DNA from: Micromonospora yangpuensis | GTDB lineage: Bacteria > Actinomycetota > Actinomycetes > Mycobacteriales > Micromonosporaceae | Assembly: GCF_900091615.1 (NCBI RefSeq) | Contig: NZ_FMIA01000002.1 | Coordinates: 2,046,001-2,110,000 of the forward strand | Length of the DNA stretch: 64,000 nt | Reading direction: 5' to 3' | Shown here: in pieces, positions 1 to 64,000 of the stretch | How positions within the stretch are numbered: position 1 is the stretch's first letter | How the letters are laid out: every line of letters starts with the position of its first letter | Translations under genes and position numbers: made by a program | Notes under the pieces: generated by a model | Told to the model about the DNA's origin: nothing | What the model saw: the letters and a program-made list of their open reading frames with translations, nothing else | Database searches by the model: none

Positions 1-479
1 GTGCCGCTGGACGCGGCCGGCCCGGCCGCCTCGTTGAACAGGGTGACGGTGGAGCCCGCGCAGACCACCTCGCCGGCCCCGGTCCCGTCGCCGGCGTCCC
101 CGCCGCCGGTCTCGGCCGGGGGCTGCTGACCGGGGGCGGCCGCTGGCGGAGCTGCCGCGGGCGGGGTCGCCGCCGGTGGGGCCGTCGGGGCGTCCACCCG
201 GACCTCGGCGGTGCAGCCGGCGGTGGCGCGGCGCTGTTGGAGCAGGTCCACCACTGCCTGCCGGTTGGCGATCCGGTCGGCGGAGAGGGCGTCCGGGTTG
301 GCCCGCTGGTCGGCGATGAAGGTCAGGTTGTTGCGCAGCGCGGTGTCCAGGCCGGCGCAGTTCTCGCCGGCGTTGCCCAGCCCCGTGCCGACGACCAACG
401 CGCCGCCGAGCAGGGTGGCCGCCGCCGCACCCAGCAGGACCTTTCGCGTCCGACCGGTCGTTCCGCCTCGCCCGTGCAT
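1..479 (-). CDS. Secreted Ala/Pro-rich protein, C-terminus cut by window edge
   Basis: Reading leftward from an ATG at 479 the frame stays open to position 1, so only the N-terminal 159 residues are present. It begins with a basic stretch (HGRGGTTGRTRK) and a hydrophobic Ala/Leu/Val segment typical of a Sec signal peptide. A short domain with two cysteines (ENCAGL and AGCTAEV) follows, then a Pro/Ala/Gly linker (roughly residues 95-135) and a new segment beginning VVCAGSTVTLFNEAAG. The layout is that of an exported or wall-associated protein. I do not recognise a family and infer no function. Codon third positions are strongly G/C on this strand, which supports it over the overlapping frames. 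Confidence 0.6.
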   Translation of the reverse strand, partial: MHGRGGTTGRTRKVLLGAAAATLLGGALVVGTGLGNAGENCAGLDTALRNNLTFIADQRANPDALSADRIANRQAVVDLLQQRRATAGCTAEVRVDAPTAPPAATPPAAAPPAAAPGQQPPAETGGGDAGDGTGAGEVVCAGSTVTLFNEAAGPAASSG

Positions 480-621
480 GCCTCGCTCCTCTGTTCGGAT
501 ACCCGACGATGGGTACGGCGGAGAGCGCGGCACGGATCGGCTCGGGACCCCACATTCTTCCGTTGAGGTCGCGCAAGGTGGTCGGTGGAGCGCTGGCGGA
601 GGTAGCCAACAGGTACCGGCA

Positions 622-696
622 GCCCACCCACCCACCGTGACCCGCCCGCCCACCCACCCACCGTGACCCGCCCACCCACCCACCCGCCGTGACTCA
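622..696. repeat. C-rich tandem repeat CCCACCCACC/GTGACCCG
   Basis: Imperfect tandem units of about 25 bp combine runs of CCCA with a CCGTGACCCG spacer. On the minus strand this gives several GGG runs spaced by one base, for example GGGTGGGTGGGCGGG, a G-quadruplex-type pattern. It lies in the gene-free stretch 480-797 between two leftward genes. Apart from this repeat and the hairpin at 718-769, I see nothing in that stretch. Confidence 0.6.
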
Positions 697-717
697 CCTG
701 TCGGACGTGCGGCCGAT

Positions 718-769
718 GGCTTTGGGGAGATCTGTGGTCGCCCTGGCGACCACAGATCTCCCCAAAGCC
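718..769. terminator. 25-bp perfect inverted repeat, probable terminator
   Basis: GGCTTTGGGGAGATCTGTGG (first 20 bases of the left arm) is repeated in exact reverse complement in the right arm at 745-769. The arms are 25 bp and the loop is 2 nt. It sits 28 bp past the stop of the leftward gene at 798-1349, where a terminator is expected. There is no T-run, as is usual for high-GC actinobacterial hairpins. The length and perfection are greater than a simple terminator needs. Confidence 0.6.
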
Positions 770-797
770 GCGGGGCCACTTGTCAGCGGCGCTGGCG

Positions 798-1349
798 TCA
801 CCAGCCGCTGAAGGCGACGAGGAAGGCGAGCCCGAGGCCACCGAGGACGACGAGGTAGCCGGCGCCGATGAAGATGGCCCGGCGGTGCCGGAGCGGGAAC
901 GGCAGGAAGCCGACCAGCGCCAGCAGCACCCCGAGCACGGCTCCGCCGAAGGGGGCGCCGAGCATCACGAGGTGGCCGAACGCGTTGCAGACCAGCAGCC
1001 CCTCGGTGCCCGACGCGCCGCAGCCGGCGGCAGCCATCGGGAGGAACATCGCCACCAGGGCCACGACGAGGGCGACCACCACCAGCAGCACCGTGGCCAG
1101 GATGGCGCTGACCGTGGCCGCCGTACCGCCCCGGCGGGGCTGCGCCGCCGTACCGCCCCGGCGGGGCTGCGCCGCCGTACCGCCCCGGCGGGGCTGCGCC
1201 GCCGTACCGCCCCGGCGGGGCTGCGCCGCCGTACCGCCCCGGCGGGGCTGCGCCGCCGTACCGCCCCGGCGGGGCTGCGCCGCCGTACCGCCCCGGCGGG
1301 GCTGCGCCGCCCGATTCGCGACGCCCTGCGGGCCGCCCGCGATCACCAT
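798..1349 (-). CDS. Small membrane protein with nine-residue N-terminal repeats
   Basis: The protein has 183 residues. The start is ATG at 1349, with AGGAGG eight bases upstream. Residues 14-76 are seven exact copies of AAQPRRGGT, encoded by seven identical 27-bp units. Three hydrophobic helices follow, at about 80-102, 122-150 and 157-180, separated by short loops; one loop carries cysteines (AAAGCGASGTEGLLVC). The basic repeat arm probably lies in the cytoplasm. I do not recognise a family; it resembles the many small DUF-type multi-pass proteins of actinomycetes. The repeat arm may vary in length between strains. Confidence 0.7.
   Translation of the reverse strand: MVIAGGPQGVANRAAQPRRGGTAAQPRRGGTAAQPRRGGTAAQPRRGGTAAQPRRGGTAAQPRRGGTAAQPRRGGTAATVSAILATVLLVVVALVVALVAMFLPMAAAGCGASGTEGLLVCNAFGHLVMLGAPFGGAVLGVLLALVGFLPFPLRHRRAIFIGAGYLVVLGGLGLAFLVAFSGW
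1117..1305. repeat. 27-bp exact tandem repeat, seven copies
   Basis: The unit begins GCCGCCGTACCGCCCCGGCG and is 27 bp long, so each copy adds nine codons (AAQPRRGGT on the minus strand) and keeps frame. All seven copies are identical. That implies recent expansion by slippage or recombination, or active homogenisation. Confidence 0.95.
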
Positions 1350-1601
1350 GCTGTGCCTCCTGTCGTCGCCCCGGCTCCACCGGTCACCGCAGGCTCGACA
1401 GGTGACACACCACGGTCGGGGCGACGGACGTGACGCGGGCACCACGGCTCGCCGCCGCCCGCACCGCCCGGGGTGCGGGCCTGAGACTAACCGCCGTGGG
1501 GCTGCGGCGGGTCGGCCGAGGAGGTCGACAGTGTCCGCCGCTCGGCCGGCCGGCGACAACCGTCGACGCCGGGAGCTGGACGGCCGTACCGGGAAACAGA
1601 T

Positions 1602-1643
1602 CAGGGGCCGTGCCCGCCGAGTAGTCGGCGGGCACGGCCCCTG
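1602..1643 (-). terminator. Hairpin terminator after gluD
   Basis: A perfect 19-bp stem (CAGGGGCCGTGCCCGCCGA and its reverse complement) with a four-base loop lies 41 bp beyond the gluD stop, as expected for the end of the glutamate-transport operon. The rest of the gene-free stretch 1350-1683 holds only the ribosome site of the preceding membrane gene; I see no gene in it. Confidence 0.8.
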
Positions 1644-1683
1644 TTGACGTTGAGTCCGAGCCGGCGTCGGGCCGTACACCGGC

Positions 1684-2649
1684 CTAGGTCTTGGAGTCCT
1701 GGCCGAGGGTGGCGGCGGCGAGGGCGGGCGGCGGTGCCGCGTCCGGAGTGTCGGCGGTCCGACGGCCCCGGGCGAGTCGGTGCTGGACGTACTGGGCCAG
1801 CTTGGACAGCGAGTAGTTGACCACGATGAACAGCACGCCGATGACGACGTAGACCTGGATCGGGTTGTCCAGCACACCGATGATCTGCTTGCCGATGTTC
1901 AGGGTCTCCTCGAAGCTGATGATGAAGCCCAGCGAGGTGTCCTTGAGCACCACCACGAGCTGGCTGATCAGCGCCGGCAGCATGATCCGGAACGCCTGTG
2001 GCAGCAGGATCAGCCGGGTGGTCTGCAGCGGCGACAGGCCGACCGCCGCGGCGGCCTCGCGCTGGCCGCCGGGCAGACCCTCCATGCCGGAGCGCAGGAT
2101 CTCGGCGATGACCACCGAGTTGTAGATGGTCAGGCCGATGACCAGGTACGTCAGGGTGCTCAGCGAGATGCCGAACTCGGGGAAGCCGCGGGCGACGAAG
2201 AAGATGGTGAGCACCACCGGCAGGCCCCGGAACACCTCCACACAGATCCGGGTGATCGCCGACAGCAGTAGGCTCAGCCCGCGCAGCAGGTAGGAGACGG
2301 GCTGGGCGAAGCCGGTGAACCGTCGGGCGGCCAGGCTCTTGAGTTGGATCCGCAGGACCGCCAGGGCGGTGCCGACGACCAGGGAGGCGACGATGGCCAG
2401 TGCCGCGGCGGTCAGGGTGTTCTTGAAGCCGACCCCGATCCGGTCCCAGACCTGGGAGAAGTTCTCGTTGGAGGGGTCGATCAGCGGCCCCCACAGCTCC
2501 ATCGAGAACTGGCCCTTGTCGTCCAGCGGGCGGTAGATCAGGAGGTACGCGACGGCCAGCAGCAGCACGGTGGCCACGACGCTGCCGATCAGGGTGAGCC
2601 GGCGCTGGCGGGGGCCGGGTACGTCGTACAGGACGCTCTGCTGACTCAT
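1684..2649 (-). CDS. gluD: Glutamate-type ABC transporter permease GluD
   Basis: This inner-membrane permease of a polar amino acid (His/Glu/Gln family) importer has 321 residues. An N-terminal helix (LIGSVVATVLLLAVAYLLIY) is followed by a long extracytoplasmic segment and then the permease domain. That domain carries the EAA loop (GGQREAAAAVGLSPLQTTRL) that docks on the ATPase. The C-terminal tail is Ala/Pro rich. It overlaps gluC by four bases (ATGA), so translation is coupled. The order ATPase, binding protein, permease, permease equals gluABCD of Corynebacterium. Substrate is inferred from that order and family; glutamine or aspartate cannot be excluded. Confidence 0.9.
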   Translation of the reverse strand: MSQQSVLYDVPGPRQRRLTLIGSVVATVLLLAVAYLLIYRPLDDKGQFSMELWGPLIDPSNENFSQVWDRIGVGFKNTLTAAALAIVASLVVGTALAVLRIQLKSLAARRFTGFAQPVSYLLRGLSLLLSAITRICVEVFRGLPVVLTIFFVARGFPEFGISLSTLTYLVIGLTIYNSVVIAEILRSGMEGLPGGQREAAAAVGLSPLQTTRLILLPQAFRIMLPALISQLVVVLKDTSLGFIISFEETLNIGKQIIGVLDNPIQVYVVIGVLFIVVNYSLSKLAQYVQHRLARGRRTADTPDAAPPPALAAATLGQDSKT

Positions 2650-3353
2650 CGGGCCACCGCCTGTCGCTTCTCGATCCGGTCGAGCAGGGCGCCGAGCGGC
2701 ACGGTCATGATCAGGTATCCGATCGAGATGCCGATGGCCACCGGGATGAAGGCCTGGCCCTCGGCGGAGGTGAGCTGGTCGGCCGACTGGGACAGGTCAC
2801 CGACGACACCGAAGAAGCCGGCCAGCGCCGAGTTCTTGATCATGGCGATGATGACCGAGCCGAGCGGCACGATCGAGGCCTTCCAGGACTGCGGCAGGAC
2901 GACGTACCGCAGGTTCTGGCCGAAGGTGAGGCCGAGCGACCGGGCGGCCTCGGCCTGCCCGGCGGGCACGGCGTTGACGCCCGAGCGCAGCGCCTCACAG
3001 ACGAACGCGGCGGTGTAGAGCACCAGCGCGACCAGCGCGAACCGGAAGTACGGCAGGTCCGTGCCGAGTCGGCTGAACAGCGAGTCCAGCAGCGGGATGC
3101 GGAGGAAGTCCGCGTTGGAACCGAGTGCCGGCAGGCCGAAGGCGGCGAAGAACCACACGACGGTCAGGGGCAGGTTCCGGAAGATGTTGACGTAGGCGGT
3201 GCCGACCGCCCGCAGTGGTGGCACCGGGGAGATCCGCAGGATCGCCAGGACGGCACCCAGAACCAGGGCACCGACCGCGGCGAGTACGCAGATCTGGAGG
3301 GTGAGCCAGAAACCACCCGCGAAGACGTCGAACCTGTCGATGAGCACATTCAC
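2646..3353 (-). CDS. gluC: Glutamate-type ABC transporter permease GluC
   Basis: A 235-residue polar amino acid ABC permease. The sequence MNVLIDRFDVFAGGFWLTLQ opens with the amphipathic start and first membrane helix typical of HisM/GlnP proteins. The EAA motif is PAGQAEAARSLGLTFGQNLR. Motifs are intact and the length is normal. It starts 41 bp after the binding-protein stop and overlaps the downstream permease by four bases. It should pair with GluD as the transmembrane heterodimer. Confidence 0.9.
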   Translation of the reverse strand: MNVLIDRFDVFAGGFWLTLQICVLAAVGALVLGAVLAILRISPVPPLRAVGTAYVNIFRNLPLTVVWFFAAFGLPALGSNADFLRIPLLDSLFSRLGTDLPYFRFALVALVLYTAAFVCEALRSGVNAVPAGQAEAARSLGLTFGQNLRYVVLPQSWKASIVPLGSVIIAMIKNSALAGFFGVVGDLSQSADQLTSAEGQAFIPVAIGISIGYLIMTVPLGALLDRIEKRQAVAR

Positions 3354-3394
3354 GGGCCGGACTTCCTCCCCACCCTCCAGACCAACGGATCAGA

Positions 3395-4273
3395 TCAGTA
3401 GCGGTTCACGGCCGGGGCTTCGCCCAGCTCGGCGCCGAACTTGCCGGCGGTGTCGTCCCAGGCCTTCTTCCAGCTGCCGTCGCCGTACGCCTTCTCCAGC
3501 GTGTCGTTGATGAAGGCACGGAAGTCGGTGTCCTCCTTCTTCACCCCGATGCCGTACGGCTCCTTGGTGAAGTTTTCGCCGGCGAGCTGGAAGGCGTTCT
3601 CGTCCTTGGCGATGTAGCCGAGCAGGATGACGTTGTCGGTGGTGACGGCGTCGACCTGGCCGCCGGTGAGGGCGTCGCGGCACTTGTCGTAGGTGTCGAA
3701 GAGCACCAGCTGCGAGCCGACGTCCTTGACGTACTTCTTGATCTCCTCGGCCGGCGTGGAGCCGGTGACCGAGCAGACCTTCTTGGCGCCGTCCTTGAAG
3801 GAGTCCGGGCCGGTGATCGAGGTGTCGCCCTTCTTGACCATGATGTTCTGGCCGGCCTCGTAGTACGGCCCGGCGAAGGCGATGCGCTCCTTGCGGGTGT
3901 CGTTGATCGTGTACGTCGCCGCGACCAGGTCGACGGTGCCGTTGACGATCACGTCCTCGCGGACCTTGGAGGGGGCCTCGACCCACTCGATCTTGTCCTC
4001 GGGGATGCCGAGTTCCTTGACGATGATCTTCGCAACCTCGACGTCGAAGCCCTCCGGGTCACCGGAGAGGCCCTTCTGACCGAAGCCGGGCTGGTCGAAC
4101 TTGGTGCCGATCTTGATGGCCTGGGCCTTGTTCAGCCGCTCCATCGTGCTACCGGCGGCGAACGACTTGCTGCCCGCGCCGGTACCCTCCTCGGCATCGT
4201 CGCCGCCACATGCGGCCATTCCCAGCGCCAGGGTGGCTGCCGCCGCGAGCGCCGCAACGCGCTTGATACGCAT
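3395..4273 (-). CDS. gluB: Glutamate-type solute-binding lipoprotein GluB
   Basis: The periplasm-side receptor of the importer, 292 residues. The ATG at 4273 was chosen because AAGGAG lies just upstream and the signal peptide MRIKRVAALAAAATLALG starts there; an in-frame upstream extension lacks those features. The lipobox is GMAACGG, so the mature protein is anchored through a diacylglyceryl cysteine. The body shows the type 3 binding-protein fold signatures, including DQPGFGQKGLSGDPEGFDVE and VAATYTINDTRKERIAFAGP. It lies 57 bp downstream of the ATPase and should bind glutamate or a related polar amino acid. Confidence 0.9.
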   Translation of the reverse strand: MRIKRVAALAAAATLALGMAACGGDDAEEGTGAGSKSFAAGSTMERLNKAQAIKIGTKFDQPGFGQKGLSGDPEGFDVEVAKIIVKELGIPEDKIEWVEAPSKVREDVIVNGTVDLVAATYTINDTRKERIAFAGPYYEAGQNIMVKKGDTSITGPDSFKDGAKKVCSVTGSTPAEEIKKYVKDVGSQLVLFDTYDKCRDALTGGQVDAVTTDNVILLGYIAKDENAFQLAGENFTKEPYGIGVKKEDTDFRAFINDTLEKAYGDGSWKKAWDDTAGKFGAELGEAPAVNRY

Positions 4274-4330
4274 ACACTTCTCCTTCTCGACAGAGCCCAC
4301 CGGGGGCGGCGCGCTCCACAACAGACACAA

Positions 4331-5086
4331 CTAGTGCGTCAGGATCTTCGACAGGAAGTCCTTGGCCCGCTCGCTGCGGGGGTTGGCGAAGAACTCGTTC
4401 GGCTCGGCGTCCTCTACGAGCCGGCCGTCGGCCATGAAGATGACCCGGTTCGCCGCGTGCCGGGCGAAGCCCATCTCGTGGGTGACCACGACCATGGTCA
4501 TGCCCTCCCGGGCCAGCGAGGTCATCACGTCCAGCACCTCGCCGACCATCTCCGGGTCCAGCGCGCTGGTCGGCTCGTCGAAGAGCATCGCCTTGGGCTG
4601 CATGGCCAACGCCCGGGCGATCGCCGCCCGCTGCTGCTGGCCACCGGAGAGCTGGGCGGGGAACTTGTCGGCCTGGTTGGCGATGCCTACCCGGTCGAGC
4701 AGGGCCAGACCCCGCTCGCGGGCGGCGGCCGGCTTCTCCTTGCGGACCTTGATCGGACCGAGGGTGACGTTCTCCAGGATGGTCTTGTGCGCGAAGAGGT
4801 TGAACGACTGGAAGACCATGCCGACCTCGCTGCGCAGTTTCGCCAGCGCCTTGCCCTCGGCGGGCAGCGGCTGCCCGTCGAAGGTGATGGTGCCCGAGTC
4901 GATCGGCTCCAGCCGGTTGATCGCCCGGCACAGGGTCGACTTGCCGGAGCCGGAGGGGCCGATCACGACCACCACCTCGCCCCGGCCGACCGAGAGCGCG
5001 ACGTCCTGCAGCACGTGCAGCGGCCCGAAGTGCTTGTTGACCCCGTCCAGCACGATGAGCGGTTCGCCCGTCGTCACGTCGTTCAC
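4331..5086 (-). CDS. gluA: Glutamate-type ABC transporter ATPase GluA
   Basis: Energises the importer. Walker A is GPSGSGKST, the Q-loop is [12 protein letters not shown], the signature LSGGQQQR, Walker [13 protein letters not shown] and the switch histidine is in VVTHEMGF. All catalytic residues are present. The GTG at 5086 has an AGGA ribosome site and gives 251 residues; an ATG at 5161 would add 25 residues of unlikely sequence. It is the first gene of the operon, divergent from selD across a 217-bp gap that should hold both promoters, though I could not define them. Confidence 0.9.
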
Positions 5087-5303
5087 CGTCCTGTCGTCAC
5101 GCCGATCCGGGGTCGGATGAACCCCCGGTGCGGCAACTGTAGGCGGGGTGACGTGGCGCAACGCAACTCAGATGGTCACGAGGGTGTAACACCGGTCCGT
5201 AACCGTGTCGGGAATCCGAATTACCGTCGCCGAAGGGCCGGTTCCGGGCCGCCGTAAGGCCTTTCGGTGGCGAGGGACACCCGGCCGGGGAGATCATGGC
5301 CGG

Positions 5304-6293
5304 ATGACCGAACCGGTACGACTGACCCGGTACGCCCGCGGCGGCGGCTGCGCCTGCAAGATCCCTCCCGGAGAGCTGGAGGCGATGGTGGCCGGTCTCG
5401 GCCCGCCCAGCGGCACCGCCGAACTGCTGGTCGGCCTGGACCACGGCGACGACGCGGCGGTGGTCCGCCTCGACGCACGCACCGGCCTGGTCAGCACCGC
5501 CGACTTCTTCACCCCGGTGGTGGACGATCCGTACGACTGGGGACGGATCGCCGCGGCGAACGCGCTGTCGGACGTCTACGCGATGGGCGGCACCCCGCTG
5601 CTCGCGCTCAACCTGCTCTGCTGGCCGCGTGAGCTGCTGCCGGTGGAGCTGGCCGCCGAGGTGCTGCGCGGCGGGCAGGACGTGGCCCGGCTGGCCGGTT
5701 GCCACCTGGCCGGCGGGCACAGCGTCGACGACGACGGACCCAAGTACGGCCTGGCGGTGACCGGGACGGTCCGCCCCGAGGAGCTGATCACCCTGGACGC
5801 CGGGCGGGCGGGGGTGCCGCTGTCGTTGACCAAGCCGCTCGGGGTGGGGGTGCTCAACACCCGGCACAAGGCCACCGGTGAGGTCTTCCCGGAGGCGGTC
5901 GCCACGATGAGCACCCTGAACCGGGACGCGGCGCGGGCGGCGGTGGACGCCGGGATCCGCTGCGGCACCGACGTGACCGGTTTCGGGCTGTTGGGGCACG
6001 CCGCGAAGCTGGCCCGGGCCAGCCGGCTGACGGTCGCCATCGACGTGGCCCGGGTGCCGTACCTGTCCGGGGCGGCCGAGGCGCTGCGTGACGGGTACGT
6101 CAGCGGCGGCACCCGGCGCAACCTGGAGTGGGTGACCCCCTGGACCGACGTGGGGCCGACCGACGAGGCCCAGCGGCTGCTGCTGGCCGACGCCCAGACC
6201 TCGGGCGGGCTGCTGGTCGCCGGGGAACTGCCCGGCGCACCCGTGGTGGGCGAGCTGCTGCCCCGCGGCGAACACCTGCTGGTGCTGCGCTGA
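5304..6293 (+). CDS. selD: Selenide, water dikinase (selenophosphate synthetase)
   Basis: Makes monoselenophosphate from selenide and ATP, the selenium donor for selenocysteine tRNA or for 2-selenouridine tRNA. The protein has 329 residues. The catalytic glycine-rich loop is GGGCACK (Cys16 and Lys19, matching Cys17 and Lys20 of the E. coli enzyme), so this is a cysteine form without selenocysteine. Metal and ATP-binding motifs DHGDDAAV, STADFFTPVVDDPYDWGRIA and AGGHSVDD are present. No selA, selB, selenocysteine tRNA or selenouridine synthase lies in this window. The ATG at 5304 gives the normal family N-terminus. Confidence 0.92.
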   Translation: MTEPVRLTRYARGGGCACKIPPGELEAMVAGLGPPSGTAELLVGLDHGDDAAVVRLDARTGLVSTADFFTPVVDDPYDWGRIAAANALSDVYAMGGTPLLALNLLCWPRELLPVELAAEVLRGGQDVARLAGCHLAGGHSVDDDGPKYGLAVTGTVRPEELITLDAGRAGVPLSLTKPLGVGVLNTRHKATGEVFPEAVATMSTLNRDAARAAVDAGIRCGTDVTGFGLLGHAAKLARASRLTVAIDVARVPYLSGAAEALRDGYVSGGTRRNLEWVTPWTDVGPTDEAQRLLLADAQTSGGLLVAGELPGAPVVGELLPRGEHLLVLR

Positions 6294-6479
6294 GCCGCAC
6301 GCCACCGGAGCCGATAAACTGTCATCTTCCGGTCACTCACTGGAAGGGCTCCGATGGAAATTTTGCCCATAATGGTCACAGACCGGTAACTTGCCCCCGG
6401 TTCGGGTGAAATGCCGCGCACCATCGTCAGTAAGGCCCGATCCGGAGGCCGGTGGGGACGAGCACAGCGAGGAGGTGGC

Positions 6480-6959
6480 ATGACCGAGCTGTGGAACTGG
6501 AGAATCGAGCGGGTCCGCCCGGTGGAGGTCTATCCGGCGTTGGCCGAGGCGCTCGGCCGGGTGGTGATGCCGTTGGCGGTGGCGGATCCGGCCCGGCTGC
6601 CCACGTACGCGGTGATCTGCGACGTCTGGGAGGCGCCGGGTGAGTTCGGCACCATCGTGGACTGCTACGGGGTGCCCGAGCAGCTCTCCGAGCAGACCTG
6701 CATCGCCGCCCTGGCCCGGCTGCTGGGCCGCAACTGCCTGCTGCGCGACGACACCCTGGACGCCGGGCGGCACCTGCTCGTCGCGCCGGACGGCACGATC
6801 CGCCCGGTGCACTTCGAGCTGACCGAGACCGACGACGGCGAGGTGCTGCGCGGCCAGCGCCTCTGCACCGAGGCCGACCCGGGCTGCCGGGGCTGGTCCC
6901 GGTGCCACCGCTCACGCTGGACCCCCGACTCGGTGCGCCCCGCTCCCGCCGCCGCCTGA
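6480..6959 (+). CDS. Unrecognised 159-residue cytoplasmic protein
   Basis: The start is ATG at 6480, with GGAGG ten bases upstream. The sequence has no signal peptide or membrane helix. It contains several cysteines (AVICDVWEAPG, VDCYGV, QTCIAAL, NCLLRDD) and ends in GCRGWSRCHRSRWTPDS. The middle (TLDAGRHLLVAPDGTIRPVHF) looks like a compact alpha/beta domain. I do not recognise the family. It follows selD on the same strand after 186 bp, too far to claim an operon. Codon use is typical of its neighbours. Confidence 0.65.
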   Translation: MTELWNWRIERVRPVEVYPALAEALGRVVMPLAVADPARLPTYAVICDVWEAPGEFGTIVDCYGVPEQLSEQTCIAALARLLGRNCLLRDDTLDAGRHLLVAPDGTIRPVHFELTETDDGEVLRGQRLCTEADPGCRGWSRCHRSRWTPDSVRPAPAAA

Positions 6960-7008
6960 CCCCCGCCAGCAGGTGCCCCCCGGCCGCCTTGGTCAGGGGG
7001 CGCCGCCC

Positions 7009-7215
7009 CTACCGGCGGACCACCAGGTCGGCCAGGAGGGTGCGGGTGGCGGCGGCGACCGCGGCGACCGCCGCGTCGAAGGCGGCGGCGTTGTGGGCGG
7101 CGGGGGCCCGGAAACCGGAGATCTTGCGGACGTACTGCAGGGCGGCGGCGTCGACGTCCGCCGGGGTCACCTCCGGCGTGTACGGCTCACGCAGGGTCTT
7201 GATGCTGCGGCACAC
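7009..7215 (-). CDS. DUF2277 family protein
   Basis: A 68-residue protein starting at GTG 7215, preceded by GAGGAGGAG. The opening VCRSIKTLREPYTPEVTPAD and the following LQYVRKISGF with a terminal ATRTLLADL helix fit the small DUF2277 family as I recall it. Its function is unknown. It is transcribed divergently from miaB, 170 bp away. The longer in-frame upstream extension lacks a ribosome site and the family N-terminus begins here. Confidence 0.8.
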   Translation of the reverse strand: MCRSIKTLREPYTPEVTPADVDAAALQYVRKISGFRAPAAHNAAAFDAAVAAVAAATRTLLADLVVRR

Positions 7216-7385
7216 GGTCTCCTCCTCGCCTCGTGCCGAACCCGGCCGACACCTGCGGTGGCGCGACCCGGCACCGACAGTGAGGGTAGTCGACCCCCAC
7301 CTGCGCACCCGGTGCGCCGCCGGGCGCGGGCGGCGGCCGGGCGGGCCGCTACCCTGGTAGCCCGAGGGAAAGGGGCGCTACCGAG

Positions 7386-8864
7386 GTGGCGAAGACCTAC
7401 AACGTCGTGACGTACGGCTGCCAGATGAACGTGCACGACTCCGAACGCATCTCCGGCCTGCTGGAGCAGGCCGGCTACGTGCGGATGGGCACCGGGGACG
7501 AGCACCCGGACGTGCTGGTCTTCAACACCTGCGCGGTGCGCGAGAACGCCGACAACCGGCTCTACGGCAACCTCGGCCACCTGCGCCCGGTCAAGACCCG
7601 CAAGCCCGGGATGCAGATCGCCGTGGGTGGCTGCCTGGCCCAGAAGGACCGCGGCGAGATCGTCCGCAAGGCACCCTGGGTGGACGTGGTCTTCGGCACG
7701 CACAACATCGGGTCGCTGCCGGTGCTGCTGGAGCGGGCCCGGCACAACGCCGCCGCCGAGGTGGAGATCCTGGAGTCGCTTGACGTCTTCCCGTCGACCC
7801 TGCCGACCCGGCGCGAGTCGACCTACGCCGGCTGGGTGTCGATCTCGGTGGGCTGCAACAACACCTGCACCTTCTGCATCGTGCCGGCGCTGCGCGGCAA
7901 GGAGAAGGACCGCCGCCCCGGCGACATCCTGGCCGAGGTGCGCGCCCTGGTCGACACCGGTGTGCTGGAGGTGACCCTGCTCGGCCAGAACGTCAACTCC
8001 TACGGCGTGGAGTTCGGCGACCGGTACGCCTTCGGCAAGCTGCTGCGGGCGACCGGTGAGATCGACGGGCTGGAGCGGGTCCGGTTCACCAGCCCGCACC
8101 CGAAGGACTTCACCGACGACGTGATCGCCGCGATGGCCGAGACCCCGAACGTCTGCCACTCGTTGCACATGCCGTTGCAGTCCGGCTCCGACGCCGTGCT
8201 GCGGGCGATGCGCCGGTCGTACCGGTCGGAGCGGTACCTGGGCATCATCGACCGGGTCCGGGCGGCGATGCCGGACGCGGCGATCACCACCGACATCATC
8301 GTCGGGTTCCCCGGCGAGACCGAGGCCGACTTCCAGGCCACCCTCGACGTGGTCCGGGCGGCCCGGTTCTCCTCGGCGTTCACCTTCCAGTACTCCAAGC
8401 GCCCCGGCACCCCGGCCGCGACCATGGACGGTCAGCTGCCCAAGCAGGTCGTGCAGGAACGCTACGAGCGGCTGATCGCCTGCGTCGAGGAGATCACCTG
8501 GGCGGAGAACCGGAAGCTGGTCGGCCAGACCGTCGAGGTGCTGGTCGCCGTCGGCGAGGGCCGCAAGGACGAGCGGACCGGCCGGATGTCCGGCCGGGCC
8601 CGGGACGGCCGCCTGGTCCACTTCGACGTGGGTTCGCTGGCCGGGCAGGTCCGGCCCGGCGACATCGTGCACACCACCGTCACCTACGCCGCCCCGCACC
8701 ACCTCAACGCCGACGGCGAGCCGGTGTCGCACCGGCGTACCCGGGCCGGCGACGCCGCCGAGGCGGGGCGGGTACCGCGTACCCCCGGGGTGTTGCTGGG
8801 CCTGCCGGCGGTGGGCCCGCCGGCCGAGCTGCCGGCACCGACCGCCGGCTGCGCCGCGCACTGA
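7386..8864 (+). CDS. miaB: tRNA-2-methylthio-N6-dimethylallyladenosine synthase MiaB
   Basis: Radical-SAM methylthiotransferase that adds the 2-methylthio group to i6A37 of tRNAs reading U-starting codons. The N-terminal UPF0004 domain ([28 protein letters not shown]) supplies three cysteines for the second cluster. The radical-SAM core has CxxxCxxC in [12 protein letters not shown], followed by a TRAM domain (about 380-450). A short Ala/Pro-rich tail closes the 492 residues. miaA, which makes its substrate, lies 2.8 kb downstream. GTG at 7386 is the only start giving the family N-terminus. Confidence 0.95.
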
Positions 8865-8905
8865 CGGGCCGAGCCCTGACGGGCCGGGACCACCGCGCCC
8901 ACCGA

Positions 8906-8940
8906 AGGAGCCCTCGTCCCAGCCCGGGACGAGGGCTCCT
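8906..8940. terminator. Bidirectional hairpin between miaB and DUF349 gene
   Basis: A 15-bp perfect stem (AGGAGCCCTCGTCCC and its reverse complement) with a five-base loop, placed in the 88-bp gap between convergent genes. It can serve both transcripts. Confidence 0.8.
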
Positions 8941-8952
8941 CTGCTCAGCTGC

Positions 8953-10161
8953 TCAGCTGGCCTGCTCGGCGAACTGGAGGAACTGGCGCTTCGAGGCCAG
9001 CGCCTGCTCGGCCTCCTTGACCCGGCGGGCGTCCCCGGCGGCCTGCGCCCGGGTCAGGCGCTCCTCGGCCTCGGCGACCTGCGCCCGCATCTGGGCCAGC
9101 AGCGGGTTGTCCGACGGCGTGGTACGCCGCCACGCCGAGTCCATCACCTCGCGGACCTTGTCGTCGATGGCCCGCATCCGCCGTTCCAGGCCGGCGGCGG
9201 CCTCCCGGGGCACCCGACCCGCCTCGTGCCACTGGGCCTGGATGTCGCGCAGCCGGGCCTGGGCGCCCTTGGGGTCACCGTCGATGTCCAGGGCCTCGGC
9301 CTCGGCGATCAGGGCCTGCTTGCGTTCGAGGTTGGCCCGCTGCTCGTTGTCGCGCGCCGAGAAGACCTCGCTGCGGCGGGTGAAGAACTCGTCCTGGGCG
9401 GCCCGGAACCGTTCCCAGAGCTTCTGCTCGGCCTCCTTGGAGGCGCGCGGCGCGGCCTTCCACTGTGCCATCAGCTCCTTGAGCTGGTTGGCGGTGGCCG
9501 CCCAGTCGGTGGACTCCTTGAGCTTCTCGGCCTCGCCGACCAGCTCCTCCTTGACCGACTGCGCCTGCTTGCGCTGGGAGTCCAGGGTGGCGAAGTGGGC
9601 GCCCCGGCGCCGGGTGAAGCCGTCCCGGGCGGTGGCGAACCGCTTCCACAGCTCGCCGTCGGTCTTTTTGTCGACGCCCCGGATCGACTTCCACTCGTCG
9701 AGGATCTCCTTGAGACGGTCGCCGGCAGACTTCCACCCGGTCGCCTCGGCGGCCAGCTGCTCGGCCTCCTCCACCAGGGCGGTCTTGCGGGCGAGTGCCT
9801 CGACCCGGGCGGCGTCGCGGGCGGCCCGGGCCTCGCCGGCCTTCTCCTCGGCGACCGTGGCGAGCTTGTCCAGGCGGGCGGCGAGTGCGTCGATGTCGCC
9901 CACGACGTGCGCCTCGGCGAGCGATCCGCGGATCCGGCGGATCGTGGTCAGCGAGTGCCCGGCGTCGGCGGCGCCCGAGTTGAGCCGGGCCTCGGTCAGG
10001 TCGACCTCGGTCACCAGGTCGGCGAAGCGGCGGGCGAAGTGGGCGAGACCCTCCTCGGGTGCCCCCGCCTGCCAGGATCCGACCACTCGTTCACCGTCGG
10101 CCGTCTTGACGTAAACGGTGCCGTCCGCGTCCACCCGTCCGAAGGCAGTCCAGTCGCTCAT
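8953..10161 (-). CDS. DUF349 domain protein, coiled-coil rich
   Basis: A 402-residue soluble, charged, mostly helical protein. After a short beta-rich N-terminal part (MSDWTAFGRVDADGTVYVKT) it has repeated Trp-containing helical units (LKEILDEWKSIRGVDKKTDG, LKELMAQWKAAPRASKEAEQ, RLRDIQAQWHEAGRVPREAA), each followed by LWKRFATARD-like sequence, which is the DUF349 pattern. Long stretches of EA/KA heptads predict coiled coil. Function is unestablished. It stands between miaB and miaA, as the Rv2731 product does in mycobacteria. Confidence 0.88.
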   Translation of the reverse strand: MSDWTAFGRVDADGTVYVKTADGERVVGSWQAGAPEEGLAHFARRFADLVTEVDLTEARLNSGAADAGHSLTTIRRIRGSLAEAHVVGDIDALAARLDKLATVAEEKAGEARAARDAARVEALARKTALVEEAEQLAAEATGWKSAGDRLKEILDEWKSIRGVDKKTDGELWKRFATARDGFTRRRGAHFATLDSQRKQAQSVKEELVGEAEKLKESTDWAATANQLKELMAQWKAAPRASKEAEQKLWERFRAAQDEFFTRRSEVFSARDNEQRANLERKQALIAEAEALDIDGDPKGAQARLRDIQAQWHEAGRVPREAAAGLERRMRAIDDKVREVMDSAWRRTTPSDNPLLAQMRAQVAEAEERLTRAQAAGDARRVKEAEQALASKRQFLQFAEQAS

Positions 10162-10358
10162 GTGCCCATCCTCGTTCTCCCGGCGTCGTCGGGTCGGGAC
10201 CCGCGATCGCCGCCACGGCGCAGCAAGTTACTTCCGGCATTGTCACAGGTCTGCCCGGGTCCGCGTCGAGCGCCTATCGCCGACCGTGACCATACGGTGT
10301 CCTACCGAACGGTGGGGTTCGGGGCGATCCGGGCGGTCGTCCGTCGCGTCGTCGTTAC

Positions 10359-10371
10359 CGTACAATGTACG
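10359..10371. promoter_or_regulatory. Palindrome overlapping a possible -10 box
   Basis: CGTACAATGTACG has six-base perfect arms around a central A. It contains TACAAT at 10361-10366, a fair -10 hexamer, 43 bp before the ATG of the next gene. No clear -35 is visible. A palindrome over a -10 box suggests an operator. The rest of the gap 10162-10408 shows nothing else. Confidence 0.4.
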
Positions 10372-10408
10372 ACAGCGCCGCGTCGGTGGCGCCCGAAGGA
10401 GGACCCAG

Positions 10409-10861
10409 ATGACCCAGAGCCAGCCCCGGACCAGCACCCCACCGGCCGATGCCGGGTTCGTGCCCGGCCCCGAGGACCTCGCCGCCATCGACGAATGGTT
10501 CCGCCGGTACGACGCCCTCGCCGCCGCCGGTGACGTGGCGGGCACCGCGGACCTGGCCCTGTTCCCGTTGAACACGGTCACCGACGACGCCGCCGGCCAG
10601 GCCTCCGCCCAGCAGCTCGACCGGGCGGCCTACCTGGAGATGATGGGCGGTGTGCTCGGCGGCCCGGCCGACCTGCAGATGGAGTCCACCCGCACCCCGC
10701 ACTTCCTCACCGGCAGCCTGGTGGTGGTGCTCACCGACGCCCAGTTCACCATCGACGGCCAGCGGCAGCGGGTGCGCTACGCCGACGTGCTGGTGAAGGT
10801 GGACGGCCAGTGGCGCTTCCAGACCATGGTGCAGGGCGGCTGGGGCGACCACGCCGGCTGA
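10409..10861 (+). CDS. NTF2/SnoaL-like protein
   Basis: A 150-residue protein starting at ATG 10409, with AAGGAGG upstream. The pattern of a helical AIDEWFRRYDALAAAGDVAG segment, a short strand and a C-terminal sheet (GSLVVVLTDAQFTIDGQRQR and VLVKVDGQWRFQTMVQGGW) matches the NTF2-like cone fold, where an acidic residue and an aromatic pocket bind small ligands. Ligand and reaction are unknown; this is a fold-level call from sequence pattern only. It is the first gene of a rightward run leading to miaA and dapF. Confidence 0.65.
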   Translation: MTQSQPRTSTPPADAGFVPGPEDLAAIDEWFRRYDALAAAGDVAGTADLALFPLNTVTDDAAGQASAQQLDRAAYLEMMGGVLGGPADLQMESTRTPHFLTGSLVVVLTDAQFTIDGQRQRVRYADVLVKVDGQWRFQTMVQGGWGDHAG

Positions 10862-10917
10862 ACCGTCGACCACCGGGCCCGGCACGCGCACCGCCGCCGG
10901 GCCGCTACGGTGGCCTC

Positions 10918-11637
10918 GTGCCCCTGGTCGCCGCCGCCGTCTGTCCCCACCCGCCGCTGCTCGTACCCGAGCTCGCCGGTGCCGCCGCCCCGGAGCTGGC
11001 CGACCTGCGGGCCGCCTGCGACGCGGCCGTCACCGGCCTGCTCGACCACGCGCCGGAGCAGGTCCTGCTGGTCGGTGGCGGACCGGAGACCACCCGGTTC
11101 TCCACCGCCGACTACGGGTCACTGCGCGGGTACGGCCTCGACCGGTACGTCCAGCTCTGGAAGGTCAACTGTGCCGGTGGGGGGCGGCTGCCGCTGAGCC
11201 TGACCATCGGGGCCTGGCTGCTGCACCGGGCCCGCACCGGGCTGCCCCGCTTCGCCGAGGCGGTCGCCGTCGACGCCGCCCCCGACCGGTGTGCCGCGCT
11301 CGGCGCGGAACTGGCCGCCCGGGCCGAGCCCCGCACCGCGCTGCTGGTGCTGGGCGACGGCACCGCCTGCCGGGGCACCGGCGCGCCCGGCTACGACGAT
11401 CCGGGAGCCCAGCCGTACGACGAAGGGGTCGCCGCGGCCCTGGCCGGCGCGGACAGCGACGCCCTGCTCGACCTGGACCCGGCGCTGTCGACGCGGCTGA
11501 AGGCCGCCGGCCGGGCCCCCTGGCAGGTGCTCGCCGGGGCGGTCCGGGCCACCGGCGTGCCCTGGCGTGGCGAGCTGCGCCACCACACGGCGCCCTACGG
11601 CGTCGGCTACCTCGTGGCCAGCTGGGAGCCGGCGTGA
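10918..11637 (+). CDS. Class III extradiol dioxygenase-like protein
   Basis: A 239-residue protein starting at GTG 10918. VAAAVCPHPPLLVPELAGAA and VLLVGGGPETTRF give the LigB-type fold start, and HHTAPYGVGYLVASWEP the end. Only the first histidine (CPHPP) sits where a LigB metal ligand is expected, so ring-cleavage activity is doubtful. Members of this group occur next to miaA in many actinobacteria (Rv2728c in M. tuberculosis), which hints at a link with tRNA or cofactor chemistry, but nothing is established. Its stop overlaps the miaA GTG. Confidence 0.78.
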   Translation: MPLVAAAVCPHPPLLVPELAGAAAPELADLRAACDAAVTGLLDHAPEQVLLVGGGPETTRFSTADYGSLRGYGLDRYVQLWKVNCAGGGRLPLSLTIGAWLLHRARTGLPRFAEAVAVDAAPDRCAALGAELAARAEPRTALLVLGDGTACRGTGAPGYDDPGAQPYDEGVAAALAGADSDALLDLDPALSTRLKAAGRAPWQVLAGAVRATGVPWRGELRHHTAPYGVGYLVASWEPA

Positions 11638-11677
11638 CCGGCGGCCAGGTGGGAGCCGGCGTGACCGGCGGCCAGGT
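11624..11677 (+). repeat. 27-bp tandem duplication spanning a gene junction
   Basis: GGGAGCCGGCGTGACCGGCG (first 20 bases) begins each of two identical 27-bp copies, at 11624-11650 and 11651-11677. Each contains GGGAG plus GTGA, so the upstream stop, the ribosome site and the miaA GTG are all duplicated. Confidence 0.95.
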
Positions 11678-12575
11678 GGTGGCGGTGGTGGGGCCCACCT
11701 GCGCCGGCAAGTCCGCGTTGAGTCTCGCCCTGGCCCACACCCTCGGCGGCGAGGTGGTCAACGCCGACTCGATGCAGCTCTACCGGGGCCTGGACATCGG
11801 CACCGCGAAGCTGACCCCGGCCGAACGGGACGGGGTGCCGCACCACCTGCTGGACATCTGGGAGGTCACCGAGCCGGCCAGCGTGGCCGAGTACCAACGG
11901 CTGGCCCGCGCGGCGATCGACGACATCCTGGCCCGGGGGAGGGTGCCGCTGCTGGTCGGCGGCTCCGGCCTGTACGTGCGCGCGGTGCTGGAGCGCTTCG
12001 AGTTCCCCGGCACCGACGCGGCGCTGCGCCAGCGGCTGGAGGCGGAGCTGGCCGCCGTCGGCCCGGCGCCGCTGTACGAGCGGCTGCGGGCGAGCGATCC
12101 GGCGGCCGCCGCCAGCATCCTGCCCGGCAACGGCCGGCGGATCGTGCGGGCCCTGGAGGTGATCGAGCTGACCGGCGCGCCCTTCACCGCCGCGCTGCCC
12201 GAGCCCACGCCCTACTACCCGGCGGTGCAGCTCGGGGTGGACCTGGACACCACGGCCCTGGACGAGCGGCTCGCGGTACGCCTCGACCGGATGTGGGCCG
12301 ACGGCCTGGTCGCCGAGACCCGGGACCTGGTCGGCCGGGGCCTGCCCGAGGGACGTACCGCCAGCCGGGCGCTCGGCTACCAGCAGGTGCTGCGCTTCCT
12401 GGCCGGCGGCTCCACCGAGACCGAGGCGTACGACGACACGCTGCGCGCGACCCGCCGCTTCGTGCGCCGGCAGCGCTCCTGGTTCCGTCGGGACCCCCGG
12501 ATCACCTGGCTGGACGCGGCGTCGCCGAGCCTGGTCGCCGATGCGCTGCGGGTCGTGGCCGACCATGGGCGATGA
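11634..12575 (+). CDS. miaA: tRNA dimethylallyltransferase MiaA
   Basis: Transfers dimethylallyl from DMAPP to N6 of A37 in tRNA, the substrate that MiaB then thiomethylates. The P-loop is GPTCAGKSAL, the DMAPP and tRNA contact segment NADSMQLYRGLDIGTAK, followed by VPHHLLDIWEV, LLVGGSGLYVRAVLE and RRFVRRQRSWFRRD near the C-terminus. There are 313 codons from GTG 11634, which overlaps the preceding stop. A second GTG at 11661, created by a 27-bp duplication, has the same ribosome site and gives the more family-like start TGGQVVAVVGPT (304 residues). Both may be used. Confidence 0.93.
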   Translation: MTGGQVGAGVTGGQVVAVVGPTCAGKSALSLALAHTLGGEVVNADSMQLYRGLDIGTAKLTPAERDGVPHHLLDIWEVTEPASVAEYQRLARAAIDDILARGRVPLLVGGSGLYVRAVLERFEFPGTDAALRQRLEAELAAVGPAPLYERLRASDPAAAASILPGNGRRIVRALEVIELTGAPFTAALPEPTPYYPAVQLGVDLDTTALDERLAVRLDRMWADGLVAETRDLVGRGLPEGRTASRALGYQQVLRFLAGGSTETEAYDDTLRATRRFVRRQRSWFRRDPRITWLDAASPSLVADALRVVADHGR

Positions 12576-12582
12576 TGGGGCC

Positions 12583-13422
12583 GTGGAGTTCACCAAGGGG
12601 CACGGCACCGGCAACGACTTCGTCATCCTGCCCGACCCGGACGGCCGGCTGGAACTGACCGCCGACCTGGTCGCCGCGCTCTGCGACCGGCGACGCGGGC
12701 TCGGCGCGGACGGCGTGCTGCGGGTGGTCCGGGCGGCGAAACACCCCGAGGGGGCCGGTCAGGCCGGCGAGGCCGAGTGGTTCATGGACTACTGGAACGC
12801 CGACGGTTCCTTCGCCGAGATGTGCGGCAACGGGGCCCGGGTCTTCGTCCGCTACCTGACCGAGACCGGGCTGGCCGCCCCGACCGGCCGGATCCTGCCG
12901 GTGGCCACCCGGGCCGGCGTCGTGCGCGCCCGGGTCGGGCCGGAGACCATCGCGGTCGAGATGCGCCGCCCCACCCTCACCGGCAGCTCCACCGCCGTCC
13001 TCGACGGGCTACGGCTGACCGGTACGGCCGTGGACGTGGGCAACCCGCACCTGGTCTGCGCGTTGCCCGCCGGCGTCGACCTCGCCGCGCTGGACCTCAC
13101 CCGGGCGCCGGAGTACGACGCCACGGTCTTCCCGAGCGGGGTGAACGTCGAGTTCAGCACGCCGGCGGAGCCGGTCGGAGACGCCGACGGGCACGTCCTG
13201 ATGCGGGTCTACGAGCGCGGCTCGGCCGAGACGCTCTCCTGCGGCACCGGGGCCTGCGCGGTCGGCGCGGTGGCGTTGCGCGACGCCGGCCGGGACACCG
13301 GCACGGTCGTCGTCGACGTCCCCGGCGGCCGGCTCACCGTCACCGTCGCCGAGGACTCCTGCTGGCTCGCCGGCCCGGCCGTGCTGGTCGCCACCGGCAC
13401 CCTCACCGCGCACCGCCCCTGA
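12583..13422 (+). CDS. dapF: Diaminopimelate epimerase DapF
   Basis: Converts LL- to meso-diaminopimelate for lysine and peptidoglycan. The two catalytic cysteines are seen in MCGNGARVFVRYL and SCGTGACAVGAV. The start VEFTKGHGTGNDFVILPDPD is the conserved first strand. GTG at 12583 gives 279 residues; an ATG at 12565 would overlap miaA by 11 bases and add six residues. The gene is packed tightly after miaA, as in M. tuberculosis, so the two are probably cotranscribed. Confidence 0.93.
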   Translation: MEFTKGHGTGNDFVILPDPDGRLELTADLVAALCDRRRGLGADGVLRVVRAAKHPEGAGQAGEAEWFMDYWNADGSFAEMCGNGARVFVRYLTETGLAAPTGRILPVATRAGVVRARVGPETIAVEMRRPTLTGSSTAVLDGLRLTGTAVDVGNPHLVCALPAGVDLAALDLTRAPEYDATVFPSGVNVEFSTPAEPVGDADGHVLMRVYERGSAETLSCGTGACAVGAVALRDAGRDTGTVVVDVPGGRLTVTVAEDSCWLAGPAVLVATGTLTAHRP

Positions 13423-13429
13423 CCGCACA

Positions 13430-13459
13430 CCGCCCGACCTGTCGAAAGGGGTCGGGCGG
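13430..13459. terminator. Hairpin between dapF and malic enzyme gene
   Basis: CCGCCCGACC and its reverse complement form a 10-bp stem with a ten-base loop containing GAAA, in the 59-bp gap between convergent genes. Confidence 0.75.
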
Positions 13460-13481
13460 GTGTCCGTGCGGAGCGGGGCGG

Positions 13482-14996
13482 TCAGGGGGTGGCGGAGGCG
13501 CTGGCGGCGACCTCCGGCAGGTCGGCGGGGCCGGAGTCGGCGGCGGGGGTGGCGGTCGGCGCCGAGGCCGGGTTCTGCGCGGCGGCGCGCACCGCCGCCG
13601 CGACCGCCGGGGCGACCCGGGCGTCGAAGACGCTGGGCACGATGACCGTCGGGTTGATCTTCTCGGCGCCCACCACGTCGGCGATGGCCCGAGCGGCGGC
13701 GATCGCCATCTCCTCGGTGAACTCCTCGGCGTGCGCGTCCAGCATGCCGCGGAACACGCCCGGGAAGGCGAGCACGTTGTTGATCTGGTTCGGCTGGTCG
13801 GACCGGCCGGTGGCGACCACCGCGGCGTGCTTGCGCGCCTCCCGGGGGTCCACCTCCGGGTCGGGGTTGGCCAGCGCGAAGACGATCGCGTCGTCGGCCA
13901 TCGTGGCGATGTCGTCGCCGGTGAGCAGGTTCGGCGCGCTCACCCCGATGAAGACGTCCGCGCCGCGTACCGCCCCGGCCAGGTCGCCGTCGTAGTTGCC
14001 GGCGTTGGTGTTGTCGGCCAGCCACTGCCAGGCCGAGTTGAGCCCGGTCAGCCCACGGTGCAGGGCACCCTGCCGGTCGTACGCGATGATGTCGCCCACA
14101 CCCTGACGCAGCAGCAGCTTCATGATCGCGGTGCCGGCCGCGCCGGCGCCCGAGACCACCACCCGGACGTCGCTGAGCTTCTTGCCCACCACCCGCAGCG
14201 CGTTGGTCAACGCGGCCAGCACGCAGATCGCCGTGCCGTGCTGGTCGTCGTGGAAGACCGGGATGTCCAGCGCCTCCCGCAGCCGGGCCTCGATCTCGAA
14301 GCAGCGCGGCGCGGCGATGTCCTCCAGGTTGATCCCGCCGTACGCGGGCGCGATCGCCTTGACGATCGAGACGATCTCGTCGGTGTCCTGGGTGTCCAGC
14401 ACCACCGGCCAGGCGTCCACCCCACCGAAGCGCTTGAAGAGCGCGGCCTTGCCCTCCATCACCGGCAGCGACGCGGCCGGCCCCAGGTTGCCCAGGCCGA
14501 GCACGGCCGAACCGTCGCTGACCACGGCGACCGTGTTGCGCTTGATGGTCAGCCGCCGGGCGTCCGACGGGTTCTCCGCGATCGCCATGCAGACCCGGGC
14601 CACCCCCGGCGTGTACGCCCGGGACAGCTCGTCCCGGTTGCGCAGCGCGACCTTCGGGCTCACCTCGATCTTGCCGCCCAGGTGCAGCAGGAACGTCCGG
14701 TCGGAGACCTTGCGGACGTCCACCCCGTCCAACGCGGTCAGCGCGCCGACCACCTGGTCGGCGTGGGTGGCGTCGGCGGTGTCACAGGTCAGGTCGACGA
14801 TCACGTTGGTCGGGTCGGAGTCGACCACGTCGAGCGCGGTGACGATCGCCCCCGCCTCACCGACGCAGGTGGTCAACCGGCCGATCGCAGAGGCGTCCGC
14901 GGTCACCGCGATCCGGATGGTGATCGAGAACCCGGCACTCGGAAGTCGGGTGATGGCCACGGGATTTGCCTCCGTCAACGCTGATCGGCCGGTCAT
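13482..14996 (-). CDS. NAD(P)-dependent malic enzyme with N-terminal ACT domain
   Basis: Oxidative decarboxylation of malate to pyruvate and CO2, linking the TCA cycle with gluconeogenic carbon. Residues about 15-95 form an ACT domain (SITIRIAVTADASAIGRLTT), a likely allosteric site. The malic enzyme core follows, with substrate and metal motifs SRAYTPGVARVCMAI, VFHDDQHGTAI and the dinucleotide loop VVVSGAGAAGTAIM. LANPDPEVDP and NNVLAFPGVFRG are also present. The tail is Ala/Pro rich. Cofactor preference cannot be read with confidence. The gene is monocistronic, convergent with dapF and divergent from hflX. Confidence 0.9.
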   Translation of the reverse strand: MTGRSALTEANPVAITRLPSAGFSITIRIAVTADASAIGRLTTCVGEAGAIVTALDVVDSDPTNVIVDLTCDTADATHADQVVGALTALDGVDVRKVSDRTFLLHLGGKIEVSPKVALRNRDELSRAYTPGVARVCMAIAENPSDARRLTIKRNTVAVVSDGSAVLGLGNLGPAASLPVMEGKAALFKRFGGVDAWPVVLDTQDTDEIVSIVKAIAPAYGGINLEDIAAPRCFEIEARLREALDIPVFHDDQHGTAICVLAALTNALRVVGKKLSDVRVVVSGAGAAGTAIMKLLLRQGVGDIIAYDRQGALHRGLTGLNSAWQWLADNTNAGNYDGDLAGAVRGADVFIGVSAPNLLTGDDIATMADDAIVFALANPDPEVDPREARKHAAVVATGRSDQPNQINNVLAFPGVFRGMLDAHAEEFTEEMAIAAARAIADVVGAEKINPTVIVPSVFDARVAPAVAAAVRAAAQNPASAPTATPAADSGPADLPEVAASASATP

Positions 14997-15221
14997 ATGT
15001 TCGCAGGCATTTCTACTCGCCCACCGAGGTCGGTCGGCATTCGCCCCCGGATTTTCGGCCCGCGAACCCCGGCTCGGCGGGTCCGGATCGCCCGTCCGGC
15101 GGCCCCGTGCCGACGGTGCGACCGCCCCGCGTCCCCGCCGGGCCGGGCATATTGCGGGTGCGGGTGACGTTGACCCGTGTCAGGATTACTCGGTAAGGAA
15201 CAGAACGGACAGGAGAACGGC

Positions 15222-16673
15222 TTGCCAGACCAGGACACCTTCGCTCCCAACTCCGACGAGGAGTTCGACGCCACCACCGGTGAGCTGGAGTTGTCGGAGC
15301 GGCAGGCGCTCCGGCGCGTCCCCGGCCTCTCCACCGAGCTCACCGACATCACCGAGGTCGAGTACCGCCAGCTGCGGCTGGAGCGGGTGGTCCTGGTGGG
15401 CGTCTGGACCGAAGGCTCGCTCACCGACGCCGAGAACTCGCTCACCGAGCTCGCCGCGCTGGCCGAGACCGCCGGATCGCAGGTCCTGGAGGGGCTGATC
15501 CAGCGGCGCAACCGGCCCGACCCGGCCACCTACATCGGCCGGGGCAAGGTCGACGACCTCGGGGCCGTGGTGCTCTCCAGCGGCGCCGACACGGTGATCT
15601 GCGACGGTGAGCTCTCCCCGTCCCAGCTGCGCAACCTGGAACAGCGGATCAAGGTCAAGGTGGTCGACCGGACGGCGCTGATCCTTGACATCTTCGCCCA
15701 GCACGCCAAGAGCAAGGAGGGCAAGGCGCAGGTCGAGCTGGCCCAGCTGGAATACCTGCTGCCCCGGCTGCGCGGCTGGGGTGAGGCGCTGTCCCGGCAG
15801 ACCGGTGGTTCCGGTCGCGGCGGCGGTGCCGGCGGCGGCGTGGGTCTGCGTGGCCCCGGTGAGACCAAGCTGGAGACCGACCGGCGGCGGATCCGCCACC
15901 GCATCGCCCGGCTGCGCCGCGAGATCAAGGGCATGAAGACGGTACGCCAGACCAAGCGCGCCCGCCGGGCCCGCAACGCCGTGCCGGCCGTGGCCATCGC
16001 CGGCTACACCAACGCGGGCAAGTCCAGCCTGCTCAACCGGCTCACCGGTGCCGGGGTGCTGGTGGAGGACGCGCTCTTCGCCACCCTGGACCCGACCACC
16101 CGACGGGCCACCGCCAGCGACGGCCGGCTCTACACCCTCTCCGACACGGTCGGCTTCGTCCGGCACCTGCCGCACCAGATCGTCGAGGCGTTCCGCTCGA
16201 CGCTGGAGGAGGTCGCCGACGCCGACCTGGTGGTGCACGTGGTCGACGGTGCCCACCCCGATCCGGAGGAGCAGGTCCGGGCGGTCCGGGAGGTGCTCGC
16301 CGAGGTGGGCGCGGACCGCCTGCCCGAGCTGCTGGTGGTCAACAAGGTCGACACCGCCGACGAGGAGACGCTGCTGCGGCTCAAGCGCCGCTGGCCGGAC
16401 GCCGTCTTCGTCTCCGCCCACAGCGGGCGGGGGATCGAGGGGCTGCGGCAGACCATCGAGAGCCGGCTGCCCAGCCCGGCCGTGGAGGTCCGCGCGGTGC
16501 TGCCGTACGACCGGGGTGACCTGGTGGCGCGGGTGCACCGCACCGGCGAGGTGCTGAGCACCGCCCACCTGCCCGAGGGCACCCTGCTGCACGTACGGGT
16601 GGCCGAGGATCTCGCCGCCGAGTTGGCGCCGTACCGCACCGAACCGCAGCAGGCGGTTACCCAGAGTCGCTGA
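15222..16673 (+). CDS. hflX: GTPase HflX
   Basis: Ribosome-associated GTPase that splits or rescues stalled ribosomes, 483 residues. The N-terminal nucleotide-binding domain includes RNRPDPATYIGRGKVDDL, and the glycine-rich linker is GGSGRGGGAGGGVGLRGPGE. The G domain has G1 GYTNAGKSSL, switch ATLDPTTRR, G3 DTVGFVRHL and G4 NKVD. TTG at 15222 is preferred: it follows AGGAG by six bases and matches the usual N-terminus, whereas the in-frame GTG at 15177 has no ribosome site. A TTGACC at 15170-15175 may be the -35 of its promoter. Confidence 0.93.
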   Translation: MPDQDTFAPNSDEEFDATTGELELSERQALRRVPGLSTELTDITEVEYRQLRLERVVLVGVWTEGSLTDAENSLTELAALAETAGSQVLEGLIQRRNRPDPATYIGRGKVDDLGAVVLSSGADTVICDGELSPSQLRNLEQRIKVKVVDRTALILDIFAQHAKSKEGKAQVELAQLEYLLPRLRGWGEALSRQTGGSGRGGGAGGGVGLRGPGETKLETDRRRIRHRIARLRREIKGMKTVRQTKRARRARNAVPAVAIAGYTNAGKSSLLNRLTGAGVLVEDALFATLDPTTRRATASDGRLYTLSDTVGFVRHLPHQIVEAFRSTLEEVADADLVVHVVDGAHPDPEEQVRAVREVLAEVGADRLPELLVVNKVDTADEETLLRLKRRWPDAVFVSAHSGRGIEGLRQTIESRLPSPAVEVRAVLPYDRGDLVARVHRTGEVLSTAHLPEGTLLHVRVAEDLAAELAPYRTEPQQAVTQSR

Positions 16674-16719
16674 CCCCGGCGTAACCCACATGGTGAATGA
16701 GGCATGCGACACTGACGTC

Positions 16720-18660
16720 ATGCACCGCGCTGTCTCCTCGGTCACGGTTGCCCTCGGCCTGTTCGGGCTGACCGTGGCGTTCTCCGGCACGGCCACGGCC
16801 GCGCCCGCCCCGCAGCCCAAACCGGAGCCGGGCAAGAAGCGGTGCGCCATCACCGACCCACGGCTACGTGAGGTCTCCGGCCTGGTGGCCACCAAGAGCG
16901 GCTACATCGTGGTCAACGACGGCACCGAGGTCGAGGAGCGCAAGCGCGTCTTCTACCTCGACACCAAGTGCCAGGTGACCAAGGCGGTCGCCTACACCCA
17001 GCAGGGGCCGTTCGACACCGAGGACCTCGCGCTCTCGCCCGACGGCAAGACGCTCTGGATCGCCGACACCGGTGACAACATCACCAGCCGGGAGCGCCGG
17101 GAGCGGGTGGCGGTGTGGACCATGCCGGTCGACGGCTCCAAACGACCGGTGCTGCACCGCCTCTCCTACCCCGAGCGCAAGCCGCACGACGCCGAGGCGT
17201 TGCTGATCGGCCCGGACAACCTGCCGTTGGTCATCACCAAGGAGCTCAACGGCAAGTCGCAGATCTTCACCCCCACCGGGCCGCTGCGGTCCGGGGACAC
17301 CGAGCCGGTGCCGATGAAGAAGGTCGGCGAGGTCACCGTCCCGAAGACCACCACGGAGAACCCGCTCAACAGCATCGGCCGGCAGACGGTCACCGGGGCC
17401 GCCCGCGCGCCCGACGGCAGCCGGGTGGTGCTGCGCACGTACGCCGACGCCTTCGAGTTCGACGTCGCCGACGGCGACGTCCTCGCCGCGCTGACCACCG
17501 GCAAGCCGAGGGTGACCCCGCTGACCGACCCGTTCGGGGAGGCCATCTCCTACACCCCCGACGGCAAGACCTTCGTCACCGTCTCCGACGGGGGCGAACT
17601 GGCCGACGACGAGGAGCTGGAGATCCTCGCCTACACCCCGGCGACCACGGGCGCCGAGGCGCTCGCCGCCGAGGGTGGCCCTCCAGAGCCCAAGAAGCAG
17701 TCCTGGACCGCCGACCTGTCCCTGGACGACATCACCTACCTGATCGCGGCCACCGGGATCCTCGGTGCGCTGCTGGTGGGTGCCGGCATCGTCGGTATCG
17801 TGCGCGCCCGCCGACGGCCCGACGCCTCGTCGGTCGGTCCGAAGTCCGACGGCGGGCCACTGCCGGGCGACGATGAGCGCGCGGCACCGGTGTCCGCCGG
17901 GGAGCGTCCGCGCGGCGGCGTCTACGGCGGTGCGGCCTCCGGCGGCCATCCGGCACCGGTCGCCGCCCGTCCTGCGGGGCGCACCGGAGACCCGGCCCCG
18001 GCCGGGGTCTACGGCGGCAAGGCGGCCCGCGGTGGTGCCGTCTACGGCGGTGGCCGTCCCGCCGGCGACGGCGACGGTGGTCGTCCCGGCGGTGGTGCTG
18101 GTGGTGGTCGTGCCGGTGGTGGTCGGCCCGGTGGCGGCGTGTACGGCGCGGCCGCCCCACCCGGGCCGGGCCCGGCGGCTGGTGGTCGCGGTGGCCGACC
18201 CGGCGGCGGCCGACCGACCGGCGGTGGCGGCCAGCCCGGCGGGGGTGGTGGCGGTCAGTCCGGTGGCAACCGGGGCGATCAACCGGGTGCTCCGCGGGGT
18301 GCCCAGCCCGGTGCCGGTCAACCGGCGGCCCGGGGCGGCCCGGCCGGTGGTGCGGGGCGCGGTGGCCAGCCCGGTCGGGCAGCTCAGCCGCCTCGCGGTG
18401 GGCAGCCGGATCGCGGCGGCCAGTCCGCCCGCGGTGGGCAGCCGCCTCGCGGTGGCCAGCAGGGTCGCGGTGGTCACCCGCCGGCGGGTGACGGGGGCCG
18501 GGGCGGGGTCTACGGCGGCGGTCGGGCCGAGCCGCCGCGTCGCGGCGGCCGGGAGCCCGACCCCCGGGCGGGTCGGCGGCGCGACGCCGAGCACGACGAC
18601 GGCAACCAGAGCCAACCGCCCTACGGCGGCCGCGGCGACTACCGCGGTGAGCGTTACTGA
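16720..18660 (+). CDS. Exported propeller-like protein with cytoplasmic RGG-rich tail
   Basis: A 646-residue protein. The signal peptide is residues 1-28 (cleavage near TATAAPA). A domain of repeated short strands with Asp/Gly turns (SGLVATKSGYIVVND, DLALSPDGKTLWIADTGDN, AISYTPDGKTFVTVSDGGEL) suggests a beta-propeller exposed outside. A transmembrane helix lies at about 339-362, followed by VRARRRP, so the remaining about 280 residues should be cytoplasmic. That tail is extremely Gly/Arg/Pro/Gln rich, with recurring GGVYGG and RGGQP units. I know no function. The tail is the oddest part: an intrinsically disordered RGG-type segment on a membrane anchor. Confidence 0.8.
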   Translation: MHRAVSSVTVALGLFGLTVAFSGTATAAPAPQPKPEPGKKRCAITDPRLREVSGLVATKSGYIVVNDGTEVEERKRVFYLDTKCQVTKAVAYTQQGPFDTEDLALSPDGKTLWIADTGDNITSRERRERVAVWTMPVDGSKRPVLHRLSYPERKPHDAEALLIGPDNLPLVITKELNGKSQIFTPTGPLRSGDTEPVPMKKVGEVTVPKTTTENPLNSIGRQTVTGAARAPDGSRVVLRTYADAFEFDVADGDVLAALTTGKPRVTPLTDPFGEAISYTPDGKTFVTVSDGGELADDEELEILAYTPATTGAEALAAEGGPPEPKKQSWTADLSLDDITYLIAATGILGALLVGAGIVGIVRARRRPDASSVGPKSDGGPLPGDDERAAPVSAGERPRGGVYGGAASGGHPAPVAARPAGRTGDPAPAGVYGGKAARGGAVYGGGRPAGDGDGGRPGGGAGGGRAGGGRPGGGVYGAAAPPGPGPAAGGRGGRPGGGRPTGGGGQPGGGGGGQSGGNRGDQPGAPRGAQPGAGQPAARGGPAGGAGRGGQPGRAAQPPRGGQPDRGGQSARGGQPPRGGQQGRGGHPPAGDGGRGGVYGGGRAEPPRRGGREPDPRAGRRRDAEHDDGNQSQPPYGGRGDYRGERY

Positions 18661-18679
18661 CCGCGCCGCCCGATGGGCC

Positions 18680-18714
18680 GACCCCACGGCCTGCTGCACC
18701 GGGGACGTGGGGTC
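18680..18714. terminator. Hairpin between convergent RGG-protein and lexA genes
   Basis: GACCCCACG pairs with CGTGGGGTC across a 17-base loop, inside the 76-bp gap between two convergent genes. The stem is short but well placed. Confidence 0.55.
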
Positions 18715-18736
18715 CGTGGTCAGGCCACCGGCCCGG

Positions 18737-19516
18737 TCAGATCCGGCGCAGCACCGCCACGACCCGGCCCATGATGGTGGCGTCGTCGCCAGCGATCGGG
18801 TCGAAGGCCGGGTTCTGCGGCATCAGCCAGACGTGCCCGTCGCGTCGCCGGTAGGTCTTGACGGTCGCCTCCCCGTCCAGCATCGCGGCCACGATCTCGC
18901 CGGAGTCCGCGGTGGGCTGTTGGCGGACCACCACCCAGTCGCCGTCGCAGATCGCCGCGTCGAGCATCGAGTCGCCCTTGACCTGGAGCATGAAGACCTC
19001 GCCCTCACCCACCAGCTCGCGGGGCAGCGGGAAGACGTCCTCCACCGACTGCTCGGCGAGGATCGGCCCACCGGCGGCGATCCGGCCCAGCATCGGCACG
19101 TACGCCGGGGCGGGCCGCTGCGCCCGGGTCACCTCGTCGTCGAGGTCACCGGGGGAGCGCACGTCCACCGCGCGGGGCCGGTTGGGGTCGCGGCGCAGGA
19201 AGCCCTTCTTCTCCAGCTCCTTGAGCTGGTAGGCGACGCTGGACGGGGAGACCAGCCCGACCGCCTCACCGATCTCCCGGACGCTCGGCGGGTAACCGTG
19301 CCGCTCGACCCAGGTGCGGATGAACTCCAGGATCCGGCGCTGTCGGGCGGTCAGGTCCACGGCGGCCGGGTCGCTGAACGCGCTGACCTGGGCGACCGGC
19401 CGTACGGCGGGCTGCCCGGCCCGGCTGCGGGCCGCGCCCCGGCGCCGTGTGGCCGGCGGACCCGCCTCGGTGATCTGCTGCGGGTGCTTCTGCCGGCTGG
19501 CCCGGTCCTCGGTCAC
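18737..19516 (-). CDS. lexA: SOS repressor LexA
   Basis: Represses DNA-damage genes until RecA* triggers self-cleavage. A winged-helix DNA-binding domain ([20 protein letters not shown], then [20 protein letters not shown]) precedes the S24 peptidase domain. The cleavage site Ala-Gly is in [10 protein letters not shown], the catalytic serine in VKGDSMLDA and the lysine in [13 protein letters not shown] at 19516 follows GGGAGG by eight bases and gives 259 residues; an ATG at 19591 would lie inside an SOS-like box and is rejected. The N-terminus has an Arg/Ala-rich extension of about 50 residues before the wHTH. Two SOS boxes upstream indicate autoregulation. Confidence 0.95.
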
Positions 19517-19585
19517 GTCCGTCCTCCCTGGTCGGCGCCGGCGCTCCGGCTGTTCCTGACCGTATAGGTGAGATCCGCCATTTTC

Positions 19586-19597
19586 AAACATCTGTTC
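19586..19597. promoter_or_regulatory. Imperfect SOS box upstream of lexA
   Basis: AAACATCTGTTC differs by one base from the actinobacterial LexA site GAAC-N4-GTTC. It lies 70 bp before the lexA start and 52 bp (about five turns) from the perfect box at 19638, so two LexA dimers could bind on one DNA face. Confidence 0.55.
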
Positions 19598-19637
19598 GAC
19601 CTGTTCCCGCGTGTCGAGGTGATATTCGAGCTGATTC

Positions 19638-19649
19638 GAACGCGTGTTC
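19638..19649. promoter_or_regulatory. Perfect SOS box upstream of lexA
   Basis: GAACGCGTGTTC matches the LexA consensus GAAC-N4-GTTC exactly and has C and T as outer flanks. It sits 122 bp upstream of the lexA start codon. The remainder of the 444-bp lexA-nrdR gap (19517-19960) holds the nrdR promoter and otherwise nothing I recognise. Confidence 0.85.
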
Positions 19650-19763
19650 TGATAGAGATGCTACGTCGGGGGCCGCCGTGACCGGGTGGGGTGCCGGTGC
19701 GTTGGGGTTCTCGGCGGGTCGCCGACGGGGGGTGCCCGTGACGCGCCGGACACGCCTACCAAC

Positions 19764-19792
19764 TTGACCTCGGTTCGCCGGCAACATAGGTT
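19764..19792 (+). promoter_or_regulatory. Likely nrdR-nrdJ promoter (TTGACC-17-TAGGTT)
   Basis: TTGACC at 19764-19769 and TAGGTT at 19787-19792 are separated by 17 bp, a close match to the housekeeping actinobacterial promoter. It points toward nrdR and leaves a leader of about 160 nt. The NrdR-like box begins just downstream. Confidence 0.7.
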
Positions 19793-19796
19793 CGAC

Positions 19797-19811
19797 CCCT
19801 AGATGTAGTAG
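19797..19811. promoter_or_regulatory. Candidate NrdR box over the transcription start
   Basis: CCCTAGATGTAGTAG reads CTACTACATCTAGGG on the other strand, resembling the CACTACATCTAGTG-type NrdR box of Streptomyces nrd promoters. It lies five bases past the -10 hexamer, where bound repressor would block initiation. The usual second box about three turns away is not clear. Confidence 0.5.
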
Positions 19812-19960
19812 TCACATGGGTGTAAGTCGCCTACAGGTTGGGTTCGACTACCGACCGCACTCCCCGCACCAGCAGCACGGCGGCGGCCATCGGCGATGGT
19901 TCGCGCCGGGCTTCCAGGTGCCCGGCGGCGCGTTCCGCGAGCGATGAAGGAGGCCGAGTG

Positions 19961-20518
19961 ATGCGCTGCCCGTACTGCCGGCACGCCGACTCTCGGGTGG
20001 TCGACTCGCGGGAGGCCGACGACGGCCAGCTGATCCGGCGGCGCCGCTCCTGCCCGGAGTGCGGCAAGCGGTTCACCACCGTCGAGGAGGCGGTGCTCGC
20101 GGTGGTCAAGCGCAGCGGGGTCACCGAGCCGTTCAGCCGTACGAAGATCATCGGTGGGGTGCGCAAGGCCTGCCAGGGGCGACCGGTCGACGAGGACTCG
20201 ATCGCCCTGCTCGCCCAGAAGGTCGAGGAGACCGTCCGGGCCAAGGGCGCCGCCGAGATCCCCAGCCACGACGTGGGGCTGGCCATCCTGGGCCCGTTGC
20301 GGGACCTGGACGAGGTGGCCTACCTGCGCTTCGCCAGCGTCTACCGGGCCTTCGACTCGCTTGCCGACTTCGAGCGGGAGATCGAGACGCTGCGCGCCGC
20401 CGCGCTCGCCCGGCAGGACGCCGCCGGACAGCCGGAGGCCCAGGGCCGGGCGGCGGCTCAGGGCGGCCCGGCCGCCCAGGGGGGCGCGGCGCCACGAGCC
20501 GCCGCCCGCCCCAGCTGA
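19961..20518 (+). CDS. nrdR: Ribonucleotide reductase repressor NrdR
   Basis: Nucleotide-sensing repressor of ribonucleotide reductase genes. The N-terminal zinc ribbon is [14 protein letters not shown] with [10 protein letters not shown] (four cysteines). The ATP-cone domain follows ([20 protein letters not shown], then [28 protein letters not shown]). The 185 residues include an Ala/Gly/Gln-rich C-terminal tail longer than usual. ATG at 19961 follows GAAGGAGG. It precedes nrdJ on the same strand by 70 bp, so NrdR probably controls its own operon through the box at 19797. Confidence 0.95.
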
Positions 20519-20588
20519 CGTACTTCTTTCACAGTTTCTGACAGTAACCACACGTGGCCGGTGGCCGCGCAGACGAGGGGGCGATGAG

Positions 20589-23500
20589 ATGGCGGGGGAT
20601 GGCGTGACAACCAGCCGGTCACGGACGAAGGCCGGCGCGGGGCTCAAGGTCGAGCGGGTCTGGACCACCGAAGGCGTCCACCCGTACGACGAGGTCGCCT
20701 GGGAGCGGCGCGACATCGTCATGACGAACTGGCGGGACGGCGCGATCAACTTCGAGCAGCGCGGGGTGGAGTTCCCCGAGTCCTGGAGCGTCAACGCGGC
20801 CAACATCGTCACCACCAAGTACTTCCGGGGCGCGGTGGGCACCCCGGAGCGGGAGTGGTCGCTCAAGCAGCTCATCGACCGGGTGGTGCACACCTACCGG
20901 GCCGCCGGTGAGCAGCACGGCTACTTCACCACCCCCGCCGACGCCGAACTCTTCGAGCACGAGCTGACCTGGATGCTGCTGCACCAGGTGTTCAGCTTCA
21001 ACTCCCCGGTCTGGTTCAACGTCGGCACGCCGTCGCCACAGCAGGTCAGCGCGTGTTTTATCCTCGCCGTGGACGACTCGATGGACTCGATCCTCGACTG
21101 GTACAAGGAAGAGGGGTTGATCTTCAAGGGTGGTTCCGGCTCCGGGGTCAACCTCTCCCGGATCCGCTCCTCCCGGGAGCTGCTCTCCTCCGGCGGCACC
21201 GCCTCCGGCCCGGTCAGCTTCATGCGTGGCGCGGACGCCAGCGCCGGCACCATAAAGTCCGGTGGGGCGACCCGGCGGGCGGCCAAGATGGTCATCCTCG
21301 ACGTGGACCACCCGGACATCGAGGAGTTCGTGGTCACCAAGGCGCGCGAGGAGGACAAGATCCGCGCGCTGCGCGACGCCGGGTTCGACATGGACCTCGG
21401 CGGCTCGGACATCGTCAGCGTGCAGTACCAGAACGCCAACAACTCGGTCCGGGTCTCCGACGAGTTCATGCGGGCCGTCGACGGCGGCACCGGCTTCGAC
21501 CTGCGCGGCCGGCTCGACGGCGCGGTGATCGACACCGTCGACGCCAAGGGGCTGTTCCGCTCCATCGCCCAGGCAGCCTGGGAGTGCGCCGACCCCGGCC
21601 TGCAGTACGACGACACCATCAACGACTGGCACACCTGCCCGGAAACCGGACGAATCACCGCAAGTAATCCTTGCAGTGAGTACCTGCACCTGGACAACTC
21701 GTCCTGCAACCTGGCCTCGCTGAACCTCATGAAGTTCCTGCGGGCCGACGGTGGCTTCGAGGTGGAGAAGTTCGTCCGCTCCGTCGAGTTCGTCATCACC
21801 GCCATGGACATCTCGATCTGTTTCGCCGACTTCCCGACCGAGAAGATCGGCGAGACCACCCGGGCCTACCGGCAGCTCGGCATCGGGTACGCCAACCTCG
21901 GCGCGCTGCTGATGGCCTCCGGCCTGCCGTACGACTCCGAGCAGGGGCGTTCGGTGGCCGCCGCGATCACCTCGCTGATGACCGGCACCGCGTACCGCCG
22001 CTCGGCGGAGCTGGCCGGCATCGTCGGCGCGTACGAGGGGTACGCCCGCAACGCCGAGCCGCACAAGCGGGTGATGCGCAAGCACGCCGCCGCCAACGAC
22101 GAGATCAAGCCCGCCGGTACGGTGGCCACCGCGATCGCCCGGGAGGCCACGAAGCAGTGGACCCAGGGCAACAAGCTCGGCGACAAGTTCGGCTGGCGCA
22201 ACTCCCAGGCCGCGGTACTGGCGCCGACCGGCTGCCTGACCGCCGACACCATGGTGACCACCGATCGCGGGTTGGTCCGCCTCGGTGAGCTCGGTGACGT
22301 CTACGGCGACCGCTGGCAGGACCTGGACCTGCAGGTCTCCACGGACGAGGGGGCCCGTACGGCGACGAAGTTCTTCGTCAACGGTGAGGAGCCGACCCGG
22401 CGGATCGTGACCGACGGCGGTTACCGGATCCAGGGCACCCTGGCCCACCGGATCAAGGTCGTCGAGCCGGAGTCCGGCGCGTGGGTGTGGAAGCGGATGG
22501 CCGAGGTCGCCGAGGGTGACCTGGTGCCGATCCAGCTCGGCACGCTGGTGGGCGAGCCCCGCCGGGTGCCGCTGCCCGTGCTCGACCAGGCGTACTACAC
22601 CGACGACCGTCGGCTCTACGTCCCGGACGCCGTCGACACCGAGCTTGCCGAACTCGTCGGCTACTTCATGGGCGACGGCAGTCTGCACGCCAAGGGCCTC
22701 CGGTTCTGCGTGGCCGACACGGACCTCGACGTGGTCGAGCGGCTCCGGGTGCTCGGCAAGGGTCTGTTCGGTCTGGAGCCGGTGGTCGCCGCGCAGGCCG
22801 GCTACCAGGAGGTCAGCTTCCACTCGGTTCGGCTGGCCCGGTGGTGGCAGACGGCCGGGTTCGCCAAGACACTGCCCGGCGCAGACCACTCCGGCAAGGG
22901 CTGGACTCCCCAGGTGCCGTCGGCGCTGCTGGAGACCAACGACGCCGGCGTCTACGGGGCGTTCCTGCGGGGCCTCTTCGAGGCCGACGGTACGGTGCTC
23001 GGCGGCGTACCGTCGATGTCCACCTCCACCGAGAGCTTCGCGGCCGAGGTCCGTACCCTGCTGTTGACGCTCGGGATGGCCACGACCACCCGGCGGACGA
23101 TCAGCGGCCTGGGCTCCGAGGTCTGGCAGGTGCGGCTGCGCAACACCGCGCACGCGATCGCCTTCGACGAGGTCGTCGGCTTCGTCGGTGCCCGCAAGGG
23201 CGACCTGGTCACGTCCGACATGGCACAGAGCGCCAACCGGGACCGGATCCACCTGCCGGCTGCGGTGTGGGATCTGCTGGTGCCGGCCGGTCACGAGCTG
23301 CGCCCGGCGGTCGTCCAGTCGCTGCGCAAGACCGGCGGCGTGCCCCGGGCGGTGGCGCTGCGGGTGTTCGCCGAGACCGGCGACGACCGGCTCGGTCACG
23401 CCCTCGACTACCTCTTCGAGCAGGTCGCGGTGAACGAGGACGGCGGGGTCCAGCCGACCTACGACCTCTCCGTACCGGCGAACGTCACCTACGTCGCGGG

Positions 23501-26102
23501 TGGTTTCGTCAGCCACAACACCATCGGCCTGATGATGGACTGTGACACCACCGGCGTCGAGCCCGATCTGGCGCTTGTCAAGTTCAAGAAGCTGGTCGGC
23601 GGCGGCTCGATGCAGATCGTCAACCAGACCGTGCCGCGTGCCCTGCGCAGCATCGGCTACCCCGAGGAGCAGGTCGAGGCGATCGTCGAGCACATCGCCG
23701 ACCACGGTCACGTGGTGGACGCCCCCGGCCTCAAGCCGGAGCACTACCCGGTCTTCGACTGTGCGATGGGCGAGCGGTCCATCGCCCCGATGGGCCACGT
23801 GCGGATGATGGCGGCGGTGCAGCCGTTCATCTCGGGGGCCATCTCGAAGTGCGTCGTCGGGGAGACCCTGGTGGCCTCCGGGGACGGGCTCGTCCGGATG
23901 GGCAGTCTCTACCAGGGCGAGGCGGAGGACACCTTCCGGTCGGAGTTCCTGAAGATCTCCTCCCTGGACGGTGACCGTAAGACCGACGCGTTCTACTACG
24001 GCGGCGTGCGTCCGGTGCGGACTGCCACGCTCCGTTCCGGGCACTCGGTGACCGGCACGTACCCGCACCGACTGCTCACCGCCGGTGATGGCGGACTGGT
24101 CTGGAAGACCCTGGGCGAGCTTCAGCCGGGTGACCAGGTAGCCACCCAGTACGGCGCCGACCTGTGGTCGACCGTCCCGGCGAGCCTGCGTGACGTGGTG
24201 ACCTCCCGGTCCTATGGGAACCAGAGGTCGGTCACGCTGCCGGGGGAGATGACGGAGGAATTGGCGCTGCTGCTCGGTGCCTATGCCGCCGAGGGGCACA
24301 CCAGCCGCAGCAACTGGACGATCACCATCACCAATTCCGTCGACTCGGTGCTGGAGCGGATCCAGGCAGCCTGGCAGTCGGTGTTCGGGCTGACCGCCCG
24401 GATCGACCGCCAACCCGGCAAGTGCCCGGGGGTCGTCGTGTCGTCCAAGACGGTCGTGGAGTTCCTGACGGAACTCGGTTGTGGCTCGCGGGCATCCCAT
24501 AAGCGGATCCCGGACGCGGTGCTGCGTTCGCCCCGCGCCATGGTGCTGGCCTTCCTGCGCGGGCTGGCGCTCGACGCGTACGTGACGACGGCGACCGCGC
24601 CGAAGTGGGCGATCTGTCTGGACAGCCCGGCGCTGCTGGACGACCTGCAGGCCGTGTTGACCAATCTCGGTGTCGTGCACGGCCGGGTGAGCAAGTTCAA
24701 CCCGGCGTACGGCAAGTCGTACGACGAGGTCTACGCCGCCGGCTACCAGGGGCAGCTCCTGGTGAGCATGGTGCCGTTCCTGGAGCCGGAGAAGGCGGTC
24801 GCCGCCGCGCGTTACCTCGCACAGTCCTACGGCACGGGGACGGCGGATGTCGTGCCCGGCATCAGCGGGCGGGACCTGTACGACCTGATTCCGGCCGGAA
24901 AGCCGGGCCGGGGCGGCATCCGTGGCGACCGTTCGAGCTTCGCGTTCCTGCTCGACAAGCGCACCCAGCACGTCACCCGTCGTACCGTGGAACGGGTGGC
25001 CTCCCTCGACGGTGTGGTACTGCCGGGATGGCTGCGCCAGGTGTTGGACGGCAATCTGCACTTCTCGCCCGTCGACTCCGTGGTGGATGCCGGTGAGCGG
25101 GAGGTGTACGACCTCTCGGTGCCGGAGACCCACGCCTTCGTGGCGAACGGCATCATGAACCACAACACGGTCAATATGCCGGAGCAGGCGACCGTCGAGG
25201 ACGTCGAGAAGATCTACTTCGAGGGCTGGAAGCTCGGCCTGAAGGCGCTGGCGATCTACCGGGACAACTGCAAGGTCGGCCAGCCGCTGTCGGTGGCCAA
25301 GCCGAACAAGGCGGTGGTCGCGGCGGCGGTGGAGGCCGCCGTCGAGGCCGCGGTGGCGGAGAAGGCCGTCGAGAAGGTCGTCGAGTACCGTCCGGTGCGC
25401 AAGCGGCTGCCGAAGAAGCGCCCGTCGCAGACGGTCAGCTTCTCCGTCGGCGGTGCCGAGGGGTACCTCACCGCGTCGTCGTACCCCGACGACGGCCTCG
25501 GCGAGGTCTTCCTCAAGATGTCGAAGCAGGGCTCGACGCTGGCCGGGGTGATGGACGCCTTCTCGGTGGCCATCTCCATCGGCCTGCAGTACGGCGTCCC
25601 GCTGGAGACGTACGTCAGCAAGTTCACCAACATGCGGTTCGAGCCGGCGGGCATGACCGACGACCCGGACGTGCGGATGGCCGCCTCGGTGATGGACTAC
25701 ATCTTCCGCCGGCTGGCCCTGGACTTCCTGCCGTACGACCGCCGTGCCGAACTGGGCATCTTCACCGCCAAGGAGCGGGCCGCCCAGCTGCGGGCCGAGG
25801 CGGAGGCGGAGGCCGGTGGCGCCGACCTCACCGCCATGGCCGCCTCGGCTCCGGTCGAGGCGCCCGAGACCAAGGCCGACGTGGCCGGGCCGGTCGGCCC
25901 GATCGCCCAGCCGGCCCTGGAGACCGCCGACGTCGCCGCCGCCAAGCCGGCGCCGGCGGTCGGCTCCAGCACCGAGCTGCTGGAGGCCGTGATCGGCAAG
26001 GCCGCCGACGCACCGCTCTGCTTCACCTGCGGTACGAAGATGCGCCCGGCCGGTAGCTGCTACGTCTGTGAGGGCTGCGGCTCCACCAGCGGCTGCAGCT
26101 GA
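20589..26102 (+). CDS. nrdJ: B12-dependent class II ribonucleotide reductase NrdJ with two inteins
   Basis: Reduces ribonucleotides to deoxyribonucleotides with adenosylcobalamin. The precursor is 1,837 residues. Removing inteins of 429 and 439 residues leaves 969, a normal actinobacterial NrdJ length. Active-site marks are QVSACFILAVDDSMDS and SSCNLASLNL (redox pair) and the radical cysteine motif NPCSEYLHL. The nucleotide loop GGATRRAAKMV and a C-terminal cysteine cluster (CFTCGTKMRPAGSCYVC) are also present; the latter probably shuttles electrons. ATG at 20589 was chosen; GTG 20604 is an alternative. Without splicing the enzyme should be inactive, because both inteins interrupt conserved loops (APTG/TIGLMM and GAISK/TVNMPE). 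Confidence 0.95.
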   Translation: MAGDGVTTSRSRTKAGAGLKVERVWTTEGVHPYDEVAWERRDIVMTNWRDGAINFEQRGVEFPESWSVNAANIVTTKYFRGAVGTPEREWSLKQLIDRVVHTYRAAGEQHGYFTTPADAELFEHELTWMLLHQVFSFNSPVWFNVGTPSPQQVSACFILAVDDSMDSILDWYKEEGLIFKGGSGSGVNLSRIRSSRELLSSGGTASGPVSFMRGADASAGTIKSGGATRRAAKMVILDVDHPDIEEFVVTKAREEDKIRALRDAGFDMDLGGSDIVSVQYQNANNSVRVSDEFMRAVDGGTGFDLRGRLDGAVIDTVDAKGLFRSIAQAAWECADPGLQYDDTINDWHTCPETGRITASNPCSEYLHLDNSSCNLASLNLMKFLRADGGFEVEKFVRSVEFVITAMDISICFADFPTEKIGETTRAYRQLGIGYANLGALLMASGLPYDSEQGRSVAAAITSLMTGTAYRRSAELAGIVGAYEGYARNAEPHKRVMRKHAAANDEIKPAGTVATAIAREATKQWTQGNKLGDKFGWRNSQAAVLAPTGCLTADTMVTTDRGLVRLGELGDVYGDRWQDLDLQVSTDEGARTATKFFVNGEEPTRRIVTDGGYRIQGTLAHRIKVVEPESGAWVWKRMAEVAEGDLVPIQLGTLVGEPRRVPLPVLDQAYYTDDRRLYVPDAVDTELAELVGYFMGDGSLHAKGLRFCVADTDLDVVERLRVLGKGLFGLEPVVAAQAGYQEVSFHSVRLARWWQTAGFAKTLPGADHSGKGWTPQVPSALLETNDAGVYGAFLRGLFEADGTVLGGVPSMSTSTESFAAEVRTLLLTLGMATTTRRTISGLGSEVWQVRLRNTAHAIAFDEVVGFVGARKGDLVTSDMAQSANRDRIHLPAAVWDLLVPAGHELRPAVVQSLRKTGGVPRAVALRVFAETGDDRLGHALDYLFEQVAVNEDGGVQPTYDLSVPANVTYVAGGFVSHNTIGLMMDCDTTGVEPDLALVKFKKLVGGGSMQIVNQTVPRALRSIGYPEEQVEAIVEHIADHGHVVDAPGLKPEHYPVFDCAMGERSIAPMGHVRMMAAVQPFISGAISKCVVGETLVASGDGLVRMGSLYQGEAEDTFRSEFLKISSLDGDRKTDAFYYGGVRPVRTATLRSGHSVTGTYPHRLLTAGDGGLVWKTLGELQPGDQVATQYGADLWSTVPASLRDVVTSRSYGNQRSVTLPGEMTEELALLLGAYAAEGHTSRSNWTITITNSVDSVLERIQAAWQSVFGLTARIDRQPGKCPGVVVSSKTVVEFLTELGCGSRASHKRIPDAVLRSPRAMVLAFLRGLALDAYVTTATAPKWAICLDSPALLDDLQAVLTNLGVVHGRVSKFNPAYGKSYDEVYAAGYQGQLLVSMVPFLEPEKAVAAARYLAQSYGTGTADVVPGISGRDLYDLIPAGKPGRGGIRGDRSSFAFLLDKRTQHVTRRTVERVASLDGVVLPGWLRQVLDGNLHFSPVDSVVDAGEREVYDLSVPETHAFVANGIMNHNTVNMPEQATVEDVEKIYFEGWKLGLKALAIYRDNCKVGQPLSVAKPNKAVVAAAVEAAVEAAVAEKAVEKVVEYRPVRKRLPKKRPSQTVSFSVGGAEGYLTASSYPDDGLGEVFLKMSKQGSTLAGVMDAFSVAISIGLQYGVPLETYVSKFTNMRFEPAGMTDDPDVRMAASVMDYIFRRLALDFLPYDRRAELGIFTAKERAAQLRAEAEAEAGGADLTAMAASAPVEAPETKADVAGPVGPIAQPALETADVAAAKPAPAVGSSTELLEAVIGKAADAPLCFTCGTKMRPAGSCYVCEGCGSTSGCS
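22233..23519 (+). other. NrdJ intein 1 with LAGLIDADG endonuclease (in-frame)
   Basis: A 429-residue protein intron between APTG and TIGLMM of NrdJ. It starts CLTADTMVTT (nucleophile Cys1) and has the block B histidine in TLAH (residues 69-72). It ends YVAGGFVSHN, with His-Asn as the last pair, and the next extein residue is Thr. Two LAGLIDADG motifs, LVGYFMGDG (141-149) and LRGLFEADG, both keep the catalytic aspartate, so the homing endonuclease looks intact. Splicing residues are complete. Codon use is high GC, indicating long residence in this lineage. Confidence 0.93.
23850..25166 (+). other. NrdJ intein 2 with degenerate endonuclease (in-frame)
   Basis: A 439-residue protein intron between GAISK and TVNMPE. 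It starts CVVGETLVAS, has block B TYPH (70-73), block F VYDLSVPETHAFVANG and ends MNHN; the +1 residue is Thr. All splicing residues are present. The endonuclease motifs are weakened: LLGAYAAEG keeps an acidic residue (Glu), but the second, LRGLALDAY, has Ala where the metal-binding acid belongs. Homing is therefore probably lost while splicing is kept. Only 110 extein residues separate the two inteins. Confidence 0.92.
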
Positions 26103-26108
26103 GCCACG

Positions 26109-26153
26109 ACCGGCGACCGCCCGACTCCCACCAGGGGTCGGGCGGTCGCCGGT
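26109..26153 (+). terminator. Hairpin terminator after nrdJ
   Basis: A perfect 17-bp stem, ACCGGCGACCGCCCGAC with its reverse complement, around an 11-base loop, starts seven bases after the nrdJ stop. It should end the nrdR-nrdJ transcript. Confidence 0.85.
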
Positions 26154-26170
26154 GGTGTCACCATCGAATA

Positions 26171-27106
26171 ATGCCGATCGCAGACAGCTTCGTCACGTTC
26201 GCCGTCCGGGAGGCGCGCGGGGTGTCGCCGACGTACGAACGACTCTGTCTGGCGGTGGCCCGGGACGACGAGTTGCTCGCCCGTCTCGAGCAGCTGCCGG
26301 CTGCCAGTCGGCAACCGAACCTGCTGCTGGGGGTCACCCGGCTGCTCGGCGGCCCGGTCGACGACCCGGTCGCGTTCCACGACTGGGTGTTGTCGCACTG
26401 GCAAATGGTCGAGGCGCAGCTGCGTACCCGGACGACCCAGACCAACGAAGCCGGTCGGTGCGCCGCCCTGCTACCGGTGCTCGCCGCGTTGCCGCAGCCC
26501 CTGGCGTTGGTGGAGGTCGGTGCCTCCGCCGGCCTCTGCCTCTATCCCGACCGGTACGCCTACCGGTACGGCGAGCACCTGGTAGGCGTCGGCGAACCGC
26601 TGCTGGAGTGCGCCGCGGTCGGCCTGTCACCGCCGGCACGGCGGCCCGAGGTGGTGTGGCGGGCCGGGCTGGACCTGACCCCGCTCGACGTCACCGACCC
26701 CGCCGACGTCGCCTGGCTCGACGCGCTGATCTGGCCGGAGCACACCCACCGCCGAGCCCGGTTGCGGGCCGCGGCGGCCGTCGCCGCGACGGATCCGCCG
26801 CTGCTGCTCCGGGGCGACCTGGTGGACGACCTACCCGCCCTGGCCGCCCAGGCGCCGGCCGACGCGACGCTGGTGGTCTTCCACACCTCGGTGCTCTACC
26901 AGGTGCCGGCTCGGCGCCGGGCGGCCTTCATCGAGACGGTACGCGGGCTGCCGGGACACTGGATCGCGAACGAGGCCCCGGAGACGCTGCCGTACGACGG
27001 GTTGCCACGACCACCGGACGGTGCCCTGCACCACGTGCTCGCGTTGGACGGCACGCCGTTGGCCTGGACCCGTTCACACGGTCAGTCGGTCACCTGGTTC
27101 GCCTGA
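26171..27106 (+). CDS. DUF2332 family protein
   Basis: A 311-residue soluble protein. The start MPIADSFVTFAVREARGVSP and inner motifs QTNEAGRCAALLP, VEVGASAGLCLYPDRYAYRY and VVFHTSVLYQVPARRRAAF match the DUF2332 family as I know it. VEVGASAGL resembles the glycine loop of SAM-dependent methyltransferases, so a methyltransferase-like fold is plausible, but no activity is established. It follows the nrdJ terminator and carries its own start ATG at 26171 with no strong ribosome site, so a leaderless transcript is possible. Confidence 0.8.
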   Translation: MPIADSFVTFAVREARGVSPTYERLCLAVARDDELLARLEQLPAASRQPNLLLGVTRLLGGPVDDPVAFHDWVLSHWQMVEAQLRTRTTQTNEAGRCAALLPVLAALPQPLALVEVGASAGLCLYPDRYAYRYGEHLVGVGEPLLECAAVGLSPPARRPEVVWRAGLDLTPLDVTDPADVAWLDALIWPEHTHRRARLRAAAAVAATDPPLLLRGDLVDDLPALAAQAPADATLVVFHTSVLYQVPARRRAAFIETVRGLPGHWIANEAPETLPYDGLPRPPDGALHHVLALDGTPLAWTRSHGQSVTWFA

Positions 27107-27138
27107 GGCGACTCAGGCTCTCGACCGTTCCGCGCCTC

Positions 27139-27216
27139 GCGCCGGCTACGCCGGCCGGTCCGTGCGTTGCGCCGGCTGCGCCGGCCGGTCGGTGCGTTGC
27201 GCCGGCTGCGCCGGCC
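27139..27216. repeat. 30-bp imperfect tandem repeat between two genes
   Basis: The unit CCGGCCGGTCGGTGCGTTGC plus ten bases recurs two to three times, ending 18 bp before the methyltransferase GTG. It has no clear function and occupies most of the 127-bp gap. Confidence 0.6.
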
Positions 27217-27233
27217 GGGCAGCATGGGGCACC

Positions 27234-28064
27234 GTGACCGAGCCGACCCACCTGGGGATCACCCGGGCCGCGTACGACACGGTGGCGGTCGACTACGCCG
27301 ACCTGCTCCGCGACGAGCTGGCGTCACGACCGCTGGACCGGGCCCTGCTCACCGTCTTCGCCGAGACGGTCCGGGCCGGTACCGATGGCCGGGGCGGCTT
27401 AGATGGTTGGGCCGGGGCTGATGGTCAGATGGGCTCCGACGGTCGGTCTGGGGCTGATGGTCAGGTGGGCGCCGACGGTCGGTCCGGGTCTGCTGGTCGG
27501 GCGGCCTCTGACGGTCGGGGCGGGGCCGATGGCCGCGTAGGTGACGGTGCTGGTCCGGCCGGTGGCGGCCCTCGGGTCGCCGACATCGGCTGCGGTCCCG
27601 GGCGGGTCACCGGCTTCCTGCGCGACGCCGGCCTGGACGTCTTCGGCGTGGACCTGTCCCCGCAGATGGTGGCGGTGGCCCGCCGGGAGCACCCGGACCT
27701 GCGCTTCGAGGTGGGCACGATGACCGACCTGACGCTGCCCGACGGCTCTCTCGCCGGCATCGTCGCCTGGTACTCGATCATCCACCTGCCGCCGGACCTG
27801 CTGCCCGGCGTCTTCGCCGGGTTCCACCGGGTGCTCGCGCCGGGCGGTCACCTGCTGCTCGCCTTCAAGGCCGGTGACGAGCGGGTCCGGCTGGAGCAGG
27901 CGTACGGCCACCGGGTCAGCTACGACGTGCACCGGTTGCCGCCGGAGCGGATCGCCGGGCAGCTGCGTGACGCCGGGTTCACCGTCACCACCCGGGTGCT
28001 GCGCGAACCGCAGGCCTACGAACGCACCCGCCAGGCCTTCCTCCTGGCCGAACGCGACGGGTGA
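27234..28064 (+). CDS. Class I SAM methyltransferase with collagen-like insert
   Basis: A 276-residue protein with the methyltransferase 11/25 pattern: motif I VADIGCGPGRVTGFLRDAG, the acidic residue ending VFGVDLS, motif IV-V region IVAWYSIIHLPPDLLPGVF and VLAPGGHLLLAFKAGD. The substrate is unknown. Between the N-terminal helices and motif I, residues about 49-113 form a Gly/Asp/Arg-rich low-complexity insert with GADGQ.GSDGRS repeats, coded by imperfect 36-bp tandem units. Family members normally have only a few residues there. GTG at 27234 is the first plausible start. Confidence 0.82.
   Translation: MTEPTHLGITRAAYDTVAVDYADLLRDELASRPLDRALLTVFAETVRAGTDGRGGLDGWAGADGQMGSDGRSGADGQVGADGRSGSAGRAASDGRGGADGRVGDGAGPAGGGPRVADIGCGPGRVTGFLRDAGLDVFGVDLSPQMVAVARREHPDLRFEVGTMTDLTLPDGSLAGIVAWYSIIHLPPDLLPGVFAGFHRVLAPGGHLLLAFKAGDERVRLEQAYGHRVSYDVHRLPPERIAGQLRDAGFTVTTRVLREPQAYERTRQAFLLAERDG
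27414..27485 (+). repeat. 36-bp tandem repeat inside a methyltransferase gene
   Basis: Two 36-bp units beginning GGGGCTGATGGTCAG lie head to tail, with few mismatches, inside a longer degenerate Gly/Asp-coding stretch. Being a multiple of three, expansion keeps the methyltransferase frame. Confidence 0.8.
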
Positions 28065-28069
28065 GCGCC

Positions 28070-28235
28070 GACCACCGGTCGAGCTCTGGCCACACCGGTT
28101 GGGCCTGACCACCGGTCGAGCCCTGGGCACCGGTCGAGCCCGGTCGCCGGTCGAGCCGAGCTTCCAGTTGAGCGCGAGCCACCGGTTCAGCCCAGCCACC
28201 GGTTCAGCCCAGCCACCGGTCGAGCCCAGCCACCA
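28070..28235. repeat. Imperfect CCACCGGTYnAGCCC tandem repeats
   Basis: About ten copies of a 12-17 bp unit (CCACCGGTTCAGCCCAG in the clearest three) fill the gap after the methyltransferase stop. ACCGGT is itself palindromic, so the array is rich in short dyads. No gene or terminator is evident in it. Confidence 0.7.
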
Positions 28236-28236
28236 G

Positions 28237-28294
28237 GGTGTGAGCGGGGTACCCCTCTCGACGATATGCGTTAAGAGGGGGCCCTTCCTTACAC
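28237..28294 (+). repeat. Intergenic repeat element, copy A
   Basis: A 54-bp core, starting GGTGTGAGCGGGGTACCCCT and ending GGGGCCCTTCCTT, matches the reverse complement of 29229-29282 at 47 of 54 positions. It contains the palindromes GGGTACCC and AAGGGCCCTT-like cores. It lies just before the DUF5522 gene. Confidence 0.85.
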
Positions 28295-28301
28295 TTTGGG
28301 G

Positions 28302-28544
28302 GTGGGGGGAGAGCGGCGGGCGTTGGCGGATCGGGCGTTGACCGAGCCGCATCCGTCCCGGCTGTCGCCGCAGCACCCGGACCGGGAGCGGATCCTGGCC
28401 GCGCATGCCGCCGCGCTGGCCGCCGGGGAGGCGGGCTACCTCGACCCGGGCAGCGGACTGTTCGTGCTCAGCGCCGGCTTCCTCGCCCGCCGGGGCACCT
28501 GCTGTGGGCGTGGCTGTCGCCACTGCCCCTACGTGACCGACTGA
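28302..28544 (+). CDS. DUF5522 family small cysteine-rich protein
   Basis: An 80-residue protein. The block HPSRLSPQHPDRERILAAHA, followed by GYLDPGSGLFVLSAGFLARR and the terminal GTCCGRGCRHCPY, is the DUF5522 pattern. The four cysteines CCxxxCxxC probably bind zinc or an iron-sulfur cluster; function is unknown. GTG at 28302 is assumed; a TTG at 28296 is possible. The first 15 residues are uncertain because the repeat element ends only eight bases before the GTG. Confidence 0.75.
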   Translation: MGGERRALADRALTEPHPSRLSPQHPDRERILAAHAAALAAGEAGYLDPGSGLFVLSAGFLARRGTCCGRGCRHCPYVTD

Positions 28545-28668
28545 CCCGCCGGGCGGCCACTTCCGGTACGTGTTCGACCGATCCGCCGGGCGACTTTCCT
28601 CCGGCGGGTGGATTCCGTACGGTGTCGCACGGACAGTCGGCAGGCGGCCGTCGTCGGGAGGTGTGCGA

Positions 28669-29223
28669 GTGCGCGGGCGGGTCTGGATCGCCGGGGCAGC
28701 GGTGCTGCTGGTCTCGGGATGTGCTGCCAAGGACGACGCCGAGCCGGTGGCGGTGCCGCCGGTGGGGCAGGTGACGATCCCGGTGGAGGCGGCCGCCGCG
28801 GGTGGTGCCTGCCGGCTGCTGGACTTCGCGGTGATCGAGGAGCACACCGGGATCCGGTTCGAGGTGGCCGCCGCGAGCGAACGTACCGACACCCAGACGT
28901 GTGTGGTCCGCACCGGGCAGGAGAGTCTGCCCGAGTTGACGCTCAGTGTCAGCGAGACGGCGGTGGACAAGGAGACGTTCACCGCCGACGTGGTGCCGAG
29001 CCGGGCGGAGAAGGTCACCGACCTGGGCGAGCAGGCGTACCGGCGTACGCTCGCGGCCTCCGGTGACGACGGTGCGGCGGCCGAGGTGGGCTGGTTGGCC
29101 GGGAAGGGCCGACTGGCCGTGCTGCGCTGCACCCTGCCGCCGGAGACCGACCGCGCCGCCGACGAGCTGGCCACCGGGCTCGCCGACCTGGCCAGGACCG
29201 TCGACCTCACCCCCACCAACTGA
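28669..29223 (+). CDS. Predicted lipoprotein, DUF3558-like
   Basis: A 184-residue protein. The signal peptide VRGRVWIAGAAVLLVSGC ends in a lipobox (LVSGC), so it should be anchored on the outer face of the membrane. The mature part has two cysteines (GACRLLDF and TQTCVVR), probably a disulfide, and a C-terminal RCTLPPETDRAADEL. The pattern fits small DUF3558-type lipoproteins, but the match is weak. GTG at 28669 is chosen because GGGAGG ends seven bases upstream; GTG 28663 is too close. Function unknown. Confidence 0.7.
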   Translation: MRGRVWIAGAAVLLVSGCAAKDDAEPVAVPPVGQVTIPVEAAAAGGACRLLDFAVIEEHTGIRFEVAAASERTDTQTCVVRTGQESLPELTLSVSETAVDKETFTADVVPSRAEKVTDLGEQAYRRTLAASGDDGAAAEVGWLAGKGRLAVLRCTLPPETDRAADELATGLADLARTVDLTPTN

Positions 29224-29228
29224 GGCGC

Positions 29229-29282
29229 AAGGAAGGGCCCCTTGTTAACGCATCCGGTCGAGAGGGGTACCCGTCTCACACC
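29229..29282 (-). repeat. Intergenic repeat element, copy B (inverted)
   Basis: An inverted copy of the element at 28237-28294 (47 of 54 identical). It begins five bases after the lipoprotein stop. With copy A it frames the DUF5522 and lipoprotein genes as a cassette of about 1 kb with inverted ends. Confidence 0.85.
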
Positions 29283-29340
29283 CCGGGCACGCGGCGGTGA
29301 AGATCCAGTGGCCAGTCGGTGTGCGGCGAGGAGCTAGCGG

Positions 29341-30027
29341 TCAGCCGGCGGCGACGAAGACCCGGGAGGCGACCTCGCGGGGCAGCCGGACCCGATCGCC
29401 GGAGCGGTCGATGGAGACCCCGTCGCGTTCCTGGGCCACGGTGACGGTGGCACCCGGGTCGACGCCGGCGGCGTGCAACTGCCGCAGCACGTCGGAGTCG
29501 GTCTGCACGCTCTCACAGATCCGCCGGACCACCACCTGGCCGGCGAGCCCGGGGAAGGCGAGGTTGCGCTCGGTCTCCGCCACGTCGGCGGCGGGCTGCT
29601 CCGGTCGGCCCAACTCCTCCAGGCCGGGGATCGGATTGCCGTACGGCGACCGGGTGGGCCGGTTGAGCAGGTCGTACACCCGCTTCTCGACCGCGTCGCT
29701 CATCACGTGCTCCCACCGGCAGGCCTCTTCGTGGGCCTCCTCGTAGGGCATGCCGATCACGTTTACCAGCAGCAGCTCGGCGAGGCGGTGCTTGCGCATG
29801 ACGGCGACCGCCATGCCGCGGCCGAGCGCGGTGAGGGTCAGGTGCCGGTCGCCCTCGACGGTGAGTAGCCCGTCACGTTCCATCCGGGCCACCGTCTGGC
29901 TCACCGTGGGGCCGCTCTGCCGGAGCCGTTCGGCGATCCGGGCGCGTAGCGGTGGCACACCTTCCTCTTCGAGCTCGAGGATGGTGCGCAGGTACATCTC
30001 GGTCGTGTCGACCAGGTCATGCTTCAC
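29341..30027 (-). CDS. ideR: Iron-dependent regulator of the DtxR/IdeR family
   Basis: Represses iron-uptake genes when Fe2+ is bound. The winged-helix domain is VKHDLVDTTEMYLRTILELE with SGPTVSQTVARMERDGLL. The metal-binding and dimer domain is RKHRLAELLLVNVIGMPYEE followed by HEEACRWEHVMSDAVEKRV, containing the His/Glu/Cys ligands expected for IdeR. A C-terminal SH3-like domain ends near AAG. Its 228 residues equal the IdeR length. GTG at 30027 follows GGGAGG. In mycobacteria ideR lies next to sigB; here sigB is 5.3 kb away. A likely target site lies at 43356. Confidence 0.92.
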   Translation of the reverse strand: MKHDLVDTTEMYLRTILELEEEGVPPLRARIAERLRQSGPTVSQTVARMERDGLLTVEGDRHLTLTALGRGMAVAVMRKHRLAELLLVNVIGMPYEEAHEEACRWEHVMSDAVEKRVYDLLNRPTRSPYGNPIPGLEELGRPEQPAADVAETERNLAFPGLAGQVVVRRICESVQTDSDVLRQLHAAGVDPGATVTVAQERDGVSIDRSGDRVRLPREVASRVFVAAG

Positions 30028-30142
30028 GTCAGCGGCCTCCCGGAGGCCGATGCTACCTTGAGTAACGCCGATCGACCGCCGACGAGCCGCGAGACACCGA
30101 CGAGCTGCGGGATCGGTACCCCCATGGTGTTGACTGGTCGGC

Positions 30143-31003
30143 GTGTCCGATTCGCAGAGCCCACTCGTCGAGGCCGACCGGCTCGCCACCGAGCTCGCCG
30201 GTCCGCATCCGCCCACGCTGCTGGACGTGCGCTGGCGGCTGACCGGCCCGTCCGGGCGGGCCGACCACGCCGCCGGCCACCTGCCCGGTGCCGTCTTCGT
30301 CGACCTGGACGCCGAGCTGTGCGGCCCACCGGGCCCCGCCGGCCGGCACCCGCTGCCCGAGGTGGCCGGCCTGCAGGCCGTGCTGCGGGCGGCCGGGGTC
30401 CGCACCGGTGGTCAGGTGGTGGTGTACGACGGCGGCGACGGGTTGGCCGCCGCGCGGGCCTGGTGGACGCTGCGGTGGGCCGGCCACCTGCCGGTCCGGG
30501 TGCTGCACGGTGGCTGGGCGGCCTGGCTGGCGGCGGGGCTGCCCACCTCGACCGAGCCGGCGACGCCGGCACCCGGTGACATCGTGGTCGCCCCGGGGGC
30601 CCTGCCGGTGATCGACGCCGACGGGGCGGCCCGCCTGGCGGGCGAGGCCGCCGGGGTGCTGCTCGACGTGCGGGCCGCGCCCCGCTACCGGGGGGAGCAC
30701 GAGCCGGTCGATCCGGTGGCCGGGCACGTCCCGGGTGCGGTGAACCTGCCCGCGACGCGGCTCGTCGACGCCGCCGGTCGGTACCCGGCGGCGGAGGTGC
30801 TCCGGGACCGGTTGGCCGCGGCGGGGGTGGTCGACGGGCGGACGGTCGGGGCGTACTGCGGGTCGGGGGTGACCGCCGCGCAGGCGGTGCTCGCCCTGCA
30901 CCTGGCCGGGCGGCACGACGCCGCCCTGTACGTGGGGTCGTGGAGCAACTGGGTGGCCGATCCGGCGCGGCCGGTGGCCACCGGGGAGACACCCGCCGGT
31001 TGA
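30143..31003 (+). CDS. sseA: Tandem-rhodanese sulfurtransferase
   Basis: Thiosulfate or 3-mercaptopyruvate sulfurtransferase with two rhodanese domains. The inactive N-terminal one spans about residues 15-130 (LLDVRWRLTG, GHLPGAVFVDLDAELCG, HGGWAAWLAAGLP). The catalytic C-terminal one spans about 155-280, with active-site loop YCGSGVTA. CGSGVT is the thiosulfate sulfurtransferase-type loop of SseA proteins. Length 286 is normal. GTG at 30143. It is divergent from ideR across 115 bp; iron-sulfur or sulfide metabolism links are possible but unproven. Confidence 0.88.
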   Translation: MSDSQSPLVEADRLATELAGPHPPTLLDVRWRLTGPSGRADHAAGHLPGAVFVDLDAELCGPPGPAGRHPLPEVAGLQAVLRAAGVRTGGQVVVYDGGDGLAAARAWWTLRWAGHLPVRVLHGGWAAWLAAGLPTSTEPATPAPGDIVVAPGALPVIDADGAARLAGEAAGVLLDVRAAPRYRGEHEPVDPVAGHVPGAVNLPATRLVDAAGRYPAAEVLRDRLAAAGVVDGRTVGAYCGSGVTAAQAVLALHLAGRHDAALYVGSWSNWVADPARPVATGETPAG

Positions 31004-31052
31004 GCGGGGCCGGTGACCGGGCCCGCAGCCGCCGTCGTGCGACCATGGGCCC

Positions 31053-32234
31053 ATGGCCGACGACACGGTGGTGGTGTGGGACGAGGCCCTGCTCGCCTAC
31101 GACCTGGGTGACCATCCGCTCGACCCGGTCCGGGTCGAGCTGACCATCGCGCTCGCCCGCGAGTTCGGCGTCCTGGACCGGCCCGGGGTACGGCTGGTCA
31201 AGCCGGAGCCGGCGGACGACGCCCTGCTCACCCTGGTGCACGAGCCGGACTACCTGGACGCGGTACGCGTCGCGCCGCGGGACCCGCTCTTCGCCGGTTT
31301 CGGGCTGGGCACCTCGGACAACCCGGTCTTCGCCGGGATGCACGAGTCCAGCGCGTTGATCGCCGGGGCCACGGTGGCCGCCGCCGAGGCGGTCTGGCGG
31401 GGCGAGGCCCGGCGCGCGGTCAACGTGGCCGGTGGGCTGCACCACGCCATGTCGGCGCGGGCCGCCGGGTTCTGCGTCTACAACGACCCGGCGGTGGCCA
31501 TCGCCCGGCTGCTCGACCTCGGCGCGCAGCGGATCGCCTACGTCGACGTCGACGTGCACCACGGCGACGGCGTCCAGCAGATCTTCTGGGACGACCCCCG
31601 GGTGCTCACTGTCAGCCTGCACGAGACCCCGTTGGCGTTGTTCCCGGGCACCGGGTTCCCCGACGAGACCGGCGGGCCGGGGGCGGCCGGTACGGCGGTC
31701 AACCTGCCGCTGCCACCGGGGGTCGACGACGCCGGCTGGCAGCGGGCGTTCCACGCGGTCGTGCCCTCGGTGCTGCGGGCGTTCCGGCCGCAGTTGCTGG
31801 TCACCCAGTGCGGCGCGGACGCCCACCGGCTAGACCCGCTGGCCGACCTGCACCTGTCGGTGGACGGCCAACGTGCCACCTACCGGGCGTTGCGGGCGCT
31901 TGCCGACGAGCTCTGCGACGGTCGGTGGGTGGCCACCGGCGGTGGCGGGTACGCCCTCGTCGAGGTGGTGCCCCGGGCCTGGACGCATCTGCTCGCGGTG
32001 GCCACCGGTGAGCCGTTGGACCCGGCGGCGCTGACCCCGCTGGGCTGGCGGGAGCTGGCCGCCGCCCGCCGGCCGGGTCGGGAGGTGCCGTTGCGGATGA
32101 CCGACGACGTCGACCCGGAGTACGTGCCGTGGCAGCCGACCGGGGAGCCGAGCGCGGTGGACCGGGCGGTCGCGGCCACCCGTCGGGCGGTGTTCCCGCT
32201 GCTGGGGCTCGATCCACACGATCCGCGCGACTGA
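31053..32234 (+). CDS. acuC: AcuC-type lysine deacetylase
   Basis: Class I histone-deacetylase-fold enzyme that removes acetyl groups from proteins, classically activating acetyl-CoA synthetase. The catalytic His pair is in AGGLHHAMSARAAGF, and the zinc ligands are in YVDVDVHHGDGVQQIFW and CGADAHRLDPLADLHLS. The transition-state tyrosine is in GGGGYALVEV. All motifs are intact over 393 residues. It ends 19 bp before a GNAT acetyltransferase-acyl-CoA ligase fusion, so writer and eraser of lysine acetylation are probably cotranscribed. Confidence 0.92.
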   Translation: MADDTVVVWDEALLAYDLGDHPLDPVRVELTIALAREFGVLDRPGVRLVKPEPADDALLTLVHEPDYLDAVRVAPRDPLFAGFGLGTSDNPVFAGMHESSALIAGATVAAAEAVWRGEARRAVNVAGGLHHAMSARAAGFCVYNDPAVAIARLLDLGAQRIAYVDVDVHHGDGVQQIFWDDPRVLTVSLHETPLALFPGTGFPDETGGPGAAGTAVNLPLPPGVDDAGWQRAFHAVVPSVLRAFRPQLLVTQCGADAHRLDPLADLHLSVDGQRATYRALRALADELCDGRWVATGGGGYALVEVVPRAWTHLLAVATGEPLDPAALTPLGWRELAAARRPGREVPLRMTDDVDPEYVPWQPTGEPSAVDRAVAATRRAVFPLLGLDPHDPRD

Positions 32235-32253
32235 CCGGGCCTGGGGAGGACCG

Positions 32254-34815
32254 GTGGTGAGCGTGTCGGTGCAACCGGTGGATGTCCTGCTCAGCGACGG
32301 CACCACCGTCCAGTTGCGGCAGATCGAGCCGCAGGACGCGGCGGGGATCGTGGCGATGCACTCGCGGTTCTCCGAGCGCACCCGCTACCTGCGCTACTTC
32401 TCGCCGTACCCGAGGATCCCGGAGCGGGACCTGCGGCGGTTCGTGACTGTCGACCACCACGACCGGGAGGCGTTCGTGGTGGTGGCCGGGGAGCGGATCG
32501 TGGCGGTCGGCCGGTACGAGCGGCTCGGCCCGCAGGCCCCGCAGGCCGAGGTGGCGTTCGTGGTGGAGGACGCCTTCCAGGGGCGGGGGATCGGCTCGGT
32601 GCTGCTGGAGCATCTCGCCGACGCGGCCCGCCGGGTCGGCGTGACCAGTTTCGTCGCCGAGGTGCTGCCCGCCAACGGCACCATGTTGCGGGTCTTCGCC
32701 GACTTCGGTTACCAGGTCCGACGGCAGTTCGCCGACGGGGTGGTGCACCTCAGTTTTCCGATCGCCCCGACCGAGCAGACCCTGGAGGTCCAGCGTGGTC
32801 GGGAGCAGCGTACCGAGTCCCGTTCCGTGGCCCGGCTGCTCGCACCGCGTGGGGTGGCCGTCTACGGTGCCAGCGCCACCGGGCAGGGGGTGGGCGCGGC
32901 GGTGCTGGGGCACCTGCGCGACGGCGGGTTTCCGGGCGCGATCGTGCCGGTGCATCCGGCGGCGTCCACCGTGGCGGGGCTGCCGGCGTACCCGTCGGCG
33001 GTCGACGCCGGGGTGCCGGTCGACCTGGCGGTGGTGGCGGTGCCACCGGAGGCGGCGCGGGCGGTGGTCGCCGACGCGGCCGCCGCCGGGGCGCACGCCC
33101 TGGTGGTGATCTCCGCCGGGTTCGCCGAGGCCGGGCCGGCCGGCGCGGCGGCGCAGCGGGGCCTGGTCCGGGCGGCGCACGCGGCGGGCATGCGGGTGGT
33201 CGGCCCGAACTGCCTGGGCGTGGCCAACACCGACCCGACGGTACGCCTCAACGCCACGCTCGCGCCTGTCCTGCCCGCCGCCGGCCCGGTGGGGATCTTC
33301 AGCCAGTCCGGCGCGTTCGGGGTGGCGTTGCTGGCCGAGGCCTCCCGGCGCGGGCTCGGCCTGTCCAGTTTCGTCTCGGCCGGCAACCGGGCCGACGTCT
33401 CCGGCAACGACCTGCTGCAGTACTGGCAGGACGATCCCCGTACCGACGTGATCATGCTGTATCTGGAGACGTTCGGTAACCCGCGCAAGTTCGCCCGGCT
33501 GGCTCGGCGGATCGGCCGGAGCAAGCCGGTGGTGGCCCTGGCCTCACCGGCCCGGCCACCCGGGGTGGACGAGTCACCAGGGCTGGACACCGAGGCGGTC
33601 AGCGCGCTCTTCGCCCAGTCCGGGGTGATCCGGGTCGACACCGTCGCCGAGTTGCTCGACGTCGGGGTCCTCCTGGCCGACCAGCCGTTGCCGGCCGGGG
33701 CACGGGTCGCCGTGGTGGGCAACTCGTCGGCGTTGACCGGGCTGGCGGCCACCGCCTGCGTCGCGCAGGGGCTGACCGTCGCCGCCGGTTACCCGTGCGA
33801 CGTCGGACCGGCGGCCGGGGCGGCGGAGTTCGCCGTCGCGCTTGCCGATGCGGCCGCCGACGAGCGGGTCGACGCCCTGGTGGCGGTCTTCGCCCCGCCG
33901 TTGCCGGGGCAGCACACCGAGGTGGACAGCGACGTCGTCGCCGCCCTGCCGGTCGCCTCGGCCGCCGGCAAACCGACCGTCGCGACGTTTCTGGCCGGTC
34001 GACCGCCGGCCGGGGTGCCGGCGTACGGCAGCGTCGAGGAGGCGGTACGGGCGCTGGCCCGGGTCACCCGGTACGCGCGGTGGCTGCGCCGGGACCCGGG
34101 TGTACCGCCGGAGCTGTCCGGGGTGGACAGTGCCGCGGGGGAGGCGGCGATCCGGGCCGACGGGGCGGATCCGACCGGTGCACTGCTCGCCGCGTACGGC
34201 ATCGAGCTGGTCGCCTCGGTGCCGGCGCGCTCGGCCGAGGAGGCCGCCGAGGCCGCCGACCGGGTCGGCTACCCGGTGACGATCAAGGCCGCCGCCGCCG
34301 GACTGCGGCACCGGTTGGATCTCGGCGCGGTCCGGCTCGACCTGGCCGACGCGGCGGCGCTGCGCCGGGCGTACGCGGAGATGTCGGCGGTCTTCGGCGC
34401 GGAGGTCCTGGTCCAGGCGATGGTGGCGCCCGGGGTGCCCTGCGTGGTGGAGCTGGTGGAGGATCCGGCGTTCGGGCCGGTGGTCGGCTTCGGGCTGGGC
34501 GGGGTGGCCACCGAACTGCTCGGCGACCGGGCCTGGCGGGCGCTGCCGCTGACCGGCTCCGACGCCGCCGAACTGGTCGACGAACCCCGGGCGGCCCCGT
34601 TGTTGCGGGGGCACCGGGGTGCCGCGCCGGTGGACCGGGCGGCCCTGGCCGACCTGCTGCTGCGGGTCGGTCGGCTCGCCGACGACCAGCCCCGGATCCG
34701 GTCGCTGACGCTCAATCCGGTGCTGGCCCGCCCGGACGGCCTCTCGGTCCTGCACGCCACGGTCCGGATCGGCTCGGCCGCCGCCCGCCCCGACACCGGC
34801 CCCCGCCGCCTCTGA
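32254..34815 (+). CDS. GNAT acetyltransferase fused to NDP-forming acyl-CoA ligase (Pat-like)
   Basis: An 853-residue fusion. The N-terminal GNAT domain (about 8-165) has the acetyl-CoA loop in VVEDAFQGRGIGSVLLEHL. It is followed by a Rossmann CoA-binding domain (about 185-280, VAVYGASATGQGVGAAVLG), a ligase CoA domain (VGIFSQSGAFGVALLAE) and an ATP-grasp domain (about 640-840). Proteins of this plan acetylate acyl-CoA synthetases; the GNAT-first order is the arrangement reported in Streptomyces. The phosphohistidine of active NDP-forming ligases is not obvious, so the large part may be a sensor. GTG 32254, with GGGGAGGA upstream. It follows acuC. Confidence 0.88.
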   Translation: MVSVSVQPVDVLLSDGTTVQLRQIEPQDAAGIVAMHSRFSERTRYLRYFSPYPRIPERDLRRFVTVDHHDREAFVVVAGERIVAVGRYERLGPQAPQAEVAFVVEDAFQGRGIGSVLLEHLADAARRVGVTSFVAEVLPANGTMLRVFADFGYQVRRQFADGVVHLSFPIAPTEQTLEVQRGREQRTESRSVARLLAPRGVAVYGASATGQGVGAAVLGHLRDGGFPGAIVPVHPAASTVAGLPAYPSAVDAGVPVDLAVVAVPPEAARAVVADAAAAGAHALVVISAGFAEAGPAGAAAQRGLVRAAHAAGMRVVGPNCLGVANTDPTVRLNATLAPVLPAAGPVGIFSQSGAFGVALLAEASRRGLGLSSFVSAGNRADVSGNDLLQYWQDDPRTDVIMLYLETFGNPRKFARLARRIGRSKPVVALASPARPPGVDESPGLDTEAVSALFAQSGVIRVDTVAELLDVGVLLADQPLPAGARVAVVGNSSALTGLAATACVAQGLTVAAGYPCDVGPAAGAAEFAVALADAAADERVDALVAVFAPPLPGQHTEVDSDVVAALPVASAAGKPTVATFLAGRPPAGVPAYGSVEEAVRALARVTRYARWLRRDPGVPPELSGVDSAAGEAAIRADGADPTGALLAAYGIELVASVPARSAEEAAEAADRVGYPVTIKAAAAGLRHRLDLGAVRLDLADAAALRRAYAEMSAVFGAEVLVQAMVAPGVPCVVELVEDPAFGPVVGFGLGGVATELLGDRAWRALPLTGSDAAELVDEPRAAPLLRGHRGAAPVDRAALADLLLRVGRLADDQPRIRSLTLNPVLARPDGLSVLHATVRIGSAAARPDTGPRRL

Positions 34816-34825
34816 CGGTAAGGAA

Positions 34826-34863
34826 GGGCCCCTTCCTATCGCTTTCGCGATAGGAAGGGGCCC
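34826..34863. terminator. Strong hairpin containing the GGAAGGGGCCCC repeat core
   Basis: A 17-bp perfect stem (GGGCCCCTTCCTATCGC and its reverse complement) closes on a TTTC loop, in the gap between the convergent Pat-like and VOC genes. The outer part AAGGAAGGGCCCCTT is the same core found in the element copies at 28237 and 29229. Confidence 0.85.
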
Positions 34864-34883
34864 CTGCAAACACCGCGCTCAGC

Positions 34884-35291
34884 TCAGCCCCGGCTGGAGA
34901 TCTGCTGCACCGCCCAGGAGTTGCCGTCGGGATCGGCGAAGAAGACGAAACCGACGTTGTCCAGCGGGTTCGGCACCGGGTGTGGGTTCTCGCCGAGGAT
35001 CTGGACCTCGCTGACCTCGACACCCCGCTCGACCAGCTCGGCGCGGGCCCGGTGCAGATCGGCCACGACCAGCTGCAGGCCCTTGAACGAGCCGGGTGGC
35101 ATCTCCGGCACGGCGCCGTGGCCGATGACGATCGAGCAACCGGAGCCGGGTGGGGTGAGCTGGATGAGGCGTACCTGGTCGTTGATCCGGGTGTCGTGGT
35201 CGACGTGGAAACCGAGCCGGTCGGCGTAGAACGCCTTGGACCGGTCGAGGTCGGAGACCGGTACCACCACCACTTCCAGGGTCCAGTTCAT
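34884..35291 (-). CDS. VOC family (glyoxalase-fold) protein
   Basis: A 135-residue single-module vicinal-oxygen-chelate protein. The start NWTLEVVVVPVSDLDRSKAF, then YADRLGFHVDHD, and the closing VGFVFFADPDGNSWAVQQI are diagnostic. Metal-ligand positions are partly kept (Glu6, Asp of DPDGNSW region). The family includes glyoxalases, dioxygenases and resistance proteins; the substrate cannot be told. It stands alone, convergent with the Pat-like gene and followed upstream by sigB in the same direction. Confidence 0.85.
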   Translation of the reverse strand: MNWTLEVVVVPVSDLDRSKAFYADRLGFHVDHDTRINDQVRLIQLTPPGSGCSIVIGHGAVPEMPPGSFKGLQLVVADLHRARAELVERGVEVSEVQILGENPHPVPNPLDNVGFVFFADPDGNSWAVQQISSRG

Positions 35292-35376
35292 GATGTCCTT
35301 CCGAGTCGGTGACCCCGTAGCGTAACGACGAAACGGGACCCCGGTGAACCACCGGAGCCCCGTCGTGTCGGGTCGT

Positions 35377-36366
35377 TCAGCAGGCGTACGCCTCCAGGCG
35401 CTGGGCCCGCTCGGGGGCCCGCAGCTTGAGCAGGGTGACCTTCTCGATCTGCCGGATCCGCTCCCGGGAGAGGCCGAACTCCCGGCCCACCTCGTCCAGG
35501 GTGCGCTGCCGGCCGTCGTCCAGGCCGAAGCGCAGCCGGATCACCGCCTGCTCGCGCTGGCTGAGGGTGGCCAGCACCACGCTGACCTCGGCGCGCAGCT
35601 CGCCGCCGGTGGCGCTCTCACCCGGCTCGTCGCGGGGGGCGGCGGCGACGAAGTCACCGAGCGCGCTCTCGCCGTCCTCGCCGACGGCCTGGTCCAGGCT
35701 GACCGGCTCCCGGTCGTACGAGATCAGCTCGATCACCTGGAACTCGGGCACGCCCATCGCGACGGCCACCTCGCTGACGGTGGGCTCCCGGCCCAGCGAG
35801 ACCGACAGCTCCCGCCGGGCCCGGACCATCCGGTTGACCTGCTCGACCATGTGGACGGGGATGCGGATGGTGCGGGCCTGGTCGGCCATGGCGCGGGTGA
35901 TGGCCTGGCGGATCCACCAGGTGGCGTAGGTGGAGAACTTGTAGCCCTTGGTGTAGTCGAACTTCTCGACGGCGCGGATGAGGCCGAGGTTGCCTTCCTG
36001 GATGAGGTCGAGGAAGGCCATCCCACGACCGGTGTACCGCTTGGCGATGCTCACCACCAGGCGGAGGTTGGCCTCCAACAGGTGGTCCTTGGCGGCCCGG
36101 CCCTCGGCGGCGACCAGCGCCAGGTCGGCCTGCAGCTCCACCGAGACCGGCGTGCAGGTGGTCAGCTTCTCCTCGGCGAACAGCCCCGCCTCGATCCGCC
36201 GGGCCAGGTCGACCTCCTGCGCCGCGGTGAGCAGCTTCTTGCGGCCGATGCCGTTGAGGTACGCCCGGACCAGGTCGGTGGAGACGCCCCGCTCGTCGGT
36301 GGCGTCCAGGTCGGTGAGGGTGTCGGCGGTCGGGCCGTGCTGCTGCTCGATCATCTGCTGGACCAT
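35377..36366 (-). CDS. sigB: SigB-type group 2 sigma factor
   Basis: Primary-like sigma-70 factor, 329 residues, without the long acidic N-terminal arm of the principal factor. Region 1.2 is [20 protein letters not shown], region 2 runs [17 protein letters not shown] to [16 protein letters not shown], region 3 includes [17 protein letters not shown], and region 4 ends in [23 protein letters not shown] at 36366 is taken, with GGGGAG upstream. A 204-bp stretch (35842-36045) is identical to the principal sigma gene in this window. By position near ideR it is the likely ortholog of mycobacterial sigB. Confidence 0.9.
35842..36045 (-). repeat. 204-bp tract identical to the principal sigma gene
   Basis: Every base matches 52523-52726 on the same strand. 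It codes 68 residues of sigma regions 2.1-3.0, from [11 protein letters not shown] to RIPVHMVE. On both sides identity falls to ordinary paralog level with many wobble changes. Confidence 0.97.
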
Positions 36367-36660
36367 CTCTGTCGTCTCCCCGCGTCGACTCTGTGCCGCG
36401 TGCCGGACCACGAAGTGGCGCCGGTGACACCCAGCTTGGCGGGCGGGACGTGAAACGGGAGTGAGGCGATCGGGGAACCGACAGAATCGGCTCGACGAAG
36501 CCGGTCACACCGTCACCGTACGTGCCGGTAAGGTCGACCGGCCATCCACCGGGGTCCGTACGTTGTTGCTGGTCGAAGGGTTGTGTGTGTCGGTTACCGT
36601 GCCAGCGGCGGTCATCGAGGGTCGCCATCGGCAGACGGTGCACAGGCAACGGAGGGCGTC

Positions 36661-37449
36661 ATGGTCTTCAAGCGGCTCATGCAGGCGATGGGGGTGGGCG
36701 GTCCGTCGGTGGAGACCGTTCTGGCCAACCCGAACTGCCGTCCCGGCGGGGAGCTTCAGGGCCGGATCCAGGTCGTCGGCGGCGACCACCAGGTCGACGT
36801 GGAGTACGTCGCCCTCGGCCTGCTCACCCGGGTCGAGGTGGAGAGCGGCGACAACGAGTACCAGACCAACCAGGAGTTCCAGCGCCAGCAGGTGACCGGC
36901 CCGTTCCAGCTGGCGGCGGGGCAGCGCTACGACATCCCGTTCCGCTTCGCGGTGCCCTGGGAGACCCCGCTGACCACGTTGTACGGGCAGTACCTGCACG
37001 GCATGACGATGGGGTTGCGTACCGAACTGGAGGTGGCGCGGGCGGTCGACTCCGGTGACCTGGACCCGGTGTCGGTGCATCCGCTGCCGGCGCAGGAGCG
37101 GCTGCTGGAGGCGCTGCTGCGGCTGGGCTTCCGGTTCGCCCGCGCCGACGTGGAACGTGGTCACATCTACGGGGTACGCCAGAGTCTGCCCTTCTACCAG
37201 GAGATCGAGTTCTACCCGGCGCCGCAGTACGCCGCGGCGATCAACCAGCTTGAGGTGACCTTCATCGCCGACCCGGGCCAGACCCAGGTGGTGCTGGAGA
37301 TCGACAAGCGGGGTGGGCTCTTCACCGAGGGGCGCGACGCGTTCGGCCGGTTCACCGTGGACCACGCCACGCTGGACCGGGTCGACTGGGCGGCGCAGCT
37401 CGACGGCTGGCTGCGGCAGTCCATCCAACGCCGCGGCCTGTTCTCCTGA
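36661..37449 (+). CDS. Sporulation-control protein Spo0M family
   Basis: A 262-residue arrestin-like protein. MVFKRLMQAMGVGGPSVETV and LANPNCRPGGELQGRIQVVG are the family opening, and two beta-sandwich halves follow. AAGQRYDIPFRFAVPWETPL lies in the middle and a Trp-rich end (DWAAQLDGWLRQSIQRRGLF) closes. Spo0M proteins affect sporulation timing in Bacillus; in actinomycetes the role is undefined. ATG at 36661 follows GGAGG. It is divergent from sigB across 294 bp, in which I see no clear regulatory motif. Confidence 0.88.
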   Translation: MVFKRLMQAMGVGGPSVETVLANPNCRPGGELQGRIQVVGGDHQVDVEYVALGLLTRVEVESGDNEYQTNQEFQRQQVTGPFQLAAGQRYDIPFRFAVPWETPLTTLYGQYLHGMTMGLRTELEVARAVDSGDLDPVSVHPLPAQERLLEALLRLGFRFARADVERGHIYGVRQSLPFYQEIEFYPAPQYAAAINQLEVTFIADPGQTQVVLEIDKRGGLFTEGRDAFGRFTVDHATLDRVDWAAQLDGWLRQSIQRRGLFS

Positions 37450-37521
37450 CCCGGCCCGGGTCCGCCGTCGTCGGGTGTCCCGGGCTCGGGTCCGCCGCCG
37501 GCGAGGCACCGGCAGCCGGGA

Positions 37522-37944
37522 TCAGAGGTCGAGCAGGAGGGTACGCGGGCCGACGTTGACGCTCTCCACCAGCATGTGCGCGCGGAACCGGCCGGTCCGC
37601 ACCGGTGCGCCCCGGCCACGCAGCGCCTCGACGAACTCGGTGACCAGTGGTTCGGCCCGCTCGGCGGGGGCCGCCGCCGTCCAACTCGGTCGGCGGCCCT
37701 TGCGGGCGTCACCGTAGAGAGTGAACTGGCTGACCACCAGGATCGGCGCACCGGTGTCGGCGGCACTGCGTTCGTCGTCCAGGATCCGCAGCTCGTGGAC
37801 CTTGCGGGCCATCGTCTGGGCCAGCTGCGCGGTGTCGGTGTGGGTCACCCCGAGCAGTACCAGCAGGCCGTCGGTGACCTCGCCGACGACCTCGCCGTCG
37901 ACCGTGACGCTGGCCCGGCCGACCGTCTGCACCAGCGCCCGCAT
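37522..37944 (-). CDS. dtd: D-aminoacyl-tRNA deacylase Dtd
   Basis: Hydrolyses D-amino acids mischarged on tRNA. A 140-residue DTD-fold protein: [38 protein letters not shown] (SQFTLY motif) and a C-terminal Gly-cisPro region [11 protein letters not shown]. The last motif reads NVGP where many bacterial enzymes have NDGP. The ATG at 37944 overlaps the stop of the upstream methyltransferase gene by one base, so the two are translationally coupled. Confidence 0.9.
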
Positions 37945-39428
37945 CAGGCCGGCACCGGCTCGATGAGGCCCCGCTCCACCAGGTGCGCCACGATCGGGCC
38001 GGCCGCCTCGGCGAGTTCGGACTCGGCGACGTCGTGCGCGGCGGCGAGCAGGGCGAGCTGGTCGCGCAACGGCAGCCGCCCGTCGGCGCCACCGACCAGC
38101 GCCAGCACCAGCGGATCGATCTCCTCGCTCCAACGCAACCCGTGCGGCTGCACCAGGACCTGCCGGTCCACCTCCCAGCCGTCGGCACCCATGGTCGCCT
38201 CCTGCCGCAGCTGGAGCCCCTCGGCCGCCCGGTAGCGCTCGGCGAGCAGCGCCTCGGTGTCGCGTACCCGGAGGAAGTCCTGCCGGTCGAACCAGGCGGC
38301 CACCTGGTCGCCCAGCGGCGGCTGCACCCGCTGGCGCAGGTCCTCGACCCGGACCACCGGATCGTCGTGACCACCTCTCCGCAGCGACACGAGGCCGAAC
38401 CCGATCGCCTCCACCTGGTGGGCGTCGAACCAGTCCAGCCAGGCGGCGGCCCGCTGCGGGTCGGCGGTCTCGCCGACGTCGGCCAGCCACAGGTTGACGT
38501 ACGCCATCGGGTCGGCCACCTCCCGCTGGATGACCCAGGCGTCCAGTCCGGTGCCGGTGAACCAGTCGGCCACCCGTTCGCCCCAGTCCTGGCCGCTGAC
38601 GTGCACCCAGTTGGCCAGGTACTGCATGGTGCCGCCCGGGTTGAGCAGGCCGGGTGCGGCGGCGGCCAGCTCCGCGCCGACGGCGTCGCCGACCCGGCCG
38701 GAGTCCCGGTACACGTGGGTGGTGGTGCCGGGGCCGACCACGAACGGCGGGTTGCTCACCACCAGGTCGAAGCGTCGGCCGGCGACCGGGGCGACCAGGT
38801 CACCCCGGAGCAGCTCCCAGTCCTGGCCGTTGAGCGCGGCGGTGGTCGCGGCGAACCGCAGCGCCCGCGCCGACACGTCGGTCGCGGTGACCCGGCGGGC
38901 GTGCCCGGCCAGGTGCAGCGCCTGCGCCCCGGAGCCGGTGCCCAGGTCCAGCGCGGTCTCCACCGGCCGCCGCAGGGTCGCGCCGGTAAGCGTCTGGGTA
39001 GCCCCGCCGACGCCCAGCACGTGCTCGGCGGGCAGCGGCTGACCGGGCCGGGCGCTGGCCGGCACGTCGGAGAGCAACCACCAGTCGTCGGCGTACGGTT
39101 CCAGGTCCAGGCCCATCCGCAGGCCGTCGCCGTGCCGTTCGACCAGGCCGGCGGCGAGCGCCTCGGCCAGCGGGAGCGGGGCGAGGGCGGCGGTGACGGC
39201 CGGTTCCGGTTCGGTCTGCTCGCAGACGAACAGCCGGATCAGGGTGGCCAGCGGGTCGCGGTCCTCGGTGGCCCGCAGCGCGGCCCGGAAGTCGTTGCGG
39301 GCCACGCCGGCGGTGGCCGCCGTGCCGAGCCGGTCGGCGATCCCGGCGACGGTGTAGCCGGCCCCGGTCAGCGCGGCCCGGAGCGCCTCGACGCCGGCCG
39401 GGGAGAGCAGCATGTCATCTTCGTCCAC
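37944..39428 (-). CDS. DUF7059/small-domain methyltransferase
   Basis: A 494-residue protein. The N-terminal about 130 residues form a helical and winged domain ([20 protein letters not shown]). A class I methyltransferase domain follows, with motif [20 protein letters not shown] and [11 protein letters not shown]. The NPPF signature marks enzymes acting on a planar amine or amide nitrogen, such as adenine, guanine or glutamine. The C-terminal region (about 330-494) is a second helical domain. The substrate may be rRNA, tRNA or protein. GTG at 39428 is assumed, with ATG 39413 as an alternative. It is coupled to dtd. Confidence 0.8.
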
Positions 39429-39601
39429 CTGGACATCCTGCCCTCCCCGCGCCGGGCACCCGGCACCGCCCACGCCGGCGGATCAGCGGTGCCCGGTGCC
39501 GACCGGCTATCCCTCGGTACTACCTCGGTCGACCGCCCGGACCGGTCTGACCCGGCTGCGGTTGGTGCGGTGGACGTTGGCCCTCGGCAGGGAACCCGGG
39601 C

Positions 39602-40633
39602 TCAGGCGGGCCAGGCGCGGGCGGTGCCGTCGACCCGTACCGCCACGTCGGTGCCGACCGGTGCGGTGCTCGCGTCGTCGAGGATCCGGGCGGTGACCCG
39701 GGTGCCGTCGGCCAGCCGGAGCCCCACCAGCGCGTCGTGGCCGTGGAAGTCGTGCCGCAGCACCGTCGCCGGGACGGTGTCCGTGCGCGGGGCCGGCAGG
39801 ATGCGTACCTGTTCCGGGCGGACCAGGACGGTGACCGCCCCGGACGGTGCCGCCCCGGCGATCGGGATCGGGCCGAGCGCGGTCCGGGCCCGACCTCCGT
39901 CGGCGACCGCGGACAGCAGCACCGCGTCGCCGACGAAGCCGGCCACCCACGGGTCGGCGGGTTCCCGGTAGATGGTGGTCGGGGTGTCGGCCTGCACCAC
40001 CCGGCCGGCGCGCAGCACCACCACCCGGTCGGCCACCGACAGCGCCTCGCCCTGGTCGTGGGTGACCAGCACCGCGGTCGCCCCGTCGGCGCGCAGCGCC
40101 GCCCGGATGTCGTGGCGCAGCCCGGCGCGCAGCCCGGCGTCGAGGGCGCTGAACGGTTCGTCGAGCAGCACCAGCGACGGCCGGGGGGCCAGTGCCCGGG
40201 CCACCGCCACCCGCTGCTGCTGTCCGCCGGAGAGCTGGTGCGGCATCCGGTCGCCGTAGCCGGCCAGCCCGACCAGGGTCAGCACCTCGTCCACCCGGTC
40301 ACCGCGCCGGGCGGCCCGGTCCAGGCCGTAGCCGATGTTCGCGGCCACGCTCAGGTGCGGGAAGAGGGCACCCTCCTGCGGCACCACGGCGATCCGGCGG
40401 CGGTGCGTCGGCAGGTGCCGGCCGCCACCGGCCACCGGCCGGCCGTCGAGCCGGATCTCGCCGTCGTCGAGGCGTTCGAAGCCGGCCAGGCAGCGCAGCA
40501 ACGTGGTCTTGCCGCACCCGGACGGGCCCAGCACGGCGGTCAGCTCGCCGGCGGGCACCCTCAGGTCCACCCCGTCGAGCGCGGTGACCGGGCCGTACCG
40601 TTTGACGACGCCGGTCAGCACGACCTCGCTCAT
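39602..40633 (-). CDS. fbpC: Ferric iron ABC transporter ATPase (FbpC type)
   Basis: A 343-residue ATPase. Walker A is GPSGCGKTTL, the Q-loop VVPQEGALFPHLSV, the signature [15 protein letters not shown], Walker B VLLDEPFSALD and the switch VLVTHDQGEAL. A C-terminal TOBE-like regulatory domain (about 240-343) ends the protein. The combination with an FbpA-type binding protein and a double-length permease marks it as an Fe3+ importer ATPase. Its ATG overlaps the permease stop by four bases. It is the last gene of the operon. Confidence 0.88.
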   Translation of the reverse strand: MSEVVLTGVVKRYGPVTALDGVDLRVPAGELTAVLGPSGCGKTTLLRCLAGFERLDDGEIRLDGRPVAGGGRHLPTHRRRIAVVPQEGALFPHLSVAANIGYGLDRAARRGDRVDEVLTLVGLAGYGDRMPHQLSGGQQQRVAVARALAPRPSLVLLDEPFSALDAGLRAGLRHDIRAALRADGATAVLVTHDQGEALSVADRVVVLRAGRVVQADTPTTIYREPADPWVAGFVGDAVLLSAVADGGRARTALGPIPIAGAAPSGAVTVLVRPEQVRILPAPRTDTVPATVLRHDFHGHDALVGLRLADGTRVTARILDDASTAPVGTDVAVRVDGTARAWPA

Positions 40634-42240
40634 CGCCGATCCTCCTTGTCGAGCAGGCCGCTGCGGGCCACCAGCAGCCAGGTGGGTAGCGCCGAGATGA
40701 CCACCAGCAGTGCGGCGTACGGGGCGGCGGCGGCGTGCGCGCCGACGGCCGTACTGGTCCACAGCTCGGTGGCCAGCGTGTCGACCCCGGTGGGCCGCAG
40801 CAGCAGGGTGGCGGGAAGTTCCTTCATACCGGTGAGGAAGACCAGTGCGGCACCGGCGCCGATGCCGGGCAGGGTGAGCGGCAGGGTGACCGTGCGCAGC
40901 ACGTCCCAGGGGCTGCGGCCCAGCGAACGGGCCACCTCCTCCAGGCCGGGCGGGGCCTGGGCGGCGGCACCGGCGACCGCACCCACCGCCAGCGGCAGGA
41001 ACAGCGTGGCGTACGCGAGCGCCAGCAGCCACGTCGTCTGGTACAGCGGGTAGGCGACGTTGATCCCGAAGAAGATCAGCGACAGCCCGACCACCACCCC
41101 GGGCAGGGCGTGCGACAGGTACGCCGTCCGGTCCAGCAGCGTGGTCAGCGGCCCGGGGGCGCGGGCGGTGAGCAGCCCCAGCGGCAGCGCCAGCAGCATG
41201 GTCAACCCCGCGCCGGCCAGCGACAACCAGAGCGAGTTCCCGGCCGCGACCGCCACCTCGGCCAGCGCGCCGGGCCGGGACACCCCGGCGAACAGCCGCC
41301 GGGCCAGGCTGACCGCCGGCACCCCGAAGGCCAGCGCCGCCACGGCCAGCAGGACGGCCATCGCCGGCCACCGGGCCGCGCCGAGGCGCGACCGGACCAC
41401 CGGCCGGCGGGCGCCACCGAGCCGGGCGTACCGGGCGCCGCGCCGTCGGGTGACCGTCTCCCCGGTCAGCAGCAGCAGGGTCAGCAGCACCAGCACGCTG
41501 GAGAGCACCAGCGCGCCGGTCCGGTCGAAGCCGAGGTCGAAGGCGACGAAGACGGCCCGGGTGAAGGTGTCGGTCCGCAGGATGGAGACCGCGCCGAAGT
41601 CGGAGAGCACGTAGAGGGCGACCAGCAGCGCGCCGGCGGCGGTGGCCGGCCGGATCTGGCGCAGGGTCACCTCGGTGAAGGTCCGCCAGCCGCCCCGCCC
41701 CAGCGACCGGGAGACCTCCTCCTGGGCCGGGTCCGCGCCGCGCAGCGCCGCCGCGACCGGCAGGAAGACATACGGGTACGAGCAGAGGGTGAGCACCAGC
41801 GCCGCCGGCCAGAATCCGGCCAGCCCGTCGACGGTGGAGACCCAGGCGAAGGCGGCGATGTAGGTGGGCACCGCCAGCGGCAGCGCGGCCAGCACCGCGA
41901 AGACCCGCCGACCGGGCAGGTCGGTCCGGGTGACCAGGTACGCCGAGCCGACGCCGAGCAGCACGCAGGCCACGGTGACCACGGCGGCCAGGCCCAGGCT
42001 GCGCAGGGACAGCCAGCCGACCCGGCTGGTCCAGACCTCCGCGACGATCCGCTCCCACCCGGCCTCGGCGGTGCGTACCGCGAGATAGGTGAGCGGGACG
42101 GCGGCCACGGCCACCGCGGCGGTCGAGGCCGCGAGCAGCGCCGGCCGCGGCGCCCACCGCCGCCACCTCCCCGGTACGCCGGACAGGGCCGGGCCGCCTC
42201 GGCGGTCCGGCCCTGCGGGGGCGACGGTCGGGGTGGTCAG
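40630..42240 (-). CDS. fbpB: Ferric iron ABC transporter permease (FbpB type)
   Basis: A 536-residue double permease of about twelve membrane helices. Each half carries an EAA-type loop (RGADPAQEEVSRSLGRGGW, and QAPPGLEEVARSLGRSPWDV). The natural start appears to be CTG at 42240: it overlaps the fbpA stop (CTGA) and gives the plausible N-terminus TTPTVAPAGPD. No ATG, GTG or TTG occurs in frame until inside the first helix, where a GTG near 42113 would remove the cytoplasmic arm. It should form the channel for iron delivered by the FbpA-like lipoprotein. Confidence 0.87.
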   Translation of the reverse strand: MTTPTVAPAGPDRRGGPALSGVPGRWRRWAPRPALLAASTAAVAVAAVPLTYLAVRTAEAGWERIVAEVWTSRVGWLSLRSLGLAAVVTVACVLLGVGSAYLVTRTDLPGRRVFAVLAALPLAVPTYIAAFAWVSTVDGLAGFWPAALVLTLCSYPYVFLPVAAALRGADPAQEEVSRSLGRGGWRTFTEVTLRQIRPATAAGALLVALYVLSDFGAVSILRTDTFTRAVFVAFDLGFDRTGALVLSSVLVLLTLLLLTGETVTRRRGARYARLGGARRPVVRSRLGAARWPAMAVLLAVAALAFGVPAVSLARRLFAGVSRPGALAEVAVAAGNSLWLSLAGAGLTMLLALPLGLLTARAPGPLTTLLDRTAYLSHALPGVVVGLSLIFFGINVAYPLYQTTWLLALAYATLFLPLAVGAVAGAAAQAPPGLEEVARSLGRSPWDVLRTVTLPLTLPGIGAGAALVFLTGMKELPATLLLRPTGVDTLATELWTSTAVGAHAAAAPYAALLVVISALPTWLLVARSGLLDKEDRR

Positions 42241-43295
42241 GGTACGAGCCCCGAATCCTTGATCAGCGTGATCGTGGACTCCAACCCGTCGAGGTCGTTC
42301 AGGTCGATCTGCGGCACCTGCAGCTCGGCCAGCGCGGGCACCCCGGCCGGGCCGGTGACGCCGTCGACCACCGGGTACTCGAAGGTCTGCTCGGCGAAGT
42401 ACGCCTGCGCCTCCGGGCCGAGCAGGTAGTCCACGAAGGCCTGCGCGTCCGGGTTGTCGGCGGCCCGCTTCAGCACACCCACCCCAGCGACGTTGACCAG
42501 CCCACCGGTGTCCCCACCGGCGAAGAAGTGCAGCTTGGCCTTGAGCGAGTCGACCGTGGCCCCCTGCTCCTTGGCGACCTCGCCGAGGTAGTAGTGGTTG
42601 ATCAGACCCACCGGGACGGTGCCGGCGATGACGTCTTCGAGGATCTTGCCGTTGCCGTCGCGGATCTGCGGGTCGTTGGCCTTCAGCCCGGCCAGGAACT
42701 CCTTGGCCCGGGCCTCGCCGTGCTGCACCGTGATCGCGGTGACGAACGCCTGGAACGAGGCGTTGGTCGGGGCCACCCCGACCTTGCCCTTCCACTTCGG
42801 GTCGGTCAGCTCGAACACCGACGCGGGCAGCTCCGCCTCGGTGACCTTGTCGGCGTTGTAGGCCAGTACCCGGGCCCGGGCGCTCACGCCGACCCAGTGG
42901 CTGTTGCCGGCCCGGTAGGTGGCCGGCACCTTGTCCACCGTCGCGGCGGGCAGCGCGGTGAACATCTCCCGCTTGGAGACCGCGCCGAGCGCGCCGGCGT
43001 CCTGGGCCAGGAAGACGTCGGCGGGGGAGCGGTCACCCTCCTCGACCAGCTGGGCGGCGAGCTGGGCGGTGCTGGCGTAGCGGGCCTGCACGGCGATCCC
43101 GGTCTGCGCGGTGAACTTCTCCAGCAGCGGCTTGACCAGCTGCTCGTTGCGCCCGCTGTAGACGGTGATCTGCTTGTCGCCGGCGGCACCCGTCTCGGTG
43201 CCTGCCTCGTCCTCGGCGCCGCAGGCGACCAGACCGACGGAGAGTAACCCGGCGGCGATCATGGTCGCGGTGGCCCTGCGGAGGGGGATGGGCAC
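42237..43295 (-). CDS. fbpA: Iron(III)-binding lipoprotein (FbpA/FutA type)
   Basis: Receptor of the importer, 352 residues. The signal peptide MPIPLRRATATMIAAGLL leads to lipobox GLVACGA. The mature part starts KQITVYSGRNEQLVKPLLEK, the FbpA/FutA signature. GLINHYYLGEVAKEQG supplies the Tyr-Tyr pair that binds ferric ion, and FEYPVVDGV is near the end. GGLVNVAGVGVLK is also typical. It is first in the operon fbpABC. An iron box 61 bp upstream suggests repression by IdeR when iron is plentiful. Confidence 0.92.
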   Translation of the reverse strand: MPIPLRRATATMIAAGLLSVGLVACGAEDEAGTETGAAGDKQITVYSGRNEQLVKPLLEKFTAQTGIAVQARYASTAQLAAQLVEEGDRSPADVFLAQDAGALGAVSKREMFTALPAATVDKVPATYRAGNSHWVGVSARARVLAYNADKVTEAELPASVFELTDPKWKGKVGVAPTNASFQAFVTAITVQHGEARAKEFLAGLKANDPQIRDGNGKILEDVIAGTVPVGLINHYYLGEVAKEQGATVDSLKAKLHFFAGGDTGGLVNVAGVGVLKRAADNPDAQAFVDYLLGPEAQAYFAEQTFEYPVVDGVTGPAGVPALAELQVPQIDLNDLDGLESTITLIKDSGLVP

Positions 43296-43355
43296 GACGA
43301 GACGCTCCTTCGTTGCGGCTCCCGGACGACATCCGCCCAGGTGACGGGAATGAAG

Positions 43356-43374
43356 TTAGCACTGCCTAACCTCA
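43356..43374 (-). promoter_or_regulatory. IdeR/DtxR-type iron box upstream of fbpA
   Basis: Minus-strand TGAGGTTAGGCAGTGCTAA agrees at 14 of 19 positions with the IdeR consensus TTAGGTTAGGCTAACCTAA, with the left half almost perfect. It lies 61-79 bp before the fbpA ATG, where a repressor could cover the promoter. Confidence 0.7.
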
Positions 43375-43434
43375 CTGCCGCCCGCTGTGGTCTGAGGTCC
43401 GGGTCACTCCGTCGCGCCGGTCCGGTTCCGCCGA

Positions 43435-44073
43435 TCAGCCTGGCGACGGCGCTGCGGGCCCCGGACGGGTCCCCTGCCGGCCGTTGCCCGGACCGGTGGA
43501 TCCGGCGGGCCGGGTGGCTGATGACCGGCCCGACCCGATGGTGTTGTCGGCGGCCGGCAGTGTGGCCCGCGCGTACGGTGCCGTAACCGCCGTCGCCGAG
43601 GGCGGGTGTTGCGCACCGGCCAGCCGGTCGATCTCCGCCCTTACCAGGGAACTCAGCTGGTCCATCGTCTGCTGGTGGAGAGCGTTCCCGGCTGACCACC
43701 GCAGCTGGGCGGCGGCGGACGCCGGCTGCCGTTCGAGCGTCGCCCACCAGGCCTGGATCTTGTGCTCGTTGCGGGCGAGGAAGGAGAGCCCCTCCCGTAC
43801 GGCGGGATGATCGGCGATCCGGAGCTGATCGGCCTGCGGGAGGTCGTTGAGCGCGTCGGCGGTGTCGAGTTCCAGGTGCGGCAGCAGCGCGGCAAGCTGG
43901 TCCCGCCGCTGTTTGGCCGCCGCCAGGGGGTCCAGGGGTGCGGAAGCCGGCGGTGTGTCCTCGGGCGCGGCTGGGGAGCCGGAGCCTGTACCGGGTGTCG
44001 GTGGCATCTGTTTCTCGCTGCTTGTCGGGGAGTCGGACAGCGGCTCTACGCAGGGCGGACCCGCATTGTTCAT
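43435..44073 (-). CDS. Unrecognised 212-residue protein with helical core
   Basis: Between two Pro/Ala/Gly/Ser-rich ends lies a charged helical core (about residues 50-150): LDPLAAAKQRRDQLAALLPH, LELDTADALNDLPQADQLRI and TMDQLSSLVRAEIDRLAG. There is no signal peptide or membrane helix. Codon third positions are G/C-rich in this frame, which supports coding. ATG at 44073 has no strong ribosome site; ATG 44007 is an alternative. I do not recognise a family. It is divergent from the HhH gene next door. Confidence 0.55.
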   Translation of the reverse strand: MNNAGPPCVEPLSDSPTSSEKQMPPTPGTGSGSPAAPEDTPPASAPLDPLAAAKQRRDQLAALLPHLELDTADALNDLPQADQLRIADHPAVREGLSFLARNEHKIQAWWATLERQPASAAAQLRWSAGNALHQQTMDQLSSLVRAEIDRLAGAQHPPSATAVTAPYARATLPAADNTIGSGRSSATRPAGSTGPGNGRQGTRPGPAAPSPG

Positions 44074-44112
44074 CCGGGGTGTGGCGGGTCCGCCGATCGG
44101 CGGGGTGGCAGC

Positions 44113-44697
44113 ATGGTCGACATGGCGCTCTCCCTGCCGATCGACCCGGCCGCGAACGACCTGCTCAACCGGGACCCGTTGGCCCTGCTGGTCGGCATGA
44201 CCCTGGACCAGCAGATCCCGCTGGAGAAGGCGTTCACCTCACCGTACGTGCTCGCCGAGCGGCTCGGGCACGCCCCGGACGCCCGGGAACTGGCCGGATA
44301 CGACCCGGAGGCGCTGGTCGCGGTCTTCGCCCGGCCACCCGCGCTGCACCGGTTCCCGAAGGCGATGGCCGCCCGGGTGCAGGAGGTCTGCCGGGTACTG
44401 GTCGACCGGTACGACGGCGACCCGACCCGGCTCTGGGCGCAGGTGGCCGACGGGCGGGAACTGCTGGCCCGGATCGCCGACCTGCCCGGCTTCGGCCGGC
44501 AGAAGGCGCAGATCTTTCTCGCCCTGCTCGGCAAGCGGTACGACGTCCAGCCCGCCGGCTGGCGGGAGGCCGCCGGTGACTACGGCGACGCCGACGCGTA
44601 CCGGTCGGTGGCCGACATCACCGACGGCGCGTCACTGACCCGGGTACGCGAGCACAAGAAGCAGCTCAAGGCGGCGGCGAAGGCCGCAAAGGGCTGA
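44113..44697 (+). CDS. HhH-GPD-type base-excision repair protein
   Basis: A 194-residue helical protein. The start DMALSLPIDPAANDLLNRDP is followed by LLVGMTLDQQIPLEKAFTSP, the early helices of HhH-GPD glycosylase relatives. The helix-hairpin-helix is IADLPGFGRQKAQIFLALLG. The C-terminal part is Lys-rich (REHKKQLKAAAKAAKG). The catalytic Lys/Asp of true glycosylases is not evident, so it may bind DNA without base removal. ATG at 44113; ATG 44122 is possible. Confidence 0.8.
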   Translation: MVDMALSLPIDPAANDLLNRDPLALLVGMTLDQQIPLEKAFTSPYVLAERLGHAPDARELAGYDPEALVAVFARPPALHRFPKAMAARVQEVCRVLVDRYDGDPTRLWAQVADGRELLARIADLPGFGRQKAQIFLALLGKRYDVQPAGWREAAGDYGDADAYRSVADITDGASLTRVREHKKQLKAAAKAAKG

Positions 44698-44862
44698 CCT
44701 GCCGATCGGCCCGGTGCCGTCAGCGGCCACCGTTGTCCCGCAGCACCCAGTTCCGTGCCGGCGACAACTGCGGCGCCGATCAGATCTTCCACATCACCGT
44801 GCCTGGTGCAGATGCCTCGAAGCCTAAAATAGCCCAAATCGCCGCAACCAACCTATTCCCCG

Positions 44863-44890
44863 CCCACCCACCCACCCACCCACCCACCCC
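44863..44890 (-). repeat. (CCCA)n array; minus-strand G-quadruplex candidate
   Basis: Seven CCC runs separated by single A bases and ending CCCCC. The minus strand reads GGGTGGGTGGGTGGG, the tightest form of G-quadruplex motif. Confidence 0.7.
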
Positions 44891-44937
44891 CACCGCCCCC
44901 CTCCCCTCGTTCGCCACCGAAGCGGGCCCCAAAGTGA

Positions 44938-44982
44938 ATCTTGGACACTTACCGTTCTATTTGGACGGTAAGTGTCCAAGAT
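44938..44982. repeat. 18-bp AT-richer perfect inverted repeat
   Basis: ATCTTGGACACTTACCGT and its exact reverse complement flank a nine-base loop (TCTATTTGG). Its base composition is far lower in GC than the surroundings. It is 240 bp past the HhH stop, too far for that gene's terminator. Confidence 0.8.
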
Positions 44983-45330
44983 CTACATTCCAGGCGAGTG
45001 CGGAGAGGGCAACGCGCATCAGGGCGGGAGTTGGGGCGTTCGGCGGGCCAGTCAGGTTTGGAGTCGCTCTGCTGCTACCAGCTGTCAGCCCACCACCTTC
45101 GGGAAGACCCGGCAAGTCGCACAGTCAGCGTTGGTTGTGGCGACCGGGGCGGGCCAGATCTTCCGCTCGGGGCGAGCGCCGCTGAAGTGCGGCGGCGGTG
45201 GAGTCAGGCGGCGGTGGAGTCAGGCCGCGGTGGGATCAGGCTGCGGTGAGGTCCGGGCGGTGGGTTCCGGCGGCCTGGGTCAGGGTTGCGGTGGGGTCCG
45301 GCGGCGGTGGGGTCCGGCGGTGAGGTCCGG

Positions 45331-45386
45331 CGGCCTGGGTCAGGCGGCCTGGGTCAGGCGGCCTGGGTCAGGCGGCCTGGGTCAGG
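45331..45386. repeat. 14-bp tandem repeat running into the antitoxin stop
   Basis: Four exact copies of CGGCCTGGGTCAGG. The last includes the TCA that is the stop codon (minus strand) of the antitoxin-like gene, so repeat-number change would not alter the protein. Confidence 0.85.
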
Positions 45387-45699
45387 CGGCGGTGGGGTGG
45401 GCGAGCGTGGCCAGGGCGCGGCGCACGTCGGCCAGCGAGACCGTCGCGGAGTCGTCCAGGTCGGCCAGGCCAGCCTCGATCCACTGGCGCATCAGCGTGG
45501 TCACGCCGATGCCCCGGTCGTCGGCGGCGACCCGGACCCGCTCGTAGGTCTCCAGGGGTAGCCGGACCGAACGGCTGACCATCGGCACGTCGGTGTCGGG
45601 GGCGGGCAGTTCGCTCGGCGCTTGGTCGTCGATCAGCTCGGCGAGCCGGTCGTCGCCGCTGTGGAACTGCTTCAACGCGTCGTCACGGTGCATGGCCAC
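45382..45699 (-). CDS. Ribbon-helix-helix antitoxin-like protein (BrnA-like)
   Basis: A 105-residue protein. The part SRSVRLPLETYERVRVAADD, followed by RGIGVTTLMRQWIEAGLADL, has the strand-helix-helix plan of RHH DNA-binding antitoxins. The acidic N-terminal half (HSGDDRLAELIDDQAPSELP) could wrap the toxin. It overlaps the upstream toxin-like gene by 17 bases. Toxin first, RHH antitoxin second is the BrnT-BrnA order. It probably represses its own promoter. ATG at 45699 assumed; ATG 45693 equally possible. Confidence 0.72.
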   Translation of the reverse strand: MAMHRDDALKQFHSGDDRLAELIDDQAPSELPAPDTDVPMVSRSVRLPLETYERVRVAADDRGIGVTTLMRQWIEAGLADLDDSATVSLADVRRALATLAHPTAA

Positions 45700-45994
45700 T
45701 GCCTCCTCGTCGGCGTGTTCTCCGGACCGCCTCGTCGTAGCGTTTCGCCTCGACGTCGCTCAGCTCGCGGGCGGAGAGGATGTCCCAGTCGTTGTCGGTG
45801 CCGTCGGCCTCGGCCAGCAGCACGGCCAGTCGTCGTCCCGGACGGGTCGCGGCGTAGACCACCATCACGTCGTCGCCCAGGTGTCGGATGACCCGTCTGC
45901 CGCTGTGCAGCGCCGCCCAGACCTCGCCCGGCGTGACGTCGTAGACCCGCAGGTTGGCCAACGCCTCGGCGGTGAAGCTGAACCGGTCGCCCAC
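45683..45994 (-). CDS. BrnT-like toxin candidate
   Basis: A 103-residue basic alpha/beta protein. VYDVTPGEVWAALHSGRRVI, VMVVYAATRPGRRLAVLLAE and DWDILSARELSDVEAKRYDE form strands and a final helix, as in BrnT-type RNase toxins, where the ISARxLxxxExxxY end is characteristic. The C-terminus is Arg-rich. GTG at 45994. Toxicity and family membership are inferred from this pattern and from gene order; a DUF4258-like protein of unknown role is the alternative. A CCACGTACGTAAC dyad just upstream (about 46005-46017) may be the operator. Confidence 0.6.
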   Translation of the reverse strand: MGDRFSFTAEALANLRVYDVTPGEVWAALHSGRRVIRHLGDDVMVVYAATRPGRRLAVLLAEADGTDNDWDILSARELSDVEAKRYDEAVRRTRRRGGSGHAP

Positions 45995-46126
45995 AGGGCG
46001 GAGCGTACCACGTACGTAACACGCGGCTCTGGGCGAAATGGCGGGAGACGGTGACTGCCGCCTCGATGTTCGCGCAGGGGTGGACAGCGGTGACAGAATG
46101 AAACCGATTCCGTCGAGGAGGACCGT

Positions 46127-46483
46127 GTGAAGCGTCCGGCGTACCAGCCGATCCTGATCACCGATGCCTCACGCAGCCAGGGCGACCAGCTCACCAGTCG
46201 CCAGCGGCGCTACGTGGTGATGATGATCTTCCGGGTGGCCTGTGTGGTCGCCGGGGCCGTCCTGGTCGGGGTGGAGGCCCCGCTGCTCTGGCTCTGGCTG
46301 CCGCTCTGCGGCGTCGGGATGGTCCTCGTCCCGTGGCTGGCGGTGCTGCTGGCCAACGATCGCCCACCCAAGGAGCAGCACCGGCTGGCCAACCGGTTCC
46401 AGCGTCGGGCCCGCGAGGAGGCCGCGCCGCGGACTCTCACCGCCGAGGAACACCCGCACAAGATCATCGAAGTCGAGCCCTGA
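46127..46483 (+). CDS. DUF3099 family membrane protein
   Basis: A 118-residue protein with two adjacent membrane helices (MMIFRVACVVAGAVLVGVEA and LWLPLCGVGMVLVPWLAVLL), preceded by PILITDASRSQGDQLTSRQR, the DUF3099 opening. The C-terminus is charged and cytoplasmic (QHRLANRFQRRAREE, then EEHPHKIIEVEP). The GTG at 46127 follows GAGGA. Function unknown. In M. tuberculosis its counterpart lies beside sigB and the DUF3039 gene, as here at larger distance. Confidence 0.85.
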   Translation: MKRPAYQPILITDASRSQGDQLTSRQRRYVVMMIFRVACVVAGAVLVGVEAPLLWLWLPLCGVGMVLVPWLAVLLANDRPPKEQHRLANRFQRRAREEAAPRTLTAEEHPHKIIEVEP

Positions 46484-46510
46484 CCGACCGGCCGGAACGG
46501 CGGCCGGGTG

Positions 46511-46533
46511 GACCGGGCGCGGTGGGCCCGGTC
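46511..46533. terminator. Short hairpin between DUF3099 and psuK genes
   Basis: GACCGGGC pairs with GCCCGGTC across a seven-base loop in the 62-bp gap between convergent genes. Confidence 0.5.
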
Positions 46534-46545
46534 GGGTGGTCGGCC

Positions 46546-47445
46546 TCAGCCGGGCGGCCGGGCGCCGGGGGTGCCGACCGCCGCCGCGCCGAGCGCTCCG
46601 GCCCGCTCCAGCGCCGCCGGCACCGGCTCCCCGGTCAGCCAGGCGGCCAGCAGGCCGGCGGCGAACGCGTCGCCGGCACCGGTGACGTCGACCACCGGCA
46701 CCTGGGGTGCCGCCGGCCCGTCGACCGTCACGTCCCGATCGGCCCAGAGCGCCCCGGCCGCACCCCGCTTCACCACCACCCGCCGGACCCACCCGGACAG
46801 CGTCCGGGCCTGCGCCGCCGGCTCCGTACCACCGGCCAGCGCCGTCGCCTCGTCGGCGTTTACCAGCAGCAGGTCCACGTCGCGTACCCAGGTCAGGAAG
46901 GCCTCCGCCCCGACCTGCCGCAGCGGGGCCGCGGAGGCCGCGTCGACGCTGGTGGTCAGACCGCGCTCGCGCGCCACGGCCAGCGCGCGCAGCCCGGCCG
47001 GCCGGGAGGCGGCGTCCAACAGCGGGTACCCGGACAGGTGCAGGTGCCGGGCGTCCGGCGCCGCAGCGACCGCCCGCTCGACGTGCCCCGGGCTCAGCAG
47101 CAGGTTTGCCCCCCGCTCGGTGACCATGGTCCGCTCGTCCGCGCCGGCCAGCACGATCACCGTGCCGGTGGCCGCGTCGCGGTGCGACTCGACCGCACAG
47201 ACCACGCCGCCCCGGGTCAGCTCGCCCGTCCGGTCCCGGCCCGCGTCGTCGGCGCCCACGGCGGCGACCAGCGTCACCGGTACGCCCTGGGCGGCCAGCC
47301 AGGCGGCGGTGTTCGCGGCCTGGCCGCCGCCGGTCATCCGGATCGCCGCGGGCGTGTCCGAGCCGGGGGCGACCGGGCCGGCCAGCATTGCGACCACGTC
47401 GGTCACCACGTCACCGACGACCAGGACGCGCCCCGGACCGGTCAC
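46546..47445 (-). CDS. psuK: PfkB-family kinase, probable pseudouridine kinase
   Basis: Phosphorylates a nucleoside or sugar. A 299-residue ribokinase-fold protein: [18 protein letters not shown] at the start, [19 protein letters not shown] (first PfkB signature), and catalytic [18 protein letters not shown] (second signature with the base Asp). It overlaps psuG by four bases. The pair makes 5-phospho-pseudouridine and splits it to uracil and ribose 5-phosphate, so substrate is inferred from the partner. GTG at 47445. Confidence 0.85.
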
Positions 47446-48494
47446 GCTCCCTGGCCTGCGTGCCGGGCGTCGTCGGCGGTAAGGCCATCGCGTCGGGCGT
47501 CGTCGGCGGTAAGGCCATCGCGTCGGGCGTCGTCGGCGGTAAGGCCATCGCGTCGGGCGTCGCCGGCGGCGGGGCCGGTCTGCCGGGCGGCGGCGACCGC
47601 GATCCGGGCGGCGAGGTCGGCGTTGCGCAGGATGATCCGGACGTTGACCGCCAGGCTCGCCCCGGCGGTGGCGGAGTGGAAGTGGGCCAGCAGGAACGGC
47701 GTCACCGCCTTGCCGGTGATCCCGTCGCGGGCCAGCGTCGCCAACCCGTCGGCAAGCGTGCGGTCGTGCAGGGCCGGGTCGAGTTGCTCGTCGGCGGGGA
47801 GCGGGTTGGCCACGATCAGCCCGCCGTGGTGCACTCCGTGCTCGGCGCGGGCGGCGATGATGTCGGCCACCTGCTCCGGTGAGTCCGCCGCCCAGTCCAG
47901 GTCGAAGCCCCCGTCGGTGACGAAGAAACCCGGGAACCGGTGGGTGCGGTAGCCGACCACACCCACCCCGAGGGTCTCCAGCCGCTCCAGGGTCGCCCCG
48001 ACGTCGAGGATCGACTTGACCCCGGCGCAGACCACCGCGATCGGGGTACGGGCCAGGGTGACCAGGTCGGCGGACTCGTCGAAGGTCTGGGCCGCGTCCC
48101 GGTGCACCCCGCCGAGGCCGCCGGTGGCGAAGACCCCGATGCCGGCGGCGGTGGCCACCGCACTGGTCGCGGCGACGGTGGTGGCACCGTCCGCGCGGAT
48201 CGCCGCCGCCACCGCCAGATCGCGTACGGAGAGTTTCGTCACCCCGTCGGCGGTGGCGAGCCGGGTCAACTGGGTGTCGTCGAGTCCCACCACGAGTTCC
48301 CCGGCGACCATGCCGATGGTCGCCGGCACCGCCCCGGCGTCCCGGACGGCCTGTTCGATCTCCCTGGCCACGCGCAGGTTGTCCGGGCGGGGGAGGCCGT
48401 GCGAGACGATGGTGCTCTCCAGGGCTACGACCGGCCGCCGGGAGCGCAGGGCGTCGGCCACCTCGGCACCGAAACGAAGCTGAAAGTCGGTCAT
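47442..48494 (-). CDS. psuG: Pseudouridine-5'-phosphate glycosidase
   Basis: Cleaves pseudouridine 5'-phosphate to uracil and ribose 5-phosphate, the only known route for breaking its C-glycosidic bond. [39 protein letters not shown] and [20 protein letters not shown] (catalytic Lys in the VKSILD segment) are diagnostic. [11 protein letters not shown] lies later. Start ATG 48494, 350 residues. The last about 40 residues are three repeats of [10 protein letters not shown], absent from the family core and coded by exact 30-bp units; this tail runs up to the psuK start. Confidence 0.9.
47468..47557 (-). repeat. 30-bp tandem repeat, three copies, in psuG C-terminus
   Basis: The unit CGTCGTCGGCGGTAAGGCCA plus ten bases repeats exactly three times. 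Each copy adds ten residues ([10 protein letters not shown] frame). There are no spacers, so it is not a CRISPR. Confidence 0.95.
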
Positions 48495-48583
48495 TTCAGG
48501 TACGTTACGGCGTGCCGTCGGGTCCACCTGTGGTGGACCCGACCGGGGTGACCTGCCAGACTGGAAAGGTTGGAGGTGTACAC

Positions 48584-48802
48584 GTGAGCACAGAGGTTCT
48601 CGAACGTCCAGAGCTGAAGGACGCCGACACCGGTCCGGAGATGTTCCACTACGTCCGGAAGGAGAAGATCGCCGAGAGTGCCGTCATGGGCACCTTCGTC
48701 ATCGCTCTCTGCGGAGAGACGTTTCCGGTGACAAAGGCCGCCAAACCCGGCTCGCCGGTCTGCCCCAAGTGCAAGGAGATCTACGACTCCTGGGGTGAGT
48801 GA
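48584..48802 (+). CDS. DUF3039 family protein
   Basis: A 72-residue protein with [40 protein letters not shown] and [22 protein letters not shown]. The cysteine arrangement (CGE and CPxC) suggests a small zinc ribbon. GTG at 48584 follows GGAGG by eight bases. Function unknown; the gene is conserved near sigma factor genes in actinobacteria (Rv2708c). It is 42 bp before the TRIC-family gene and may share its transcript. Confidence 0.87.
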
Positions 48803-48844
48803 CGCGGGGCGGCCCACCAGGCCGCCCGCGTAATCTTCGGCGCT

Positions 48845-49483
48845 GTGAGCACCTCCACCGCCCTGCTTCTGGCCGACCTGACCGGGGTGGCCGTCTTCGC
48901 CGCCTCCGGTGCCTCCGCCGCGGTGGCCAAACGGCTCGACCTGTTCGGGGTCGTCTTCGTCGGCTTCGTCGCCGCCCTCGGCGGTGGGATCTTCCGCGAT
49001 CTGGCCATCGGTGAGGTTCCGCCGTTGGCCTTCGCCGACTGGCGGTACGCCGCCACCGCCGCGCTGACCGCCGTCGCCGTGTTCTGGCTGCACCCGCAGC
49101 TCGCCCGGCTCCGCACCACCGTGCTGGTGCTGGACGCCGCCGGCCTGGGTCTGTTCACCGTCACCGGTACGGTCAAGGCCCTGGAGGCCCAGGTGCCGGC
49201 GGTCGGCGCCTGCGTGATCGGCATGCTCACCGCGATCGGTGGCGGACTCGGCCGGGATCTGCTCACCGGCGAGATCCCGGTGGTGCTGCGCCGGGAGATC
49301 TACGCGGTGGCCGCGCTGGCCGGCGCGGTCGCCGTGGTCGTGCTGGATCTGCTCGACCGGGCCGGAGCGGTCCCGCTCACCGTGGCGACGCTGCTGGTCT
49401 TCGGCCTCCGCCTGATCGCGTTGCGCCGTCGCTGGTCCGCCCCGGTGGCAATGCTCCGTCCACCGAGCACCGGCCCCACCTGA
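48845..49483 (+). CDS. TRIC-family cation channel (UPF0126)
   Basis: A 212-residue membrane protein with about seven helices in two repeated modules. Each module holds the glycine-rich kink and lysine/arginine of bacterial TRIC channels: FVGFVAALGGGIFRDLAIGE, and VIGMLTAIGGGLGRDLLTGE. The repeated GGGxxRDLxxGE is diagnostic. It probably forms trimers that conduct K+ or Na+. GTG at 48845. Length is normal, with a short Pro/Ala tail. Confidence 0.88.
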   Translation: MSTSTALLLADLTGVAVFAASGASAAVAKRLDLFGVVFVGFVAALGGGIFRDLAIGEVPPLAFADWRYAATAALTAVAVFWLHPQLARLRTTVLVLDAAGLGLFTVTGTVKALEAQVPAVGACVIGMLTAIGGGLGRDLLTGEIPVVLRREIYAVAALAGAVAVVVLDLLDRAGAVPLTVATLLVFGLRLIALRRRWSAPVAMLRPPSTGPT

Positions 49484-49710
49484 CCGGCGACCCGACCCGA
49501 CCCGCGGACCGGCACGGCCACCGTGGGCGCCGGTGTGCTCGGGTGGGCGGTCGAGCGCGGCGCGTGGCGTCGCGTGGGCGGGTCGACGGTCGCTGGTTAT
49601 GCTGAGTGTCGGCCTTCGCGGCACCGACGCGCGGAGGTCCTTTTCATGGGCGGCGGTACGTGGCCCTGAGCCGGGGGCCGCCGCCGTGCGGCAGGGAAGG
49701 AGCACCTCGC

Positions 49711-51444
49711 GTGGCTGCCCGGTTGCCGACGATCGAGACCTTTCCGGCGCTGCGCGCCTGGCAGCGCCGGGCGTTGGTGGAGTACCTGCGGCGGCGTACC
49801 GAGGACTTCACCGCCGTGGCCACCCCCGGCGCGGGCAAGACCACCTTCGCCCTGCGGATCGCCGCGGAGCTGCTCGCCGACCGCACCGTCGAGGCGGTCA
49901 CCGTGGTCGCCCCCACCGAGCACCTGAAGACCCAGTGGGCCAGCGCCGCCGCCCGGATCGGCATCCAGCTCGACGCCGCCTTTCGCAACGCCGACCTGCA
50001 CTCGGCCGCCGACTTCCACGGCGCGGTGGTGACGTACGCGCAGGTCGGAATGGCGCCGCAGGTGCACCGTCGGCGCACCATGACCCGCCGTACGCTGGTC
50101 ATCCTCGACGAGATCCACCACGCCGGCGACTCGCGGTCCTGGGGCGACGGGGTGAAGGCGGCCTTCGAGCCCGCCGTACGCCGCCTGATGCTCACCGGTA
50201 CGCCGTTCCGCTCCGACGACAACCCGATCCCCTTCGTCGAGTACGAACGCGGCGGCGACGGCCTGCTCCGGTCCCGTGCCGACGCGGTGTACGGCTACGC
50301 CGACGCCCTGCGCGACGGGGTGGTCCGGCCGGTGCTGTTCCTGGCCTACTCCGGGGAGACCCGCTGGCGGACCAACGCCGGTGAGGAGCTGTCGGCGCGG
50401 CTGGGCGAGCCGATGACGCAGGACCTGATCGCCCAGGCCTGGCGCACCGCGCTGGACCCGGCGGGGGACTGGATGCCGCAGGTGCTGCGGGCCGCCGACG
50501 CCCGACTGACCGTGCTACGGGCCGCCGGGATGAGCGACGCCGCCGGCCTGGTCATCGCCAGCGACCAGCAGACCGCCCGCTCGTACGCGAAGCTGCTGGA
50601 GCAGGTGACCGGCGAGCGGGCCGCCGTGGTGCTCTCCGACGACGTCGGCGCGTCGGCCCGGATCGCCTCGTTCGCCGCCTCGGAGCAGCGGTGGATGGTC
50701 GCGGTGCGGATGGTGTCCGAGGGGGTGGACATCCCCCGGCTGGCCGTCGGGGTCTACGCGACCAGCGCCAGCACTCCGCTCTACTTCGCCCAGGCGATCG
50801 GCCGGTTCGTCCGGGCCCGTCGCCCCGGGGAGAGCGCGTCGGTCTTCCTGCCCAGCGTGCCGCACCTGCTCGGGCTGGCCAGCGAGATGGAGGCCGAGCG
50901 GGACCACGTGCTCGGCAAACCGAAGGACCGGGACGGCTTCGACGACGAGCTGCTGGAGCGGGCCCAGCGCGACGACCAGGCAAGTGGCGAGTTGGAGAAG
51001 CGGTTCGCCGCGCTCTCGGCGACCGCCGAGCTGGACCAGGTGATCTTCGACGGCGCGTCGTTCGGCACCGCGGCGCAGGCCGGTACGCCGGAGGAGGAGG
51101 AGTATCTCGGCCTGCCCGGTCTGCTGACCGCGGACCAGGTCACCGTGCTGCTCAACAAGCGGCAGGCGGAGCAGCTCGCGGCCCAGCGTCGCCGACGCGA
51201 CGAACAGCCCGCTGAGCGGGCCGCTGCGGGACCGCAGGCTCCGCCGGTGCCGCTGAGTGCCGCCCAGCGTCGGGTGGCCCTGAGGCGTCAGCTCAACGCT
51301 CTGGTGGCCGCCCGGCACCACCGGACCGGGCTGCCCCACGGCAAGATCCACGCAGAGCTTCGTCGCCGTTGCGGTGGCCCGCCCAGCGCCCAGGCCACGA
51401 TCGAGCAGCTGGAAGAACGCATCGCCACCGTCCAGTCGCTGTAG
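49711..51444 (+). CDS. DEAD/DEAH-box (SF2) helicase-like ATPase
   Basis: A 577-residue protein. The Q-region is RAWQRRALVEYLRRRTEDFT, Walker A TPGAGKTTFALR, motif Ia VVAPTEHLKTQWA, motif II DEIHHAGDS (DEIH), motif III LMLTGTPFRSD. The C-terminal helicase part has VRMVSEGVDIPRLAVGVYAT and QAIGRFVRAR (motif VI). The C-terminal about 170 residues are charged and helical, ending RRRCGGPPSAQATIEQLEER. The plan resembles RecG/XPB-like nucleic-acid translocases; the substrate is not known. GTG 49711 follows GGAAGGAG. Confidence 0.9.
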   Translation: MAARLPTIETFPALRAWQRRALVEYLRRRTEDFTAVATPGAGKTTFALRIAAELLADRTVEAVTVVAPTEHLKTQWASAAARIGIQLDAAFRNADLHSAADFHGAVVTYAQVGMAPQVHRRRTMTRRTLVILDEIHHAGDSRSWGDGVKAAFEPAVRRLMLTGTPFRSDDNPIPFVEYERGGDGLLRSRADAVYGYADALRDGVVRPVLFLAYSGETRWRTNAGEELSARLGEPMTQDLIAQAWRTALDPAGDWMPQVLRAADARLTVLRAAGMSDAAGLVIASDQQTARSYAKLLEQVTGERAAVVLSDDVGASARIASFAASEQRWMVAVRMVSEGVDIPRLAVGVYATSASTPLYFAQAIGRFVRARRPGESASVFLPSVPHLLGLASEMEAERDHVLGKPKDRDGFDDELLERAQRDDQASGELEKRFAALSATAELDQVIFDGASFGTAAQAGTPEEEEYLGLPGLLTADQVTVLLNKRQAEQLAAQRRRRDEQPAERAAAGPQAPPVPLSAAQRRVALRRQLNALVAARHHRTGLPHGKIHAELRRRCGGPPSAQATIEQLEERIATVQSL

Positions 51445-51527
51445 GCCCGGACCGGCCACCGGGGCCGCGCCGGACATTCCGCGCGGCCCGGCCGACTCGC
51501 CGCGGGCTGTGGAACAGGCACGAAAAA

Positions 51528-51565
51528 GCCGGCCGGTGGCATCCACGGGATGCCACCGACCGGCC
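51528..51565. terminator. Hairpin after the helicase gene
   Basis: GCCGGCCGGTGGCATCC pairs with GGATGCCACCGACCGGCC (one bulged A) around a three-base loop. It is preceded by AAAAA, a T-run for leftward transcripts, so it fits both convergent genes. Confidence 0.75.
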
Positions 51566-51579
51566 AGGTCGTTATCTGG

Positions 51580-51813
51580 TCAGTTCGCCATCAGATCGGC
51601 GCCACGCCAGCTGAACTCCGGGTCGGACGCGTACTTCACGGTGATCTTCACGAGATCCTCCGCATACTTGTTCGCATGGTGCCCACAGAACACCAACTCG
51701 CTTCCACCCGCCAGAGTGATCCGGAGCTTGCCGGCAGCATTGCAGCGGTCGCACCGTTCATCGGCGGCTGGGGGAGCCACCGTCTCGGGCGGCGGCGTGA
51801 GGGTCGGGGTCAT
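51580..51813 (-). CDS. Small zinc-binding protein (DUF7455 type)
   Basis: A 77-residue protein. RCDRCNAAGKLRITLAGGSE and LVFCGHHANKYAEDL give a CxxC...CxHH treble-clef-like zinc site. The C-terminus is VKYASDPEFSWRGADLMAN. ATG at 51813 lies behind GAGGAGGAAGG. It is common downstream of the principal sigma factor gene in actinomycetes; function unknown. It follows sigA on the same strand after 244 bp. Confidence 0.82.
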   Translation of the reverse strand: MTPTLTPPPETVAPPAADERCDRCNAAGKLRITLAGGSELVFCGHHANKYAEDLVKITVKYASDPEFSWRGADLMAN

Positions 51814-51996
51814 CGCCTTCCTCCTCTGGTCGTCACCGATGAACAAACTCTTCGGTCGTTGCTCACCTATCCTGCAACACCCTCGGCGGATGTTGCCTTC
51901 CCTGTGTGCCCGCGGGGGACCGAGGTCACACCTGGCAGCAACAGTGTGCCGTGCACCCAGGGTGCCACGTCAACGATCACAAACGAGCAACCACCC

Positions 51997-52028
51997 GATC
52001 ATCATCAGGTCTTGTACGCCTGGTGATC
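51997..52028 (-). terminator. Possible hairpin after sigA
   Basis: ATCATCAGG pairs with CCTGGTGAT (one G-T pair) across nine bases, 30 bp beyond the sigA stop. The stem is weak and has no T-run. Confidence 0.4.
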
Positions 52029-52057
52029 AAAACGACACGCGCAGTTGACGTACTCGC

Positions 52058-53662
52058 TCAGTCGAGGTAGTCACGAAGCACCTGGGAGCGCGACGGGTGC
52101 CGCAGCTTCGACATCGTCTTGGACTCGATCTGCCGGATCCGCTCCCGGGTCACCCCGTAGACCTGGCCGATCTCGTCAAGCGTACGCGGCTGGCCGTCGG
52201 TCAACCCGAACCGCAGTCGGACCACCCCGGCCTCCCGCTCGGAGAGCGTCTGCAGCACCTGCTGGAGCTGGTCCTGCAGGAGCGAGAAGGAGACCGCGTC
52301 GACCGCGACCACGGCCTCCGAGTCCTCGATGAAGTCGCCCAGCTGGCTGTCGCCCTCGTCGCCGATGGTCTGGTCGAGCGAGATGGGCTCCCGGGCGTAC
52401 TGCTGGATCTCCAGCACCTTCTCCGGTGTGATGTCCATCTCCTTGGCCAGCTCCTCCGGCGTGGGCTCGCGGCCCAGGTCCTGGAGAAGCTCGCGCTGGA
52501 TCCGGCCGAGCTTGTTGATCACCTCGACCATGTGGACGGGGATGCGGATGGTGCGGGCCTGGTCGGCCATGGCGCGGGTGATGGCCTGGCGGATCCACCA
52601 GGTGGCGTAGGTGGAGAACTTGTAGCCCTTGGTGTAGTCGAACTTCTCGACGGCGCGGATGAGGCCGAGGTTGCCTTCCTGGATGAGGTCGAGGAAGGCC
52701 ATCCCACGACCGGTGTACCGCTTGGCCAGCGAGACCACCAGCCGGAGGTTGGCCTCCAGCAGGTGGTTCTTGGCCCGCTCACCGTCGCGGGAGATCCAAC
52801 CCAGGTCACGGACCATGTCCCGGGTCATCTTCTCTTCGCCCTCGTCGGCCGCGCGCAGCCGCTCGGCGGCGTAGAGGCCGGCCTCGATCCGCTTGGCCAG
52901 CTCCACCTCCTGCTCGGCGTTGAGCAGCGGGACCTTGCCGATCTGCTTCAGGTACGCCCGGACGGAGTCGGCGGACGCGGTCAGCTCGGCGTCCCGGCGG
53001 GCCTGCTTGAGGGCCTCGGACTCCTCGTCGTCCCACTCGAAGTCGTTGTCGGTCGCCGCTCCCGCGGCGTCCGCCGCGGCGGCCCGGGCCAGCTCCGCCG
53101 GCTCCTCGACCACCACGTCCTCGATGGCGGCGGCGAGCTCCTCGGGGTCGATGTCGCCCTCGGCACCCTCACCCTTGGCCTTGCCGGCGGCCTTGGTGGG
53201 CTTGCCCGCGGCGGCGGCCACCGTCGCCTTGGTGGCACGGGTGGACTTCGCCGCCTTGGCCGGCACGACCTTGGCGGCCACCTCGCCGGTGGCGCCGGCG
53301 GCCTTGCGTGCGGTCGCCTTACGCGCCGGTGGTGGAGTCTCCTCCGCGGCGGCTGCCTGCTTGGGCGCCGGCGCGGCGGCCTTCCTGGTGGTCTTGGCGG
53401 TGGTGGCCCGGGAGGCCGGGGTGGCCGACCGGGCGGCGGCGACCCGGCGTCGGGTGCTCGCCGAGCCGTCCACGACCACGGTCACTCCCGCTTCGGAGAG
53501 CGCCCGCAGAATCTTCTTGGCCTGGGCCGGAGTCACCTCAGCGGACTCCACCGTGCGCGCGAGCTGGGCCGACGTCAACTGGCCGCCGGCGGTCTGCGCG
53601 TGCGCGATCAGCGTGTCGGTGAGCGAGCGTACGTCGGCGCCGGTGTGGCGGGGTTCTGTCAC
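52058..53662 (-). CDS. sigA: Principal RNA polymerase sigma factor (SigA/HrdB)
   Basis: Housekeeping sigma-70, 534 residues. The first about 210 residues are the Ala/Lys/Pro-rich, basic then acidic arm typical of actinobacterial principal factors ([20 protein letters not shown], then [20 protein letters not shown]). The conserved part begins [20 protein letters not shown]; region 2 ends [14 protein letters not shown], region 3 [19 protein letters not shown], and region 4 [23 protein letters not shown] at 53662 follows GGAAGG. It has the suhB-cei-dut neighbours seen in mycobacteria. A 204-bp part is identical to sigB. Confidence 0.95.
52523..52726 (-). repeat. 204-bp tract identical to the SigB-type gene
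   Basis: Partner of 35842-36045, with no mismatch over 204 bases. It codes sigma regions 2.1 to early 3. Confidence 0.97.
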
Positions 53663-53951
53663 GAATGACCTTCCGGAGGCGATGAACGGGCACGGCCGGG
53701 GTGTCCGACACAGCGCGGCGCACCGTGCCAGGCATGTGGTTGAGGGACCCCCGTGTCCCGGGCCGGCCGGTCGTTGGCGGTCCGTGGCGCGTGGGCAGGG
53801 TGAATTGTAACGCCGTCTGCGGCGATCATCCTGCGCCGCACGGCGTGATCGACGGTGGAGACCGCCGAATAGGCGCAGATGTGGACTTTGTAAGGATGAT
53901 ACCCACGCGCGACAGCCGGAACGTCCCAGTCGTGCGGGAAGGGGACGAACC

Positions 53952-54773
53952 ATGCATTGTTCGACGCCCGCGCCGCAGGATCTGCTGGCCCTGGCGGTCG
54001 AGGTGGCCCGTACGGCCGCCACGACCGCGCACCGGATGCGTGCCGAGGGCGTGTCGACGGTCGCCACCAAGAGCACCGTGACCGACGTGGTCACCGCCGC
54101 CGACCGGGCGGTGGAGCGGCAGGTCGTCGAGGCGTTGCGCCGGGCGCGTCCGGCCGACGCCGTGCTCGGCGAGGAGTACGGCCAGCGGGAGAGCGGCCCG
54201 GCCGGCGCCTCCGGCGTGCGGTGGATCATCGATCCGATCGACGGCACCGTCAACTACCTGTACGGGCTGCCGTACTGCGCGGTCTCGCTGGCCGCCGAGG
54301 TCGACGGCCAGGTGGTCGCGGGTGTGGTGCGCAACGTGGTGACCGGCGAGGAGTGGACGGCCACGGCCGGCGGCGGCGCCCACCGGGCCGGGCGGCGGCT
54401 GCGCTGCTCGACCGAGACGGACCTGGGGCAGGCGCTGGTGGCCACCGGCTTCGGGTGCGACCCGGCACGGCGGTCACACCAGGCCCGGGTGGTCGCCGAG
54501 TTGATCGGGCAGGTGCGGGACATCCGCCGGATGGGGGCGGCGGCACTGGATCTGTGCCTGGTCGCCGAGGGCCGGCTGGACGCCTACTTCGAGAAGGGGC
54601 TGGCCGCCTGGGACCTGGCCGCCGGCGGGCTGGTCGCGGCCGAGGCCGGTGTGCGGGTCACCGGGCTCAACGGTGCGCCACCCGGGCCCGACCTGGTCGT
54701 CGCCGCCCCACCGGCGCTCTTCGGGGCGCTGCACGACCGCCTGGCCGAGCTGGACGCCGCGGGCGGCCCGTGA
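53952..54773 (+). CDS. suhB: Inositol monophosphatase family protein (SuhB-like)
   Basis: Mg2+-dependent phosphatase of inositol phosphates or related sugar phosphates. The metal and catalytic motifs are [30 protein letters not shown] and [19 protein letters not shown] (WDxAAG). 273 residues, complete. In actinobacteria the role may be in inositol, mycothiol precursor or phosphatidylinositol metabolism. It is divergent from sigA across 289 bp that must hold both promoters; no motif there is convincing. ATG 53952. Confidence 0.9.
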
Positions 54774-54930
54774 CCGCCGGCCTGTCGGCGCGGGCGTGCG
54801 GGGGGCGGCCGGCCGGTCGGCTCGTGTTCCACGGCGCGCCCGAGGTCGGCTCGGGCGCGCGGGGCCGCTGGTGCCCTGGTCGACGGTGGGCAGCCGGCGC
54901 GGGCCGGGTGACCCGGCCCGCGCCGGGCCG

Positions 54931-55461
54931 TCACTTGTCGACGGGCATCGGGCAGGAGCCGACGGGTGCGACCGGCGAGCCCAGGTCACCGAGGGACTGG
55001 TTGACCTCGGTGGTGGTGGCCAGCTGGGCGAACCCGTTGCCGAGGACCACGTCGACGGTGTCGTCCTTGCGCTTGGGGTCGTAGGCCTGGTCCGCGTTGT
55101 TCAGGAAGTACGCCCGCAGCAGGTGGGCGGAGCCGACTCCCTTGGGGCCGAACCGCAGCACCGCGACGCCGTCGACGCCCTTCTTCTCGTCGCCGACCTT
55201 CTGGACCTGGAACTTCCGGTTGCGGAAGTCGTCGGCGGTGCTGCCGGCCTGACCGACCTCGTCGGTGGCGTTGAGCACGTTGATCTTGACGTCCTTGGGT
55301 TCACGCAGGGCCACGTCGGCCATCGGCCAACCCTCCGGGCAGCCGCCGGCGACACCGGCGTCACCCTGGCTGTCCTTGACGATGGCGGCGACCACGAAGA
55401 CCAGGGCGAAGACCGCCAGCACTCCGACGACAACGAGTGCTCGCACTCGCGCAAAACTCAT
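54931..55461 (-). CDS. cei: LytR_C domain membrane protein (Cei-like)
   Basis: A 176-residue protein with a short cytoplasmic start (MSFARVRA), one membrane helix (LVVVGVLAVFALVFVVAAIV) and an external LytR C-terminal domain (VKINVLNATDEVGQAGSTAD, then GNGFAQLATTTEVNQSLGD). Mycobacterial Cei, in the same place beside suhB and the DUF4193 gene, supports cell-envelope integrity; orthology is inferred from synteny and plan. ATG at 55461 follows GGGGAG. Two cysteines (GGCPEGWP, GSCPMPVDK) may form a disulfide. Confidence 0.86.
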   Translation of the reverse strand: MSFARVRALVVVGVLAVFALVFVVAAIVKDSQGDAGVAGGCPEGWPMADVALREPKDVKINVLNATDEVGQAGSTADDFRNRKFQVQKVGDEKKGVDGVAVLRFGPKGVGSAHLLRAYFLNNADQAYDPKRKDDTVDVVLGNGFAQLATTTEVNQSLGDLGSPVAPVGSCPMPVDK

Positions 55462-55882
55462 CTGGGAGCTCCCCGGACATGGTTGGGTGGCGGCGACCGC
55501 CGGCGTTCGGAGCGCCCGGCCGGCCGTCGAGTACGCCGCTGAGGTTAGCGGTTGTCCGACCGTCGCGTGGAAACAGCCGGACATGCCGGCGCGCCAACCG
55601 GGAACCGGGTAGTACTACCCCTATCTTCGTGTCGCCTGAGTCACATTGGGAACAACTTCGCGGGCTGGGGCGTACATCTCTGCCACGAGGGCGGTATACA
55701 TGCCTCGCCCACGAGGGGGGTAAGGTACCGCGCTCGCTGGGGGAGGTTTCCCTGCCGACCTGGCCGACCATCGGTCGAGTCGGGTGACCGACACGTGACA
55801 GTGACCGGCCAGCGGGAACCGAAACAGCGTCGTCCGGCGTTACCACCGGAAGCGACAACATCGATATGGGAGAGTGAAACCG
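55462..55882. promoter_or_regulatory. Divergent regulatory region between cei and DUF4193 genes
   Basis: No gene is supported in these 421 bases. They hold a 14-bp perfect palindrome GGGTAGTACTACCC (55607-55620) and two direct repeats starting CCACGAGGG, at 55683-55708 and 55709-55737, the first containing GGTATACAT and the second GGTAAGGTACC. TATACA at 55695-55700 could be a -10 box for the DUF4193 gene, though no good -35 is seen. The density of dyads suggests binding by a regulator. Confidence 0.5.
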
Positions 55883-56179
55883 ATGGCCACCGACTACGAC
55901 GCCCCGCGTCGCGACGAGGTCGACCTCGGCGAGGACAGCCTGGAAGAGCTCAAGGCCCGGCGGGTCGACTCACAGTCGGGCGCCGTGGACGTCGACGAGG
56001 CCGAGGTGGCCGAGAGCTTCGAGCTGCCCGGTGCCGATCTGGCCGATGAGGAGCTCACCGTCAAGGTGCTGCCAATGCAGCAGGACGAGTTCCGCTGTGC
56101 CCGCTGCTTCCTCGTCCACCACCGCAGCCAGTTGGCGGTGGAGCGAAACGGCGAGCTGATCTGCCGCGAGTGCGTCTGA
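55883..56179 (+). CDS. DUF4193 family protein
   Basis: A 98-residue acidic protein starting MATDYDAPRRDEVDLGEDSL, with ELKARRVDSQSG next, and ending in a zinc-ribbon-like module (RCARCFLVHHRSQLAVER, then ICRECV). The two CxxC pairs should bind zinc. This is the conserved DUF4193 family of actinobacteria, function unknown. ATG at 55883 gives the usual 98-99 residues. Its place between cei and dut matches M. tuberculosis Rv2699c. Confidence 0.9.
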   Translation: MATDYDAPRRDEVDLGEDSLEELKARRVDSQSGAVDVDEAEVAESFELPGADLADEELTVKVLPMQQDEFRCARCFLVHHRSQLAVERNGELICRECV

Positions 56180-56338
56180 CCATCCGGCGGACACGACCGT
56201 GTGCCCGCGAACCGGCGGCGGCCTCCCTGACGGGGCCGCCGCTACCGCAGCCATGCCCGCCGTGCGCCGTGCGCCGGTAGCTGCTTGACTCTGTCTGGCA
56301 GCTGCCACCGCAGGCGGATCCACTCGGGAGGTTCGGAC

Positions 56339-57271
56339 GTGAGTGATCGAATCGGCGGTACCGAGCCGTCGCCGTCGAGCGGTGCCGAGCCGTCGAGCGG
56401 TGCGGAGCCGCCCCGTGGTGCCGAGCCGTCCCGTGCTGCCGAATCGTCGTCGACGGACGGTGCTGCTGCCGAGCCGGCCCGGCCCGGCGGTGACGCGCAG
56501 CTGAGCGTGCCGGGCGACGGCACCGGCGACGACCTGGGCGCGACCGTCGCCGCGCTGACCGCCGACGACCTGGAGCCGGCCCGCCGCCGGCAGCTGTTGG
56601 CCCGGATGGTCGGGCAGGCGCGGGCCCGGGGACTGGCCGACCTGTTCAAGCCGAAGGCCGCCCTGCGCTGGATGACCGACGCGGTGTCCGAGGTCGCCCC
56701 GCACGTGCCGATCCGTGACCTGGCCACCCTGCGTCAGCACTTCGACGGCCTCGACGGTGACCTGCTCGCCGACCGGCTGGTCCGCAACGCCTCCCGGGCC
56801 ACCGCCGGCGTCGGTGCCGCCGGTGGGGGAGTCGCCGCCGTGGAGTGGGCGGTCACCCCCACGCTGCTCTCCGCGCCGGTGCTGCTGGCCGCCGAGACCG
56901 TCGCGGTGGTGGCGATCGAGCTGAAGCTGATCGGCGAGCTGCACGAGGTCTACGGCGTGCCGGTGCCGCCCGGTGGCACCCAGCGGACGGTGGCGTTGGT
57001 CCAGGCCTGGGCCAACCAGCGGGGGATCAACCCGATGTTGCCCGGGGTCGGGGTCGGCGCGGTGCTCGGCACCGCCGCCCGCAAGGAGCTGCGGGACACC
57101 CTGCTGAAGCGGTTCGGCCGGAACCTGACCACCTTGGGTCCGTTCCTGACCGGGGCGGCCGTGGCGAGCTACCTGAACCGCCGGGCCACCCGCAGCCTCG
57201 GCGACAACCTCCGCACGGATCTGCGCCGGCAGCGCCGGGAACTGCCCGCTCCACCGCCCAGCTGGACGTGA
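56339..57271 (+). CDS. Hypothetical protein with EcsC-like hydrophobic core
   Basis: A 310-residue protein. The first about 60 residues are low complexity with SGAEP/RGAEP repeats. Helical segments follow (ALTADDLEPARRRQLLARMV, LFKPKAALRWMTDAVSEVAP), then a hydrophobic span LLSAPVLLAAETVAVVAIEL next to KLIGELHEVYG. A second apolar part is PMLPGVGVGAVLGTAARKEL. The hydrophobic helix followed by LIGELHEVYG recalls EcsC proteins, but I would not assign it. GTG at 56339 follows GGGAGG. Confidence 0.65.
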   Translation: MSDRIGGTEPSPSSGAEPSSGAEPPRGAEPSRAAESSSTDGAAAEPARPGGDAQLSVPGDGTGDDLGATVAALTADDLEPARRRQLLARMVGQARARGLADLFKPKAALRWMTDAVSEVAPHVPIRDLATLRQHFDGLDGDLLADRLVRNASRATAGVGAAGGGVAAVEWAVTPTLLSAPVLLAAETVAVVAIELKLIGELHEVYGVPVPPGGTQRTVALVQAWANQRGINPMLPGVGVGAVLGTAARKELRDTLLKRFGRNLTTLGPFLTGAAVASYLNRRATRSLGDNLRTDLRRQRRELPAPPPSWT

Positions 57272-57344
57272 GGGCCCACCCTGCCGGGGCTACCCACCCT
57301 GCGGGGGCTACCCAGCCTGTCGGGACGGCCCGGCCCGGGGCCGC

Positions 57345-57848
57345 TCAGGACCGGGCGTCGCGGGCGGCCAGCAGCGCCTCGGCCAGCTCGACCGGCCGGC
57401 GGGAGCTGACCACCCAGAACGGCGTCGGGTCGGCTGGATCGTCGAGCACCACCTGGACGGCCCCGCCGACCCAGGGACGCTGCACCACGAAGGCGAGCGG
57501 GTCGCCGCCGACGCCCAGCACCTCCCGGCGGCCGGCCACGTCCAGCGGGATCGCGTCGGCGACGAACCCCACCGGCAGCCGGGCGTCATCCACCCGCAGG
57601 TGCCCGTCGCGTACCTCTATCCGGATCCGGCCGCACCACCACAGCCCGGCCGCCGTCACCGGCAGCAGCAGCACGAACGGCAGCCAGGCCCGCACCCCGG
57701 GCGCGCCCATCCAGACCTCGGCGGCGAGCAGCCCGGCGGCGGCCAGCCCGGCCAACCACAGCCACCAGGGCAGGGTGAGCCGTTCCGTGTACCCGGGGGG
57801 TGCCGTGGGGGACCGGAACTCGGACGGCGAGGATGGCGACACGCTCAC
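57345..57848 (-). CDS. DUF3093 family membrane protein
   Basis: A 167-residue protein. APPGYTERLTLPWWLWLAGL opens the family, followed by two membrane helices (WWLWLAGLAAAGLLAAEVWM and AWLPFVLLLPVTAAGLWWCG) and a cytoplasmic PH-like domain (IRIEVRDGHLRVDDARLPVG, then VVSSRRPVELAEALLAA). Start GTG 57848 or 57842; no strong ribosome site. It is divergent from dut, as Rv2698 is from dut in mycobacteria. Function unknown. Confidence 0.85.
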   Translation of the reverse strand: MSVSPSSPSEFRSPTAPPGYTERLTLPWWLWLAGLAAAGLLAAEVWMGAPGVRAWLPFVLLLPVTAAGLWWCGRIRIEVRDGHLRVDDARLPVGFVADAIPLDVAGRREVLGVGGDPLAFVVQRPWVGGAVQVVLDDPADPTPFWVVSSRRPVELAEALLAARDARS

Positions 57849-57932
57849 ACCTGCGAGGGTACGGCGAACGCCGGCCGCCGTACCGGGCAGGATGGCAGGG
57901 GAACCCGGTGAACCGGACGGAAAGGGAGAATC

Positions 57933-58445
57933 GTGACCGACGTCGTAGGCGTGGCGGTGCGCCAGCTCGATCCGGAGCTGCCGCTGCCGGCGTACGCCCA
58001 TCCCGGTGACGCCGGGGCGGACCTGGTGGCGGCCACCGACGTGGAACTGCCCCCCGGCGGCCGGGCGTTGGTCCCGACCGGGGTGGCGATCGCGTTGCCG
58101 CCGGGGTACGTGGGCCTGGTCCATCCCCGGTCCGGTCTGGCGGCCAGGCTCGGCGTGACGGTGCTCAACGCGCCCGGTACGGTCGACGCCGGCTACCGGG
58201 GTGAGATCCTGGTGAACCTGATCAACCATGACCGGGTCACCCCGGCGAGGATCTCCCGGGGGGACCGGATCGCGCAGCTCGTGGTGCAACGGGTGGCGCG
58301 GGCCGAGTTCCGCCCGGTGGCGGAGCTGCCCGCCTCCCGGCGTGGCGTCGGTGGGCACGGATCGACCGGCGGGCACGCCGGGCTCGGCGCGTCCCCGACG
58401 GCGGGACAGCGGGCGGGCGTACGGACGGAAGAGGTGGCAGGGTGA
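57933..58445 (+). CDS. dut: Deoxyuridine 5'-triphosphate nucleotidohydrolase
   Basis: Hydrolyses dUTP to dUMP, keeping uracil out of DNA and feeding thymidylate synthesis. All five trimeric dUTPase motifs are present: [47 protein letters not shown] and the P-loop-like [12 protein letters not shown]. It has 170 residues, with a Gly/Ala extension of about 20 after the last motif. GTG at 57933 follows AAGGGAGA. The next gene, DUF3710, starts 25 bp on. Confidence 0.95.
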
Positions 58446-58470
58446 GCGCGAACAGTGGAGGGTGGGCGCA

Positions 58471-59163
58471 GTGATCTTCTCCCGAAAGCGGGCCGGACGG
58501 CACTCCCGTGACGAGCGGGCCACCGAGGTCCTCGACTCCGCCGACACCGGCGAGGCGACCGCACCGGAGCTGGCCCGTGGCCCCTACGACATCGCCGAGG
58601 CCCCGGCCGGGGTGCAGCGGCTCGACCTGGGCAGCCTGCACATCCCGGCGGTGCCCGAGGTCGAGGTCCGGGTGCAGGCCGACCCGCAGGGCGTGGTCCA
58701 GCAGGTCGTGCTGGTGCACGGCGAGAACGCGTTGCAGCTGGGCGCCTTCGCCGCACCCCGCTCCGACGGCATCTGGGACGAGGTGCGTGAGGAGATCCGC
58801 CGGTCGTTGTTCAACGACGGCGCCGCCGCCGAGGAGGTCCAGGGGGAGTACGGCACCGAGCTGCACGCCCGGGTGCGTACCCAGGACGGGGTGACCGCCC
58901 TGCGGTTCGTCGGCGTCGACGGCCCGCGTTGGATGGTCCGGGGGGTCTACCAGGGCGCCGCGGCCACCGACCCGGCCGCCGCCGGCCCGCTGGCCGAGTG
59001 CCTCGACGGGCTCGTCGTCGACCGGGGCATGGAGGCCAAGCCGGTCCGGGAGCCGCTGCCGCTGCGGCTGCCCCGGGAGGTCGCCGAGCAGGCCGGGCAG
59101 GCCGACACCGACGGCGACGCCGCGTCGCCCGCCGGTGGGCGGTCCGCTCCCGAGCCCCGCTAG
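58471..59163 (+). CDS. DUF3710 family protein
   Basis: A 230-residue soluble protein. VIFSRKRAGRHSRDERATEV opens it, GPYDIAEAPAGVQRLDLGSL follows, and GFV-type core RFVGVDGPRWMVRGVYQGAA is diagnostic of DUF3710. GPLAECLDGLVVDRGMEAKP comes before an Ala/Pro/Gly tail. GTG at 58471 follows GGAGG. Function unknown; the dut neighbour is conserved (Rv2696c). It may be cotranscribed with dut. Confidence 0.9.
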   Translation: MIFSRKRAGRHSRDERATEVLDSADTGEATAPELARGPYDIAEAPAGVQRLDLGSLHIPAVPEVEVRVQADPQGVVQQVVLVHGENALQLGAFAAPRSDGIWDEVREEIRRSLFNDGAAAEEVQGEYGTELHARVRTQDGVTALRFVGVDGPRWMVRGVYQGAAATDPAAAGPLAECLDGLVVDRGMEAKPVREPLPLRLPREVAEQAGQADTDGDAASPAGGRSAPEPR

Positions 59164-59297
59164 GCCCGGTCGCCGCCGGCCACGAGGTGGTCGGCGGGTG
59201 GGCGGTCCGGCGTACGCTGGCGGGGTCGCCCCCGGGGTTCGCCCGGGTGCGGGACCACCGGCGTGGGCCGGCCACTGGGAAGGGTGACGCGGAGGTC

Positions 59298-59678
59298 ATG
59301 ACGACCGACGACAGCCGGGTGTCGCTGCGCCGCATGCTGCGCCGGCTCACCGCGAGCGAGGCCGAGATCGAGGCGCAGGAGCTGCTCCGGGTGAGCGCCG
59401 AGTCGGGTGGGATGCCGGCCGGCCAGTGCCGGGGGGGCCAGCTCGTCTCGGTCGCCGGCCGGCTGCGTACCGTGGTCTACACGCCGCGGACCAACCTGCC
59501 CACCCTGGAGGCCGACCTCTACGACGGCAGCGACGTGGTGACCCTGGTCTGGCTGGGGCGACGCCACATCGCCGGCATCGAACCCGGACGGCACCTGACG
59601 GCCCGGGGCCGGGTGGCCCTGCGGGACGACCGCAAGGTCATCTACAACCCGTACTACGAACTGGAGCCGAGCAGGTGA
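59298..59678 (+). CDS. OB-fold nucleic-acid-binding protein
   Basis: A 126-residue protein. RVSLRRMLRRLTASEAEIEA is an N-terminal helix; the rest is a five-strand OB-fold: QLVSVAGRLRTVVYTPRTNL, LEADLYDGSDVVTLVWLGRR, then GRHLTARGRVALRDDRKVIY. The family is found in actinobacteria next to dut and the DUF3159 gene (Rv2694c). Binding to RNA or DNA is inferred from the fold. GGAGG precedes ATG 59298, and the stop overlaps the next start (GTGA). Confidence 0.88.
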   Translation: MTTDDSRVSLRRMLRRLTASEAEIEAQELLRVSAESGGMPAGQCRGGQLVSVAGRLRTVVYTPRTNLPTLEADLYDGSDVVTLVWLGRRHIAGIEPGRHLTARGRVALRDDRKVIYNPYYELEPSR

Positions 59679-60421
59679 CAGCGGGACGCGGCGAGCTGGA
59701 CGACGTACCCACGGCCGGGCCACAGCGCACGGCGCAGGGCTGGGCCGACCCGCCACCGGCGAACCGGCCGCAGGAGGCCGACGACCCGTTGGCCGACGAG
59801 CCGCTGCCCAGCCTCGCCGAGCAGATGGCCGACCAGCTGGGCGGTTGGCGCGGGCTGGCCGAGTCCAGCGTTCCGGTGGTCGTGTTCGTGCTGGCCAACA
59901 TCGTCGGCGAGCTGCGTCCCGCGGTGATCGCCTCGGTGTCGGTGGCGCTGCTCATCGCCGGCCTGCGGCTGGCCCAGCGCCGGCCGGTCCGGCACGCCCT
60001 CAACGGTCTCTTCGGCATCGCGATCGGCGCGGCCATCGCCTGGCGCACCGGCGACGAGCGGGACTTCTACCTCCCGGGGATCCTCTACGGCATCGGCTAC
60101 GGCATCGCCCTGCTGATCTCGGCGGCTATCCGGCAGCCGCTGGTCGGCTGGATCTGGTCGGTGCTGGTGGCCGGCGGCCGGTCGGAGTGGCGGCAGGACC
60201 CGAAGCTGGTGCGCACCTTCACCGGGCTGACCGTGCTCTGGGGGGTGGTCTGGCTGGCCAAGGTGGGGGTGCAGGCCGGCCTGTACCTCGCCCACCAGGA
60301 CACCGCCCTGGGCGTGGCCCGGCTGGTGCTGGGCTACCCGCCGTACGTGCTGTTGCTGCTCTTCACGGTCTGGACGGTGCGCCGGGTGACCCAGGAGCCC
60401 GAAGCGGTGCCCAGCACCTGA
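59675..60421 (+). CDS. DUF3159 family membrane protein
   Basis: A 248-residue protein. A Pro/Ala/Asp-rich cytoplasmic arm (about 1-45) precedes LAEQMADQLGGWRGLAESSV and about six membrane helices (VPVVVFVLANIVGELRPAVI, YLPGILYGIGYGIALLISAA, PYVLLLLFTVWTV). It is the DUF3159 family, perhaps a septation or transport-like protein; no function is proven. GTG 59675 overlaps the OB-fold gene stop by three bases. It is convergent with the TrkA genes, 10 bp away. Confidence 0.88.
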   Translation: MTAGRGELDDVPTAGPQRTAQGWADPPPANRPQEADDPLADEPLPSLAEQMADQLGGWRGLAESSVPVVVFVLANIVGELRPAVIASVSVALLIAGLRLAQRRPVRHALNGLFGIAIGAAIAWRTGDERDFYLPGILYGIGYGIALLISAAIRQPLVGWIWSVLVAGGRSEWRQDPKLVRTFTGLTVLWGVVWLAKVGVQAGLYLAHQDTALGVARLVLGYPPYVLLLLFTVWTVRRVTQEPEAVPST

Positions 60422-60431
60422 GCAGCGGGGC

Positions 60432-61121
60432 TCACCCGCTGTTGCGGGTCCGCTCGACGCTGTCCGGTCCGAGGACCACGGCACGTACCGCGTCCTCGGT
60501 CTCGGCGGTGCAGACGAAGATCAGCTCGTCGCCGGCCTCGATCGGGTCGTCCGGGCTCGGCACCAGCACCCGCCTGCCCCGCAGGATGGCCACCAGCGCG
60601 GCGTCACGGGGCAACGGCACCGCGTGCAGCGGCTGACCCACGTACGGGGCGGTCGGTGGCAGGGTGATCTCGACCAGGTTCGCCTCGCCCTGGCGGAACG
60701 TCATCAGCCGTACCAGGTCGCCCACGGTCACCGCCTCCTCCACCAGGGCGGCCATCACCCGCGGCTTGCTCACCGCGACGTCGACACCCCACTGCTCGGT
60801 GAAGAGCCACTCGTTCTCGGCCCGGTTGACCCGGGCCACCACCCGGGGCACCGCGAACTCGGTCTTGGCCAGCAGGGACACCACCAGGTTGACCTTGTCG
60901 TCACCGGTGGCCGCGACCACCACCCCGCAGTCGGCCAGGTTGGCCTCCTCCAGGCTGGCCAGCTCGCAGGCGTCGGCGAGGACCCACTCGGCGCTGGGCA
61001 CCCGGTCCGGCCGGAGCATCCGGGGCTGCCGTTCGATAAGCAGCACCTGGTGGCCGTTGTCGATCAGCTCCTGGGCGATGGACCGGCCGACGTTGCCGGC
61101 GCCGGCGATGGCGATCCGCAT
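60432..61121 (-). CDS. TrkA-type K+ uptake regulatory subunit, second of pair
   Basis: A 229-residue RCK protein: Rossmann NAD/ATP-binding domain (MRIAIAGAGNVGRSIAQELI, LLIERQPRML, GVVVAATGDDKVNLVVSLLA) plus C-terminal TrkA-C domain (VGQPLHAVPLPRDAALVAIL, then IEAGDELIFVCT). It gates a potassium channel partner in response to nucleotides. It lies three bases after the first TrkA gene and probably forms a hetero-octamer with it. In M. tuberculosis the pair is CeoB/CeoC. No TrkH/TrkG pore gene is visible here. Confidence 0.92.
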   Translation of the reverse strand: MRIAIAGAGNVGRSIAQELIDNGHQVLLIERQPRMLRPDRVPSAEWVLADACELASLEEANLADCGVVVAATGDDKVNLVVSLLAKTEFAVPRVVARVNRAENEWLFTEQWGVDVAVSKPRVMAALVEEAVTVGDLVRLMTFRQGEANLVEITLPPTAPYVGQPLHAVPLPRDAALVAILRGRRVLVPSPDDPIEAGDELIFVCTAETEDAVRAVVLGPDSVERTRNSG

Positions 61122-61124
61122 GAC

Positions 61125-61787
61125 TCAGTGCCCTCCTTCGGGCGCCGCCGCCACCGCGGTGACCGTGGCGACGATGTCGTCGGTGACCAGCATGAAGGTC
61201 TGGTCGCCCTCCTGCACGACGGTGGAGGCGGTGGGCAGCATGCCGATGCCGAACCGGATCAGGTACGCCACCCGGGTCCCGCAGGCGGCCTCCAGGTCCC
61301 GGACCGGCCGGCCGATCCAGTCCCGGTGCGTCGGCACCTCCACGATCGACACCGTGCTCGTCGGGTCGCGGAAGATCTCCACGTTGCCCTCCGGAACCAG
61401 GTGCCGCAGCATCCGGTCGGCGGTCCACCGGACGGTGGCCACGGTGGGGATGCCGAGCCGTTCGAAGACCTGGGCCCGGCGCTGGTCGTAGATGCGGGCC
61501 GCCACCCGGGACACGCCGAACGTCTCGCGGGCCAGCCGGGCCGAGATGATGTTGGAGTTGTCCCCGCTGGAGACGGCGGCGAAGGCGTCCGCCCGCTCGA
61601 TGCCGGCCTGGCGCAGCACGTCACCGTCGAAACCGACGCCGGTGACGGTGATCCCGGCGAACTCCGGGCCGAGCCGGCGGAACGCGTTGGCGTCGTGGTC
61701 GATGACGGCCACCGAGTGCCCCCGGGACTCCAGGTTGTCGGCGAGGATCGAGCCGACCCGACCGCAACCCATGATCACGACATGCAC
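61125..61787 (-). CDS. TrkA-type K+ uptake regulatory subunit, first of pair
   Basis: A 220-residue RCK protein: VHVVIMGCGRVGSILADNLE (GxGxxG loop with Cys in the middle), VAVIDHDANAFRRLG (acidic ribose-binding Asp), SSGDNSNIISARLARETFG, and a TrkA-C domain (WIGRPVRDLEAACGTRVAYL). GTG at 61787 follows GGAGG; a longer upstream extension lacks a ribosome site. It is the first gene of a two-gene operon with the second TrkA, and is divergent from the APC permease. Confidence 0.92.
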   Translation of the reverse strand: MHVVIMGCGRVGSILADNLESRGHSVAVIDHDANAFRRLGPEFAGITVTGVGFDGDVLRQAGIERADAFAAVSSGDNSNIISARLARETFGVSRVAARIYDQRRAQVFERLGIPTVATVRWTADRMLRHLVPEGNVEIFRDPTSTVSIVEVPTHRDWIGRPVRDLEAACGTRVAYLIRFGIGMLPTASTVVQEGDQTFMLVTDDIVATVTAVAAAPEGGH

Positions 61788-61939
61788 GCTGGTCCTCCAC
61801 AGGGCACCACCCGACAGGGCTGTCGTCTGCGAGCCTGCCACGTCCTGCCCGCCGGCGCGGACCCGACGGTACTCCCCGTTGTGATGGGGATCGACCACCC
61901 CCCGTCGCCGCCGAATCGGCCGTCGTACGCTGTGCCCTT

Positions 61940-64000
61940 GTGGCCCGTTCCACCTCGCTGCTGAAGCGGCTCCTGCTCGGTCGGCCGTTCCGGTCCGACC
62001 GCCTCCAACACACCCTGCTACCCAAGCGGGTCGCGCTGCCGGTGTTCGCCTCCGACGCGCTCTCCAGCGTCGCGTACGCACCGGACGAGATCCTGCTGAC
62101 GCTCTCCATCGCCGGCGCCTCGGCGTACCTGTTCTCGCCGTGGGTGGCCCTGGCCGTCGTCGTGGTGATGCTGACCGTGGTGGCCAGCTACCGGCAGAAC
62201 GTGCACGCCTATCCGTCCGGCGGTGGCGACTACGAGGTGGCCACGGTCAACCTCGGCCCCCGGTTCGGCATCGGGGTGGCCAGCGCGCTGCTTGTCGACT
62301 ACGTGCTCACCGTCGCGGTGTCGGTCTCCTCCGGGGTGGCCAACCTCGGCTCGGTGGTCCCGTTCGTGGCCGAGCACAAGGTGCTCATCGCGGTCTCCGC
62401 CGTGGTCCTGCTCACCGCGCTGAACCTGCGCGGGCTGCGGGAGTCGGGCAACCTCTTCGCGATCCCCACCTACGGCTTCATGATCGTGATCGTCGGGATG
62501 ATCGTCACCGGCCTGGTCCGGGTCTTCGTCCTCGGTCACGACCTGCGGGCGCCCAGCGCCGACCTGGTGATCCAGGCCGAGCACAGCGTCACCGGGTTCG
62601 CCCTGGTCTTCCTGCTGCTGCGGACTTTCTCCTCGGGCTGCGCCGCACTGACCGGGGTGGAGGCGATCTCCAACGGCGTACCGGCGTTCAAGGCACCGAA
62701 GAGCCGCAACGCCGCGACCACCCTGCTGCTGCTCGGCACGGTGGCGGTGACCATGCTGGTCGGCATCATCTGGCTGGCCCGGCTGACCGGCCTGCAGTTC
62801 GTCGAGGACCCGGCGTTGCAGATCGTCAGCGGCCCCGACGGGTACGTGCAGAAGACCGTCACCACCCAGCTCGGTGAGACCGTCTTCGGCTCCGGTTCGG
62901 TGCTGCTGTACGTGGTGGCCGGGGTTACCGCGCTGATCCTCTTCCTGGCCGCCAACACGGCGTTCAACGGCTTCCCGGTGCTCGGCTCGATCCTGGCCCA
63001 GGACCGCTACCTGCCCCGACAGCTGCACACCCGGGGCGACCGGCTGGCCTTCTCCAACGGCATCGTCTTCCTGGCCGTCGCCGCGATCGTGCTGATCGTC
63101 GGTTTCCAGGCCGAGGTGACCAAGCTCATCCAGCTCTACATCGTCGGGGTGTTCGTCTCGTTCACGCTCTCCCAGGCCGGCATGATCCGGCACTGGAACC
63201 GGCACCTGCGCACCGAGCGGGACCCGGTGGCCCGCCGCCGGATGGTCCGCTCCCGGGCGATCAACGGCTTCGGCATGGGCATGACCGGCGCGGTGCTGGT
63301 CATCGTGCTGATCACCAAGTTCCTGCTCGGGGCCTGGATCGCGATCGTGGCGATGGGCCTGATGTACGGGTTGATGGTGGCCATCCGGCGGCACTACGAC
63401 CGGGTGGCGGTGGAGCTGACCCCGGACGACGGGCGCCCGGTGCTGCCCGCCCGCAACCACGCCATCGTGCTGGTCAGCAAGCTGCACCAGCCGACCATGC
63501 GGGCCATCGCGTACGCCCGGGCCACCCGTCCCGACACGCTGACCGCGGTCACCGTGAACGTGGACGAGGCCGACACCCGCGAGCTGCAGCAGGAGTGGGA
63601 GCGGCGGGAGCTGCCGGTACCGTTGACCGTGGTCGACTCGCCGTACCGGGAGATCACCCGCCCGATCCTGAACTTCGTGGCCAGCACCCGCCGCCAGTCA
63701 CCGCGCGACGTGGTCACCGTCTTCATCCCCGAGTACGTCGTCGGCCACTGGTGGGAGAACCTGTTGCACAACCAGAGCGCGCTACGGCTCAAGGGGCGGC
63801 TGCTCTTCGAGCCCGGGGTGATGGTCACCAGCGTGCCCTGGCAGCTGGCGTCCACCGCGAACAAGAACCTGGACCGGCTGGACAAGGCGCTCAGCCAGGG
63901 GCCTCCGCGTGGACCCCGGGCGGTGCCCCGCAGCACCCTGCCGCCGACGGTCGCCCCGATCGGCTCCGACCAGCCCGGCGAGAGCTCCGGAGGTGACCGT
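61940..64000 (+). CDS. APC-superfamily transporter with cytoplasmic C-domain, cut at right edge
   Basis: The frame is open for 687 codons from GTG 61940 to the window end. After LLGRPFRSDRLQHTLLPKRV it has about twelve membrane helices (ALPVFASDALSSVAYAPDEI, YPSGGGDYEVATVNLG, LRTFSSGCAALTGVEAISNG), then a soluble C-terminal domain from about residue 500 (VLVSKLHQPTMRAIAYARAT, VVDSPYREITRP). This plan fits amino-acid/polyamine/K+-type APC transporters, such as KimA-like proteins. Given the TrkA pair next door it may import potassium; this is inference. In M. tuberculosis Rv2690c occupies the same place. Confidence 0.88.
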   Translation, partial: MARSTSLLKRLLLGRPFRSDRLQHTLLPKRVALPVFASDALSSVAYAPDEILLTLSIAGASAYLFSPWVALAVVVVMLTVVASYRQNVHAYPSGGGDYEVATVNLGPRFGIGVASALLVDYVLTVAVSVSSGVANLGSVVPFVAEHKVLIAVSAVVLLTALNLRGLRESGNLFAIPTYGFMIVIVGMIVTGLVRVFVLGHDLRAPSADLVIQAEHSVTGFALVFLLLRTFSSGCAALTGVEAISNGVPAFKAPKSRNAATTLLLLGTVAVTMLVGIIWLARLTGLQFVEDPALQIVSGPDGYVQKTVTTQLGETVFGSGSVLLYVVAGVTALILFLAANTAFNGFPVLGSILAQDRYLPRQLHTRGDRLAFSNGIVFLAVAAIVLIVGFQAEVTKLIQLYIVGVFVSFTLSQAGMIRHWNRHLRTERDPVARRRMVRSRAINGFGMGMTGAVLVIVLITKFLLGAWIAIVAMGLMYGLMVAIRRHYDRVAVELTPDDGRPVLPARNHAIVLVSKLHQPTMRAIAYARATRPDTLTAVTVNVDEADTRELQQEWERRELPVPLTVVDSPYREITRPILNFVASTRRQSPRDVVTVFIPEYVVGHWWENLLHNQSALRLKGRLLFEPGVMVTSVPWQLASTANKNLDRLDKALSQGPPRGPRAVPRSTLPPTVAPIGSDQPGESSGGDR

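Follow-up and report, generated by a model that had tools for sequence, protein, structure and literature searches.

The nrdJ locus and its inserts

The window, a stretch of 64,000 nucleotides from the genome of Micromonospora yangpuensis, contains on its plus strand an open reading frame with an ATG start codon (20589..26102), which encodes the 1837-residue precursor of NrdJ, the class II (B12-dependent) ribonucleotide reductase (RNR). Immediately upstream on the same strand is a gene that we take, from its sequence, to be an nrdR-like repressor (19838..20518), and upstream of the nrdR-nrdJ pair lies a minus-strand gene (18737-19591) that is presumably lexA-like. The whole protein matched the NCBIfam NrdJ profile NF005122 with 1584 bits (cut-off, 859) and TIGR02504 with 551 bits (cut-off, 400). 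Both Hint-type intein profiles and a LAGLIDADG profile were also matched in NrdJ, namely Pfam Intein_splicing (8.8e-21, over two stretches) and LAGLIDADG_3 (6.2e-25), together with NCBIfam intein_Nterm and intein_Cterm (two stretches each). In a genome-wide search with Pfam Intein_splicing alone, only the end of intein 2 was matched, below the cut-off.

A first-pass annotation of this DNA had proposed two inteins bounded by APTG/TIGLMM and GAISK/TVNMPE, and these boundaries were borne out by profile matches far beyond chance and by alleles in closely related Micromonospora that lack the inserts. The boundaries can be considered exact, since the same extein is continuous in those alleles. The gene thus consists of an N-extein of 548 aa (20589..22232), uninterrupted in intein-free relatives; intein 1, with 429 aa (residues 549-977; 22233..23519) at host site 548 (APTG/C...HN/TIGLMM); a middle extein of 110 aa between the two inteins (23520..23849); intein 2, with 439 aa (residues 1088-1526; 23850..25166) at host site 658 (GAISK/C...HN/TVNMPE); and a C-extein of 311 aa followed by the stop codon (25167..26102). 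The insert lengths, the 110 residues between them and the 969-residue enzyme left after their removal agree with the earlier description, as do the Cys1 and terminal His-Asn pair bounding each insert.

Both inserts bear the marks of class 1 inteins, including Cys1, a block B of the form T..H (GTLAH in intein 1), the terminal His-Asn and Thr at position +1. The F-block Asp is present in both inteins, and the F-block His is present in intein 2 and absent from intein 1. In the alignment of 16 site-548 inteins, intein 1 included, this His is replaced by Val in 15 and by Thr in one. The two inteins share 26% identity over their whole length (E 2e-18), which makes them old relatives and not products of a recent duplication. 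A chance open frame or a false insert was ruled out by the profile matches and the empty alleles. As full-length class 1 inteins, the two inserts probably excise themselves from NrdJ, judging from their intact motifs and from the intein-free alleles.

The presence of multiple inteins in RNR genes is already known, and the window is a further case. In the available parts of the published sources, three RNR inteins are described for Pyrococcus abyssi, several per gene for phage RNRs (PMC3653736), and about 80 RNR inteins are curated in RNRdb (PMC2795772). These known inteins (RIR1 alleles, P. abyssi, phage) resemble those of the window in interrupting the same enzyme at several places per gene, as far as these parts of the sources go. 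They differ from them in that the host here is the NrdJ of Micromonospora and in that the site-658 allele has a second LAGLIDADG motif one residue short. The variant part of the system is this short-motif site-658 family together with its free-standing copies. Literature searching by title found no report on Micromonospora nrdJ inteins, with partial coverage that makes this absence weak.

Intein sites of nrdJ and the second LAGLIDADG motif of intein 2

Four intein sites were identified in nrdJ, which in host numbering are 155 (SA/CFIL), 361 (NP/CSE), 548 (APTG/TIGL), and 658 (GAISK/TVN). The +1 residue at the first two is a host Cys (156 and 362, respectively), presumably one of the active-site cysteines of the reductase in each case. 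Across 160 genomes of the genus, the numbers of carriers were 19, 3, 9, and 2 for sites 155, 361, 548, and 658; at least one nrdJ intein was present in 25 genomes and none in 135. The combinations were varied: 155 alone (14 genomes), 548 alone (5), 155 with 548 (2), 548 with 658 (1, the window), 155 with 361 (1), and the triple sets 155, 361 and 548 (1) and 155, 361 and 658 (1). Besides the window, loci were read in detail in 40 of the 159 other genomes, comprising 26 suspects (24 of them carriers) and 14 apparently empty ones, and the other 119 were called empty from the tblastn match pattern and an open frame alone. With its four sites variously combined among the 160 genomes, Micromonospora nrdJ would make a good natural laboratory for the gain and loss of inteins. 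In one genome (G086, locus L017), nrdJ is split, with residues 1-82 and 79 onward in different frames, reflecting either a sequencing error or a broken gene.

The second carrier of intein 2 in the genus is G043, and a third, G1010, which belongs to another genus, was found by searching 300 genomes of the family with an intein-2 profile. More widely, the site-658 allele family, with relatives in eight titled genome records and in further genomes, is spread across Actinomycetota and includes three viral contigs; no size reduction was observed in 24 genomic copies. At two loci (L049 and L050), site 155 is occupied by a mini-intein (143 and 139 aa, respectively) and site 658 by a full-length intein, so that within the same gene the endonuclease was lost at one site and retained at the other. 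Phage records with a match numbered 65, all below 60% identity; among the 30 of these 65 matches that were listed, identities ranged from 21% to 30%, many were annotated as helicase and none bore the name NrdJ.

Each of the two inteins carries a LAGLIDADG homing endonuclease domain. Intein 1 retains both acids of the motif pair, as annotated, namely Asp148 in GYFMGDG (22674..22676) and Asp252 in GLFEADG (22986..22988). The first acid of intein 2 is Glu148 in AYAAEG (24291..24293), and a KRIP stretch contains Lys218 (24501..24503), which we take to be the block D lysine; in 16 of 16 aligned site-548 inteins, including intein 1, the equivalent place is occupied by Pro. For the second acid of intein 2, the first-pass annotation had read Ala, from which a degenerate endonuclease was concluded. 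This Ala243 (24576-24578) is indeed present, and it occupies the acid column only when the motif is read without a gap; otherwise, on the evidence of profiles and a predicted model, the position falls to the adjoining Asp242 of GLALDAYV (24573..24575).

An alignment of 82 sequences (27 site-658 inteins, 52 inteins from other sites and three free-standing copies) was used to compare the motifs. Inclusion required a length of at least 330 aa, Cys1 and a terminal N/Q at site 155, 361, 548, or 658; mini-inteins, inteins truncated at a locus end, and L046, which comes from the same genome as G043, were excluded. Six viral inteins that interrupt other genes served as added controls. A sequence pattern was used to fix where the L080 intein starts, and L070, L080, and L084 were placed in RNR genes from their flanks. 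The second motif is one residue shorter in all 27 site-658 inteins (GLxL[DEG][AGS]; search pattern G[LM]xL[DEG][AGS]), and all 52 inteins from other sites have the canonical spacing, as checked by pattern. Residue 242 is Asp in 24 of the 27, Glu in one (L119) and Gly in two (L051 and L125), giving an acid in 25, while residue 243 is Ala in 22, Gly in four and Ser in one. Ala243 thus behaves, judging from the aligned family, like the Gly of the 'DG' pair, holding the neighboring Gly place.

The 82-sequence alignment is ungapped at the motif and sets Ala243 in the acid column, as the first-pass annotation did. A profile built from the 52 other inteins only, by contrast, assigned the window's Asp242 to the catalytic column (posterior about 0.9). 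Across the site-658 family, the same column received the Asp242 equivalent in 20 of 29 scored rows, and Tyr (6), Ala (1), Leu (1), or a different Asp (1, L070) in the remaining ones. The closest full-length solved relatives, in both sequence and fold, are the TliVMA/PhoVMA inteins (7qss, 7qsu, and 7qst) and PI-PkoII (2cw7). Profile alignments to 7qss, 7qsu, and 2cw7 likewise place Asp242 on the catalytic column, and that to 7qst is gapped at the second motif and uninformative on the acid. The second motif is longer in 7qss/7qsu (IVCDGYY) and 2cw7 (FIGDGDV) than in intein 2, and the VMA inteins interrupt a V-type ATPase, not NrdJ. In an AlphaFold2 model of intein 2 (mean pLDDT 70.5), the endonuclease domain is predicted to have the fold of monomeric LAGLIDADG enzymes, with two helices ending at Glu148 and Asp242; the mean pLDDT is 91 at residues 231-240 and 74 at 241-250, which puts the motif at the edge of the confident part. 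The corresponding model of L084, with a mean pLDDT of 56, is too poor to decide the matter: its helix ends at 236, the next strand runs from Asp239, and the Asp242 geometry was not confirmed.

Taken together, intein 2 probably keeps the second LAGLIDADG acid, the pair being Glu148/Asp242, and a helix one residue short could nevertheless disable cleavage despite the acid. Recent decay of intein 2 was rejected, because the short motif is common to the whole site-658 family. This case illustrates how a homing endonuclease that probably works can be mistaken for a dead one through a register change of one residue.

Selection, movement and alternative readings of intein 2

The comparison of the window's genome (G000) with G043, the one testable pair, gave an omega of 0.146 (0.071-0.232) for the endonuclease domain of intein 2 and 0.142 for the extein. 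The dN/dS of the intein 1 domain was about 0.22 to 0.39 in eight pairs. By these ratios, the endonuclease domain of intein 2, the one described as degenerate, is under purifying selection in that pair and is better conserved than its intein 1 counterpart.

Information on movement comes from G043, which is close to G012 (extein dS 0.086). As this close sister has neither a site-361 nor a site-658 intein, a recent gain in G043 is the simpler account: intein 2 was probably acquired there recently, with precise loss being possible. Between G000 and G043, 148 of 173 fourfold sites are alike in intein 2 and 266 of 357 in the exteins (Fisher p 0.0036); the dS intervals of intein (0.16-0.28) and extein (0.25-0.34) overlap, so a difference in time between the two is insecure. 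No co-conversion tract was found at site 658 between G043 and G012, which have one difference in 120 nt around the site. At site 361 in G043, differences were in weak excess, with 6 of them in 20 codons, a level reached by 5% of such segments. The 30 nt around site 658 have only 2-6 differences from the window in 39 intein-free alleles, and similar target DNA is therefore common.

We favor, with moderate confidence, the view that intein 2 belongs to a lineage of mobile inteins whose endonuclease is unusual yet probably functional. The domain of this member of the GAISK/TVN allele family, in which the second LAGLIDADG helix is shortened by one residue and the Glu148/Asp242 pair is kept, would still recognize and cut or nick intein-free nrdJ, and the intein would enter such alleles by repair and persist by moving between species. 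The idea that it cuts is based on conservation, a patchy distribution and a single probable recent gain. The family lends itself to testing: its 27 inteins occupy a single nrdJ site and share the odd active-site helix, one carrier has a sister allele free of the intein, and the nuclease domain also exists in copies that lack splicing blocks.

The original proposal that the endonuclease of intein 2 is degenerate, with homing gone and the intein perhaps fixed in the population, finds support in the Ala that an ungapped alignment puts in the acid column, in the two of 27 relatives without an acid at 242, and in the missing co-conversion tract in G043. It is now quite improbable, given that the same motif occurs in all 27 family members, including distant members of the phylum and viral contigs, that an acid is kept in 25 of them, that genomic copies show no size reduction, and that the domain is under purifying selection in the tested pair and was probably gained recently in G043; carriage by two of 160 genomes is also far from fixation. 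A domain that has lost cleavage and is kept for folding or splicing, or as a DNA- or RNA-binding regulator in the manner of WhiA, whose LAGLIDADG domain acts in this way, seems unlikely as well. A purely structural domain would have no need of the conserved acids and lysine, which are retained even in three of three copies free of splicing blocks, and the patchy distribution is typical of homing elements. It might also be supposed that intein 2 moves only by ordinary recombination of nrdJ alleles and needs no endonuclease of its own. The two carriers among 160 genomes and the absent tract signal would fit this rather improbable account, as would the fourfold sites, according to which intein 2 was perhaps shared more recently than the remainder of nrdJ, by whatever means; yet the overlapping dS intervals weaken the latter point, and the near identity of G043 to its sister G012 around the insertion would require a very short exchanged segment.

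Free-standing copies and the splicing of NrdJ

An intein-2-like endonuclease domain was also detected outside any intein in three other actinobacteria (G243, G558, and G757), which came from one of 394 and two of 396 genomes searched; around G558, no copies beyond those of G558 and G757 were found in 101 and 66 genomes. The frame in G243 (L098, 2601-3776) begins about 80 bp after the nrdJ stop at 2517, that in G558 (L128, 1390-2604) about 280 bp after the end of the nrdJ frame, and the match in G757 (L129, 1288-2157), which has a TGA inside it, lies about 26 kb from nrdJ. Pfam reported only LAGLIDADG_3 in these copies, over the cut-off in L098 and L128 and just under it in L129, and detected neither a zinc finger nor any other second domain. 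Neither the block B His nor blocks F-G are conserved, and the equivalents of Glu148, Lys218, and Asp242 are kept in all three. A Hint remnant is present in another frame in L098. The open length of the frames proves little, as chance alone keeps reading frames open in GC-rich DNA. Relative to position 3, codon positions 1 and 2 show more differences than they do in the intein pairs, and the copies are also more diverged, which is compatible with relaxed selection or decay.

The nrdJ genes beside L098 and L128 have no intein at site 658, and that beside L098 has one at site 361. Site 658 was readable by pattern in 24 of 30 loci (four gave none and two a wrong place). It reads SGSVSKTINMP in G243 and GAISKTVN in the other 23 readable loci; G757 has GAISKTVN, and GAISKTCN was recorded in G558 and likewise in G1103, of the same genus, where the free-standing gene was not found.

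In L098 and L128, an intein-like endonuclease without the C-terminal block G lies downstream of its host gene, and it is in this respect only that the free-standing copies resemble yeast WHO/HO, as described in the available part of the source (PMC7282813). Unlike WHO/HO as presented there, they showed no second domain by Pfam, no duplicated 3-prime nrdJ fragment in the 5.7 kb (L098) and 7.4 kb (L150) downstream, and no clear divergence break at site 658 beside them; for lack of the duplicated end and the break, WHO-type homing was rejected. No literature on free-standing intein-derived LAGLIDADG genes was found within a partial coverage. These copies are treated as a lead only. It is conceivable, though doubtful, that the site-658 inteins form a separate short-second-helix lineage that cuts or nicks nrdJ and whose endonuclease left the intein more than once in actinobacteria to become a gene adjoining nrdJ, as a bacterial counterpart of yeast WHO/HO. 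If active, the free-standing copies would document a bacterial step from intein to independent gene.

Another proposal of the first-pass annotation concerned the host, in that two splicing steps for an essential dNTP enzyme might gate DNA synthesis under redox or metal stress. NrdJ is a dNTP enzyme, but its essentiality is weakened by a class Ia reductase in the same genome, comprising NrdA (an 895-aa frame) and what we take from its sequence to be NrdB. A cobalamin riboswitch is located at nrdA-nrdB (L001:3880-4086; 89 bits against a gathering score of 31.5), and an Rfam scan of the window at gathering scores gave no match, so that no riboswitch was found at nrdJ. In Streptomyces, such RNR pairs back each other up. 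With nrdAB present, a block of splicing alone would not stop DNA synthesis, although B12 repression of nrdAB might make the cell depend on spliced NrdJ.

That the splicing of one or both inteins serves to switch dNTP supply in response to redox state or metals appears highly improbable. In its favor are the Cys1 of both inteins and, in the available part of the source, the inhibition by oxidants of one of the two DnaB inteins of Mycobacterium smegmatis (PMC6195587), which, like those of NrdJ, share one replication-related protein. However, DnaBi1 is described there as a class 3 intein with a cysteine disulfide toggle, whereas both NrdJ inteins start with Cys1 and no second Cys was found in the Hint domain of either, leaving no internal disulfide partner of the DnaBi1 kind. 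Besides the backup by nrdAB, the lack of any nrdJ intein in 135 of the 160 genus genomes speaks against a conserved function.

In addition to nrdJ, weaker intein matches with about 30% identity were observed in frames of about 1260 aa (G126:C1:1491538, G043:C18:214084, and others), which are probably other intein-bearing genes.
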